A stretch of DNA of 42,412 nucleotides from Chitinophagaceae bacterium (GTDB taxonomy: Bacteria > Bacteroidota > Bacteroidia > Chitinophagales > Chitinophagaceae), in NCBI GenBank assembly GCA_025449935.1, contig JANWIJ010000063.1:1-42412 (forward strand). The letters run 5' to 3'. How positions within the stretch are numbered: position 1 is the first letter of the stretch; each line of letters begins with the position of its first letter. Below, piece after piece: positions 1 through 42,412 of the stretch. The translations under genes were made by a program, and so were the position numbers. Below the pieces are notes generated by a model. The model did not search any database, was not told the origin of the DNA, and was given only the letters and a program-made list of their open reading frames with translations.

Positions 1-959
1 ATGAAACCGGCCAGCCTCAATGGAACCAGTACGGCCTGTATTTTACTACGCCTGCAAATAATGCGAACATCGTTTTGCGAATTACCAACAATGCCCCGGG
101 GGGAATTGGCAATGACCTTGCTCTCGACGACATTACCTTTCGTCCATGCGGTCCGCAGATCGCCGTGTCTATACTGGGTAACCAGGATATTGTTGATCTT
201 TGTGAGGGGAATACGGATCCTTTCACGCTTGAGGCAACCATCTCACCGGGATACCAATTGCCCGTATTTTGGTGGCAGGTAAGTATTGATTCAGGCGCTA
301 ACTGGACAGATATCCCCGGCGAAACTGCTATTACATTCCAGCGACCGCCTACAGCGGCCGGCTCTTACTGGTACCGGATGACTGCAACAGAAGCAGCTTC
401 AGCCAGTTTAAAGGTCTGCCGCATAGCGTCCGGACATGTAGCGATAAATATTCACTCAAAACCGGTAGTGGATGCGGGTCCCAACCGGATTTTACTGACA
501 GGTGATACGCTTACACTCCGGGGCAATGTATATGGTGAGACACCTTCCTATTCATGGTCACCACCAGACAATTTATCAGACATAACCCTTTTACAACCTG
601 TTGCCTCACCCATCGCTGAAACGACCTATACGCTATCCGCCATATCCGCATATGGCTGCACCAACTTTGACCGGGCGACCATTAAGATTGTAGATGGTGT
701 TTTTGTTCCCACTGCCTTTACACCTAATAATGACGGTAGGAATGATACCTGGCGGATACCTTTTCTTGACCCGGAATGGGATGTATCGGTAACCGTGTAT
801 AACCGTTACGGGCAATTAATTTATTCAATGAAAGGAAATGGGGTAAGCTGGGATGGAACTTATAAGGGAGTGCTCCAGGCGACCGGCACCTATGTTTACC
901 TCGTCACCTGCAAAAACCCTGACCTGGTTTTGAAAGGAACGGTAACACTGATACGGTGA
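1..959 (+). CDS. T9SS-exported protein with gliding-motility-type (type B) C-terminal sorting domain, 5' partial
   Basis: The frame is open from base 3 to a TGA at 957-959, giving 318 visible codons, so the gene starts outside the window. The first visible residues (WNQYGLYFTTPANNANIVLR, then NDLALDDITF) look like the end of a MAM/lectin-like beta-sandwich. An Ig-like region and a second beta-rich region (DAGPNRILLTGDTLTLRG) follow. The last ~85 residues (FVPTAFTPNNDGRNDTWRIP, later VYNRYGQLIYS and GTYVYLV) are the typical CHU_C / gliding-motility-associated C-terminal domain, which serves as a type B signal for the type IX secretion system. The protein is therefore probably exported to the cell surface or medium. 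Its substrate or binding role cannot be told from this fragment. The sorting domain is secure; everything upstream is tentative. Confidence 0.85.
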   Translation, partial: ETGQPQWNQYGLYFTTPANNANIVLRITNNAPGGIGNDLALDDITFRPCGPQIAVSILGNQDIVDLCEGNTDPFTLEATISPGYQLPVFWWQVSIDSGANWTDIPGETAITFQRPPTAAGSYWYRMTATEAASASLKVCRIASGHVAINIHSKPVVDAGPNRILLTGDTLTLRGNVYGETPSYSWSPPDNLSDITLLQPVASPIAETTYTLSAISAYGCTNFDRATIKIVDGVFVPTAFTPNNDGRNDTWRIPFLDPEWDVSVTVYNRYGQLIYSMKGNGVSWDGTYKGVLQATGTYVYLVTCKNPDLVLKGTVTLIR

Positions 960-1236
960 TAGCGAATATACGGTCACCTGTCATCTGCCGTCGGCTGCGT
1001 CAACAAGTGTCATCTTAAATCCCCGTTGCTGGTACATGGTCTGAAAATCAAAATTATTCCAGGCTTCCATAATCTTCCTTTTTCTCTTTGTCCATAACGG
1101 TTCGGTTGACACCGGTCATTTTTTCCTGGCGTTAATGAAAATGATAAATCCCCGGCCTTAAATCCATGTTGTTGAGTTACCATGACGGGGAATCAGCGCT
1201 ACTTTCTTAACTTTGCACCTCCAATCTAAAAGCTAT
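960..1236. other. Intergenic region with possible decayed small ORFs on the minus strand
   Basis: These 277 bp separate the T9SS protein from the thiolase gene. The plus strand holds the thiolase promoter at 1208-1215. On the minus strand an ATG at 1070 opens a 29-codon frame ending at 981 (MEAWNNFDFQTMYQQ and so on). A 21-codon frame ending EKKEDYGSLE lies upstream in another register. They may be remnants of one frameshifted small gene, or chance. I do not recognise either. Confidence 0.3.
1208..1215 (+). promoter_or_regulatory. Bacteroidota -7 box for the thiolase gene
   Basis: TAACTTTG matches the TAnnTTTG consensus exactly and lies 21 nt before the chosen ATG at 1237. No clear -33 TTG is visible at the expected spacing. 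Confidence 0.5.
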
Positions 1237-2421
1237 ATGAAAGAAGTTTATATCATCTCCGCCGTCCGGACACCGATGGGAAGTTTTGGGGGCGCATTAA
1301 AAAATCTAACGGCCACGCAGCTCGGAGCAGCTGCTATTAAAGGAGCAGTTGCCAAAGCAGGTATCCAGCCCTCGCAGGTGCAGGATGTGCTGATGGGTTG
1401 TGTATTGCAGGCCAACCTGGGCCAGGCACCCGCCAGGCAGGCAGCGAAATTCGCCGGGCTGGCCAATGAAACAAATTGTACAACCGTTAATAAAGTTTGT
1501 GCCAGCGGCATGAAAGCGATTGCCCAGGCAGCGCAGAGTATTGCATTGGGCGATGCGGATATTGTTGTGGCCGGTGGTATGGAAAGCATGAGCAATGTTC
1601 CTTTTTACGCAGACAGTGTCCGGTGGGGAAATAAATATGGCAATACGTCGATGACCGACGGATTGGCGAGGGACGGGCTGACAGATGTATACGATGGCAA
1701 AGCGATGGGAAATGCTGCAGAATTATGCGCTGCCGAGTGCGGGATCAGCCGGGCCGACCAGGATGCTTTTGCCATTGAAAGTTATAAACGCAGCCAGGCC
1801 GCCTGGGAAAAAGGATTATTTGCCGATGAAGTAGTGCCGGTGGAAATACCACAACGCAAGGGTGACCCTGTCGTTGTTGCCAGGGATGAAGAACCTTTTA
1901 ATGTAAAATTTGATAAGATAGCTGGCCTGAACCCCGCTTTTGTAAAAGATGGAACGGTAACAGCTGCCAATGCTTCTACCATGAATGACGGGGCTGCAGC
2001 ACTGGTGTTGATGAGCAAAGAAAAAGCTACGGAACTGGGCCTGAAACCAATCGCGGTTATCAGGTCATATGCAGATGCTGAACAATCCCCGGAATGGTTT
2101 ACAACCACACCCAGCATTGCCGTGCCGAAAGCCGTCGCGAAAGCCGGTCTGAAAATGGAAGATGGTGCCTACTGGGAATTGAATGAAGCTTTTGCCGTGG
2201 TAGGCATTGAAAATACAAAGCGGATGAAACTAGATCCATCTAAAGTCAACGTACATGGCGGGGCAGTATCTTTAGGTCATCCCCTCGGATGCAGCGGTGC
2301 CAGGATCATTGTAACACTGATCAATGTATTGAAACAAAATAATGCAAAGTATGGCGCAGCGGGTATTTGTAATGGCGGAGGGGGCGCATCTGCCATGGTG
2401 ATAGAAAATATCCCTTCTTAA
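1237..2421 (+). CDS. Acetyl-CoA C-acetyltransferase (thiolase)
   Basis: A 394-residue thiolase, which condenses two acetyl-CoA to acetoacetyl-CoA or performs the reverse cleavage, in the cytoplasm. All catalytic positions are visible: Cys88 in NKVCASGMKA (acyl-enzyme), the NEAFA motif at 316-320, His348 in GHPLGCSGAR and Cys378 in CNGGGGAS. The numbering is almost the same as in biosynthetic thiolases of the PhaA/AtoB type. The ATG at 1237 is preferred because a TAnnTTTG box lies 21 nt upstream and the protein then begins MKEVYIISAVRTP, the usual family N-terminus; an in-frame TTG at 1213 lies inside that promoter. No beta-oxidation or ketone-body genes are adjacent, so the physiological direction is not shown. 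The next gene converges 15 bp downstream. Confidence 0.93.
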   Translation: MKEVYIISAVRTPMGSFGGALKNLTATQLGAAAIKGAVAKAGIQPSQVQDVLMGCVLQANLGQAPARQAAKFAGLANETNCTTVNKVCASGMKAIAQAAQSIALGDADIVVAGGMESMSNVPFYADSVRWGNKYGNTSMTDGLARDGLTDVYDGKAMGNAAELCAAECGISRADQDAFAIESYKRSQAAWEKGLFADEVVPVEIPQRKGDPVVVARDEEPFNVKFDKIAGLNPAFVKDGTVTAANASTMNDGAAALVLMSKEKATELGLKPIAVIRSYADAEQSPEWFTTTPSIAVPKAVAKAGLKMEDGAYWELNEAFAVVGIENTKRMKLDPSKVNVHGGAVSLGHPLGCSGARIIVTLINVLKQNNAKYGAAGICNGGGGASAMVIENIPS

Positions 2422-2436
2422 TACGCAGGCCATTTG

Positions 2437-3537
2437 CTAATAAATCAGTAATGATCCTGATCCTCTCAGCTGGTTTTTTTCATCCGTCACTTTAAAATAT
2501 ATCAGTCCCTTAATATCCGATAATACCGGCACGGGTACATCGTTGGTGGCGGTAACAGCTTTTCCAACAATCTTCCCATCTGCCTTATAAAACTGGATGA
2601 TTAGATGTTCTTTCGAGGGATTCTGAATAGTCAGGTCATTTCCTTTTGTCCAGGGCGATGGAGACAAGGTAATAATATTGTAAGTAGCGAAATGTACCGG
2701 GATAATCTTTGAGAATGTTTGACCACCAGTTTTATCCAGCATTTTCAGGCGGTAATAGGAAGTACCCGTTAACGGGCTCTTGTCTGTATGCAGATAATTT
2801 CCCTGTGACTGGTTGGACGCAGGAATACTGGCTATCGCGTAAAAACTTCTCCCATCTTCCGAACGTTCCGCGATGTACTGGTCCATATTACTTTCAGCAC
2901 TTGTGCTCCATGCCAGCGTTACGGTTTTGTCATTCTTGGCGGCGGTAAAGCTGGTCAATGAAAGTGGCAGGGTTGTAAAATTATAATACACGGTAATCCG
3001 GATATTATCAATTTGCCCGCCGGTAATACCTCCCAACGCATTTCGCTGTGCAGCTATAGCTATTCCAAAATCATTATTGCTGATATTTTTAAAACTCCAG
3101 CTTTCACCCCAGAGATCAGTAGAACTGCCATAAGTAATATACTGGTCGGTGGCAGGATAAGGTGTCCCGGTGGATTTATCCGTGGAGCCCAGCACCCCTT
3201 CGCGTATGATGCGAATGCTGTAGTCAGAGGTCCTGGCACCAGGATCGGAACGTTCAACTTCCACTGCAATACCTTCTATTACTGTGGCTGGGGGAATGTT
3301 GAATCCAAAATTGGTCACCAGTATATAATCACTGTAAGCTCCCACTGAATTTTGCAGGTCGCCAAAAACGGCATATGAATCATTACTGCTGCCTGCGTTG
3401 CCTGTGCTGGTCCAGGATTGGGAGAATCCTGCTATGGGTGAAGTGGAAAAAGTTAAGCCGCAATTCGGTCCGCTGACCTGGGCGGAAACCCCGGTAATGA
3501 CAAAAAAGCTGGCGCAAAGGGTAAAAATGGTTTTCAT
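2437..3537 (-). CDS. Secreted protein with beta-sandwich N-terminus, FN3-like region and T9SS type A-like tail
   Basis: 366 residues. The chosen start gives a clear signal peptide (MKTIFTLCASFFVITGVSAQ); a longer reading adds 29 residues that would bury it. Residues ~25-190 are rich in short beta strands and Gly/Ser/Thr, with a repeated RI.V-type strand pattern, and look like a single beta-sandwich. Residues ~195-280 (LSLTSFTAAKNDKTVTLAWS, later GTSYYRLKMLDKTGGQTFSK) are the FN3-like module that precedes type A sorting domains in many Bacteroidota exported proteins. The last ~75 residues resemble such a sorting domain but are divergent, ending GSGSLLIY. The protein is likely exported to the surface, function unknown. 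A -7 box lies 30 nt upstream. Confidence 0.75.
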   Translation of the reverse strand: MKTIFTLCASFFVITGVSAQVSGPNCGLTFSTSPIAGFSQSWTSTGNAGSSNDSYAVFGDLQNSVGAYSDYILVTNFGFNIPPATVIEGIAVEVERSDPGARTSDYSIRIIREGVLGSTDKSTGTPYPATDQYITYGSSTDLWGESWSFKNISNNDFGIAIAAQRNALGGITGGQIDNIRITVYYNFTTLPLSLTSFTAAKNDKTVTLAWSTSAESNMDQYIAERSEDGRSFYAIASIPASNQSQGNYLHTDKSPLTGTSYYRLKMLDKTGGQTFSKIIPVHFATYNIITLSPSPWTKGNDLTIQNPSKEHLIIQFYKADGKIVGKAVTATNDVPVPVLSDIKGLIYFKVTDEKNQLRGSGSLLIY

Positions 3538-3567
3538 AGTGGTTTTTCTATTAGGAGGTGATAACCA

Positions 3568-3575
3568 CAAAACTA
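3568..3575 (-). promoter_or_regulatory. -7 box for the secreted protein gene ending at 2437
   Basis: On the minus strand the sequence reads TAGTTTTG, an exact TAnnTTTG match 30 nt before the start codon at 3537. No good -33 TTG is seen. Confidence 0.45.
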
Positions 3576-3721
3576 GATAGGAATTCAGGCACAGATGGTA
3601 TACTATGTAAAAAAAATGAAGCACACCCGTAGTTTCCGGTCCGGGGTATAGTACTCTTACGAAGTGGGGGCCTGCATGATGAATTTAAACAGGTTTTGCG
3701 GGATATTTTTCATCATGCAAT

Positions 3722-3753
3722 AATCCCTTCCGGCGACATTGCCGGAAGGGATT
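3722..3753 (-). terminator. Strong hairpin downstream of the 3779-4498 gene
   Basis: A perfect 13-bp inverted repeat (AATCCCTTCCGGC and its complement) encloses a 6-nt loop, 25 bp after the stop codon of the minus-strand gene. The T tract is poor, as is common for terminators in this phylum. Confidence 0.7.
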
Positions 3754-3778
3754 GAATAAGGCCCAATCCTGACTTGTT

Positions 3779-4498
3779 TTACTTGCTACCCAGGTCTGCC
3801 CTTAAAAAAAGCATTTCGCTCCAGCGGCGTTCTACATTTTTGGCATAATCTGCCAGGTAGTAATCCCAGGCGCCTTCTCCGTGACTGGCATCATATCTTT
3901 CAGGAAGGGGCTTTCTGAATGATGGATCCAGTTCCTGCAATCCTGATTTCAGCCGGCTTACGGTGAGATACTGTGGTTCGCCTGAAGCCACTACAGAATA
4001 AACGGCAACCGTTTCATTCCCTGCTACCCAAACCTTTTTGAGCTTTTTAATCAGGTCAGTTGTACCATTGATCATACCGGGTTTTGGATACATGTGATTG
4101 ATAATAATTTTATCGGAATAATCTGTCATCTGTACGGTACTCAGGTCAGCATTGAATGTCGCGTAGCTTTGGGTACCCATCCCCGTGGTAAGCGGGGACA
4201 CATTCTTGTTCCAGTCAGCCATGTGTTCATTACCCAGGTCACCCCGGGTGTCAAACTCTCCCCAGCTAAGCGGGCCTTCCACTACATGAAATCCGCCGGC
4301 ATCGGGCCCGGTTTGAATTTCAAATACCCGCCATTTCCAGTTGCCGGTATGGTACTTCTGGGCATGGGCTGCAAAAGCTTTTTCAAACTCCGCCTGTTTA
4401 TCCGGCTTAGAAAAAATCCGGAATGAATTGACTACGTTTTTTGTCTGGCCTGCGCTGAAGAAGGGGATAAGCAGGCAAAGCATAAGAATCTTTCTCAT
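3779..4498 (-). CDS. Exported protein of unknown function
   Basis: 239 residues with a short signal peptide (MRKILMLCLLIPFFSAGQ). The mature part begins NVVNSFRIFSKPDKQAEFEKAFAAH. With its alternating helix and strand pattern and a second similar half (KIIINHMYPKPG onward, then a Lys-rich helix), this suggests two ferredoxin-like alpha/beta repeats of the dimeric alpha-beta-barrel type. That fold is my inference from pattern only; I recognise no catalytic motif. It stands alone on the minus strand, bounded by a strong hairpin downstream and a weak -7 box upstream. Confidence 0.75.
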   Translation of the reverse strand: MRKILMLCLLIPFFSAGQTKNVVNSFRIFSKPDKQAEFEKAFAAHAQKYHTGNWKWRVFEIQTGPDAGGFHVVEGPLSWGEFDTRGDLGNEHMADWNKNVSPLTTGMGTQSYATFNADLSTVQMTDYSDKIIINHMYPKPGMINGTTDLIKKLKKVWVAGNETVAVYSVVASGEPQYLTVSRLKSGLQELDPSFRKPLPERYDASHGEGAWDYYLADYAKNVERRWSEMLFLRADLGSK

Positions 4499-4560
4499 GT
4501 TTTGGTAATTTAGGTGGTTAAAAAAAGAGGGTAGAGTCGTGGATAGGGAGCGAAGAATCT

Positions 4561-4568
4561 AAAAGGTA
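4561..4568 (-). promoter_or_regulatory. Possible -7 box for the gene ending at 3779
   Basis: The minus strand reads TACCTTTT, one mismatch from TAnnTTTG, 62 nt before the start codon at 4498. Confidence 0.3.
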
Positions 4569-4612
4569 GGAATAAAAAAAGAATTAATGTTTTTTTTAAA
4601 CTGGTTAATTAT

Positions 4613-5134
4613 ATGACCGCTGTAACCATCCGGGGCGCCAGTAAAAACGACGCGGAACTTATTGCGGCTATCAGCCGGCAGACGTTTCATGAAACCTTTG
4701 CTGCATCCAACACGAAAGAAAACATGGAAAAATTTATGGAGGGAGCTTTTAACAGTGAAGCATTGATGAAAGAGGTAGGGGAGCCGGGAAATATATTTTT
4801 ACTGGCGTATATTGGTAACGATGCAGTGGGATATGCCCGGTTGAGGGAAAACAATAATCCGCCGGAGCTCCGGGATTTGAATACCCTTGAAATTGCCCGG
4901 CTGTATGCCATCAAAGGGGCAATTGGAAAAGGAGTTGGCCGGGCCCTGATGAAAAAATCAATTGAGATCGCTGAAGAGAAAAAAGTAACGCTCCTATGGC
5001 TGGGGGTATGGGAACATAATCAGCGGGCCATAGATTTTTATACAAAATGGGGTTTTGGAAAATTCAGCACCCATATTTTTATGCTGGGTAATGACCCGCA
5101 GACGGATTGGCTGATGAAAAAGGCGTTGCGTTGA
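4613..5134 (+). CDS. GNAT acetyltransferase, PaiA-like (polyamine N-acetyltransferase type)
   Basis: A 173-residue single-domain GNAT enzyme that would transfer the acetyl group of acetyl-CoA to an amine. The acetyl-CoA pyrophosphate loop is visible as GAIGKGVGRALMKK (about residues 102-115). The C-terminal half (LWLGVWEHNQRAIDFYTKWG, then LGNDPQTDWLMKKAL) follows the pattern of PaiA from Bacillus, which acetylates spermidine and spermine. The N-terminal half (TFHETFAASNTKENMEKFM) fits the same family. Substrate assignment rests on this family resemblance and could differ. It is first of a run of plus-strand genes but separated from the next by 43 bp. Confidence 0.85.
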   Translation: MTAVTIRGASKNDAELIAAISRQTFHETFAASNTKENMEKFMEGAFNSEALMKEVGEPGNIFLLAYIGNDAVGYARLRENNNPPELRDLNTLEIARLYAIKGAIGKGVGRALMKKSIEIAEEKKVTLLWLGVWEHNQRAIDFYTKWGFGKFSTHIFMLGNDPQTDWLMKKALR

Positions 5135-5177
5135 TTTTAGGGTATTTGGTATCAATGGTTTAATTTGCTGTATACTT

Positions 5178-5783
5178 ATGACAATACCAAAGATCATTAA
5201 GATTATCCTGTACTCATTACTGCTGCCCGTTTTGTCATATTCCCAAAAAAAACAGGTTACCATACGGATAGCCCAGGACGAGTCCGTGTTGCTGCATTCG
5301 TACGAAACAAACCTGGTGCTTAAAAAAAAATCATTTAAAATACAGGTGCTGCTTGGAAACACTTCCGGGTTGTATGTATTTGCGGCTTTTAGCGATTCAA
5401 TTTGTTGCCGCGTAACAGAACTCGATACTATCGCCGGTTTCGGGAGTTTACCGGACAGGGCGATGAAGGAAGCTCATTATAATAAGGAAAAAGAACTGCT
5501 GGTAAATGACGATAACAGCTGCTCGTACTGGTTTTATGATAACCAGGTCAATGACCACATGTTCAATAAAAAAATCATTTTTCTCGACAGTGGCCGGGTC
5601 GTTGGCACTAAGACAGTGAAGCAACTTTTGTACGTGCCTGCGCAACGGGAAATAAAATTAAAAGACGTAACTGTTCCCCTGTATCTTTTATTTGTTGCCG
5701 TCAGCGAATTTGACAGCGCCGGGAAACCCTTCAAAGAGCTGGTACGCCGGAAAGTAAAAATAGAATGGACAAATGACGACTGA
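5178..5783 (+). CDS. Exported protein of unknown function, translationally coupled to hutI
   Basis: 201 residues with an N-terminal signal peptide (MTIPKIIKIILYSLLLPVLSYS). The rest is a mix of beta strands and charged turns with no motif I recognise; a CC pair occurs in SDSICCRVTEL. Its stop codon overlaps the hutI start by 11 bp (ATG at 5773, TGA ending 5783), so the two are almost certainly co-transcribed and coupled. A periplasmic role linked to histidine metabolism is not shown by the sequence. Confidence 0.7.
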   Translation: MTIPKIIKIILYSLLLPVLSYSQKKQVTIRIAQDESVLLHSYETNLVLKKKSFKIQVLLGNTSGLYVFAAFSDSICCRVTELDTIAGFGSLPDRAMKEAHYNKEKELLVNDDNSCSYWFYDNQVNDHMFNKKIIFLDSGRVVGTKTVKQLLYVPAQREIKLKDVTVPLYLLFVAVSEFDSAGKPFKELVRRKVKIEWTNDD

Positions 5784-7014
5784 GATCACTAATATCCGGC
5801 TGCTGGTTAATACCCGCCAGCAAAATCAACTATTACGTGGAAAAGAACTGGCCAGCTTACCCTGCCTGCAAAATGCCTACCTCGTTATTGAAGATGGCAT
5901 CATAGCAGAATTCGGTGAAGTAAAGAACCGGCAATCAAAAGTGCCGGATGTTGTTGATGCATCGGGGCAGCTGGTGCTTCCTGCCTGGTGTGATTCACAT
6001 ACTCATTTAGTTTTTGCTGCCAGCCGCGAGGAGGAATTCGTGGACAAAATAAATGGGATCAGTTATGCTGAAATTGCTGCCCGCGGAGGTGGAATATTAA
6101 ACTCCGCTAAGAAAATTGCCGCCACGAGTGAACCTGAATTATTACGATCGGCACGGAGCCGGCTGCAGGAAGTGATCGCGTATGGCACCGGGGCCATTGA
6201 AATAAAAAGCGGGTATGGCCTCTCGGTGGAAGGAGAATTGAAGATGCTGAGGGTTATCAAGAGACTGAAAGAAACATCTGCAATCCCTGTTAAGACAACC
6301 TTCCTGGGAGCACATACCTATCCATTGGAGTATAAGGAAAATCACCAGGGCTATATTGATCTTATCATTCACGAAATGCTGCCTGTTATTGCCAGGGAAA
6401 AACTGGCCGATTATATTGATGTGTTTTGTGAAACAGGTTTCTTCTCACCCGGGGAAACGGAAACAATTTGCCGGGCAGGTATGCGCCATGGTTTGAAACC
6501 AAAAATACATGCCAACCAGCTGAATTTATCGGGTGGCACCCAAGTGGGAGTGAAGTTGGGGGCAATCAGTGTGGATCATTTAGAAACCATGGATGATGAT
6601 GCGATTCAGACATTGGCGGGGTCAACTACCATCGGCACCTTACTGCCAACAGCAGCATATTTCCTTCGCATGCCTTTCCAGCCAGCAAGAAAATTGATTG
6701 ACGCCGGTTGTGCTGTTGCACTCGCTTCTGATTTCAATCCCGGCTCCTCCCCGTCGGGGAACATGAATCTTGTCGTTTCGATGAGTTGTATTGCTATGAA
6801 AATGTTACCCGAAGAAGCGATTAACGCCGCTACCATCAACGGGGCATATGCTATGGAATTGCAAAATGAAACAGGCAGTATCATGGTGGGCAAAAAAGCC
6901 AACCTCATTTTCACCAAACCTGTTCCATCACTGGCTTATCTTCCTTATGCTTTTGGGAGCAACCATATTGATAAGGTGATGATAAATGGTGAATTTCAAA
7001 AATCCCGGATATGA
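5773..7014 (+). CDS. hutI: Imidazolonepropionase
   Basis: 413 residues, a metal-dependent amidohydrolase that opens 4-imidazolone-5-propanoate to N-formimino-L-glutamate, the third step of histidine degradation. The metal-binding HTH motif is at residues 76-78 (CDSHTHLVFAA). Later family motifs include GAIEIKSGYGLS, KIHANQLNLSGG, SVDHLETM and ASDFNPGSSPSGNM. Length is normal for HutI. It overlaps its upstream neighbour by 11 bp and its downstream neighbour by 4 bp (ATGA at 7011). The rest of the pathway in this window (formiminotransferase-cyclodeaminase and HutG-like) lies 2.8 kb downstream, after an antiporter gene. HutH and HutU must lie elsewhere. Confidence 0.95.
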   Translation: MTTEITNIRLLVNTRQQNQLLRGKELASLPCLQNAYLVIEDGIIAEFGEVKNRQSKVPDVVDASGQLVLPAWCDSHTHLVFAASREEEFVDKINGISYAEIAARGGGILNSAKKIAATSEPELLRSARSRLQEVIAYGTGAIEIKSGYGLSVEGELKMLRVIKRLKETSAIPVKTTFLGAHTYPLEYKENHQGYIDLIIHEMLPVIAREKLADYIDVFCETGFFSPGETETICRAGMRHGLKPKIHANQLNLSGGTQVGVKLGAISVDHLETMDDDAIQTLAGSTTIGTLLPTAAYFLRMPFQPARKLIDAGCAVALASDFNPGSSPSGNMNLVVSMSCIAMKMLPEEAINAATINGAYAMELQNETGSIMVGKKANLIFTKPVPSLAYLPYAFGSNHIDKVMINGEFQKSRI

Positions 7015-7403
7015 AATACTTCCTGCTGATAGTTATTGCTGCATGGCCTGCCGACTTTGTCTATTCCCAGGACAAACCTGCTGATTGCAGTCTCTTTAAA
7101 GCCGGCCACTTCGCCTACCGGGAATCTGCTTCGGGCCAGGTCTGGAAAATAAAAAGAACTAAACAGCACCAGACAGAAAAGAATGAACAAACCGGGGTGA
7201 TAATAAAAAACAGGATTGAGTGGATATCACCCTGTGAATACAAACTCACACAAACCTGGACCAATAAAAAGGAATGGCGGAACCGTAATGCCGGCTCCAG
7301 GATTTTCAGCATTTCCTCCGTCGACGGGAATACGTACCAGTATAGCTGTACCTGCAGGGATGGAACAGCCATAGGAGGAACCATTGTAAAAATGATTGAT
7401 TAA
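7011..7403 (+). CDS. Small exported protein of unknown function
   Basis: 130 residues with a signal peptide (MKYFLLIVIAAWPADFVYSQ). The mature protein has an FKAGHFAYRESASGQVWKIK segment and a later SPCEYKLTQTW segment, a pattern of four to six beta strands with cysteines at CSL, SPCEYK and YSCTCRDG, which suggests a small beta-rich exported protein. The start overlaps the hutI stop by 4 bp, so it is translationally coupled and belongs to the same operon. I do not recognise a function. Confidence 0.7.
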   Translation: MKYFLLIVIAAWPADFVYSQDKPADCSLFKAGHFAYRESASGQVWKIKRTKQHQTEKNEQTGVIIKNRIEWISPCEYKLTQTWTNKKEWRNRNAGSRIFSISSVDGNTYQYSCTCRDGTAIGGTIVKMID

Positions 7404-7525
7404 TCCCGGGTTCCTCTGCGGTATTAAATTAGCGGGATTTCCTGGTTTCCTGTTCCCGGTATGATGAATCTTTTCCCCGTACACAGCTAATGAAATTTTA
7501 ATGTTACCGGCAGTGCAAGTATCGT

Positions 7526-7533
7526 TAAATTTG
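7526..7533 (+). promoter_or_regulatory. -7 box for the CPA2 antiporter gene
   Basis: TAAATTTG is an exact TAnnTTTG match 50 nt upstream of the ATG at 7584. A TTA at 7504-7506 sits near the -33 position. It suggests the antiporter is transcribed separately from the hutI operon. Confidence 0.45.
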
Positions 7534-7583
7534 CGCTTACTGTTTAGCTGTTCCGGTATCTGTGAATCAACAAAAGTGAATGA

Positions 7584-9752
7584 ATGATCTTACTAAAGAA
7601 TATTACTTTTCCGCTGACCAATCCTGTTCCTATCCTGGCTATTGTACTGTTCATCATCTTACTGGCACCAATCGTATTGCGGAAATTCCGGATCCCCAGT
7701 ATCATTGGCCTGATCATCGCCGGCATGGCAATAGGGGATCATGGTTTTAATATTGTGGCCAAAGGCAGTATCGATCTTTTTGGGAAAGCCGGGTTGCTGT
7801 ATATTATGTTTTTGGCCGGCCTGGAACTCGATATGGCAGAGTTCAAAAAAAATAAATACAAAAGCATCATATTCGGGTTTCTCACGTTCGCCATTCCGCT
7901 TGGATTTGGATTTTTGTTATGCTATGAGGTACTCCATTTTAATTTTTTAGCCTCGTTGCTGGTATCGAGTATGTTTGCCACCCATACATTGGTGGCCTAT
8001 CCCCTGGCCAGCCGGATGGGAGTTACCCGGAACGAAGCAGTTACCATTACCGTAGGAGGTACCATTATCACGGATACTGCAGTCCTGCTGATCCTGGCCG
8101 CCATCACTGGTTCAGTAGACGGCGAGCTCAACCAGGCATTCTGGTTTAAACTGGCAGGCTTTTTTTTACTGTTTGCTTTTGGTGTACTCTTTGGGTTTCC
8201 TTTAATAGGACGCTGGTTCTTCAAGAAAATAAAGGATGATCAAACCACCCATTTTGTTTTTGTGCTCGCCATGGTATTCCTGGCAGCGTACCTGGCAGAA
8301 CTGGCAGGAGTAGAATCGATCATCGGTGCGTTCCTGGCCGGCCTGGCGCTGAATCAGCTGATCCCGCATACGTCCCCGCTGATGAACAGGATACAATTTG
8401 CCGGTAATGCCATATTTATTCCATTCTTCCTGATTACGGTCGGTATGCTCGTTGATCTCCGGGTATTGTTAAAAGGTCCCGACGCATTGCTGATCGCGGG
8501 CGCATTAACCGCAATGGCCCTGGCCACGAAATGGCTGGCTGCTTTTTTAACGCAGAAAATATTGCGGTATTCGGCGGATCAACGCAAACTGATATTCGGG
8601 CTCAGCACGTCTCATGCAGCGGCAACCATTGCCGTGATCCTGATCGGGTACAATATGCAGATCATTGATGAAAATGTACTGAACGGAACCATCGTGCTCA
8701 TCCTGGTAACCTGTATGACCGGTTCTTTTGTGACAGCCAATGCCGGCAAGCGCCTCGCGATATCAGAGACAGGAAAATCAACTGCACCCATTAATATTCA
8801 TGAAAGAATATTGATCCCGGTAAATGATCCCGAAAAAATTGAAGGGCTGATTGATTTTGCCGTTATGATACACAGCGAAAGAGAAACGTCGCCGGTGTTT
8901 ATGCTGACCGTAGTACAGGATGAAGATGACGTAAAAGAAAAGGTATTGCTGAACAACAGGAATATGGAGACCGCCATCAAGCATGCAGCGAGTACCGAAA
9001 CAAGAGTCCAGTTGCTCACCCGGGTAGATCTCAACATGACGAATGGTGTGGCCCGTGCTGTAAAAGAAATGCTTATTTCGGATGTCATCATTGAGTGGGA
9101 TGAAAAAAGCAGCAGCACCACGGATATTTTATTCAACAGCCTGTTTGGAACCGCCACCCGCAATGTGCTGGACATAACCTGGGAAACGGTCTATGTATGC
9201 CGCCTGAAACAACCGCTTAATACCACCCAGAAAATTGTCCTGGTGCTGGCAAAAAATGCCCAATTTGAAATCGGGTTTAAATACTGGGTTAAAAAAATGG
9301 TGATGTTATCCAGGCAGGCCGGAGCGAAATTGTTTGTTTGTTGCTCCGATGCTACCCGGGAGGCTCTTCAAAAAGAACTAAAAGCAACCAGGAGCAATAC
9401 GGAAGTTAGCTACCGGCATTTCGAGGATATGGAAGATTTCCTGGTCCTTTCAAAAGAAATCGGGGATGACGACCTGATCATTGCGGTAAGTGCCCGGAAA
9501 GGGACATTATCCTACCACTCCTATATGGATAATTTGCCATCCAAACTGCTTAAACATTTTCGAAGTAACAACTGCATTCTTCTTTATCCCGAACAGCAAC
9601 AGGCTGAATACCTGGAAAGCGGGATGCAGTCCCAGGATCTTACCCTCACGCCAATCCAGGAACAGATTGATAATTTAAATAAGATCAGTAAGGCAGTTAA
9701 GAAAATATTTACCGGGGGAACAAAGACGCCCGGGCCCGGAAAAACAGAATAG
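7584..9752 (+). CDS. CPA2-family cation:proton antiporter with C-terminal Usp-like region
   Basis: 722 residues. Residues ~15-390 form about a dozen hydrophobic helices typical of the monovalent cation:proton antiporter-2 family (KefB/GerN/NapA type): early IPSIIGLIIAGMAIG, FLAGLELDM, and a helix with TIITDTAVL holding the ion-binding Asp. From about residue 408 (INIHERILIPVNDPEKIEGL) the protein becomes soluble and shows two successive universal-stress-protein-like alpha/beta segments, the second starting near KIVLVLAKNAQ. No TrkA-N/RCK domain is seen. It probably exchanges Na+ or K+ for H+ at the inner membrane under nucleotide or stress control; the ion is not predictable. Its position inside the hut block is unusual. 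Confidence 0.88.
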   Translation: MILLKNITFPLTNPVPILAIVLFIILLAPIVLRKFRIPSIIGLIIAGMAIGDHGFNIVAKGSIDLFGKAGLLYIMFLAGLELDMAEFKKNKYKSIIFGFLTFAIPLGFGFLLCYEVLHFNFLASLLVSSMFATHTLVAYPLASRMGVTRNEAVTITVGGTIITDTAVLLILAAITGSVDGELNQAFWFKLAGFFLLFAFGVLFGFPLIGRWFFKKIKDDQTTHFVFVLAMVFLAAYLAELAGVESIIGAFLAGLALNQLIPHTSPLMNRIQFAGNAIFIPFFLITVGMLVDLRVLLKGPDALLIAGALTAMALATKWLAAFLTQKILRYSADQRKLIFGLSTSHAAATIAVILIGYNMQIIDENVLNGTIVLILVTCMTGSFVTANAGKRLAISETGKSTAPINIHERILIPVNDPEKIEGLIDFAVMIHSERETSPVFMLTVVQDEDDVKEKVLLNNRNMETAIKHAASTETRVQLLTRVDLNMTNGVARAVKEMLISDVIIEWDEKSSSTTDILFNSLFGTATRNVLDITWETVYVCRLKQPLNTTQKIVLVLAKNAQFEIGFKYWVKKMVMLSRQAGAKLFVCCSDATREALQKELKATRSNTEVSYRHFEDMEDFLVLSKEIGDDDLIIAVSARKGTLSYHSYMDNLPSKLLKHFRSNNCILLYPEQQQAEYLESGMQSQDLTLTPIQEQIDNLNKISKAVKKIFTGGTKTPGPGKTE

Positions 9753-9810
9753 GTGGGCTGATAAGTATATTTCCTTTATTTTGTCTCTTGTTACCGCTAA
9801 CCAGGAAGCT

Positions 9811-11463
9811 ATGCAACCAATCATCGAATGTGTTCCCAACTTCAGCGAGGGAAATGACTTAAATATCATCAGGCAGATCACCAGCCAGGTTGAAACTGTA
9901 GAAGGAGTTCGCCTGCTGAATGTGGATCCGGGAAAAGCCACGAACCGGACGGTTGTTACTTTTGTGGGACATCCCGAAGCAGTGATTGAGGCTGCTTTCC
10001 TTGCCATAAAAAAAGCCGGCGAGCTGATTGATATGAGCAAACATAAAGGAGAGCATCCCCGTATGGGCGCCACCGATGTTTGCCCGCTGATACCGGTAGC
10101 CAATATCTCGATGGAGGAAACTGCAACATATGCGCGGCAGTTAGCTGAACGGGTCGGAAAGGAATTGCAGCTACCTGTTTATTTATATGAAGCCGCACAG
10201 GCGGACAAAAGCAGGAGTAATTTGTCCATAATCAGGGCCGGTGAATATGAAGGGTTTTTCAAAAAAATACAGCAGCCGGAGTGGAAGCCCGACTTTGGTC
10301 CGGCCACATTCGATGCGAGGCGCGGGGCCACGGTTATCGGGGCCAGGGATTTTTTAGTAGCTTATAATATTAACCTGAATACCACGTCCACCCGGAGAGC
10401 CAATGCAATTGCCTTTGATGTAAGGGAAGCCGGCAGAACCGTGGTGGAGAATGGTGTAAAAGTCAACCAGCCCGGGAGTTTAAAATCAGTGAAAGCTATT
10501 GGCTGGTATATCGAAGAATACGGCATTGCGCAGATATCCATGAACCTGACCAATATTAATGTCACTCCCGTTCATATTGCTTTTGATGAAGTCGTAAAAA
10601 AAGCAGATGCAAGGGGAATAAGGGTAACCGGGAGTGAACTCGTGGGTCTTGTTCCGCTTAATGCTTTGCTGGATGCAGGAAAATATTTCTTGCGGAAACA
10701 ACACCGCTCCACGGGTGTTTCTGAAAAAGAGCTTATCAAAATTGCCGTGAAATCAATGGGATTGGATGAGCTTGGTCCCTTTAAACCAGCAGAAAGAGTT
10801 ATTGAATATATGTTGCAGAGTAATACCGAAAAAAAACTGGTGAATATGTCGCTGGTAGATTTTGCCAATGAAACCGCCAGCGAAAGTCCTGCACCGGGGG
10901 GAGGTTCCATTGCTGCTTATGTTGGCGCGCTTGGTGTTTCCCTGGGAGGAATGGTTGCTAATCTTTCCTCGCATAAAAAAGGCTGGGATGAAAGATGGGA
11001 GGAATTCAGCAACTGGGCTGATGTAGGAGAAAAGTATAAAAATGAACTGATCAGGTTAGTTGATGCCGATACAAAAGCCTTTAACCAGATCATGGCGGCG
11101 ATGGCCCTGCCCAAATCATCCGGGGAGGAAAAAAACATCCGTCATAAAGCCCTGCAGGATGCCACCCGGCTTGCGATTGAAATCCCTTTTAAAGTGATGG
11201 AAACGGCCCATGCCAGCATGGAGGTAATAAAGGCGATGGCTAAGTCGGGTAATCCGAACTCCGTTACTGATGCCGGAGTGGGGGCTTTGTGTGCACGCAG
11301 CGCCGTTTTGGGGGCCTTTATGAATGTGAGAATCAACGCCTCTGGCTATGATGATAAGAATTTTGTTTTAGATATGCTGGCGCGTGGCCGGGAAATAGAA
11401 AACAAAGCCATAGCTTTAGAAACAGAAATTTTAAAAATCGTAGATGGAAAAATTGGAAACTAA
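9811..11463 (+). CDS. Bifunctional glutamate formiminotransferase / formiminotetrahydrofolate cyclodeaminase
   Basis: 550 residues combining two enzymes. Residues 1-~300 are the formiminotransferase (IIECVPNFSEG at the N-terminus; His82 in EHPRMGATDVCPL corresponds to the catalytic His of the family), which moves the formimino group from formiminoglutamate to tetrahydrofolate. Residues ~345-545 are the cyclodeaminase (TASESPAPGGGSIAAYVGAL, then LAIEIPFKVMETA and SDAG-type NPNSVTDAGVGAL), which releases ammonia and gives methenyl-THF. The ATG at 9811 is preferred over an in-frame TTG 30 nt earlier because the protein then begins at the conserved CVPNFSEG block. It likely forms an operon with the downstream HutG-like gene. 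Confidence 0.93.
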   Translation: MQPIIECVPNFSEGNDLNIIRQITSQVETVEGVRLLNVDPGKATNRTVVTFVGHPEAVIEAAFLAIKKAGELIDMSKHKGEHPRMGATDVCPLIPVANISMEETATYARQLAERVGKELQLPVYLYEAAQADKSRSNLSIIRAGEYEGFFKKIQQPEWKPDFGPATFDARRGATVIGARDFLVAYNINLNTTSTRRANAIAFDVREAGRTVVENGVKVNQPGSLKSVKAIGWYIEEYGIAQISMNLTNINVTPVHIAFDEVVKKADARGIRVTGSELVGLVPLNALLDAGKYFLRKQHRSTGVSEKELIKIAVKSMGLDELGPFKPAERVIEYMLQSNTEKKLVNMSLVDFANETASESPAPGGGSIAAYVGALGVSLGGMVANLSSHKKGWDERWEEFSNWADVGEKYKNELIRLVDADTKAFNQIMAAMALPKSSGEEKNIRHKALQDATRLAIEIPFKVMETAHASMEVIKAMAKSGNPNSVTDAGVGALCARSAVLGAFMNVRINASGYDDKNFVLDMLARGREIENKAIALETEILKIVDGKIGN

Positions 11464-11494
11464 GGTTCCATTCAGCGAACCGAAACTGAACGAT

Positions 11495-12550
11495 ATGCAG
11501 CACCTGAAACTGTATAGTAAACAGGATGTGTTATCGCTTACGAAACTCAGGAGGTTTGAAACAAAACTCGGGGAAAGAGTACAGGTACTTCATGATATTA
11601 CCGACCTTGAAGGGTCTATTGCTTCTTCCAATGCGAAATATGTTTTGTTTGGTATACCTGAGGACCTCGGCGCAAAAGGCAATTATGGCCTGGGTGGCGC
11701 CGATACCTTATGGATCCCTTTCCTCCAAAGTTTGCTGAATGTCCAGAGTAATGATTTTTTTGATGGCGGGGAACTTCTCCTCCTTGGTCATTTTGATTTC
11801 GGCGACATACAATACCTGATTGACACTACTGCCCGGGGAGAAGAAGAAAAAATAGAAGCCTACCGTCACGCTATCCGTACCATTGATGATGAAGTAGAGC
11901 GTCTTTCAAAAATCATTACTGAAGTAAAAAAAATACCCATTGTTATCGGTGGGGGTCACAATAATTCTTACCCGCTGATAAAAGGCAGTGCAAAAGGATG
12001 GCATAAAGCGGGGATGATTCCCCTGGCACAGATCAACTGCATTAACCTGGATGCGCATGCGGATTACCGCCCGCTGGAAGGAAGACATAGCGGCAATGCT
12101 TTCCGGTATGCAGAAGAAGACGGGTACCTGCAGAAGTACTGCATCATTGGTTTACATGAGAATTACCTGCCGCAGAATGTGTGGGTGGATATGGTGAACA
12201 ACCCGTTTATCGACTGCATTACTTTCGAGGATATTTTTGTGCATGAGAAAAGAACGTTCCTGCAGGCCGTGGCCCATGCTACCGGCTTTACAGAAGATAC
12301 ACTCTCAGGAATTGATATTGATCTGGACGGTATTCAAAACACGCTTAGCAGCGCCATGACTCCAGTTGGCTTTCACCCCATTCATGCCCGGCAATATATT
12401 TCATTTGCAGCCTCCGATGCCAAACCGGCCTACCTGCATATCTGTGAAGGAGCTACCCGCTTATCCGATGGCAGGACTGATTCTACCAGTGGTAAATTGA
12501 TCAGTTACCTGGTAAGTGATTTTATAAAAGCGCAGGCAAATAATCGTTGA
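11495..12550 (+). CDS. hutG: Arginase-family ureohydrolase, probable formimidoylglutamase
   Basis: 351 residues from the chosen start. The binuclear Mn-binding motifs of the ureohydrolase superfamily are present: GGGHNNSYP (His155), DAHAD at 186-190 and DIDLD at 274-278. The hut context points to formimidoylglutamase, which hydrolyses N-formimino-glutamate to glutamate and formamide; arginase or agmatinase cannot be excluded from motifs alone. The start at 11495 gives MQHLKLYSKQDVLSLTK, a natural N-terminus. An earlier in-frame ATG at 11444 would overlap the preceding gene by 20 bp and add 17 residues. It is adjacent to the formiminotransferase-cyclodeaminase, so two alternative routes for the same intermediate are encoded side by side. 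Confidence 0.82.
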   Translation: MQHLKLYSKQDVLSLTKLRRFETKLGERVQVLHDITDLEGSIASSNAKYVLFGIPEDLGAKGNYGLGGADTLWIPFLQSLLNVQSNDFFDGGELLLLGHFDFGDIQYLIDTTARGEEEKIEAYRHAIRTIDDEVERLSKIITEVKKIPIVIGGGHNNSYPLIKGSAKGWHKAGMIPLAQINCINLDAHADYRPLEGRHSGNAFRYAEEDGYLQKYCIIGLHENYLPQNVWVDMVNNPFIDCITFEDIFVHEKRTFLQAVAHATGFTEDTLSGIDIDLDGIQNTLSSAMTPVGFHPIHARQYISFAASDAKPAYLHICEGATRLSDGRTDSTSGKLISYLVSDFIKAQANNR

Positions 12551-12635
12551 GGAATTTAGAAATAGCCGGAATGAAACCAGGTCATAAATACTGGTCCCTT
12601 CTTTTAAACTGATTCATTTACTGAAGATTTATGTA

Positions 12636-14375
12636 TCAGAATACCGGGCCGCTTAATTTAATATCTGCCTGCCCAAAAGCAATTTTGAACCGGGTCAGGT
12701 ACTTATCAGCTTCAGGTTTTTTATTTTGAGCTTTTAATGCTTGCCAGCAGCCAAACAGCGCCCAACCGTTCTCATGATTGTTTTCCAGGTCCTTTTCCAG
12801 TATCATCTTCGCCGTGGAAGATTGACCGGCTTTCAGGTAAGCATTAGCCAAGTAATGTTTCGGGTTCAGCAGCCAGTCCCGGGGTTCATTATAAACCATG
12901 TTCTCTTCTGTGCCAACTGCCTTTTCAAAAGCTTCAATGGCTTCCCCGTATTTTTTTTCGTTCAGCGCAATGGTGCCGGCCAAAAGGTTCTCGGCAATTA
13001 TTGCTCCCTCCATTGCGGATGAGAAAGGTGTAAGGGGAATATGGAGACTGCTGTCTTTCATTAAATTTCTCAGGCTGGCCAGTTCCAATTCCGCTTCTTT
13101 CATTTTCGGACGCTGTGTAAAAGCCATCCCCCGGCCAAAATGATAAAGAAGGCTGGCGTAGACCATCGATGTGGCAGGTTTGGGTTCGGCCAGCAATTTC
13201 TGCCAGTTGCCAAACCGGACATTCACCAGTACGGGTGTCATATAGATATACTGTATATAATTTCCCAGGGCAGCAGGTATGGAAAGATAATCTCCGGGGA
13301 TACTGTTCCTTGTCGCCAGCGCAGATGAAACCGACTTACCCAGGTTCCCCTGCATCATGGTATGATTGGTTTGCATGTGCAGGTTATGAATGACATAAAG
13401 AAAATCATTGGCAGAAACGGGGGCATATAATGGTTTAATCCGCTCGTAACTTTTTACGGCCGCTTCATTCACACTTACTCCTTTATCATAAAACCCGGTG
13501 CGCAGGTAAATATGCGATGGCATGTGAACGGTGTGAGACAAGCCCGGGGTCAACCTTCCCAGCCTGTCGGCGCTCGGCAATGCTTTGGCCGCGAAAGGAG
13601 AAGGTTCCATTACATGGATATAGTAATGATTGGCGCCCGGATGCTGGGGCGTTTTTGCCAAAAGTTTTTCCAACACTTCCCGGATCAATGGGGTCCATGG
13701 TTGCGGTGTGCCATCAATTTTCCACAGGTCCCAGGGATGCTGCAGCATCAATGCATCGGCGTATAAAGCAGCCACATCCGCATCAGCAGGAAATTTTTCA
13801 TAAGCGTCCTTCATTTTGTCTACATACAATTGATTCAGTTGATCTCGCTGGGCGGTAGAGTCTGCGGAATACCGGATTTGCTGGGCCAGTATCAGTAATT
13901 TCTCCTTTTCCGTACCCGATCCCGATAATTCGACTGCCTTATTGATTGTGCTGAGTGCATCGGGAGAAGCGGCATAGCCCAGGTCATTAATATTGGGCCC
14001 ATAAGCCAGGGCCTGTGCCCATTGCAGCATAGCCGCAGCCGGGTCAAACTTTGCCGCTTTCTTAAAGGATGCCATGGCTTCGATAATATGAAAGCTGTAA
14101 TACATATTAATGCCCTGGTTAAAATAAAACTGGGCGCTGTCGTGGGTAGTACTGATCTTCCACTTGTAATTACCGGCACCGGGAATGGGGGGTATCCCCG
14201 TTTCTTCAATCCATGCCTTTAGTTTATTCCAGTCCGGGCTGCAGGATACCAGGTTCTTCCGGGAGCTTGCCGGTTTAGAAATTTGCTTTTGCACCACCGG
14301 GATCGCTGAATAGCGGAAAGCAAAAAGCATGGCAACCACCAATGCAGCAATAACCAGCAAAAACTTCTCTTTCAT
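12636..14375 (-). CDS. TPR-repeat exported or membrane-anchored protein with conserved His clusters
   Basis: 579 residues with an N-terminal hydrophobic segment (residues ~5-22) that is a signal anchor or signal peptide. Tetratricopeptide-type helical pairs occur near residues 85-125 and again at ~470-570 (EKKYGEAIEAFEKAVG, then AYLKAGQSSTAKMILE). Between them are two blocks rich in histidine: HPGANHYYIHVMEPSP (His245, His250, His254, Glu257) and HTVHMPSHIYLRTG (His281, His284, His288). I know this architecture from uncharacterised periplasmic TPR proteins; the His clusters suggest metal or heme binding, which is inference. It stands alone on the minus strand. Confidence 0.78.
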   Translation of the reverse strand: MKEKFLLVIAALVVAMLFAFRYSAIPVVQKQISKPASSRKNLVSCSPDWNKLKAWIEETGIPPIPGAGNYKWKISTTHDSAQFYFNQGINMYYSFHIIEAMASFKKAAKFDPAAAMLQWAQALAYGPNINDLGYAASPDALSTINKAVELSGSGTEKEKLLILAQQIRYSADSTAQRDQLNQLYVDKMKDAYEKFPADADVAALYADALMLQHPWDLWKIDGTPQPWTPLIREVLEKLLAKTPQHPGANHYYIHVMEPSPFAAKALPSADRLGRLTPGLSHTVHMPSHIYLRTGFYDKGVSVNEAAVKSYERIKPLYAPVSANDFLYVIHNLHMQTNHTMMQGNLGKSVSSALATRNSIPGDYLSIPAALGNYIQYIYMTPVLVNVRFGNWQKLLAEPKPATSMVYASLLYHFGRGMAFTQRPKMKEAELELASLRNLMKDSSLHIPLTPFSSAMEGAIIAENLLAGTIALNEKKYGEAIEAFEKAVGTEENMVYNEPRDWLLNPKHYLANAYLKAGQSSTAKMILEKDLENNHENGWALFGCWQALKAQNKKPEADKYLTRFKIAFGQADIKLSGPVF

Positions 14376-14393
14376 AGCCGTTGTTTGAGTATT

Positions 14394-14401
14394 AAAAGGT
14401 A
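14394..14401 (-). promoter_or_regulatory. Possible -7 box for the TPR gene
   Basis: The minus strand reads TACCTTTT, one mismatch from TAnnTTTG, 18 nt before the start codon at 14375. Confidence 0.35.
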
Positions 14402-14464
14402 CGAAATTTCATGAGAGTTCCCTTGAAGCTCCGCGGCTGCCGGTTAATTTTTTATATTTAGGAT

Positions 14465-14983
14465 ATGATCAGAGTCCTGCTTTTCTGTTTCTTTTTCAAT
14501 ATCGTCACTGTTTACGGTCAAAATGAATTTGCCGCGTCTTCGTTTTACACCACTTTTAAAAAAATACAGGAGGATGGTGAGAAAGGCTTTGTTCAGTATA
14601 AGGGAGCTCAGCTAAAAAGCCAGTTCGGCGAAATTAAAGCAGAGTATAGAATAAAGCTGTTGCTTCCGCTAGCTGACTCTGGTAAGATCGTTGTGCCGGC
14701 AGCAGGCAATCCCTATGCAGTTTATTTTTTTGAACCGGAGAAAAGAAAAGAAAACATAGATGAACGGGCTGTGCACCTGCGGGAGGCTATATTAACAGCA
14801 CATGCAAATCCATTATACGCCAAAACAGTTTCAACAACTGTAAACCGGCGCATTTATTCAGACACTTATTTTTATGCAGCAACAAATCAAAATCATACCA
14901 GCCTTGCTTTATTCCGCTTAAGTGTGTTTCACCAGGACGATAAATATCATTTATTGCTGGAGATAAAAGGCAAACACCCGTAA
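14465..14983 (+). CDS. Small exported protein of unknown function
   Basis: 172 residues with a clear signal peptide (MIRVLLFCFFFNIVTVYGQ). The mature part starts NEFAASSFYTTFKKIQEDGE and alternates charged helices and strands; no cysteines or recognisable motif. It is divergent from the TPR gene, with a TATATTTA sequence (one mismatch to the -7 consensus) just 4 nt before its ATG region, which would give almost no leader. The bidirectional-looking hairpin at 15037-15056 lies 53 bp after its stop. Function unknown. Confidence 0.65.
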   Translation: MIRVLLFCFFFNIVTVYGQNEFAASSFYTTFKKIQEDGEKGFVQYKGAQLKSQFGEIKAEYRIKLLLPLADSGKIVVPAAGNPYAVYFFEPEKRKENIDERAVHLREAILTAHANPLYAKTVSTTVNRRIYSDTYFYAATNQNHTSLALFRLSVFHQDDKYHLLLEIKGKHP

Positions 14984-15029
14984 GAGCTGTATAAAAACAG
15001 GTTGCAGAAACAACGCTGTGAAAAAGTTT

Positions 15030-15056
15030 AAAAAAAAGGTTGCCCTGAAGCAACCT
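15030..15056 (-). terminator. Intrinsic terminator for the SH3/BON pair
   Basis: The stem is AGGTTGC with its perfect complement around a 6-nt loop. On the minus strand it is followed by a run of eight T, 24 bp after the stop of the gene ending at 15081. A-rich sequence on the other side means it may also act weakly for the plus-strand gene. Confidence 0.85.
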
Positions 15057-15080
15057 CAAAAAAAAATTACAGCTGATATA

Positions 15081-15506
15081 TTAATTCTCTACGGGTGTAA
15101 GGTATTGTGCATAGGAATACCCTTCTTCACCGTCATCCGTTCTTACCAGCCACCACATATCACTGGTTTGACTGACCACCGTAACTATTTCATGATGGGC
15201 GGCTTTACCAACCACCGGCTGGTCTGTACCCGGGCCTTTCCTGATGTTTAGGTTGGAGCGTTCCGTTGTTACTTTTGCTTTTGTAACCGGGGCGGAGGAA
15301 GATACATTCACGTTCATGACTACATCGCCGCTTAAAAAATTGGGATCAAGCTTATCGTAGACATTCCACAACTTGTCTTTAACAGCGCCGCTGGGGGCTT
15401 CGCCATCAATATATAATACGCCTTCTTGTTCCCTGATCTGCAAATTAGTTACACCAGAATCAGTTGCAGTAGTTACCAGCTCCTGGTATTTATCCTTTAG
15501 TACCAT
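15081..15506 (-). CDS. BON-like plus bacterial SH3 domain protein
   Basis: 141 residues without a signal peptide. Residues ~1-70 (KYQELVTTATDSGVTNLQIR, GVLYIDGEAPS, LWNVYDKLDPNF) follow the pattern of the BON-like module found in small LysM/BON proteins. Residues ~78-138 (SNLNIRKGPGTDQPVVGK, then WWLVRTDDGEEGYSYAQYL) are an SH3b domain of the kind that binds peptidoglycan or peptide ligands. Related small proteins usually carry a C-terminal LysM domain; here SH3 takes its place. It lies 21 bp downstream of the BON lipoprotein gene, so the two are probably one operon acting on envelope stress or cell-wall binding. The role is inferred from the domains. Confidence 0.75.
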   Translation of the reverse strand: MVLKDKYQELVTTATDSGVTNLQIREQEGVLYIDGEAPSGAVKDKLWNVYDKLDPNFLSGDVVMNVNVSSSAPVTKAKVTTERSNLNIRKGPGTDQPVVGKAAHHEIVTVVSQTSDMWWLVRTDDGEEGYSYAQYLTPVEN

Positions 15507-15527
15507 AAATAGTTCAGTTTTAAATGA

Positions 15528-16013
15528 TTATTTTATTTTCAAACCCGTAAGATCGTATCCTTTTGATTTCAGTTTATCCAGCATTTGTTTCAACGCCACC
15601 CATTTGGCTTTTACAATTTCACCGGTAAGGACAATTTTTCCGTCTACAATCGATGATTTAACCGTAGGGTTATCTTTCAGCGCATCAGCAAGTCCCCGCG
15701 TCAGGGTTTCATCATCCGCATTAACAACAGGAGGGGGAGGTGCTGCAACCGTTAAATTATTCACCACGGATTTTACACCTTTGATTCCTTTGGCTGCGGT
15801 TTCAGCGGCCGCTCTTGCAGCGTCAGTTCTTACTTCTCCTGTAATAGTAGCTACTCCATCTTTAACATCTGCCACCACACCGTTAAGATCAGGATTGGCG
15901 GCCAGTGCCGTTTCAACAGATGCTTTAACATCAGCATCCTTTACTTTGGATTTACAGGCCGGTAAATAAAAAGCGAGGCAAATAAAAGCGGTAATTGCAA
16001 GTAATTTTTTCAT
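15528..16013 (-). CDS. BON-domain lipoprotein (OsmY-like)
   Basis: 161 residues. The N-terminus is a lipoprotein signal with Cys20 in FYLPACKSKVKD. Residues ~24-90 form one BON domain (DADVKASVETALAANPDL, GVATITGEVRTD). A second BON-like half follows a Pro-rich linker (APPPPVV) at ~100-160 (TLTRGLADALKDNPTVKSS, GKIVLTGEI). BON domains bind membranes or polyanions and occur in osmotic-shock proteins such as OsmY. The protein is likely anchored to a periplasmic membrane face. It is upstream of, and probably co-transcribed with, the SH3/BON gene. No convincing promoter box is visible, only a one-mismatch match near 16038-16045. Confidence 0.85.
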   Translation of the reverse strand: MKKLLAITAFICLAFYLPACKSKVKDADVKASVETALAANPDLNGVVADVKDGVATITGEVRTDAARAAAETAAKGIKGVKSVVNNLTVAAPPPPVVNADDETLTRGLADALKDNPTVKSSIVDGKIVLTGEIVKAKWVALKQMLDKLKSKGYDLTGLKIK

Positions 16014-16136
16014 TATTGAGTTTTTAGTAAATCAAAAAAAATCTACCCAGGTAGCTGGGCCCAATGTAAATATAAATGATCAGAATTCCAGAATATGTCT
16101 AAAGCAAGCAGCAATTAATAAGCCAAAAAGATGCGG

Positions 16137-18134
16137 TTACCTGCCGTCTTTTTGGAGATCAATGATCTTGTCGAATATTTTTTCATAATCAAGATCCAGG
16201 CGTTTTAATTCCTGCTCGGCTTGCCGGAAGGCATTTTCTGCTTCAAGGAATTTTGATGTATCCGAGTAGATGGCAGGGTCTACCAGCGACGATTCAAGGG
16301 CGGATTTCTTTTCGTTCAGTGCCGCAATCCTTTCTTCCAGCTGCTGGAATTGTTTTTGCATTTTCTGAAGTTCTTTCTTCGCGTCTTTATCGATAGGGGG
16401 TGAGGCAGGGGGCCTGGAACCGGCTGCCGGGTTTACGGCTGTGGATTTCTTATTGCTGACCCCGGGCTTCCTGTTTATTGTTTCAGGCTGCTTTTTACCG
16501 GGCGCCTGGGTCTTCTTTTTATCTGCTTCCTGTTTTGCCATCCTCTCTTTCCAGGCTACCCATTCTTCGTATCCTCCTTTGAATTCCTTGATCTTGTGAT
16601 CCACGATCTCCCATATTTTATTCGCGGTTTTTGAAATAAAATAACGGTCATGGCTTACCAGGATAAGACTGCCCTGGTACTTATTTAACGCGTCAATCAG
16701 CAGGTCGCAACTGTGCATATCAAGGTGGTTCGTCGGTTCATCCAGCATTAAAAAATTGGCTTTGCTGATGATGGTTTTGGCCAGGGCCACCCTTGCTTTT
16801 TCGCCCCCGCTCAGGATTTTGATCTTTTTATCGGCATCATCACCACTGAAAAGAAAACAGCCCAGCAGGGTTCTTAATTCCAGCTCGGTCATCTGGCTGC
16901 CGCATTCTTTCATTTCATCAATGATCGTATTATTGATATTTAATGCTTCCAGCTGGTGCTGGGCATAGAAACTCTCTTCCACGTTGTGACCCCACTTTCT
17001 CTCCCCGGTAAAAGACTCCGCGCCTGCAATAATACGCAGCAGGGTAGACTTCCCTTTTCCATTAGCACCGATCAGGGCAATTTTATCTCCCCGGTCAATT
17101 TCCGCCGAAGTGTGCTCGGCAATGATCGTGTCGCCAAATCTTTTACTGATATCTTTTAGTTCCACCAGCACTCTGCCGGGCACTTTATCAACCCTGAAGT
17201 TGATGCGCATATTCGGTCTTTCCAGCTGGGAATCCTCAATGCGTTCGAGCTTATCTAACTTTTTGATAATGCTTTGTGCCATGGCTGCTTTGCTGGCCTT
17301 GGCCCTGAACCGTTCTACCAGCCTTTCATTCTGTCGTATATAATCCTGCTGGTTCTCATACGCTTTTTGCTGCAGGTCTATCCGGATGGCTTTTTCCTTT
17401 TCATAGAAATCATAATTGCCATTATAAATATGTAACTGTTGCTGGTAGACTTCAACAATTTTTGTGACCATGCGGTTCAGGAAATATTTATCGTGGCTGA
17501 CGATAACAACAGAGCCCTGGTAATGCAGCAGGTATTTTTCCAGCCATTCAATCGACGGAAGATCGAGGTGGTTGGTGGGCTCATCGAGTAATAAAAGATC
17601 GGGCTGCTGCAGGATCATCTTGGCCAGCAATACCCTCATTCTCCATCCACCACTGAATTCTTTATAGGGTCGTTGCAGGTCGGCATTGGAAAAACCAAGC
17701 CCCTGCAATATCTCTTCTGTCTTGTGATGAATATTCCAGCCGCCAAGTGTTTCCAGCTCGTGCAATTTATCGGTGTACTCGTGCAATGTTTTCTCATCCC
17801 CCGTTTTTTCCAGTTCTTTCCCCAACTCTTCAATTTCCTTTTCCAGTTGCAGTACCCGCTCAAATGCGCCAAGGGCTACCTGCAGGATGGAATCGTTGGT
17901 ATCAAAACTTAATAAATCCTGGTGCAGGTAACCAATAGAAGTGGTCCGGCTTCTTTCCACCGTGCCACTGCTTGGGGCGTATTGGCCAACCAGCAGTTTA
18001 AGAATAGTCGATTTACCGGTACCGTTATAGCCAATCAGCCCGATCCTTTCATTGGGTTGAATATGCCAGGTCGCATCTTCTATCAGGGCCCTTGCGCCAA
18101 ATTCAAATGTCACATTTTGTAATCCCGCCAGCAT
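16137..18134 (-). CDS. ABC-F family ATPase
   Basis: 665 residues with two ABC domains and no membrane segments, the hallmark of ribosome-associated ABC-F proteins. Domain 1: Walker A GYNGTGKST at 35-43, signature FSGGWRMR, Walker B LLLLDEPTNHLD. Domain 2: Walker A GANGKGKST, signature LSGGEKARVALAK, Walker B FLMLDEPTNHLD. The linker between them has the long charged helices of the P-site tRNA-interaction motif (FRAKASKAAMAQSIIKKLDK). A Lys/Pro-rich stretch and a C-terminal coiled coil (KELQKMQKQFQQLEERIAAL) follow, as in Uup/YheS-type members. It would act on translating ribosomes; a resistance role is not indicated. Its start lies 12 bp from the left repeat of the four-helix element. Confidence 0.92.
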   Translation of the reverse strand: MLAGLQNVTFEFGARALIEDATWHIQPNERIGLIGYNGTGKSTILKLLVGQYAPSSGTVERSRTTSIGYLHQDLLSFDTNDSILQVALGAFERVLQLEKEIEELGKELEKTGDEKTLHEYTDKLHELETLGGWNIHHKTEEILQGLGFSNADLQRPYKEFSGGWRMRVLLAKMILQQPDLLLLDEPTNHLDLPSIEWLEKYLLHYQGSVVIVSHDKYFLNRMVTKIVEVYQQQLHIYNGNYDFYEKEKAIRIDLQQKAYENQQDYIRQNERLVERFRAKASKAAMAQSIIKKLDKLERIEDSQLERPNMRINFRVDKVPGRVLVELKDISKRFGDTIIAEHTSAEIDRGDKIALIGANGKGKSTLLRIIAGAESFTGERKWGHNVEESFYAQHQLEALNINNTIIDEMKECGSQMTELELRTLLGCFLFSGDDADKKIKILSGGEKARVALAKTIISKANFLMLDEPTNHLDMHSCDLLIDALNKYQGSLILVSHDRYFISKTANKIWEIVDHKIKEFKGGYEEWVAWKERMAKQEADKKKTQAPGKKQPETINRKPGVSNKKSTAVNPAAGSRPPASPPIDKDAKKELQKMQKQFQQLEERIAALNEKKSALESSLVDPAIYSDTSKFLEAENAFRQAEQELKRLDLDYEKIFDKIIDLQKDGR

Positions 18135-18146
18135 AAAATGTCAGTT

Positions 18147-18165
18147 GTGAATGGTGAATAGTCAA
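18147..18165 (+). repeat. Left inverted repeat of the four-helix element
   Basis: GTGAATGGTGAATAGTCAA: tandem heptamers GTGAATG and GTGAATA, then GTCAA. It overlaps the stop codon of the four-helix gene (18162-18164). It matches the complement of 18556-18574 at 17 of 19 positions. Confidence 0.7.
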
Positions 18166-18527
18166 TTTTTAGTAGTTGCATTAATTAAGCCTGTCAATAG
18201 CTTAAAGCTGGTAATCATGGTCTTACCTAATTCTTCTATAGGAATATTCTCAAGGTACTTGAGTCCTTGTGCGATATCCAGGGCAGCATCAATTTCAATA
18301 ACAGACCCCCGGGCAACCTCAAAGTATCTTTTTCGCTCTCCTTCGGACTTTCGGGATGCACCTTCAGCAATATTTAAATGAACTGAGAGGGCAGCCCTTC
18401 TGATCTGGGTTACCATACCAAAACGTTCATCCTGTGGTAACAAATTTGTTAATCGGTAGCATTCCAGCACAAATTGCCTGGAAACCTGGTGGACTTCCAG
18501 TCGCTGATGATTCAATTTTAAAAACAT
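18162..18527 (-). CDS. Four helix bundle protein (23S rRNA IVS / S23 type)
   Basis: 121 residues, four amphipathic helices. Family landmarks are LEVHQVSRQFVLECYRLTN at the start, RFGMVTQIRRAALSVHLNIA and EGASRKSEGERKRYFEVARG in the middle. This is the family first found as ORFs inside 23S rRNA intervening sequences and also related in fold to Avd proteins of diversity-generating retroelements. Here it is free-standing with no rRNA or reverse transcriptase nearby. The surface is strongly basic in helix 2-3, fitting nucleic acid binding. Flanking heptamer inverted repeats make it look like the payload of a small element. Cellular function is unknown. Confidence 0.88.
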   Translation of the reverse strand: MFLKLNHQRLEVHQVSRQFVLECYRLTNLLPQDERFGMVTQIRRAALSVHLNIAEGASRKSEGERKRYFEVARGSVIEIDAALDIAQGLKYLENIPIEELGKTMITSFKLLTGLINATTKN

Positions 18528-18555
18528 ATTTTATCGGTAGTTTCTTTATTCAGTT

Positions 18556-18574
18556 TTGACGATTCACTATTCAC
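18556..18574 (-). repeat. Right inverted repeat of the four-helix element
   Basis: On the minus strand: GTGAATAGTGAATCGTCAA, again two heptamers GTGAATN then GTCAA. It lies 29 bp upstream of the four-helix start codon. Confidence 0.7.
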
Positions 18575-18610
18575 AAAATTAACGGATTAGCAGTTCCGGT
18601 TAGCAGCGAT

Positions 18611-18618
18611 TATCTTTG
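18611..18618 (+). promoter_or_regulatory. -7 box for the DUF3347 / TonB receptor operon
   Basis: TATCTTTG is an exact TAnnTTTG match 17 nt before the ATG at 18636. A -33 TTG is not evident. Confidence 0.5.
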
Positions 18619-18635
18619 CCCCACTCTTTCCCGCT

Positions 18636-19352
18636 ATGAAGAATATTATTGAGTTACTGGGGATAATATTACCGGCCCTGATTATACTGGTGGGGATTAT
18701 CCGCGTTTTTGTATATAAAACAAAACTATTTAACGGCCTCACCCTGTTGTTCGCCGTTTTACTGCTGATTATTGGTCTGCTACAGTATTTCGTTTTCAAA
18801 AACAGCTCTCCAGCCGTGGCGGATTCAAAATTACCTCCGCTGGCAGTCAGCCAACACAGCCAGGCATTTAACAAGTCAGTAGAGAATATATTAAACGCAT
18901 ATTTCAGGATGACTGACGGGTTTGTCAACGCGGATCCTGCCGCCATCCAGCAATCCGGGTATGAGTTAAAAACAGCGCTTGACAGTTTTACGATTGATGA
19001 ATTGAAAGTGGACAGCCTGATCTTTCAAACAGCTTTGCAGCCATATGGAAATACTAAAGCGGAGATTGTTTCCATTATTTCCGATCCTTCCCTGGAGGAG
19101 AAAAGAAGTTCCCTGAATATTTTTTCCAATGAATTGTATTCCCTGTTGCGGACGGTCCGGTATGACCTGGCCAAGCTCTACTGGAAAGAATGTCCTTTTG
19201 CTTTTGGTGAGGACAAACCCGGCAACTGGCTGAGTAAAACTGAAGAAATGATGAACCCGTATGGCAAAGAAAATTGTGCAGAGATCAGGAGTACGATCAA
19301 TTTTCTCCCGGCGGATACAAACATCAATAAAGGCCCAACAAAAGATCAGTAA
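18636..19352 (+). CDS. Membrane-anchored DUF3347-like protein
   Basis: 238 residues. Two hydrophobic helices at about 5-24 and 35-55 anchor it. The rest is periplasmic or cytoplasmic and resembles DUF3347: the C-terminal block YWKECPFAFGEDKPGNWLSK then EEMMNPYGKENC matches the family pattern of a CP..F segment, WLSK..E..NPY and a final Cys. In Bacteroidota this domain is often found with copper or heavy-metal efflux components (CusB-type), but no such genes are visible here. It is 16 bp upstream of a TonB-dependent receptor and probably co-transcribed with it, so a joint role in metal or siderophore handling is possible but not shown. Confidence 0.68.
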   Translation: MKNIIELLGIILPALIILVGIIRVFVYKTKLFNGLTLLFAVLLLIIGLLQYFVFKNSSPAVADSKLPPLAVSQHSQAFNKSVENILNAYFRMTDGFVNADPAAIQQSGYELKTALDSFTIDELKVDSLIFQTALQPYGNTKAEIVSIISDPSLEEKRSSLNIFSNELYSLLRTVRYDLAKLYWKECPFAFGEDKPGNWLSKTEEMMNPYGKENCAEIRSTINFLPADTNINKGPTKDQ

Positions 19353-19368
19353 AATTGTTGTTGCAGCT

Positions 19369-21744
19369 ATGCGTAAGATCATCAGTGGAGTGGCAGTACT
19401 ACTTGTTTGCAGCGCAGCTTTATCCCAGGCCCGCTTTACCCTCAATGGTTATGTAAAGGACAGTCTTTCCGGTGAATCCATAATCGGGGCTACTATCTCG
19501 GTAAACCGTCAAGCGGATCAGGCCGTCGGCCCGGCAAAAGCAGTGTTCAGCAACCAGTACGGGTTCTATTCTATTACACTGGATGCGGGTAAATATAATA
19601 TCAGCGTTTCGCATGTATCTTATCTCGGCAAATCAATTGAGGTGGAACTGGACAACAACCAGGCCTTTAATTTTGATGTTATTTCGAAATCCGCCGCGAT
19701 CAGTGAAGTGATTGTATACAGCAGGCGCCGTGATGGCAATGTCCGGAACGCCCAGATGGGTAAGGTTGATCTCAGTATGAGCCAGGTCAGGAATATCCCG
19801 GCATTTATGGGTGAGGTCGATTTGCTTAAAGCCATTCAACTTCTCCCGGGTGTGCGTAATGCGGGCGAGGGCAATGCCGGGTTTTATGTTCGTGGCGGGG
19901 GGCCAGACCAGAACCTGATCATGCTGGATGATGCCGTGGTATATAATACAGGCCACCTGTTTGGATTTTTTTCCATATTCAATTCCGATGCGATTAAAAA
20001 TGTATCCCTGATAAAAGGAGGGATGCCCGCACAGTATGGCGGGCGTCTTTCTTCCGTGGTGGATGTGGTGATGAAGGAGGGGAATATTAATAAACTGCAA
20101 ATGGATGGTGGTATTGGCCTCATCGCTTCGCGGTTCTCTGTCCAGGGCCCCATCAAAAAAGACAAAGCCTCTTTTATCCTTTCTGCGCGGAGAACCTATA
20201 TCGATGCCCTGGTAAAACCTTTCATAAAAAAAAGCAGCAGTTTTTACGGTTCAGGCTATTATTTCTATGATGTAAATGCCAAGATCAATTACCGCTTTTC
20301 AGAAAAAGACCGGGTATACCTGAGCGGGTATTTTGGACGGGATGTATTTGATTTCAGGAACAGCAAGCGCTCTTTTAAGACAAATATTCCCTGGGGCAAT
20401 TCCACGGCCACGCTTCGATGGAACCATGTATTCAACCGGCGGCTCTTCGCAAATACCACCTTGGTGTACAATGATTATAAGTTCCGGTTTACCGCCTCGC
20501 AGGAAAATTTTGAACTCGGGCTTTCCTCCGGCATAAAAGACGGAACATTAAAAACAGATTTTGATTATTACCCCTTGCCGGATCACAAATTAAAGTTTGG
20601 CGGCCTGCTGACCTATCACCGGTTTATTCCGAATGTGGTAACAGGTAAGCAGGACTCCATTGTATTTACCCCCAACAACGAAAGCACGAAATTCGCGGCA
20701 GAAACGGCGCTCTATTTACAGGATGACTGGGAACCGGGAGAAAAGTGGAAGATCAATTACGGCCTGCGCTGGAGCAGTTTTACCCAGATTGGGCCTTACA
20801 CCAGGTATCTCCGTGATGCAGATGGTAATAAATTAGACAGCACAGTATATAAAAATTTTGACCGGGTAAAATCGTACGGCGGGCTTGAACCACGTATGAC
20901 CATCCGTTATTCGGTGAATGAATCTATGTCGGTCAAAGCCGCGGTCACCAGGAACCTCCAGTATATACACCTGGTAAGTAATGCAGGTACTACTTTACCG
21001 ACAGATCTCTGGGTGCCCAGTACCTATATTGTAAAACCACAGATCAGCTGGTTATATTCGGCGGGGTTGTTCAAAAATTTCGCAGATAACCAGTACGAAA
21101 CATCCCTGGAATTATATTTTAAGGATATGAAGAACCAGGTGGATTACAAGGAAGGGTATACGCCTTCCTTAAAAGATCCGGAGGATGAATTTGTTTTTGG
21201 AAAAGGCTGGAGTTATGGCGCCGAACTCCTGGTGAATAAAGTACGGGGAAGATTCACCGGCTGGGTCGGGTACAGTTTATCCTGGACATGGAGAAAATTT
21301 GTGCAGTTGAATGAAGGACAGAAATATCCAGCGCGGTATGACCGCCGGCATGACATGTCGGTTGTGGCCAACTATGAACTGGCTAAAAAATGGAAACTCG
21401 GTGCTGTGTTCGTTTATGGAACAGGGAATGCCATTACACTTCCGGAACGCTTTTATATTATCAATGGGGTGCTTACCCAGGAATACAGCAAGCTGAACCA
21501 GTACCGGATGAAGGCGTACCATCGCCTGGATCTGTCTGCCACTTACACACCTGTTCCCAGGAAAAAAAGAAAGCTTGGCAGTTATTGGGTATTCAGCATC
21601 TACAACCTGTACAGCCGGCTGAATCCCTATTTTATTTATTTTGACCAGCAGGGGAGCCTGGCAAACGGTGATCTGAAAGTGGAAGCACAACAAGTATCGC
21701 TGTTTCCCATCCTGCCCGCCGTGACCTGGAATTTTAAATTTTAA
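19369..21744 (+). CDS. TonB-dependent receptor with carboxypeptidase-regulatory-like N-terminal domain
   Basis: 791 residues from the ATG at 19369, which gives a proper signal peptide (MRKIISGVAVLLVCSAALSQ); an upstream in-frame start would run into the previous gene. Residues ~22-110 are the carboxypeptidase-regulatory-like beta-sandwich (LNGYVKDSLSGESIIGATIS, ending YLGKSIEVELDN). The plug follows at ~115-225 (VRNIPAFMGEVDLLKAIQLL, GFYVRGGGPDQNLIMLDDAV, GGMPAQYGGRLSSVVDV). The remainder is the outer-membrane beta-barrel. There is no SusD partner next to it, so it is not a classic glycan SusCD pair; the ligand is unknown. It is linked to the DUF3347 gene by 16 bp. Confidence 0.9.
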   Translation: MRKIISGVAVLLVCSAALSQARFTLNGYVKDSLSGESIIGATISVNRQADQAVGPAKAVFSNQYGFYSITLDAGKYNISVSHVSYLGKSIEVELDNNQAFNFDVISKSAAISEVIVYSRRRDGNVRNAQMGKVDLSMSQVRNIPAFMGEVDLLKAIQLLPGVRNAGEGNAGFYVRGGGPDQNLIMLDDAVVYNTGHLFGFFSIFNSDAIKNVSLIKGGMPAQYGGRLSSVVDVVMKEGNINKLQMDGGIGLIASRFSVQGPIKKDKASFILSARRTYIDALVKPFIKKSSSFYGSGYYFYDVNAKINYRFSEKDRVYLSGYFGRDVFDFRNSKRSFKTNIPWGNSTATLRWNHVFNRRLFANTTLVYNDYKFRFTASQENFELGLSSGIKDGTLKTDFDYYPLPDHKLKFGGLLTYHRFIPNVVTGKQDSIVFTPNNESTKFAAETALYLQDDWEPGEKWKINYGLRWSSFTQIGPYTRYLRDADGNKLDSTVYKNFDRVKSYGGLEPRMTIRYSVNESMSVKAAVTRNLQYIHLVSNAGTTLPTDLWVPSTYIVKPQISWLYSAGLFKNFADNQYETSLELYFKDMKNQVDYKEGYTPSLKDPEDEFVFGKGWSYGAELLVNKVRGRFTGWVGYSLSWTWRKFVQLNEGQKYPARYDRRHDMSVVANYELAKKWKLGAVFVYGTGNAITLPERFYIINGVLTQEYSKLNQYRMKAYHRLDLSATYTPVPRKKRKLGSYWVFSIYNLYSRLNPYFIYFDQQGSLANGDLKVEAQQVSLFPILPAVTWNFKF

Positions 21745-21858
21745 ACCCGCGGATTACCGGCCGGTTTATGAGAGCAGCAACCTGTGATTTTTTAAAACGC
21801 CGTTAATTTTAATACGCCTGTTAAATCACGTAAAAACTAAATGCTATTTTAGATCCCT

Positions 21859-22320
21859 ATGAAATCAAAATTTCTTTTTTTCCTGGTCGTTAGTTTCCTG
21901 GTGGCTTCCTGCGATGATACCAGTAAAAGCAAGGCAGAAAATGCTTCCCGCGCGGGTGATAAAAATATTTCAGCTGTCAGTTGCTACCGTTATGCAAATA
22001 CAACTGATACCATTACATTGAAACTAACTCGTGCTGGAAACCTAATTACCGGTACACTGGTCTACCAGCTGGCCGGAAAAGATAAAAATACAGGAACCAT
22101 ACAGGGAAGCATGCGCGGGGATATCCTGGTGGCTGATTATAATTTTATGTCCGAAGGGATCCGGTCAACCCGGCAAATTGCATTTAAGCAGGATCAAAAT
22201 TTTTTCGTGGAAGGCTGGGGAGATATCGACACAAGCAACAACAGGGTCAGGTTTAAAGATATCGGGGCGCTGCGGTTCAACGAAGCCACCAGGTTAACAG
22301 GATGGGATTGCCCGGAATAA
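21859..22320 (+). CDS. Lipoprotein of unknown function
   Basis: 153 residues. The N-terminus is a lipoprotein signal with lipobox FLVASC (Cys18). The mature protein has the strand pattern ITLKLTRAGNLITGTLVYQL, GTIQGSMRGDILVADYNFMS and GWGDIDTSNNRVRFKDIGAL, a small beta-barrel like those of META/NlpE-type lipoproteins; the fold is inference. It begins 114 bp after the TonB receptor and could be in the same operon or separate. No recognised catalytic residues. Confidence 0.75.
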   Translation: MKSKFLFFLVVSFLVASCDDTSKSKAENASRAGDKNISAVSCYRYANTTDTITLKLTRAGNLITGTLVYQLAGKDKNTGTIQGSMRGDILVADYNFMSEGIRSTRQIAFKQDQNFFVEGWGDIDTSNNRVRFKDIGALRFNEATRLTGWDCPE

Positions 22321-22380
22321 TGTCCGGGGTCATCTTCCGGGGCACTTATCTTCCTGTTTCACTGCCAAACAACGGGTTAG

Positions 22381-22401
22381 CCCCTTCAAAGTTTTAAGGG
22401 G
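22381..22401 (+). terminator. Weak hairpin after the lipoprotein gene
   Basis: CCCCTT pairs with AAGGGG around a 9-nt A/T-rich loop, 60 bp after the stop codon. The tail is ATATACC rather than a T run, so termination is uncertain. Confidence 0.35.
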
Positions 22402-22573
22402 ATATACCAAATAATGCTGTATCTTCACCGGGTGATTTAAAGTTCTCTCTACATTCAGTCCTGATCAGTATAAATTTTTACTCTTCGTCCCGGTAATTGT
22501 TAATCCTCCTCTTTACTTTTTGTCGCAGTCCTTTATCACAGGTATCGTATTATTTATTTTAAATTATTGATTT

Positions 22574-22843
22574 ATGAACATGTATGTTTCAAACCTAAGC
22601 TTTCACACAACAGACGATGATCTGAGAAAATTATTTGAGGAGTTTGGAGCTGTCTCTTCTGCAAAAGTTATTACTGACCGCGAGACTGGACGTAGCCGTG
22701 GTTTTGGATTTGTGGAAATGAGCTCAAATGATGATGCTCAGAAAGCGATCAAAGGATTAAATGGTAAAGATCTTGAAGGCAGATCCATGTCGGTGAGTGA
22801 AGCAAGAGAAAGAGCCCCCCGTTCAGATAACAGAAGATTCTGA
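22574..22843 (+). CDS. Small RRM RNA-binding protein
   Basis: 89 residues, essentially one RNA recognition motif. RNP2 is MYVSNL at residues 3-8 and RNP1 is RGFGFVEM at 42-49. The spacing and sequence match the bacterial/cyanobacterial-type Rbp family, which binds single-stranded RNA and often behaves as a cold- or stress-responsive chaperone. The C-terminal tail is short and basic (ARERAPRSDNRRF) rather than Gly-rich. The 253-bp upstream gap is A/T-rich and likely holds its promoter and a leader; a strong intrinsic terminator follows, so the gene is probably monocistronic. Confidence 0.92.
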   Translation: MNMYVSNLSFHTTDDDLRKLFEEFGAVSSAKVITDRETGRSRGFGFVEMSSNDDAQKAIKGLNGKDLEGRSMSVSEARERAPRSDNRRF

Positions 22844-22864
22844 CAATATAGCTAACTTCATTTC

Positions 22865-22892
22865 AAGAGCCTGTTTACCGGGCTCTTTTTTT
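22865..22892 (+). terminator. Intrinsic terminator of the RRM gene
   Basis: AAGAGCC and GGCTCTT form a 7-bp stem around a 9-nt loop, followed by a run of T, 21 bp after the stop codon. Confidence 0.9.
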
Positions 22893-22920
22893 GTGCCCGG
22901 GATACAAACAACCGGCGGGG

Positions 22921-23307
22921 TTATCCCTCACCTGCTTCTGTTTCACCGGAACCACCTTCTGCATCGGCAGGCTCTGCTGCAGGGGCTTCTTCAGGAGGAG
23001 TAAGATTCTTTATGCTAAGCTGGAAATCTGAACTGAAAGTGATGGCATAGTGCTTTTTACGGAGCAAACCATCTGCCACGCTGTCCTGTAATAATATCTC
23101 CAAAAGATCCTTGGCCTGTACCGGGGGATTCAGGGTACGTAAACGACCATTTATGATTTCAATAGAAAAAGAAACTACGGGCTTGCGAAGCTTGGTGCTT
23201 TTTTCGAAATCAGTGCGGTTCAGCGTGAGTAATTGTTCAGCGGACGCCGATCGTTTTAGCAAAAGACGGATAACAGGCAGGTATTTTTTCCAGGTATATG
23301 TATACAT
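22921..23307 (-). CDS. Conserved-looking hypothetical protein with acidic tail
   Basis: 128 residues from the ATG at 23307 (MYTYTWKKYLPVIRLLLKRS); a longer in-frame start adds 14 unlikely residues. The N-terminal half is basic and helical with an LNRTDFEK segment. The middle (VVSFSIEIINGRLRTL, DLLEILLQDSVADGL, HYAITFSSDFQLSIKNL) alternates strand and helix. The last ~25 residues are Ala/Glu/Gly-rich and disordered. No signal peptide, so probably cytoplasmic. I have no function for it; the overall impression is of a small nucleic-acid or protein-binding protein. Its 3' end lies near the RRM gene terminator on the opposite strand. Confidence 0.72.
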   Translation of the reverse strand: MYTYTWKKYLPVIRLLLKRSASAEQLLTLNRTDFEKSTKLRKPVVSFSIEIINGRLRTLNPPVQAKDLLEILLQDSVADGLLRKKHYAITFSSDFQLSIKNLTPPEEAPAAEPADAEGGSGETEAGEG

Positions 23308-23506
23308 TCTCTGAGTTTGGTGAAGACGAAACAAATGAAAAGCCGGCAAGTACAGAAATCAGTCAAAGGTCAGTTTTTATTTTAACATCTCAGCAATTAA
23401 TTTGGAATCCTGCAACGAATACTGTATAAATAAAAAGGGCAGTCCGGGTTATAAAGCGTACCTTTCATGCCTTGCAGATGATTCAGTCTGCTCCTAAATC
23501 TCCTCC

Positions 23507-23926
23507 ATGTTCACTATCCTGGAAATAACTGAAACCGATCACAATTTTACAAAACTGATGAGGAGTATTAAGGCAACCGGCCTGGAAGGAACCCTGAGCG
23601 GTATCGGCCCATTCACCATTCTCGCGCCGGTTAACCTTGCCTTCGGAAACATGTCTCCGGATTCGTTGGAAGAATTACTGAAGCCAGCGAATAAAGAACA
23701 GCTCGCTAACATTTTATCCTATCATGTATTGTCCGGGAAAAAAATGCTGCGGGATTTTACCAATGGCCAGAAACTAAAAACCATACACGACAAAGAAGTG
23801 ATGGTATTGGTAAAGGATGGGGAGACTTATATTAACGGGGCCATGATATTAACCCGTGACAGGCAGGCATCGAACGGGGTTGTTCATTCCGTGAATATTC
23901 TCAATATGCATTACAATCCGCAATAA
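23507..23926 (+). CDS. Fasciclin (FAS1) domain protein without signal peptide
   Basis: 139 residues made up of one FAS1 domain. Landmarks are the N-terminal LMRSIKATGLEGTLSGIGPF, FTILAPVNLAFGNM (family H1 region), the LANILSYHVLSGKKM box with the conserved YH, and NGVVHSVNILN near the end (H2). Most FAS1 proteins are secreted adhesion proteins, but this one begins directly at the domain with no signal sequence, as do a set of small cytoplasmic-looking Bacteroidota homologues. It may be a stress-linked protein in this neighbourhood. Role unknown. Confidence 0.88.
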   Translation: MFTILEITETDHNFTKLMRSIKATGLEGTLSGIGPFTILAPVNLAFGNMSPDSLEELLKPANKEQLANILSYHVLSGKKMLRDFTNGQKLKTIHDKEVMVLVKDGETYINGAMILTRDRQASNGVVHSVNILNMHYNPQ

Positions 23927-23973
23927 ACAGGTATTTGGCAGGCATTGCTTCCTGCCCTGATAAAAATAGTAAT

Positions 23974-24564
23974 ATGAAAAAAGACAGCGTTATACAGTTT
24001 GTTGGTTTTATTACGAACCTTGAGTTCAGTGACTTTGTTCCCCAATGGGAAGAATATGCCAAACAATTTATGAAAGTCCCGGGTGCCAAAATCACGCAGC
24101 GTAAAAGCGATGCCAAAAACACGTTTAAATATGTGTCCCAGCATGAATTACCTGAAGGAGGTTTTCATTTTAATTTTATGAAGGGAAGGAATTCAGAACA
24201 CTTCCCGGAACAACGCGTAAAAGTGGTGCAGGCTGGTGGGTACCTGGCGGCAGAGATGGGGTCGAAGCTGCATGAAATAAAGGGATGTGTAAAAACAATG
24301 GCATTTATCAGTCATGATGAAAATGATATTGATTTCTACCGCCAGTTGACGGGTTATCGTTACCTGAATATTTACCAGGCCTATTACGAAAATTGTACCT
24401 ACGGCCATATCTTGGAATTCTTTTCTGCTCCTGCGCAGGCCCAGGTATTGCTGGAACAATTGCAGGCAAGACCCGGCTGTGAAGCAGGTTTTTACAAGGA
24501 CTGTGCAGTACCGTCTGCCCGGATGGCTTCAGCAGGTTTACAAGCCCGTGCAGCCCACCAGTAA
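23974..24564 (+). CDS. Hypothetical protein, possibly alpha/beta
   Basis: 196 residues from the ATG at 23974; an earlier in-frame TTG at 23935 is less likely. The sequence MKKDSVIQFVGFITNLEFSD and TFKYVSQHELPEGGFHFNFM has a ferredoxin-like strand-helix pattern. KTMAFISHDENDIDFYRQLT and LNIYQAYYENCTYGHILEFF look like a second similar half, suggesting a two-domain dimeric alpha-beta-barrel arrangement. That is pattern-based inference. There is no signal peptide. It follows the FAS1 gene by 47 bp and could be in the same transcript. The C-terminus ends in a low-complexity Ala-rich tail. Confidence 0.7.
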   Translation: MKKDSVIQFVGFITNLEFSDFVPQWEEYAKQFMKVPGAKITQRKSDAKNTFKYVSQHELPEGGFHFNFMKGRNSEHFPEQRVKVVQAGGYLAAEMGSKLHEIKGCVKTMAFISHDENDIDFYRQLTGYRYLNIYQAYYENCTYGHILEFFSAPAQAQVLLEQLQARPGCEAGFYKDCAVPSARMASAGLQARAAHQ

Positions 24565-24630
24565 AAGCAACCATAACCACCAGCAACCGTAAGTCCATTG
24601 AATAACAGGAGGGAAGGAGCCGGCCGGTTA

Positions 24631-24657
24631 TGCCTTAAAAGTGTTACCTTTAAGGCA
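24631..24657 (+). terminator. Perfect hairpin between two hypothetical genes
   Basis: TGCCTTAAA and TTTAAGGCA form a perfect 9-bp stem with a 9-nt loop, 66 bp after the gene ending at 24564. The tail is ATTCCGG, so it may be a terminator without a strong T run or a processing site. Confidence 0.5.
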
Positions 24658-24747
24658 ATTCCGGTGAAGGCTTTCAGAAAGTAATCTTTCCATCTTCAGT
24701 TTACTTCTATTATTTTTCAACGGTACATTGTTTTAAAAATTATCGAT

Positions 24748-25008
24748 ATGCCATTCGTTAAAGAAGACCTTGCCGGAGATCATTATGACTGGTCAAATGC
24801 TGACTCATTCAACGGTTCACCCAGCCGCCGCCTGTTTGACAGGTCGAATGGTAACCAGGTATTATTTATCATTAATTCTTTTGGTTCCCTGTCAGAGCGC
24901 TTCAGCATACAGGAGTGCCGGCAGGTAGAAGAACTGATCAGTGCGCAAATGCCGACTGATATCAAAAGTGAAATGTCTGTGTACAACTGGCTGCGAGGCC
25001 TCCGTTAA
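24748..25008 (+). CDS. Small hypothetical protein
   Basis: 86 residues, no signal peptide. It starts MPFVKEDLAGDHYDWSNADS. A central segment (GNQVLFIINSFGSLSERFSI) is strand-loop-helix, and the end (VEELISAQMPTDIKSEMSVY) is helical. I do not recognise it. It lies just 24 bp upstream of the next small gene and is likely co-transcribed with it. The pair sits in a run of small single-domain genes between the RRM gene and the CPA1 antiporter. Confidence 0.62.
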   Translation: MPFVKEDLAGDHYDWSNADSFNGSPSRRLFDRSNGNQVLFIINSFGSLSERFSIQECRQVEELISAQMPTDIKSEMSVYNWLRGLR

Positions 25009-25032
25009 TACGTGCTGTTTAAAAAATTAGTT

Positions 25033-25284
25033 ATGACAAACGAACAGATCGAAAAATTTGTAGTAAAAAATTACCTGGATAAAGCCCCGGTACAGATCAA
25101 TTTTAAAACCCGCCAGTCTATCCAGGGTATTTTTATTAAAACACCGGACTACGATGAATTACGGTCAAAGAATCTCTGGCGCATTGTGGGCGGGGGCAGT
25201 ATCCCGGAATACAAAAAATCAAAAGATGTTAACCTGGCCCGCATCTTTAATGGTGTGGAAATTACCAGGCTGGAAGCTGTATAA
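25033..25284 (+). CDS. Small hypothetical protein, possible beta-barrel
   Basis: 83 residues from the ATG at 25033; a GTG at 25012 is in frame but would add seven poor residues. The sequence (VQINFKTRQSIQGIFIKTPD, then LWRIVGGGSIPEYKKSKDVN and ARIFNGVEITRLE) alternates short strands with turns and resembles a small SH3- or Sm-like barrel. I have seen similar short proteins annotated as hypothetical in Chitinophagaceae. No function can be assigned. It is probably in an operon with the gene 24 bp upstream, and a hairpin follows. Confidence 0.68.
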   Translation: MTNEQIEKFVVKNYLDKAPVQINFKTRQSIQGIFIKTPDYDELRSKNLWRIVGGGSIPEYKKSKDVNLARIFNGVEITRLEAV

Positions 25285-25305
25285 TTGTTGGTGATGGTAT
25301 AGCTC

Positions 25306-25324
25306 CTGTTATCCGGCATAACAG
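25306..25324 (+). terminator. Hairpin between a small gene and the CPA1 antiporter gene
   Basis: CTGTTAT and ATAACAG form a 7-bp perfect stem around CCGGC, 21 bp after the stop at 25284, followed by CTAATCCTCTTTTCC. A plausible terminator. Confidence 0.5.
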
Positions 25325-25383
25325 CTAATCCTCTTTTCCTGATTTCACCCCGTCCTTTATTTTTTATTTAGCATTGAGAAAGT

Positions 25384-27021
25384 ATGGACGATTTCAAAAT
25401 TGTTGTATTCATCCTGGCTATCCTGATCACTCTTACTGCGATTGCCAACAAAAAAAAATTCCCTTTCCCTGTTTTACTGGTTGCTGCGGGATTGATCATT
25501 GGATTTGTTCCGCAATTACCCAACCTTGCCCTGGATCCTGATGTGGTTTTCGTGATCATGCTGCCACCACTCTTGTATGATGCCGCCTCCAAAACTTCCT
25601 GGCATGAATTCAGGACTTCCATACGCCCCATATCGGCACTGGCCATTACACTTGTTTTTTTTACCACCACCGCAGTAGCGGTTACTGCCTATTATTTTAT
25701 CCCTGGTTTTACCTGGCCACTGGCTTTTGTTTTAGGGGCCGTTGTTTCCCCGCCCGATGCCGTGGCCGCTTCCAGTATTATTAAAGGGTTGGGACTGAAT
25801 CAAAAAGTAATTACCATACTGGAAGGAGAGAGCCTGGTAAACGATGCATCTGCCCTGATTGCTTACCGTTATGCTGTGGCGGCCGTTACCACAGGAACCT
25901 TTGTATTCTGGAAAGCGGGGCTGCAATTCTTATTGGTAGCCGGGGCAGGCATCCTGATCGGGGTTGTTACAGGTTATTTATTTGTACTGGCCCACAAAAA
26001 AATTGTGAATAATCCTGTTGTGGAAACAAGTCTTACGCTGTTGTCTCCCTTTGTATCCTACCTGGCCGCGGAACAGTATCATTTTTCAGGTGTACTGGCG
26101 GTGGTAAGTACCGGGCTGGTCACTGCCTGGAGAGCCCCCGAAGTTTTTTCCTACGAAGCAAGAATGCGGGCAAGAGTATTGTGGGATACGCTGATATTTC
26201 TTTTACACGGCTTTGTATTTATACTAATTGGCCTGCAGCTCCCTTTAATTATAAGAGGGCTTGGCAATTATCCACTTACAGAAATACTGGGTTATGGTTT
26301 GCTCATTAGCGCCGTGACGATACTCGTACGTATTCTCTGGGTTTTTGCCGGGGCCTACTGGCTAAATTTTTTCCAGGGAAAGAAAACCGGTACAGACCAT
26401 TCGCCCGGGTATGAAAACTCCTCCGATACCTGGAAAAACGTGGTGGTGGTTGCATGGACAGGCACAAGAGGCGTAATATCGCTGGCCGCGGCGCTGGCCT
26501 TGCCGCTTTTATTGGCGGATGGAACTCCCTTTCCAAAAAGACACTCCATCATATTTCTTGCTTTCGTTGTCATTTTTGTCACGCTGGTGGTACAGGGCCT
26601 TTCACTTCCGCTGCTCATACGCCTGCTCAAAATAAAACCCCAGAGCAATACGGATGCGGAAGAAAAGGACCTGAAATTATACCTCGCCAGTCATACCTTT
26701 CATTTTATCGAAGAAGGATCAGCCATATCAGCAGATTACCGGTTAAAGGAACAGCTAAAAAAGAAATACGAATTACTGATCACCGACCTAACGAAAGAAA
26801 TCCGGCGTCATAAAAAGGCGAAACGCAACGATGAAGAAGTGCGGGCCCTGCCACAGGACGCACTCCTGGAAGCCCAGTTAGAAATCAATAAATTTCAACG
26901 GGCCTTACTGGTGAAACTCCATAAGGAAGGAGAATTCAGTGACGCGGTCATCAGGCAGGTTGAACGGGAAATGGATATCAACGAACTTAAATTAGACCTC
27001 CGGGTTCCGAAAGAAGAATAA
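25384..27021 (+). CDS. CPA1-family Na+/H+ antiporter
   Basis: 545 residues. Residues ~5-415 form about twelve hydrophobic helices. The NhaP/NHE-type ion-binding residues are visible: VVSPPDAVAAS with Asp125 and EGESLVNDASALIAYR with Asn153-Asp154, plus an Arg in the WTGTRGVISLAAAL helix near residue 362. The C-terminal ~120 residues are soluble, highly charged and helical, ending in a coiled-coil-like stretch, and lack TrkA-C or cyclic-nucleotide domains. It exchanges Na+ (or K+) for H+ at the inner membrane and helps pH and salt homeostasis. It is the second antiporter of the window, of a different family from the one at 7584. Confidence 0.92.
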   Translation: MDDFKIVVFILAILITLTAIANKKKFPFPVLLVAAGLIIGFVPQLPNLALDPDVVFVIMLPPLLYDAASKTSWHEFRTSIRPISALAITLVFFTTTAVAVTAYYFIPGFTWPLAFVLGAVVSPPDAVAASSIIKGLGLNQKVITILEGESLVNDASALIAYRYAVAAVTTGTFVFWKAGLQFLLVAGAGILIGVVTGYLFVLAHKKIVNNPVVETSLTLLSPFVSYLAAEQYHFSGVLAVVSTGLVTAWRAPEVFSYEARMRARVLWDTLIFLLHGFVFILIGLQLPLIIRGLGNYPLTEILGYGLLISAVTILVRILWVFAGAYWLNFFQGKKTGTDHSPGYENSSDTWKNVVVVAWTGTRGVISLAAALALPLLLADGTPFPKRHSIIFLAFVVIFVTLVVQGLSLPLLIRLLKIKPQSNTDAEEKDLKLYLASHTFHFIEEGSAISADYRLKEQLKKKYELLITDLTKEIRRHKKAKRNDEEVRALPQDALLEAQLEINKFQRALLVKLHKEGEFSDAVIRQVEREMDINELKLDLRVPKEE

Positions 27022-27116
27022 CCAGGCAGTGCGGTAAAAATAACCCCCTGGTGTTACAGGTGGTTTATCTGGAAGGGAAGGATTACTGGTTAATCTGAAT
27101 CATTTCTCCCTGGTTT

Positions 27117-27302
27117 TCAGACACGGAGTCCTTTCAGGGAACTCAGTACCCCGAATGCCTTCAGCAACCAGATAACCACAGCAATGACAACTACTATGTT
27201 GAGAATGTTTTTGATCTTACGATCCATCGGAATATAGGTGTTCACGAGCCAGAGAAGTACCCCAACAACCACGAGGACAATTAAAATATTCAGCAGCGGC
27301 AT
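27117..27302 (-). CDS. Small two-helix membrane protein (Thivi_2564-type)
   Basis: 61 residues with two transmembrane helices (about 3-22 and 34-52) joined by a short basic loop (TYIPMDRKIKNILN). Size, PLLNILIVLVVVGVLLWLVN opening and layout fit the Thivi_2564-type small membrane protein family, of unknown function and often near stress genes. It is preceded by site R1 (27328-27392) with an exact TAnnTTTG -7 box (TATCTTTG) 25 nt before the start codon, so it is probably controlled by the same factor as the three other sites described in this region. Confidence 0.82.
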   Translation of the reverse strand: MPLLNILIVLVVVGVLLWLVNTYIPMDRKIKNILNIVVVIAVVIWLLKAFGVLSSLKGLRV

Positions 27303-27327
27303 AATAATTATTTTTTATTGGTGTCGG

Positions 27328-27392
27328 CAAAGATACCTGATTTCAGGAGCTTACTGTTACAGAACCTTAGATCAGAGTTACATCATTCACAC
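27328..27392 (-). promoter_or_regulatory. Regulatory site R1: GTGTGAAT box, two TGTAAC half-sites and -7 box
   Basis: Read on the minus strand: GTGTGAATGATGTAAC, then a second TGTAAC whose first base is 21 nt after that of the first, then -7 box TATCTTTG starting 57 nt after the first G of the box. It lies directly upstream of the two-helix membrane protein gene. See the finding on R1-R4. Confidence 0.75.
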
Positions 27393-27565
27393 ATTTGAGT
27401 GGCCGGGAAGAATTTCACCTGCTCCTGAAACTTATTCATCCCGGAGTGCTTCTTGTATTTACCTGGTTGGGGAAGTTGGGGAAATTTTCTTCCCGGAATG
27501 CCGGGGCCAGGCCGGGCCAATATGCAAAATGAGCAATCCAATCCTGAAAAATCAATGACAATCAT
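27383..27565 (-). CDS. Possible small ORF downstream of site R2
   Basis: A 60-codon frame starting MIVIDFSGLDCSFCILARPG and ending ATQMCE. It is Pro/Lys-rich with an early Cys-x2-Cys. It begins 3 bp after the stop of the 14-codon frame and its last codons overlap the GTGTGAAT box of R1. There is no homology I recognise and no independent support for translation; it may be chance. Confidence 0.2.
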   Translation of the reverse strand: MIVIDFSGLDCSFCILARPGPGIPGRKFPQLPQPGKYKKHSGMNKFQEQVKFFPATQMCE

Positions 27566-27568
27566 TAT

Positions 27569-27613
27569 TTATTTTACTTTATCCTGTTCCTGTTCATAAA
27601 TTATACGGGCCAT
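27569..27613 (-). CDS. Possible 14-residue peptide ORF directly behind site R2
   Basis: An ATG at 27613 opens MARIIYEQEQDKVK and a TAA. It lies about 13 nt from the -7 box of R2, so the transcript would be nearly leaderless. The geometry resembles that of the 21-residue peptide behind R3. Very short; offered only because of the promoter context. Confidence 0.25.
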   Translation of the reverse strand: MARIIYEQEQDKVK

Positions 27614-27625
27614 AATAGAGTGCGG

Positions 27626-27690
27626 CAAAGATGAGATGATTTCAAACAGGGGTATTGTGGTATTATATCAATAGGTTACACAATTCACAC
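27626..27690 (-). promoter_or_regulatory. Regulatory site R2: GTGTGAAT box and -7 box
   Basis: Minus strand: GTGTGAATTGTGTAAC, then CACAAT at the position of the second half-site, then CATCTTTG starting 57 nt after the first G. It shares a TGAAATCA stretch with R1 just before the -7 box. Confidence 0.65.
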
Positions 27691-27891
27691 CTTTCAATGA
27701 ATTGGATTGGTATTGGGATGGAATGCAGGGTTAATACGTGGAAGTTATCAGAAATTAGGCTCAATGGCCTGCCGGGAATGAAACGTGACGCGAATATGCG
27801 TATATTTAGATAAGTATCCCGCTATATTTCAAAAGCTGATTCCAGTCTGCAAAATCACCTAAGAGTAAACAATTATAAATAGCCGAGTTTT

Positions 27892-28452
27892 TTGAAATTA
27901 TATATAAAAAATATGGTTTGCATCCGCTGCAAAATGGTAGTAAAGGATGAACTGACCAAATTGGGATTGCATTACAGGGCCGTAGACCTGGGCGAAGCAG
28001 ACATTGTGGAAAATCTCAGCATGGAGCAACAGGATAAGTTCAGGGAAGCGTTGTTACGATCAGGACTTGAATTAATGGATGACAAAAAAAGTGTGCTGAT
28101 CCAGCAAATAAAAAACGTAATAATTGAACTGGTGCATTATGCAGAAGAGCCACTGGCCATTAATTTGTCTGATTTTTTGAGCCAGAAGTTAAATCATAAT
28201 TACACCTACCTCGCCAATCTATTTTCGGAGGTCCAGGGTACCACGATTGAAAAATTCTTTATTGCACACAAAATAGAACGGGTAAAAGAATTGCTTGTGT
28301 ATAATGAACTCAACCTTACTGAAATTGCTTACCAGATGCACTACAGCAGCGTGGCGCATCTTTCGGCCCAGTTTAAAAAAGTGACCGGTCTTACTCCATC
28401 ACATTTCAAGCAATTAAGGGAGAAAAGACGCACCATGCTGGAAGATTTATAG
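27892..28452 (+). CDS. AraC-type transcriptional regulator with CxxC HMA-like N-terminus
   Basis: 186 residues. The N-terminal ~75 residues begin MKLYIKNMVCIRCKMVVKDE and have a ferredoxin-like pattern with a CxxC pair at Cys10 and Cys13 in the place used by heavy-metal-associated (HMA) domains. Residues ~85-180 are an AraC/XylS double helix-turn-helix (NHNYTYLANLFSEVQGTTIE, LNLTEIAYQMHYSSVAHLSA, FKKVTGLTPSHFKQLR). The start is a TTG at 27892: it restores the KLYIKNMVC strand that pairs with the CxxC loop, whereas the first ATG (27913) would remove it. AraC-type proteins bind direct repeats about 21 bp apart, the spacing seen in sites R1 and R3, so this is a candidate regulator of the R1-R4 sites (inference). 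Confidence 0.85.
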   Translation: MKLYIKNMVCIRCKMVVKDELTKLGLHYRAVDLGEADIVENLSMEQQDKFREALLRSGLELMDDKKSVLIQQIKNVIIELVHYAEEPLAINLSDFLSQKLNHNYTYLANLFSEVQGTTIEKFFIAHKIERVKELLVYNELNLTEIAYQMHYSSVAHLSAQFKKVTGLTPSHFKQLREKRRTMLEDL

Positions 28453-28470
28453 AAGTTAACGTCTTAAGAA

Positions 28471-28493
28471 GACAGCCCGATATCCCGGCTGTC
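28471..28493 (+). terminator. Hairpin after the AraC-type gene
   Basis: GACAGCC pairs with GGCTGTC around a 9-nt loop, 18 bp after the stop codon. It has no T tract; a small GTCTT/AAGAC palindrome lies just before and overlaps it. Confidence 0.45.
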
Positions 28494-28603
28494 ACCGGCT
28501 CAATACCAGTTGCCTCCGCGGGGATTGCAAATGTTCAGCATTTAATCCCGTTTCACCTGCAACAGCATCTGAACGGCTGCATAGAATTTAAAAAACGTGA
28601 ATT

Positions 28604-28825
28604 ATGAAAAGCAAAGGAAGACCCCGGGTTCGCCAGGTACAATTAAAGGATGGTTTTTACATTGAAGTTTGTAATAAAGGCGCCAAAAAGGGAATGAAAA
28701 TAAGAAGTGACGATAAGAAAACGATGGAAGAAACAGCCAACCTGTATAAAACGCACAAAGACGTGATTATCCACGGTGAATGCAAGGACGGGAAACTGAT
28801 TAGCGATGCCCGGGTTCCTTCATGA
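28604..28825 (+). CDS. Small basic hypothetical protein
   Basis: 73 residues, starting MKSKGRPRVRQVQLKDGFYI and continuing EVCNKGAKKGMKIRSDDKKT. Very basic, with alternating short strands and a helix (MEETANLYKTHKDVIIHGE). Similar short proteins occur as unnamed ORFs in Bacteroidota. It probably binds nucleic acid or a protein partner, which is inference from charge alone. It lies 151 bp after the AraC-type gene and just 4 bp before site R3, and it could be transcribed together with either. Confidence 0.7.
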   Translation: MKSKGRPRVRQVQLKDGFYIEVCNKGAKKGMKIRSDDKKTMEETANLYKTHKDVIIHGECKDGKLISDARVPS

Positions 28826-28829
28826 CAAA

Positions 28830-28894
28830 GTGTGAATTATGTAAGTTTTTGTGCCAGTCATGTAAGCGTACTCGATATAAAAGACTCATCTTTA
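28830..28894 (+). promoter_or_regulatory. Regulatory site R3: GTGTGAAT box, two TGTAAG half-sites and -7 box
   Basis: GTGTGAATTATGTAAG, then a second TGTAAG whose first base is 21 nt after that of the first, then CATCTTTA starting 57 nt after the first G. It begins 4 bp after the stop of the 73-residue gene and leads to a 21-residue membrane peptide whose ATG is 15 nt past the -7 box. Confidence 0.75.
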
Positions 28895-28908
28895 TCAACA
28901 CGTACACC

Positions 28909-28974
28909 ATGTCATTTTATTACTATCTTTTTTTAATCGTTTTGTTACTGCTCATTATTTTTTTCGCCAGGTAA
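28909..28974 (+). CDS. 21-residue single-helix membrane peptide
   Basis: MSFYYYLFLIVLLLLIIFFA then Arg and TAA. Nineteen of the 21 residues are hydrophobic or aromatic, enough for one membrane helix, with the only charge at the very end. It is too short for usual gene finding. Support comes from the position: it directly follows regulatory site R3, giving a leader of about 8 nt if transcription starts near 28901. It resembles the many tiny stress-induced membrane peptides of bacteria in size and hydrophobicity. The codons are ordinary. Translation is not proven. Confidence 0.5.
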   Translation: MSFYYYLFLIVLLLLIIFFAR

Positions 28975-29212
28975 CGTTCAACGGAAAAAGAATATCCCGG
29001 TAAAATTATTTGCGGAAGCACTAAAAAACGAAAATGGAGGTTTTTTTGAGGGAGCTGTTGTTCATTATAAAAATGCGCTCACAGCCAACCGGAGCGTCAG
29101 GTTTACCAGTAGCGGCCTGGAAAATAAAATCGTGGAGAAACTAAAAGTATTGCATACCGTGATAGAATATAAAAAATCACACGCTGGCTGCACGACCGGC
29201 AAGTTTCAATAA
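28970..29212 (+). pseudogene. Start-less remnant of a small helical protein gene
   Basis: An open frame from 28937 to a TAA at 29210-29212 has clear protein-like sequence from about 28970: NVQRKKNIPVKLFAEALKNE, then FFEGAVVHYKNALTANRSVR and NKIVEKLKVLHTVIEYKKSH. This looks like two helix pairs of a TPR-like domain, such as occurs in small Bacteroidota proteins of ~75 residues starting just before KNIPVKLF. No ATG, GTG or TTG is available in this frame upstream of the domain. The membrane peptide ORF ends at 28974 in the frame one base off, so a +1 shift there would join them; loss of the start codon is simpler. Treated as a pseudogene. Confidence 0.5.
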
Positions 29213-29306
29213 GTGAAAAATTCCAGTTTTGGGATTGGGAACCTGTTGAAAGTATCATGGCTGCTGGAATTCTTTGTTATGGTAACCAAAAATTAAAAGG
29301 CAACCT

Positions 29307-30023
29307 GTGAAAGTTCTATTCATCACCACGTCACATGATAAATTAGGAGAAACCGGCCGCCAGACCGGTGTATGGCTGGAAGAGCTCGCGGATCCTTATT
29401 ATATATTCAGGGAAGCAGGCGGGCAGATCACGCTTGCCTCTCCCGGGGGCGGCGAGGTTCCCCTGGATCCGAAAAGCCAGTCAATCATCCTGGCAACCCG
29501 GCATACAAAGATTTTCTTGAAAGATGAGGAGGCGATGAATCTTCTCACACATTCAACCCTGCTTCAGGAAGTGAAGGCGGATGATTTCGATATGGTATTT
29601 CTCCCGGGAGGACATGGCAGCATGTGGGATATTGCAGGTAATAAAATGGTAACCCGCTTACTGGAAGACTTTTACAGCAGTGGGAAACCTGTTGCAGCCG
29701 TAAGTCATGGTGTAGCCGGCCTGCTGGCATTACAAAATGACAATGAAGAATTTTTATTAAAAGGCAAACAAGTCACGGGCTTTAGTAACAGTGAGGAAGA
29801 AGCAGCGGGGTTGGCAGCCGTAGTACCGTTTTTATTAGAAACGGAGTTGCTTTCGATTGGCGCTTTTTTTAGCAAAGCGGCTGACGCTGTTAAGCATGTG
29901 GTCGTGGATGGTAATATCATTACGGGTCAAAACCCGGCGTCCTCGGGTGAAACAGCCCGGAAAGCACTTGCCTGTTTCCGGCAGCATGAACAGAAGCAAA
30001 TAAAACAACCGGCCCTGGATTAA
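29307..30023 (+). CDS. DJ-1/PfpI-family protein (HchA-like) with Ser at the nucleophile position
   Basis: 238 residues from a GTG start. Family landmarks: MKVLFITTSHDKLGETGRQT at the N-terminus with a GVWLEEL segment holding the conserved Glu (residue 25 or 26), DMVFLPGGHGSMWDI, and the nucleophile elbow AAVSHGVAGL. In HchA/Hsp31 and related glyoxalase III or deglycase proteins the elbow reads VCHG; here residue 133 is Ser (AGT, one base from Cys). The His that follows is kept. The protein could have lost Cys-based catalysis or use a Ser. Layout otherwise matches full-length, intact class I amidotransferase-like proteins. Located in the R1-R4 region, 95 bp after the start-less remnant. Confidence 0.85.
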   Translation: MKVLFITTSHDKLGETGRQTGVWLEELADPYYIFREAGGQITLASPGGGEVPLDPKSQSIILATRHTKIFLKDEEAMNLLTHSTLLQEVKADDFDMVFLPGGHGSMWDIAGNKMVTRLLEDFYSSGKPVAAVSHGVAGLLALQNDNEEFLLKGKQVTGFSNSEEEAAGLAAVVPFLLETELLSIGAFFSKAADAVKHVVVDGNIITGQNPASSGETARKALACFRQHEQKQIKQPALD

Positions 30024-30067
30024 AGCAGGGTGGCGACTTCCCCAAATGAGCAAGTACAACCCAGAAT

Positions 30068-30133
30068 GTGTGAATTATATAATTCCTTTTTCAAATTGTA
30101 GAACAATTACCAGTGAAAAACAAATCAACTTTA
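30068..30133 (+). promoter_or_regulatory. Regulatory site R4: GTGTGAAT box and -7 box
   Basis: GTGTGAATTATATAAT, TAGAAC in the second half-site position, then CAACTTTA starting 58 nt after the first G. It is the least conserved copy. It lies 45 bp after the DJ-1-type gene and leads to no ORF but to a terminator. Confidence 0.5.
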
Positions 30134-30206
30134 CATAGCCTTTCATATTTAAATTATTCATAGCGGTTGGTTTTGGTCAAGCCCCTGGTCTATCAGGGGC
30201 TTTTTG
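30134..30206 (+). ncRNA. Candidate small RNA transcribed from site R4
   Basis: Transcription from the R4 -7 box would start near 30140 and end at the terminator at 30179-30205, giving about 65 nt. The interval has no ATG and no open frame of any size. The 5' part is A/T-rich and single-stranded-looking (CATATTTAAATTATTCATAG), followed by the GC-rich terminator hairpin, a layout common for trans-acting small RNAs. The alternative is that the hairpin only terminates the DJ-1-type gene 156 bp upstream. Confidence 0.4.
30179..30205 (+). terminator. Intrinsic terminator downstream of R4
   Basis: AAGCCCCTG pairs with CAGGGGCTT around a 6-nt loop and is followed by TTT(G); the T run covers 30201-30205. 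A strong intrinsic terminator. Confidence 0.9.
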
Positions 30207-30274
30207 TAGGAAACAAAATATTCGTGGGAAGTAAACAGCGACGGCAATAAAGATCATCAAATAAATTTCAGGTA

Positions 30275-30640
30275 ATGGCAAAAGAAACCAAAATAGGCAA
30301 GCCCGATATTAACGAGGTGGAAAAATCAAAGGCCCACATTATTGTGGAAATCATTGAATATATGGCCAATGCAGTTGTGATCAAGACCATCATCAAGAAA
30401 TCAACCGGCAATATCAGCGTTATGTCGTTTGATGGCGGGGAAGGGCTGTCGGAGAAGACTTCGCCCTTTGATACTTTTTCCCAGATCATCGAGGGCAGGG
30501 CAGAGATCGTTATTGACAAAATATCACATATGCTTGAATCCGGCCAGGGTATTGTGATACCTGCGCATTCATCGAATTATATTAAGCCAAACGGGCGGTT
30601 CAAAATGGTACAGACAATTATTAAAAGCGGCTACGAATAA
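30275..30640 (+). CDS. Small cupin-domain protein
   Basis: 121 residues. From about residue 35 the sequence reads as a single double-stranded beta-helix: ISVMSFDGGEGLSEKTSPFD (cupin motif 1 region), FDTFSQIIEGRAEIVIDKIS, then LESGQGIVIPAHSSNYIKPN (motif 2). The usual metal-binding HxH of motif 1 is missing; a single His is kept in PAHSSNYI. The N-terminal 30 residues are charged and helical. Cupins of this kind often sense or bind small ligands or simply act as structural modules. The histidine kinase gene begins 39 bp downstream, so the two are probably co-transcribed. Confidence 0.82.
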   Translation: MAKETKIGKPDINEVEKSKAHIIVEIIEYMANAVVIKTIIKKSTGNISVMSFDGGEGLSEKTSPFDTFSQIIEGRAEIVIDKISHMLESGQGIVIPAHSSNYIKPNGRFKMVQTIIKSGYE

Positions 30641-30679
30641 AACCCTGTAAACGTAGTAAAGGATAATAATACCAATTTT

Positions 30680-31417
30680 ATGCAGGAACCAGATCAAACT
30701 CCCGAAGTGAACCCATTAACAATTACTCCGCCTGCCCAACCTCCTCCGGTTATCTGGAAAGATCCGGCAGACGAGTTTGTTTACTTCCTGGCCCATGAAG
30801 TTCGTAACCCGTTAAACAATATCAAATTATCCATCGAGGCCCTTGAGTTTGCGATAAAAGACAGCAGCCTGCAGGTTTACCTGGATATCATCAGCCGGAA
30901 TTCCATTCGTATCAATGTGTTAATTGATGACCTGTTGAAGCACCAGGAAACGGACGTGGTGCCTGTTGAACTCTATTCAATTTACCAGATGCTGGATGAA
31001 GTGCTTGAGATAGCAGAGGATCGTATAAGGCTTAAGAATATCAGGGTCACCAAAAGCTATCAGGCCCGGGACTGCAAAATAAGCGTGAATGCCCCGAGAA
31101 TGAAAATCGCATTGACGAATATCGTCATCAATGCCATCGAAGCAATGGTCCCCGGCAACGGGGAACTGAAGCTGGTTACCAAATTAAAAGAAGATGTATA
31201 CATCGTACAGATTGAAGACAATGGATGCGGGATCGCAAAAGAACACCTGGTATTTATATTCCAGCCCTATTTTACCAACAAACCCGGCGGGTTAGGCCTG
31301 GGATTGTCCACCACGTATGATATACTCCGGGCAAACCGTGTCAGGGTAAATGTCGAATCAGAAGTAGGAAAAGGAACGCAATTTATGCTGCAGTTTGAAG
31401 AAATAATTTCCCCCTGA
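30680..31417 (+). CDS. Soluble orphan sensor histidine kinase
   Basis: 245 residues with no membrane helices. A Pro-rich N-terminal segment is followed by the HisKA H-box FLAHEVRNPLNNIKLSIEAL with His39 as the phospho-acceptor. The ATPase domain has N-box NIVINAIEAM, G1 box EDNGCGIAKE, F-box IFQPYFTNK and G2 box GGLGLGLSTTYDIL. There is no PAS, GAF or HAMP domain, so input must come from a partner. The upstream cupin gene, 39 bp away, is the natural candidate. No response regulator is found in the window, so the kinase is an orphan here. Strong tandem hairpins follow. Confidence 0.92.
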   Translation: MQEPDQTPEVNPLTITPPAQPPPVIWKDPADEFVYFLAHEVRNPLNNIKLSIEALEFAIKDSSLQVYLDIISRNSIRINVLIDDLLKHQETDVVPVELYSIYQMLDEVLEIAEDRIRLKNIRVTKSYQARDCKISVNAPRMKIALTNIVINAIEAMVPGNGELKLVTKLKEDVYIVQIEDNGCGIAKEHLVFIFQPYFTNKPGGLGLGLSTTYDILRANRVRVNVESEVGKGTQFMLQFEEIISP

Positions 31418-31457
31418 ATGAATTTGGGTTAGATCCGCTGGGCGGTTGTCAAAAAAA

Positions 31458-31487
31458 ACAGGGTTTTCATCTTACTGAAAACCCTGT
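31458..31487 (+). terminator. Terminator of the cupin / kinase operon, bidirectional
   Basis: A perfect 11-bp stem (ACAGGGTTTTC with its complement) around an 8-nt loop, 40 bp after the kinase stop codon. The plus side is followed by AGCTTTTC; the minus side by eight T, so it is even stronger for minus-strand transcripts. Confidence 0.85.
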
Positions 31488-31517
31488 AGCTTTTCATGGT
31501 CTTAAGAAGTATATAAA

Positions 31518-31542
31518 AAAAGGCCGTTTTCAAGGGCCTTTT
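31518..31542 (-). terminator. Second hairpin, stronger on the minus strand
   Basis: AAAAGGCC pairs with GGCCTTTT around a 9-nt loop. On the minus strand a T tract of seven follows the G/C stem; on the plus strand four T. It would end a minus-strand transcript arising near the FNR-like site, if one exists. Confidence 0.7.
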
Positions 31543-31702
31543 AGTACGAATCAATTTGAATTCAAAATTGTTTACACCGGTAAATTACTAAAGGGTCAGG
31601 TTCCAAAAATCAACAGGTATCTGTTATGTACACTTATTTAGAAAATGTTAGTACATCCCTTTATATCAATCAGGTTATACCCTTATTTAACGAATTGGTT
31701 TC

Positions 31703-31716
31703 TTGATATAAATCAA
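31703..31716. promoter_or_regulatory. FNR/CRP-type palindrome
   Basis: TTGATATAAATCAA has the form TTGAT-N4-ATCAA of FNR-family boxes and is a perfect half-site pair. There is no TAnnTTTG box at a useful distance on either strand, so its target is unclear. Confidence 0.4.
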
Positions 31717-31738
31717 GACAGTAGTCATTCAAAAGCAA

Positions 31739-31762
31739 CAGGGCCCTCTTTCGGGGGCCCTG
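31739..31762 (-). terminator. Terminator of the T9SS protein gene ending at 31796
   Basis: CAGGGCCC pairs with GGGCCCTG around an 8-nt loop, 33 bp after the stop codon on the minus strand, followed by TTGCTTTTG. Confidence 0.8.
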
Positions 31763-31795
31763 CCGGTTTCTACATGAAACTGATAAAAAAGCAAC

Positions 31796-33223
31796 TTACT
31801 GTACCACGATCTTGCTGGTCATGGATACTTTATTGGATTCGCTGAATACTTTTATGAAATAGTTTCCCCGGACACTAAGTTCCGGCATCCTAAGCTCTTC
31901 CAGTTGCACATCACTGCTGATGGTTACTTCTTTCGCACTGATCAGTTTGCCTGAAACATCCAGTAACTGCACCTGGTACCTGCCCGCCGGCTGGTTATCG
32001 AATGAAACTCTGACCACGCCGTTGGTAACCGGGTTGGGAAATACGGAAATATTGTTTTTCCCGGAGGCTTCCTGAACGGGACTTTTCCTGGCAGCATCAG
32101 CAGCCACCACCGGAGGTTTTGTTCCAGGAATAACTTCTTCTTTCTTTTTTTCTTTCTTCTTCTTTTCAAACGCCAGGTTACCATTAGCAAGGTCAGAAGC
32201 ATTGAATACCTCGCTGGCGCCAGAAACTTTTTCAGCCTGGAGGCTGTTCAGGTCGAAGCGGTAATAACCTGCCGTAGATTGCGAGCTCGCAATAATCACT
32301 TTGCTACCTTCTTCCACCATCGCGCCATTGGTACTAAAACCCTGCGGTAATCCTTTGACTGCTCCCAGGTGTTTCGCCGTTTTACTTTCAATGTTTATAT
32401 TGAAAACATAACGACTGGCTGTAATAAGGAATAAATTACCGGAGGCATCGGCGATCATGTCCCCGCCATACATCCTGCTCCCATGAACTGAATGGTCCCC
32501 GTTGCCTGCATCATCGGTTAATGCCCCCAGGTCAGTGATCACGGGTTTCTTCCCCGTAGTAAAACGGATCAAATGATTTGCATCATTGGTCAGGGCATAT
32601 CCATTTCCATCCGAAGCAATCACCATACGGGTAATCTGGTTGGCCACATCGCCCATTCCCTTTACCTGTCCAAAGGGTTCATCCTCGAAATAGTAAAGTT
32701 TGGGTGATTTTGCTTTTAAGTCAATATACCGAAGCTGGTTAATGCCCATAGGTGTATAGTAAAGACGTTCGTGTTTTTTATCATAAGCCATCGCAGCCGA
32801 GCTGGTAGAAAATGGTTGGTCCGCTGCCTCCATTCTATACTTTACCATAACCACCCGGTCCATATGGATCCGGCCATGCGATTCCATTTTGGTCAGTTCC
32901 TGGTCAAGGTTCACCACTTTTCTTTCCGGGTTGGGGATTGTGGTCGCCATATAAGTGTTGGTCACCGTTTTGGAAGGACTCTCTTTCTTCAAAACCGGTT
33001 TGCCGGTCCTGGCATTCAGTGCTTCCATTTCCCCGTTACTCTGGTAAATGCTTTTTAGTTCTTCCCCTGATGAAATATCAACCAGGCGAACTTCCTTCCA
33101 GCTTTTGCCTCCCTTTTCGGCTGCCGTGATGGCATAACCGGTGATTTTTTGTTCCTTCTTTTGTGCGTGGGTTGAGGTAATGAGCGCAGTCATTACAAAG
33201 ACGAGTAGAATTCTTTGTTTCAT
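31796..33223 (-). CDS. Secreted beta-propeller-like protein with T9SS type A sorting domain
   Basis: 475 residues. It has a signal peptide (MKQRILLVFVMTALITSTHA). Residues ~120-340 contain repeated blade-like patterns (AMAYDKKHERLYYTPMGINQ, YFEDEPFGQVKGMGDVANQ, LFLITASRYVFNINIESKTA) that suggest a beta-propeller of NHL or similar type. A Lys/Glu-rich linker (EKKKKEKKKEEVIPG) follows, and the last ~85 residues (NNISVFPNPVTNGVVRVSFD, YQVQLLDVSGKLISAKEV, NYFIKVFSESNKVSMTSKIV) are a standard T9SS type A C-terminal signal. The protein is exported and likely attached to the surface. Ligand or activity not indicated. Confidence 0.85.
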   Translation of the reverse strand: MKQRILLVFVMTALITSTHAQKKEQKITGYAITAAEKGGKSWKEVRLVDISSGEELKSIYQSNGEMEALNARTGKPVLKKESPSKTVTNTYMATTIPNPERKVVNLDQELTKMESHGRIHMDRVVMVKYRMEAADQPFSTSSAAMAYDKKHERLYYTPMGINQLRYIDLKAKSPKLYYFEDEPFGQVKGMGDVANQITRMVIASDGNGYALTNDANHLIRFTTGKKPVITDLGALTDDAGNGDHSVHGSRMYGGDMIADASGNLFLITASRYVFNINIESKTAKHLGAVKGLPQGFSTNGAMVEEGSKVIIASSQSTAGYYRFDLNSLQAEKVSGASEVFNASDLANGNLAFEKKKKEKKKEEVIPGTKPPVVAADAARKSPVQEASGKNNISVFPNPVTNGVVRVSFDNQPAGRYQVQLLDVSGKLISAKEVTISSDVQLEELRMPELSVRGNYFIKVFSESNKVSMTSKIVVQ

Positions 33224-33412
33224 GGCAATTTGGTTTTAATCCTATTAAATTACGACAAGTTTCGTCGGTTGGGCTGAATTAATGATAGAAAGCATTTTTC
33301 TTATATGAGCGGGGAAGCAGGTTTCGGAACATTGCCTGCGGTTGAGCATCGATTTCCCTTAGTAATTGACCTTTTTTAATTGATCATAGGTTTCCGCGAA
33401 CCCGCGTGGCTC

Positions 33413-33420
33413 AATCTTTG
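33413..33420 (+). promoter_or_regulatory. Possible -7 box for the lipoprotein gene
   Basis: AATCTTTG, one mismatch from TAnnTTTG, 29 nt before the ATG at 33450. Confidence 0.35.
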
Positions 33421-33449
33421 AGCAATTTTACGGTTCAAAACCAGTACTT

Positions 33450-34430
33450 ATGAAAAACCCGGCCCACCTGGTATGCCAGGTCCTCTTACTGATAATTTCC
33501 TCCTGGTTCCTGGCTTCCTGCCAAAAAAAAGATAACCCCCACAACGGCGGAGGAAACGGGGGAGGTACTCCTGTGGTTTGTAACGCCACAATAGCAAATG
33601 CGGAAAACATCCCTGTGTTCCCGGCAGACAATCCCTGGAATAAAGATATCAGCGGGGAACCAGTTGATCCATATAACACACAGATCATTGCAGCTATTTC
33701 ATCCAATGTGGTCAAAGCGGATTTTGGGAGTGGACTCTGGCAGGGGGCCGCGATTGGTATTCCCTACGTTGCTGTATGCGCTAACCAGGGCAGGATTCCC
33801 ATCAATTTCACGGACTATGGTGATGAGAGTGATCCCGGTCCTTATCCAATTCCATTATCAGCCCCCATAGAAGGAAATGGGACAGGAGATTCGCACGTCA
33901 TCGCCGTGGATATTGAAAACGGTTACCTCTATGAACTTTTTAATGCACATGTAAACGGTAATCACTGGGATGCTTCATCGGGAGCAGTCTTTAATCTCAA
34001 TTCAAATCAACTTCGCCCCGAAACCTGGACATCAGCCGATGCTGCCGGGTTACCCATATTTCCAGGGTTAGTCCGCTACGAAGAGATTATAAAGGGAGTG
34101 ATTGATCATCCCATACGTTTTACATTAACCAGCAACAATGTAAAGCCGGCCTATATTTACCCGGCCCGTCACAAAGTAAACAGTAGCGGCGGACCGTATT
34201 CATTACCTTTTGGTGCAAGAATAAAACTGAAAGCCAGCTTCGACATCAGTGGATTTTCTCTGACCAATCAGATCATCCTGCGCGCCATGAAAAAATATGG
34301 GCTCATTCTCGCGGATATCGGCAGCAACCTTTATATCAGCGGGGCACCGGATGAACGATGGAACAATGATGACCTGAGAAGGCTGGGTAGTTTACACGGA
34401 AGCGATTTTGAAGTGGTAAAGTTCAATTAA
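33450..34430 (+). CDS. Lipoprotein of unknown function
   Basis: 326 residues. The lipobox is FLASCQ with Cys24, followed by a Gly/Asn-rich spacer (NGGGNGGG) typical of surface-exposed lipoproteins. The mature part has VFPADNPWNKDISGEPVDPY, then GIPYVAVCANQGRIP, GTGDSHVIAVDIENGYLYEL and LVRYEEIIKGVIDHPIRFTL, a pattern I associate with an uncharacterised family found in several phyla in which FPADNPWN.D is the N-terminal signature. No catalytic motif is certain, though the DSHVIAVD and DHPIRF segments hold conserved-looking Asp/His. A -7-like box lies upstream; the next gene converges 31 bp away. Confidence 0.8.
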   Translation: MKNPAHLVCQVLLLIISSWFLASCQKKDNPHNGGGNGGGTPVVCNATIANAENIPVFPADNPWNKDISGEPVDPYNTQIIAAISSNVVKADFGSGLWQGAAIGIPYVAVCANQGRIPINFTDYGDESDPGPYPIPLSAPIEGNGTGDSHVIAVDIENGYLYELFNAHVNGNHWDASSGAVFNLNSNQLRPETWTSADAAGLPIFPGLVRYEEIIKGVIDHPIRFTLTSNNVKPAYIYPARHKVNSSGGPYSLPFGARIKLKASFDISGFSLTNQIILRAMKKYGLILADIGSNLYISGAPDERWNNDDLRRLGSLHGSDFEVVKFN

Positions 34431-34461
34431 TATAATAGTACTGAGGAATGCGAAGGCCTTA

Positions 34462-35319
34462 TCAGAAGTTTTTCGAAATAGCCGCCGGCTTTTCATAGAT
34501 AAATCTTACCATGGCATTTTTCTGTTCATCCGAGGTAAGATAAAGCTGGTAACGTTTATCACCGGCGTATACGATCATCAGCGCAGTATTGGGTGGAATG
34601 GAACCCAGGTTTTCACCAACCATGATCAGCTCCTGTTCGGGACGTTTCAGATCAATCCGGATAGTTATCGAAACAGGCTTTGCCGTCAGTCGTCTGTTAG
34701 ATACCACGGGCATGTTGTTGGCATATACAGAAATTGTATCCCCGTCGATCTGCCCGTTATCGTAAAAGTCAATTTTGATGCTGCCCGTATCCACTTTTAT
34801 CTCTTTCACCAGTTCTGCCTTTCTCCTGGTTAGCGTGGGAGGGAGGCGTAGTTCTGGTTTGAATGTAGATTTATCAAACCGGGTTAATACAATCGTACCG
34901 GGATCGCAGGTGGTCTTCCCATCAGTGGCTTTCCCGGTCCACGATCCACGGAGTTGTTCTTCGGTCACTACATTGCCGCCTCCTTTATGGTAGGTTAGGT
35001 TATATTTTTTAACGCAGGGTACGCAATCCTCTTTGATCCTGAAAGTGATGATCCCGTTTTCCTGGATCAGGACCATGTTACTGTCGCGCTTGTAAATTCC
35101 TTCAAAATTTTCCTTTACATAATTAAGGGAATCTGAAAAATGATAAGCTGTACCAACTATTCTTGTACCTGCCACCTGTAACTGTAATTCTATATTATAT
35201 ACCGGGAAACAACCCCCGGGTGCCATCACCAGCTTCCCTTTCCAGATGCCATTGATATCCTGTGCCTGTATAAGTACAGATACTGATAACGTGAAAAATA
35301 AAAGGATTTGTCGCAGCAT
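34462..35319 (-). CDS. Exported protein, paralogue of its neighbour
   Basis: 285 residues from the ATG at 35319 (MLRQILLFFTLSVSVLIQAQ as signal peptide); a longer reading adds ten residues. The N-terminal half (DINGIWKGKLVMAPGGCFPV, IVGTAYHFSDSLNYVKENFE) looks like a lipocalin-like small barrel with two Cys pairs (GGCFPV; EDCVPCVKKYN). The C-terminal ~110 residues (DFYDNGQIDGDTISVYANN, IPPNTALMIVYAGDKRYQLY, EQKNAMVRFIYEKP) match those of the gene at 35411-36496 almost position by position. The two lie 91 bp apart in the same orientation, a tandem duplication. Function unknown. Confidence 0.78.
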   Translation of the reverse strand: MLRQILLFFTLSVSVLIQAQDINGIWKGKLVMAPGGCFPVYNIELQLQVAGTRIVGTAYHFSDSLNYVKENFEGIYKRDSNMVLIQENGIITFRIKEDCVPCVKKYNLTYHKGGGNVVTEEQLRGSWTGKATDGKTTCDPGTIVLTRFDKSTFKPELRLPPTLTRRKAELVKEIKVDTGSIKIDFYDNGQIDGDTISVYANNMPVVSNRRLTAKPVSITIRIDLKRPEQELIMVGENLGSIPPNTALMIVYAGDKRYQLYLTSDEQKNAMVRFIYEKPAAISKNF

Positions 35320-35410
35320 TATGCAGGAAAAATATATTAAAATGACCAAGCCACGTTAAAAATTACAGAAACGGCAACCAGTCATAAATCACGGGAGAAA
35401 AGGTAAATGG

Positions 35411-36496
35411 CTACCTCGGTTTCTCGTATTTAAACCGCACCATGGCATTTTTTTGTTCTGTGGACGTGATACGGACGTCAAAACGTTGCCCGCCCGATTC
35501 CACGATCATCAGGGACGTGTTGGGTGGAATACGACCCAGGTTTTCAGCTACCATCACCAGCTCATGCTCGTTATTCTCTTCATCCATTCTTAGTTTGATA
35601 GTTAGTGGCGACGCGGTAAGCCGTTTGGATGAAAGCACCAGTTTATTATCCAGGTAAACCGATATCGTATCATCATCGATTTCCCCGTTGTCATAGAGCT
35701 TCACCGTCACCTCCGGGTCCCTGACAGTAAGAGCCCTTACAAGTTCATTCGAACGGGTCTTTAAAACCGATGGGGTAGGAACGACCGCAGGTTTCGTCTT
35801 TACAACCGGCGGCACGTTTGCTTTTATTGAATCGGTGTTTGTTTTAGTAATTGGCGGGTTGCCAGGTTTGGTGACCGGCTTTTTAACCGGCGGCTGGTTA
35901 ATAATTACCGGTTTCTTCACGGGGTTAGTCTTTACTAATACCTGTGAAGTATCTTTCTGAATGGGTGCTTTATTAATAATGACGGGGACCGTTTTTATTT
36001 TTCCGCGCAAAAAAGGCTCAACATAAAAATCAGAGGTAGTGACTCTTCTGAGGAATACTTTCCCGCCCCCGCAATTATCTCCTTTCTTGGTGTAGGGGCC
36101 GTCCTTTTCAAATTTGCTGGTAAAAGTACCTTCCAGGAATTCTTCTTTGCCTGAACGTTCATATTTAAACATGCATTTCATGATGCAGGCCTGCGAGCCA
36201 CCCGACATGCGGAGTTCAACTGTTTTGATTTCCTTGATCAGGGCACTTTGTCCCTGTTTACTGAAAGTTCCTGTCAGGGTTGCTTTCCCGTAAAAAATCG
36301 TACTCAGGTAAGAATAAGAAACACCGGAGACAAAACTGCCGGATTGCTTTATCTGCACCTCGAATTTGTAATACTGGTTTGATTCGGTGATAAAATTCCC
36401 CCTCCAGATCCCCGTCAGGTTTTGGGCAGGTAACGGGAGTTGGGAGAACGGGACCAGGAACAGTATCAGCAAGCACCTTGAAAAAATCCGCTTCAT
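35411..36496 (-). CDS. Exported protein, paralogue of its neighbour with long Pro/Lys linker
   Basis: 361 residues with a signal peptide (MKRIFSRCLLILFLVPFSQL then PLPAQ). The N-terminal half (NLTGIWRGNFITESNQYYKF, SGVSYSYLSTIFYGKATLTG) is a lipocalin-like barrel related to that of the downstream paralogue. The C-terminal ~110 residues (VKLYDNGEIDDDTISVYLDN, IPPNTSLMIVESGGQRFDVR, EQKNAMVRFKYEKPR) are shared with it. Between them is a ~75-residue linker of Pro, Lys and Thr with repeated KKPVIIN and NPVKKP units, absent in the paralogue. An exact TAGTTTTG -7 box on the minus strand ends 7 nt before the ATG, so the mRNA may be nearly leaderless. Confidence 0.78.
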   Translation of the reverse strand: MKRIFSRCLLILFLVPFSQLPLPAQNLTGIWRGNFITESNQYYKFEVQIKQSGSFVSGVSYSYLSTIFYGKATLTGTFSKQGQSALIKEIKTVELRMSGGSQACIMKCMFKYERSGKEEFLEGTFTSKFEKDGPYTKKGDNCGGGKVFLRRVTTSDFYVEPFLRGKIKTVPVIINKAPIQKDTSQVLVKTNPVKKPVIINQPPVKKPVTKPGNPPITKTNTDSIKANVPPVVKTKPAVVPTPSVLKTRSNELVRALTVRDPEVTVKLYDNGEIDDDTISVYLDNKLVLSSKRLTASPLTIKLRMDEENNEHELVMVAENLGRIPPNTSLMIVESGGQRFDVRITSTEQKNAMVRFKYEKPR

Positions 36497-36503
36497 TACT
36501 GAT

Positions 36504-36511
36504 CAAAACTA
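36504..36511 (-). promoter_or_regulatory. -7 box directly before the linker paralogue
   Basis: The minus strand reads TAGTTTTG, an exact TAnnTTTG match ending 7 nt before the ATG at 36496. A start at the usual distance would give a leaderless or near-leaderless mRNA. Confidence 0.35.
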
Positions 36512-36759
36512 AGAAATATGAAGTTATGGGTCTACCGGCACAGGGCAATAGTTTGTTAATTTTAGGAATTCAACCCAACGAATGACACCCTTCTGCAGGG
36601 CAGCGATTCCCTTCTTCTATTTTAGTTTCATTTATTAAAAAACCCGTCACCTAATCAAACAGCCCATTACCATCTATTGTTGGAAAAAAGAGGCTTCCTT
36701 ATACAGCGAAAGAACAACCCGGGCAGAGCAGAACTTCACCATTTTTACCGGGAGTTTGT

Positions 36760-36767
36760 TACCTTTG
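36760..36767 (+). promoter_or_regulatory. -7 box for thrS
   Basis: TACCTTTG, exact TAnnTTTG match, 27 nt before the ATG at 36795. No clear -33 TTG. The remainder of 36497-36759 shows nothing I can name. Confidence 0.5.
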
Positions 36768-36794
36768 CAGGCTATTTAAAAGAGGATTTACTGC

Positions 36795-38729
36795 ATGATC
36801 AATATTACATTACCGGATGGAACAGTCAGGCAATATGAAAAAGGTACTACCGCCCAGGATATTGCAAAATCAATTTCCGAGGGTTTGGCCAGGAAAGTTT
36901 TAGCAGCGAGTGTCAACGGCCAGGTATGGGATTCTTCCAGGCCAATCGATAAAGATGCTTCCCTGAAACTACTCACCTGGAGTGATACGGACGGGAAAAA
37001 CACTTTTTGGCATTCCTCTGCCCACTTGATGGCTGAAGCTGTTGAATCCATGTTTCCCGGGGTAAAATTTTGGGTGGGCCCCCCGGTTGATAATGGATTT
37101 TATTATGACATGGATCTCGGCGATAAAAAGATGAATGAAGAAGACCTGGTTGTACTGGAAAAAAAGATGAATGAGCTGGCAAAGAAGAACAGCAGCTATA
37201 CCCGGAAAGAAATATCAAAGGCAGACGCGGTAAAATATTTTGCGGAAAAAGGCGATGAATACAAACTGGACCTGCTCAGTAATCTTACAGATGGTGAAAT
37301 AACTTTTTATACCCAGGGCGATTTTACAGATCTCTGCCGGGGTCCGCATATTCCCAACACCTCTTTTATTAAAGCGATAAAACTAACCAGCATTGCCGGG
37401 GCATACTGGAAAGGGGATGAGAAAAATAAAATGCTCACCCGGGTTTATGGTGTTACTTATCCTTCACAGAAAGAACTGGATGAATACCTGCAGATGCTGG
37501 AAGAGGCGAAAAAGAGAGACCACCGCAAACTGGGAAAAGAGTTAAGCATTTATACCATGGATGACGATGTGGGACAGGGCTTAATTATGTGGCTGCCGAA
37601 TGGAACTGTAATTATCGAGGAACTGGAAAAACTGGCCAAAGAAACCGAACAGGCAGCGGGTTATAAACGGGTAGTAACACCGCATATCGCCAAAGAAAGC
37701 ATGTATCTCACCAGTGGCCACTTACCATATTACGCAGACAGTATGTACCCGCCCATGGAAATGGATGGTGAGAAATATTACCTGAGATCGATGAACTGCC
37801 CGCACCACCATAAAATATTTGCAGCAGAACCCAAGAGCTATCGTGATCTTCCATACCGGATCGCTGAATATGGAACCGTTTACCGCTACGAGCAAAGCGG
37901 TGAATTATTTGGACTCATGCGGGTTCGCTGCCTCCACATGAATGATGCTCATATTTATTGTACCAAGGAACAGTTCAACGATGAGTTCCGGGCCGTTAAC
38001 GATATGTACCTGAAATATTTCAAAATATTCGGTATTGAAAAATATGTCATGCGGCTTTCCCTGCACAGCCCGGACAAACTCGGGATTAAATATGTAAATG
38101 AACCTGAGCTCTGGAAGGAGACAGAAACCATGGTCCGGAATGTGCTCACAGAATCGAAAATTCCCTATGTTGAAGTCCAGGATGAAGCGGCATTCTATGG
38201 GCCAAAAATTGACGTTCAGATCTTCAGCGCCATCGGGAGGGAATTTACACTGGCCACCAACCAGGTCGATTTTTCACAGGGCAGAAGTTTTAAGCTGGAA
38301 TATACCGATCCGTCAAATAAACCAGAAACCCCCCTTATAATTCACCGGGCCCCCCTGGGCACCCATGAGCGTTTCATTGGTTTTCTACTGGAGCAATATG
38401 CGGGTAAATTACCCTTGTGGTTGTCCCCGGTACAGGTAAAAGTGTTGCCCATCAGTGACAAGTTTATGGACTATGCGAAATCTGTTTCTGATAAGCTAAA
38501 AAAATCAGATATTCGTTGCGAGGTAGATGACCGGAATGAAAAGATCGGGAAAAAAATCCGCGATACTGAATTGATGAAAGTGCCGTACATGCTGGTGGTG
38601 GGAGAGAAGGAAATGAATGACAATAAGGTGGCTGTCAGGAGACAGGGCAAAGGCGATCTGGGTGTCAAAACGGTGGAAGAATTTATGGCCACTGCACTGG
38701 AAGAAATAAAGAACCGCAGCGGAGAATAA
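36795..38729 (+). CDS. thrS: Threonyl-tRNA synthetase
   Basis: 644 residues, normal length. Residues 1-62 are the TGS domain (MINITLPDGTVRQYEKGTTA). The editing domain follows with its zinc/His pocket HSSAH (His-x3-His) and DLCRGPHIPNT. The class II catalytic core has motif 2 in YGTVYRYEQSGELFGLMRVR, zinc ligands Cys in MNCPHHHKIF and a His in CLHMNDAH, and motif 3 in HRAPLGTHERFIGFLLEQYA. The C-terminal anticodon-binding domain starts near LPLWLSPVQVKVLP. It charges tRNA-Thr and hydrolyses Ser-tRNA-Thr. infC follows after 101 bp as in many bacteria. Confidence 0.97.
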   Translation: MINITLPDGTVRQYEKGTTAQDIAKSISEGLARKVLAASVNGQVWDSSRPIDKDASLKLLTWSDTDGKNTFWHSSAHLMAEAVESMFPGVKFWVGPPVDNGFYYDMDLGDKKMNEEDLVVLEKKMNELAKKNSSYTRKEISKADAVKYFAEKGDEYKLDLLSNLTDGEITFYTQGDFTDLCRGPHIPNTSFIKAIKLTSIAGAYWKGDEKNKMLTRVYGVTYPSQKELDEYLQMLEEAKKRDHRKLGKELSIYTMDDDVGQGLIMWLPNGTVIIEELEKLAKETEQAAGYKRVVTPHIAKESMYLTSGHLPYYADSMYPPMEMDGEKYYLRSMNCPHHHKIFAAEPKSYRDLPYRIAEYGTVYRYEQSGELFGLMRVRCLHMNDAHIYCTKEQFNDEFRAVNDMYLKYFKIFGIEKYVMRLSLHSPDKLGIKYVNEPELWKETETMVRNVLTESKIPYVEVQDEAAFYGPKIDVQIFSAIGREFTLATNQVDFSQGRSFKLEYTDPSNKPETPLIIHRAPLGTHERFIGFLLEQYAGKLPLWLSPVQVKVLPISDKFMDYAKSVSDKLKKSDIRCEVDDRNEKIGKKIRDTELMKVPYMLVVGEKEMNDNKVAVRRQGKGDLGVKTVEEFMATALEEIKNRSGE

Positions 38730-38788
38730 ACTGTATTTTAGTAACCTCAAATCCTGTATGAGGAATATTTAATAATTAGAAAAATAAT

Positions 38789-38813
38789 AACCCCCCTTCA
38801 GGGGCCGGGGGTT
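38789..38813 (+). terminator. GC-rich hairpin between thrS and infC
   Basis: AACCCCC pairs with GGGGGTT around CTTCAGGGGCC; an alternative CCCC-TTCA-GGGG pairing overlaps it. It is followed by TCACTT. There is no obvious promoter between it and infC, 17 bp further on, so it may act as a partial terminator or attenuator rather than a full stop. Confidence 0.55.
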
Positions 38814-38830
38814 TCACTTAAAAAAAATAA

Positions 38831-39463
38831 ATGGCAGTACCACAAAAACCCGGGGGCGGGTTCAGCAGGCCGGCCGGCGGGGGCTTTAAACCTGGCGGTG
38901 GCGGATTTAACAAGGGCGGATTCAGGGGCAGGTTTGTTCCCCGCAAAGAAGCAGAACATCGTATCAATCATCATATCCGTGTACCACAGGTGAGGCTGGT
39001 TGGTGAAAATGTAGAAGTGGGTGTTTACGACACGGGCGCGGCGATGAAAATGGCGCAGGAACAGGGATTGGATCTTGTGGAAATTTCTCCAACTGTCGAT
39101 CCTCCGGTTTGCAAGATCATTGACTATAATAAATTTCTTTACGATAAGAAGAAGAAGGAAAAAGAGATGAAAGCGAAAAGCAAAGTCTCTGAGGTAAAGG
39201 AAATCCGTTTTACTCCGAATACGGACGATCACGATTTTGATTTCAAAGCCAAACATGCTGTTGAATTCCTGAAAGACGGGAATAAAGTGAAAGCCTATGT
39301 GCAGTTCAAGGGCCGTGCTATCCAGTTCCAGGACAGGGGCCAGTTATTGCTCCTGAAATTTGCAGAGAGATTGGCGGAGGTAGGTGTGCTCGAAAATATG
39401 CCGAAGATGGAAGGCCGGCGTATGCTGGCTATGTTTGCCCCGAAAGGAAAAAAGAAAGCTTAA
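38831..39463 (+). CDS. infC: Translation initiation factor IF-3 with Gly-rich N-terminal extension
   Basis: 210 residues. Standard IF-3 starts near EHRINHHIRVPQVRLV (residue ~38 on), with GLDLVEISPTVDPPVCKIID in the N-domain and IRFTPNTDDHDFDFKAKHA then VQFKGRAIQFQDRGQLL in the C-domain. The first ~36 residues are a Gly/Phe/Lys-rich low-complexity extension (GGGFSRPAGGGFKPGGGGFN) found in some Bacteroidota IF-3 proteins. The start is ATG, not the AUU known from Escherichia coli infC. IF-3 binds the 30S subunit and checks initiator tRNA and start codon. A strong terminator follows, so transcription does not continue into rpmI. Confidence 0.96.
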   Translation: MAVPQKPGGGFSRPAGGGFKPGGGGFNKGGFRGRFVPRKEAEHRINHHIRVPQVRLVGENVEVGVYDTGAAMKMAQEQGLDLVEISPTVDPPVCKIIDYNKFLYDKKKKEKEMKAKSKVSEVKEIRFTPNTDDHDFDFKAKHAVEFLKDGNKVKAYVQFKGRAIQFQDRGQLLLLKFAERLAEVGVLENMPKMEGRRMLAMFAPKGKKKA

Positions 39464-39480
39464 TAGCAGCAAATATTCAT

Positions 39481-39512
39481 AACCCGTCCTGCAGCCAGGA
39501 CGGGTTTATTTT
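39481..39512 (+). terminator. Intrinsic terminator after infC
   Basis: An 11-bp perfect stem (AACCCGTCCTG and CAGGACGGGTT) around CAGC, 17 bp after the stop codon, followed by TATTTTTTA. Confidence 0.9.
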
Positions 39513-39628
39513 TTATATCTCTCCCGTTGTTTAGCACACCAATTTTACCGCTGGTAGAAAAAACATCCAGGGATACGTTCAAACCATTGCTTTACGTATA
39601 TTGAGCGCTATTATAAAACCCTGATATT

Positions 39629-42133
39629 ATGCAATTATCTTTTCGCCGTTTTATCCTGTTTTTTTCCGTTGTTACAGTTTGCACGGTTGCCAATGCACAG
39701 GCCCCGGCAAAACCTGATACAACAAAAAAACCTGTACCCGCCGGGCCAGTAAAAGGCCCCAAACCGTATAAGGAAGTCATTACCTCCAAAGCTGTTTCAG
39801 ACCCCGGTATGTTTTCAGTCCATAAGGTGGAGGACAATTATTTTTTCGAAATACCGGATTCATTATTTAACCGGGAAATACTGGTCGTAAACCGTATTTC
39901 CAAAGCCGCCGCCGGTATGCGGATTGGAGGATTTTTTGGCTACGGGGGCGACCAGATCGGGCAGAATGTTATCCGTTTTGAAAAAGGGCCCAATAACAGG
40001 ATATTTCTCCGCAATCTTTCCTTTGCGGAATACACGAAAGATTCGACTTCACCGATGTTTACCTCGGTGATCAATTCAAATGTCCAGCCGATTGCCGCGT
40101 CCTTTGAAATAAAAGCACTGGGTAAAGACTCCACCAGTGCCGTAATTGATATAACAGAATATATAAGCGGCGATAACGATGTGCTTCACTTTGGTTCCGC
40201 CTTCAAGACTTTTTTGCGCCTGGCGAGTGTGCAATCAGACAAATCGTATATCGTCAGCGTAAAATCATACCCGATCAATGTGGAGATCAAGACGGTTAAG
40301 ACCTATTCCCGCACACCCGCTCCGGCAACAGCCACCGGCCCTGCTGCCGGCTCGGGAAATATGACCATGGAATTAAACAGTTCATTGGTCCTGTTGCCCA
40401 AAACACCTATGCAGGCAAGATACTTTGACCCGCGGGTCGGCTATTTTGCAACGGGCTATACCGATTTTGATGCAAACCCCCAGGGTGTAAAAAACATCAC
40501 GATGGTCAAACGCTGGAGACTGGAGCCTAAGGAAGAAGATATTGAAAAATACAAAAGAGGGGAGTTGGTCGAACCGCGCAAACCGATAATTTTTTACATC
40601 GACCCGGCCACACCAAAAAAATGGATACCCTACCTGATGCAGGGAGTTAATGATTGGAAAGTTGCCTTTGAAAAAGCAGGGTTCAAAAATGCGATCATGG
40701 CCAAAATGCCTCCAACCAAAGCAGAAGACAGCACCTGGAGCCTCGACGATGCGCGGAATTCAGCGATTGTCTACAAACCTTCTGATATCGCGAATGCCAG
40801 CGGGCCCAGTATTGCGGATCCACGCAGCGGCGAGATCATGGAAAGCCATATCAACTGGTACCATAATGTGATGGAACTTGTGCGTGACTGGTATTTTGTA
40901 CAGACCGCAGCTGTTGATCCGGATGCCCGTAAGCTCGTTTTTGATGATCAGCTCATGGGTGAACTGATCCGGTTCGTATCAGCCCATGAAGTGGGTCATA
41001 CCTTGGGACTTCGTCACAATTTTGGTTCAAGTTCATCTGTTCCGGTGGAAAGCCTCCGCAATAAAGCCTGGGTGGAAGCAAACGGCCATACCCCCTCTAT
41101 CATGGATTATGCCCGGTTCAATTATGTAGCACAGCCCGAAGATAATATCAGCCGCAATGGTTTAATGGCACGTATCGGTGATTATGATAAATGGGCGATA
41201 GAATGGGGTTATAAATTGTTCCCCCAGTATAAAACCCCGGAAGCAGAACAGGAACATTTAAATAAATGGGTAATAGAGAAATTGAAAGACAGGCGTCTTT
41301 GGTTCGGCACCGAATCAAATCCTGATGATCCCCGCAGCCAGAGTGAGCAGGTAGGTGATGATGCGATGAAAGGAAGCATGTATGGTGTGAAAAACCTGCA
41401 GCGCATCCTGCCCAACCTGATGCAGTGGACGAAGGAAGCCAACGAAGACTATACGAGTGTTTCAAAAATGTATACCCAGCTTTCCGGTCAGTTTAACCGG
41501 TATATGTCGCATGTAGCAAAATATGTTGGCGGTATCATGGAAACACCTAAAAGAACAGAAGAGCAGGGGCCCGTATACGAAATCGTATCCGAGGCAAAAC
41601 AAAGGGAAGCTGTTGAATTCCTGAACAGGCAATTGTTTGCGACACCCACCTGGCTGGTCAACCCGGATATATACAGCAGGACGGGTCTTAGTGGTCTTAC
41701 CGTTATCGGGAGTATCCAGGATAACACACTGGGCCGTTTATTGGGCAGCCGTACATTAAATAAGCTGGTGGAAGCTGAAGCGGTCCTGGGGAATAACGCT
41801 TATCAATTGACTGACCTTTTAAGTGATTTGAAAAAAGGCATTTGGAATGAACTGGCCGGCCGGAAGGCGATTGATATTTACCGGCGTAACCTGCAAAAAT
41901 CTTATATCAACATTTTAAGCAATATCCTCAACCCGCCGCCTGCAGCAGCCGGTATGAGTTCGGCGGCAGTGACCAGCGATAAGACGGATATCAGAAGTGT
42001 TGTCCGGGCACATTTATCCTCCTTAAGATCTGAAATAGTTGCAGCGGCAGCAGGTACGGCGGACAGCATGAGTAAATATCATTTACAGGACGTTGCAAAA
42101 AGAATAGACAATGCATTGAATCCTAATCAATAA
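39629..42133 (+). CDS. Exported zinc metalloprotease, metzincin-like (DUF4953/DUF5117 type)
   Basis: 834 residues with a signal peptide (MQLSFRRFILFFSVVTVCTV then ANAQ) and a Pro/Lys-rich start. The extended zinc site HEVGHTLGLRH at 453-463 is the HExxHxxGxxH motif of metzincins. The N-terminal part (FFEIPDSLFNREILVVNRIS, FGYGGDQIGQNVIRFEKG, YFDPRVGYFATGYTDFDANP) and C-terminal helical part follow the DUF5117-zinc-DUF4953 layout of a large exported Bacteroidota protease family with few characterised members. It likely acts in the periplasm or outside. It is bounded by terminators on both sides, so it is an independent transcription unit set between infC and rpmI. Confidence 0.9.
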   Translation: MQLSFRRFILFFSVVTVCTVANAQAPAKPDTTKKPVPAGPVKGPKPYKEVITSKAVSDPGMFSVHKVEDNYFFEIPDSLFNREILVVNRISKAAAGMRIGGFFGYGGDQIGQNVIRFEKGPNNRIFLRNLSFAEYTKDSTSPMFTSVINSNVQPIAASFEIKALGKDSTSAVIDITEYISGDNDVLHFGSAFKTFLRLASVQSDKSYIVSVKSYPINVEIKTVKTYSRTPAPATATGPAAGSGNMTMELNSSLVLLPKTPMQARYFDPRVGYFATGYTDFDANPQGVKNITMVKRWRLEPKEEDIEKYKRGELVEPRKPIIFYIDPATPKKWIPYLMQGVNDWKVAFEKAGFKNAIMAKMPPTKAEDSTWSLDDARNSAIVYKPSDIANASGPSIADPRSGEIMESHINWYHNVMELVRDWYFVQTAAVDPDARKLVFDDQLMGELIRFVSAHEVGHTLGLRHNFGSSSSVPVESLRNKAWVEANGHTPSIMDYARFNYVAQPEDNISRNGLMARIGDYDKWAIEWGYKLFPQYKTPEAEQEHLNKWVIEKLKDRRLWFGTESNPDDPRSQSEQVGDDAMKGSMYGVKNLQRILPNLMQWTKEANEDYTSVSKMYTQLSGQFNRYMSHVAKYVGGIMETPKRTEEQGPVYEIVSEAKQREAVEFLNRQLFATPTWLVNPDIYSRTGLSGLTVIGSIQDNTLGRLLGSRTLNKLVEAEAVLGNNAYQLTDLLSDLKKGIWNELAGRKAIDIYRRNLQKSYINILSNILNPPPAAAGMSSAAVTSDKTDIRSVVRAHLSSLRSEIVAAAAGTADSMSKYHLQDVAKRIDNALNPNQ

Positions 42134-42160
42134 CAGTAGCTATTCCACATAAATATCCAG

Positions 42161-42191
42161 GCCGGGGATCCGTAACAGACCCCCGGCTTTT
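42161..42191 (+). terminator. Terminator of the metalloprotease gene
   Basis: GCCGGGG pairs with CCCCGGC around a 13-nt loop, 27 bp after the stop, followed by TTTTCTTTTG. Confidence 0.8.
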
Positions 42192-42204
42192 CTTTTGAAA
42201 AGGC

Positions 42205-42235
42205 TTGGCCGGCGTGCGTTTCGCCCTTATCTTTG
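42205..42235 (+). promoter_or_regulatory. Promoter of rpmI
   Basis: TTG at 42205-42207 and TATCTTTG at 42228-42235 with 20 nt between them, the best -33/-7 pair in the window. It places the transcription start near 42242. Confidence 0.75.
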
Positions 42236-42241
42236 CACTCC

Positions 42242-42366
42242 GTTTGAAAAAACGGTAGTTCTTCCACAGTCCGGGTTCTGTACCCGGCAAGCATTGCCTG
42301 AAGAGGTTCGACAAAGGTCTCCCTGTGGAGAATGCCTCAAGGGTGTAATATTAAATACTGGGTAAA
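42242..42366 (+). promoter_or_regulatory. Structured leader of rpmI, possible ribosomal-protein autoregulatory element
   Basis: A ~125-nt leader. Hairpin CCGGGT-TCTGT-ACCCGG at 42271-42287 is perfect. CCACAG (42264-42269) can pair with CTGTGG (42323-42328). GCATT (42291-42295) can pair with AATGC (42331-42335), crossing the previous helix like a pseudoknot, or TTGCC next to it can pair with GGCAA (42286-42290) instead. GAGG (42303-42306) can pair with CCTC (42335-42338). Such alternative pairings before rpmI-rplT are where L20-controlled leaders occur in other bacteria. Whether this is one is inference. Confidence 0.5.
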
Positions 42367-42412
42367 ATGCCTAAAGTAAAAACAAATTCCAGCGCCAAAA
42401 AACGCTTTAAAG
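42367..42412 (+). CDS. rpmI: 50S ribosomal protein L35, 3' partial
   Basis: The first 15 residues, MPKVKTNSSAKKRFK, are the typical N-terminus of ribosomal protein L35. The gene runs off the right edge. It is normally followed by rplT. It has its own promoter and leader here because the metalloprotease gene and two terminators separate it from infC. Confidence 0.9.
   Translation, partial: MPKVKTNSSAKKRFK

Follow-up and report, generated by a model that had tools for sequence, protein, structure and literature searches.

A promoter box with fixed geometry and its probable AraC-type regulator, carrying a copper-chaperone-like domain, in Chitinophagaceae and other Bacteroidota

The window analysed here is a stretch of 42,412 nucleotides from a Chitinophagaceae bacterium (assembly GCA_025449935.1, contig JANWIJ010000063.1). 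Four copies of a conserved box, R1 to R4, lie in it at the coordinates and on the strands that the initial annotation had given them (Table 1), together with the gene for an AraC-type protein that we term HMA-AraC. Re-measurement agreed with the geometry claimed for them: the first G stands 57, 57, 57 and 58 nt from the −7 octamer in R1, R2, R3 and R4, respectively, and a second half-site starts exactly 21 nt past the first in R1 (TGTAAC) and R3 (TGTAAG), its counterparts at +21 in R2 (CACAAT) and R4 (TAGAAC) being degenerate. Transcription is predicted to start at about 27323 (R1), 27621 (R2), 28899 (R3) and 30138 (R4). R2 also reads towards the R1 gene, from 317 nt away on its upstream side. 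Under the model designated R1, site R4 is the top-scoring site of the genome (R4 itself is in the training set).

Table 1. Boxes, genes and predicted transcript in and around the boxed region; positions are those of the window.
Feature	Position	Strand	Description
R1 target	27117..27302	−	61-aa two-helix membrane protein, NCBIfam Thivi_2564 family (NF041949, E 3.1e-23)
Site R1	27328..27392	−	Distal half-site GTGTGAATGATGTAAC, −7 element TATCTTTG; 52 bits, E 1.9e-9
Site R2	27626..27690	−	Intact distal half-site GTGTGAATTGTGTAAC, end CATCTTTG; 41 bits, E 5.4e-4
HMA-AraC, proposed regulator	27892..28452	+	AraC-type protein, 186 aa (Pfam, AlphaFold, Foldseek)
Site R3	28830..28894	+	GTGTGAATTATGTAAG, −7 element CATCTTTA; 45 bits, E 4.5e-8
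R3 target	28909..28974	+	First 21 aa of a conserved membrane protein (~95 aa) whose reading frame is broken here
Rest of R3 target protein	28976..29173	+	Other frame; matches L086:13003-13287 (tblastn E 1.9e-22)
DJ-1/PfpI protein	29307..30023	+	406 nt downstream of R3
Site R4	30068..30133	+	GTGTGAATTATATAAT, −7 element CAACTTTA; 50 bits, E 1.2e-11
Putative small RNA from R4	30138..30206	+	5' part conserved, followed by terminator hairpin (30180-30201) and T run
Cupin protein	30275..30640	+	121 aa; behind the R4 small RNA
Histidine kinase	30680..31417	+	Next after the cupin gene; other genera have homologues as direct targets

Several genes that follow the boxes recur behind sites elsewhere. 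Homologues of the R1 target are found 16-20 nt from the predicted start at loci L070 and L084, and 376 nt from it at L085. The 21-aa frame after R3, which had been taken for a tiny ORF, turned out to be a fragment of the ~95-aa membrane protein, intact copies of which lie behind sites at L086, L084, L124 and L142. The DJ-1/PfpI gene is a possible distal target of R3, and its homologues stand 75 nt (L072) and 768 nt (L076) behind sites. The cupin family makes up one of the two largest target clusters; its member at L078 matches Pfam Cupin_2 (E 7e-7), and no family was found in Pfam or NCBIfam for the cupin-like protein of the window itself.

The small RNA proposed behind R4 gained support from its conserved sequence and terminator hairpin, and R4 appears to drive it. 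The window copy scores 68 bits (E 6.3e-15) against a model that includes this copy, and the family, collected by homology, is present in most Chitinophagaceae genomes searched. No match to the transcript was found among the Rfam 15 models. A strict terminator scan behind all sites gave 7 of 358, at the level of the control (8), so small RNAs are not general to the regulon.

In the 3.5-Mb genome GTGTGAATNNTRTAA occurs five times, four of them inside these 2.8 kb, against once for the backwards pattern. With one mismatch allowed there are 16 occurrences against 6 in the backwards control, and single-mismatch boxes are therefore mostly background. The full pattern including the −7 element matches four times in this genome, and the same scan of relatives, which the initial annotation had proposed, returned 58 matches in 28 of 147 Chitinophagaceae genomes; the backwards control gave none in either case. 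The training set of the weight matrix consisted of 66 boxes, taken from 40 regions and the window, which together cover 56 of the 58 full-pattern matches (G086:C127 and G086:C163 were left out). The dozens of hits expected in this genome did not materialise, since only six sites score at E<1e-3, and other genomes of the family hold up to 29 sites each. The two further sites here precede a fatty-acid desaturase gene and that of a 107-aa membrane protein whose homologues are also found behind sites in other genera.

The predicted conservation of spacing held in relatives: of 172 boxes at other loci, picked by the box alone, 140 have the −7 element 58-60 nt past the first G. On this spacing test and the pattern counts against the control, a chance origin of the boxes was rejected. 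The proximal half-site is near-invariant at columns that had been left out of the search pattern (T 45, R 47, T 46, A 45 and A 47 of 47 aligned sites). As expected of an operator of the AraC/XylS type, in which direct half-sites are spaced by two helix turns and the proximal one covers the −35 (here −33) region, TGTAA stands at +21 in nearly all 47 sites, with a fixed distance to the −7 element and with the exceptions of R2 and R4 described above. That four of the six genomic sites at E<1e-3 fall within 3 kb might suggest copies left by a local duplication or a mobile element and devoid of regulatory role, but this is most improbable: the sequence between box and −7 element differs from site to site, box positions track the AraC gene across the phylum, and the same architecture precedes different genes in many genera, which speaks against local duplication as the sole explanation.

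The −7 element of the Bacteroidota housekeeping promoter is described as TAnnTTTG at −12 to −5 (PMC9723704). The elements behind the boxes have the consensus A[ACT]CTTT[AG] at a fixed place, and appear to be a weak version of TAnnTTTG because the base that begins them is mostly C rather than T and the last is G or A. The site at C97 is without a clear −7 element. Sigma-54 and ECF promoters were considered and rejected, the −7 element being apparently of the housekeeping type. A weak −7 element together with a box-promoter distance fixed within 2 nt is as expected for an activator that touches polymerase.

The protein encoded at 27892, which had been suggested as a candidate binder, has a C-terminal AraC DNA-binding domain (Pfam HTH_18, E 5e-16; HTH_AraC, E 4e-8). 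The predicted helices of this domain number seven and include two helix-turn-helix motifs, as in AraC/XylS proteins, and Foldseek matched it to the corresponding domains of AraC, MarA, SoxS and AdpA (pLDDT of the AlphaFold model, 90.5). AraC/XylS proteins usually have a cupin-like N-terminal sensor, which is not obligatory, and none was found in the window's protein by Pfam or Foldseek. Its N-terminal domain instead resembles the copper chaperones Atx1/HAH1 in a weak Foldseek match (E 0.06-0.11); Pfam found neither an HMA nor a cupin domain in it.

Loci chosen by the protein only strengthened the case for this regulator, as a box is present at 76 of 80. These were the best 80 among 575 relatives, and two were already in the training set (L218 is the same DNA as training locus L076, and L281 the same as L066). 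Across their 1.2 Mb there are 201 boxes against none in reversed sequence, and at 61 loci a box lies immediately beside the AraC gene. Sequence flanking the AraC gene was also scanned in 12 genomes that had given no full-pattern match, where 28 sites of at least 25 bits lie at 10 of the 12 loci, and around 20 more distant homologues, where 26 sites of at least 14 bits lie at 19 of the 20; both controls gave none. In the phylum sample HMA-AraC is encoded in 43 of 45 site-bearing against 95 of 251 other genomes (p 5e-14), and within Chitinophagaceae in 77 of 83 site-bearing against 35 of 64 genomes with no box detected (p 1e-7), where both p values are phylogeny-uncorrected and cut-off-dependent and the first protein search scored, in many genomes, only part of the candidates. 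Because the box recurs with the same geometry beside such AraC genes across Bacteroidota, it is very probably the binding site of an HMA-AraC-type protein, serving to activate genes for stress, membrane and metal handling as well as a small RNA. Boxes and protein co-diverge less for the DNA-binding domain (partial r 0.16) than for the N-terminal domain (0.29), which is no proof of contact.

Six of the 83 box-bearing family genomes (G024, G121, G082, G078, G056 and G105) and two in the phylum sample (G332 and G374) yielded no HMA-AraC at the cut-off. A profile search of the six found AraC-domain matches only, in proteins of ~290-330 aa (best E 1e-15 to 3e-13). Proteins of this kind are also present in the window's genome.

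Relatives of the regulator fall into two forms, CxxC (56 of 150, including the window's own, with C10 and C13) and SxxC (94 of 150). A copper ATPase adjoins 13 of the 56 CxxC genes and none of the 94 SxxC genes, which suggests metal or thiol sensing by the former; all 13 come from the 20 more distant Chitinophagaceae loci, and in 11 of them the box directly follows the AraC gene. Genes for SxxC regulators are often preceded by a box and followed by a hybrid histidine kinase gene: a box lies upstream of the gene in 34 of the 94, and in 30 of the 39 where the kinase lies behind.

Taken together, we hold it highly likely that R1 to R4 are promoters activated by the HMA-AraC protein at 27892-28452. 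Two monomers would occupy two direct half-sites 21 bp, or two helix turns, apart; the computed spacing bears out the single activator-type architecture on one helix face that had been proposed. In the distal half-site an A part, GTGTGAAT, would be followed at a distance of 10 bp by a B part, TGTAAC. Of these the proximal half-site would keep mainly the B part, centred near −36 and, judging by position, overlapping the −33 region. The bound protein would bring the housekeeping polymerase to a weak −7 element, (C/T)AnCTTT(G/A), with sensing assigned to the copper-chaperone-like domain, and the regulon would extend phylum-wide across Bacteroidota.

The same protein could bind the box and mainly repress, another factor being the activator, since polymerase could also be blocked where the proximal half-site covers the −33 region. 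We regard this as unlikely, given −7 elements in which the initial T of TAnnTTTG is mostly replaced by C, a box-promoter distance fixed within 2 nt, and the fact that XylS and MtlR, both of this layout, are described as activators (PMC5481539, PMC4514859).

Quite unlikely, too, is that another factor binds the box, for example a LytTR-type response regulator fed by hybrid kinases, the AraC gene being merely a target. LytTR-type response regulators use direct repeats ~21-22 bp apart, a spacing that by itself cannot tell them from AraC proteins; hybrid kinases adjoin 39 of the 94 SxxC AraC genes, and some genomes have boxes yet no HMA-AraC. However, the AraC gene is the constant neighbour, with boxes in nearly all loci chosen by protein only, and the kinase is found beside none of the 56 CxxC genes, yet the box lies right behind 36 of them. 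The 10-bp distance from A to B in the distal half-site also fits XylS as described in PMC5481539.

The closest known systems are activators of the AraC/XylS type and copper-responsive regulators. The araI1 and araI2 operators of E. coli are direct repeats spaced 21 bp. Copper-responsive regulators beside copper ATPases, such as CueR, CsoR and CopY, are MerR, CsoR or CopY proteins; the CxxC form of HMA-AraC can likewise adjoin a copper-type ATPase, but is an AraC protein with a chaperone-like domain. At Pm, according to the description in PMC5481539, a dimer of double helix-turn-helix domains of XylS binds two direct repeats, each an A box, 6 bp and a B box; our boxes share the direct repeats, the A and B boxes 10 bp apart from start to start, and a proximal repeat beside or over a polymerase element. 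They differ in that little remains of the proximal A box, the promoter appears to be of the Bacteroidota −33/−7 type and the regulon has many targets, and XylS senses benzoates whereas the N-terminal domain here is copper-chaperone-like. E. coli AraC is described as binding two adjacent proximal operators, as here, araI1 more strongly and with activation via araI2 (PMC4760080), but the fold predicted here lacks the sugar-binding domain. The account of MtlR at PmtlE of Pseudomonas fluorescens has two blocks of 15 bp, similar to each other, that span −72 to −58 and −50 to −36 (PMC4514859), close to the predicted positions here of about −70 to −55 and −49 to −34; MtlR, however, serves one catabolic promoter with mannitol as inducer.

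The targets were initially read as a small-gene regulon, which is too narrow, because copper P-type ATPases, histidine kinases, fatty-acid desaturases, ice-binding and OmpA proteins and the regulator itself are among them. Targets were clustered by single linkage, and a fixed rule took the nearest ORF downstream of each site as its target, so that some assignments are in error; in the CsbD cluster, for instance, inspection by eye recognised CsbD in ~14 of 17 members. The targets that recur are CsbD, cupin, short membrane proteins, desaturases and kinases, a set resembling an envelope and general stress response. As a tentative scheme, for which we would not yet claim even chances, paralogous AraC activators with a copper-chaperone-like sensor may run a phylum-wide Bacteroidota stress regulon, in which an ancestral CxxC form was paired with a copper ATPase, whereas the SxxC form, having lost one of the metal-binding cysteines, came to activate itself and to be coupled to hybrid histidine kinases. 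This factor would also drive, in Chitinophagaceae, some copies of a multi-copy, terminator-ended small RNA family, other copies apparently being under sigma-54 promoters or ending heat-shock (Hsp20) transcripts.

The regulon had been called undescribed, and a literature search, thin on subscription journals, found nothing on it, on its regulator or on the R4 small RNA. To our knowledge, little of the control of transcription in Bacteroidota has been mapped beyond the genes for sugar use. The analysis yields a candidate regulator, an operator and promoter geometry, and a target list in many genera, and points to a small RNA family outside Rfam in most of the Chitinophagaceae genomes searched. 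It also gives a way into stress genes, among them those for CsbD, cupin and short membrane proteins, and suggests that a copper-chaperone fold may act as the sensor on an AraC protein.

The four box promoters R1 to R4 described in the initial annotation were all found at the coordinates listed in the table. The box, GTGTGAATNNTRTAA, has five matches in the genome (3.5 Mb), of which four fall within the window, and the backwards pattern has one. Allowing one mismatch gave 16 matches in the genome against 6 backwards, so that boxes with a mismatch are mostly background. Across 147 Chitinophagaceae genomes, the window's genome among them, the box combined with the -7 element matched 58 times in 28 genomes, and the backwards pattern not once. 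Alignment of 47 of these full-pattern sites revealed a second half-site that begins exactly 21 nt past the first; its positions lay outside the search pattern and were nearly invariant (T in 45, R in 47, T in 46, A in 45 and A in 47 of the 47 sites). The next two bases are usually C (32/47) and A (34/47). A and T are frequent immediately 5' of the first G (40/47 and 33/47).

Features of the window around the box promoters
Feature	Position	Strand	Remark
R1 box promoter	27328-27392	-	
R2 box promoter	27626-27690	-	
AraC-type protein gene	27892-28452	+	between R2 and R3
73-aa protein	28604-28825		
R3 box promoter	28830-28894	+	
Interrupted conserved membrane protein of about 95 aa	28909-29173		rest in other frame, 28976-29173
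R4 box promoter	30068-30133	+	
Putative R4 small RNA	30138-30206		R4 leader; ends at about 30206 in a hairpin with a T run

Since the full-pattern matches came from a search with a preset spacing window, the spacing was re-tested on 172 boxes in 80 named loci, picked by the box part alone. The first G and the A of the -7 element were 58 nt apart in 19 boxes, 59 nt in 120 and 60 nt in one, and no other value between 40 and 123 nt was seen in more than two boxes. The fixed spacing originally proposed was borne out, at 58-60 nt, by 140 of the 172 boxes from other loci. One study places the Flavobacterium housekeeping -7 element at -12 to -5 (PMC9723704); the same position here would put the first G at about -70 and the two TGTAAC copies at about -60 to -55 and about -39 to -34, respectively. 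By analogy, this geometry is that of AraC/XylS activators, a known kind of regulator. The repeats of XylS are described as consisting of an A box, 6 bp and a B box (PMC5481539), to be compared with GTGTGAAT and TGTAAC, 10 bp apart from start to start; for MtlR, two blocks are described, from -72 to -58 and from -50 to -36 (PMC4514859), and here too there are two blocks, the second TGTAAC, at 21 bp, overlapping the -33 region.

The gene for a 186-aa AraC-type protein (the AraC protein below), very probably the regulator, lies among the boxes. Homologues turned up in 21 of an initial set of 41 site loci, in some of them immediately following a site. A weight matrix trained on boxes from the fetched regions and the window found 28 sites of at least 25 bits in the AraC flanks of 12 genomes that have a close homologue and lack a full-pattern match (10 of 12 loci, each 14-18 kb; none in reversed sequence). 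Near more distant homologues, 19 of 20 loci held 26 sites of at least 14 bits, whose A part has often diverged (for example CTGTAAATCTTACAA), again with none in reversed sequence. Eighty loci were then chosen from named genomes by the protein alone (the top 80 among 575 relatives, with identities of 59-83%, spanning Chitinophagaceae, Flavobacterium, Bacteroidales, Cytophagales, Mucilaginibacter and others; two are DNA already among the training data). Sites of at least 14 bits were present in 76 of these best 80, amounting to 201 in 1.2 Mb compared with 0 in reversed sequence. They peak beside the AraC gene (23 loci with a site just upstream, 32 just downstream, 10 divergent), and 61 of the 80 loci have a site in at least one of these positions. 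One locus, L248, is labelled Limnohabitans, a betaproteobacterium, yet carries a Bacteroidota-type AraC gene and boxes; the label is possibly a binning error in the assembly.

Sites and protein also co-occur across genomes. In a phylum sample of 296 genomes, 45 had a site at E≤1e-4, and the AraC protein (E≤1e-40) was encoded by 43 of these (the exceptions at these cut-offs being G332 and G374) versus 95 of the 251 others (Fisher 5e-14, phylogeny ignored). In the family sample the figures were 77 of 83 versus 35 of 64 (1e-7, phylogeny ignored). The six family exceptions (G024, G121, G082, G078, G056 and G105; 1-8 sites each at E≤0.01) have only AraC-domain matches in longer proteins (best 1e-15 to 3e-13), of a kind also encoded by the window's genome; as sequenced, these genomes would count against the AraC protein being the regulator. 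All six are fragmented, into 150-510 contigs, but two of them share one genus, so the regulator may truly have been lost or replaced. Regulon size varies widely among genomes: at E≤1e-3, G089 has 29 boxes, G079 27 and G044 23, against 6 in the window's genome.

The AlphaFold model of the AraC protein (59 sequences) has a mean pLDDT of 90.5. Its predicted C-terminal part matches the DNA-binding domains of AraC, MarA, SoxS and AdpA, and the N-terminal part as modelled resembles the copper chaperones Atx1 and HAH1 (E 0.06-0.11; TM by target length 0.58-0.70), a match that is weak but repeated and that one unrelated-looking entry equals in score; Pfam found no HMA domain in this part. The 150 distinct AraC proteins from 161 loci scanned fall into two forms, CxxC (56) and SxxC (94). 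CxxC genes have a site upstream in 0/56 cases and directly downstream in 36/56; a copper-type P-type ATPase, identified from one example, adjoins 13/56, all within the 20 more distant loci, and a hybrid kinase 0/56. The site stands directly behind the AraC gene in 11 of the 13 ATPase-adjoining loci. SxxC genes have sites upstream (34/94) or downstream (36/94), and no adjoining ATPase (0/94). A hybrid histidine kinase adjoins 39/94 (L048, L061, L066, L084, L085 and 34 others), 30 of the 39 having the upstream site; the example in L084 contains PAS, HisKA, ATPase and receiver domains. Several such kinases start with a repetitive 'ANKELAFQ'-like N-terminus. The window's protein is of the CxxC form and, as in other CxxC genes, no own-strand site lies just upstream.

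For the 161 sites of at least 25 bits, which lie in 67 of the 81 loci scanned, 155 first downstream genes were obtained and clustered by single linkage, each family being named from one example: CsbD-like proteins (17 sites; by eye, about 14 are CsbD), a 121-aa cupin protein (17), the AraC protein itself (12), P-type ATPase (8), histidine kinases (6), ice-binding proteins (6; the example has a T9SS signal), Thivi_2564 membrane proteins (5, two being R1 and R2) and a fatty-acid desaturase family (5). Among the smaller groups are OmpA, lmo0937, MlaE and another desaturase family. R1 reads into the Thivi_2564 gene, and R2 joins this group by clustering, without a clear target of its own. The supposed tiny ORF behind R3 proved to be a fragment: R3 reads into 21 residues that begin the interrupted membrane protein, intact copies of which stand behind sites in L086, L084, L124 and L142. 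Elsewhere in the genome, the site on contig C97, without a clear -7 element, precedes a fatty-acid desaturase (Pfam E 1.8e-16) and that on C25 a 107-aa membrane protein; homologues of both stand behind sites in other genera. The 73-aa protein has no Pfam or NCBIfam match and no box before its gene by weight matrix; a homologue in L086, sharing 68% identity across 63 aa, is directly behind a box.

R4 reads into a putative small RNA, then cupin, then kinase. Related leaders lie 3' of box promoters in L084, L085 and L086, 22-24 nt past the inferred start (15 nt in the window), and a second form, GGTTTTTCATAGGATATTGG plus a hairpin, begins at box promoters in L068, L076, L078, L086, L124 and L126. 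The family, CTCATAAGCAGTTAGTTTTGGTT plus a terminator hairpin, is multi-copy: a model built from five sequences including the window's, and roughly calibrated, finds it in 140 of the 147 Chitinophagaceae genomes at E≤0.1, and full-length matches at about 1e-12 are numerous. Ten loci tested gave no Rfam match. In 38 distinct copies every cell of the 8-pair stem pairs, and 7/8 pairs have changed on both sides; four of five measures were higher than in any of 500 shuffles, but not the number of pair types (109 of 500). From a list of about 150 copies, 60 were read out (L291-L350); a sigma-54-like TGGCA-TTGC element stands no more than 155 nt upstream of 28 of them, compared with 26 of 1200 random stretches, and two have an AraC box. 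In L298, L329, L341 and L349, the last a further copy in the window's own genome, the core lies 14-31 nt downstream of an Hsp20 gene (4/4 matching Pfam HSP20), as if it also served as the 3' end. On these figures, the AraC box would drive only a few members of the wider family.

An AraC/XylS activator with a copper-chaperone-like domain, this operator and phylum-wide targets was not found in literature searches covering few subscription journals. We infer that a dimer of the AraC protein on the box would recruit the housekeeping polymerase. On the predicted structure, the chaperone-like fold with its CxxC motif, together with the neighbouring ATPases, suggests that metal or thiol stress may be the signal for the CxxC branch, and kinase signalling may be the input to the SxxC branch.
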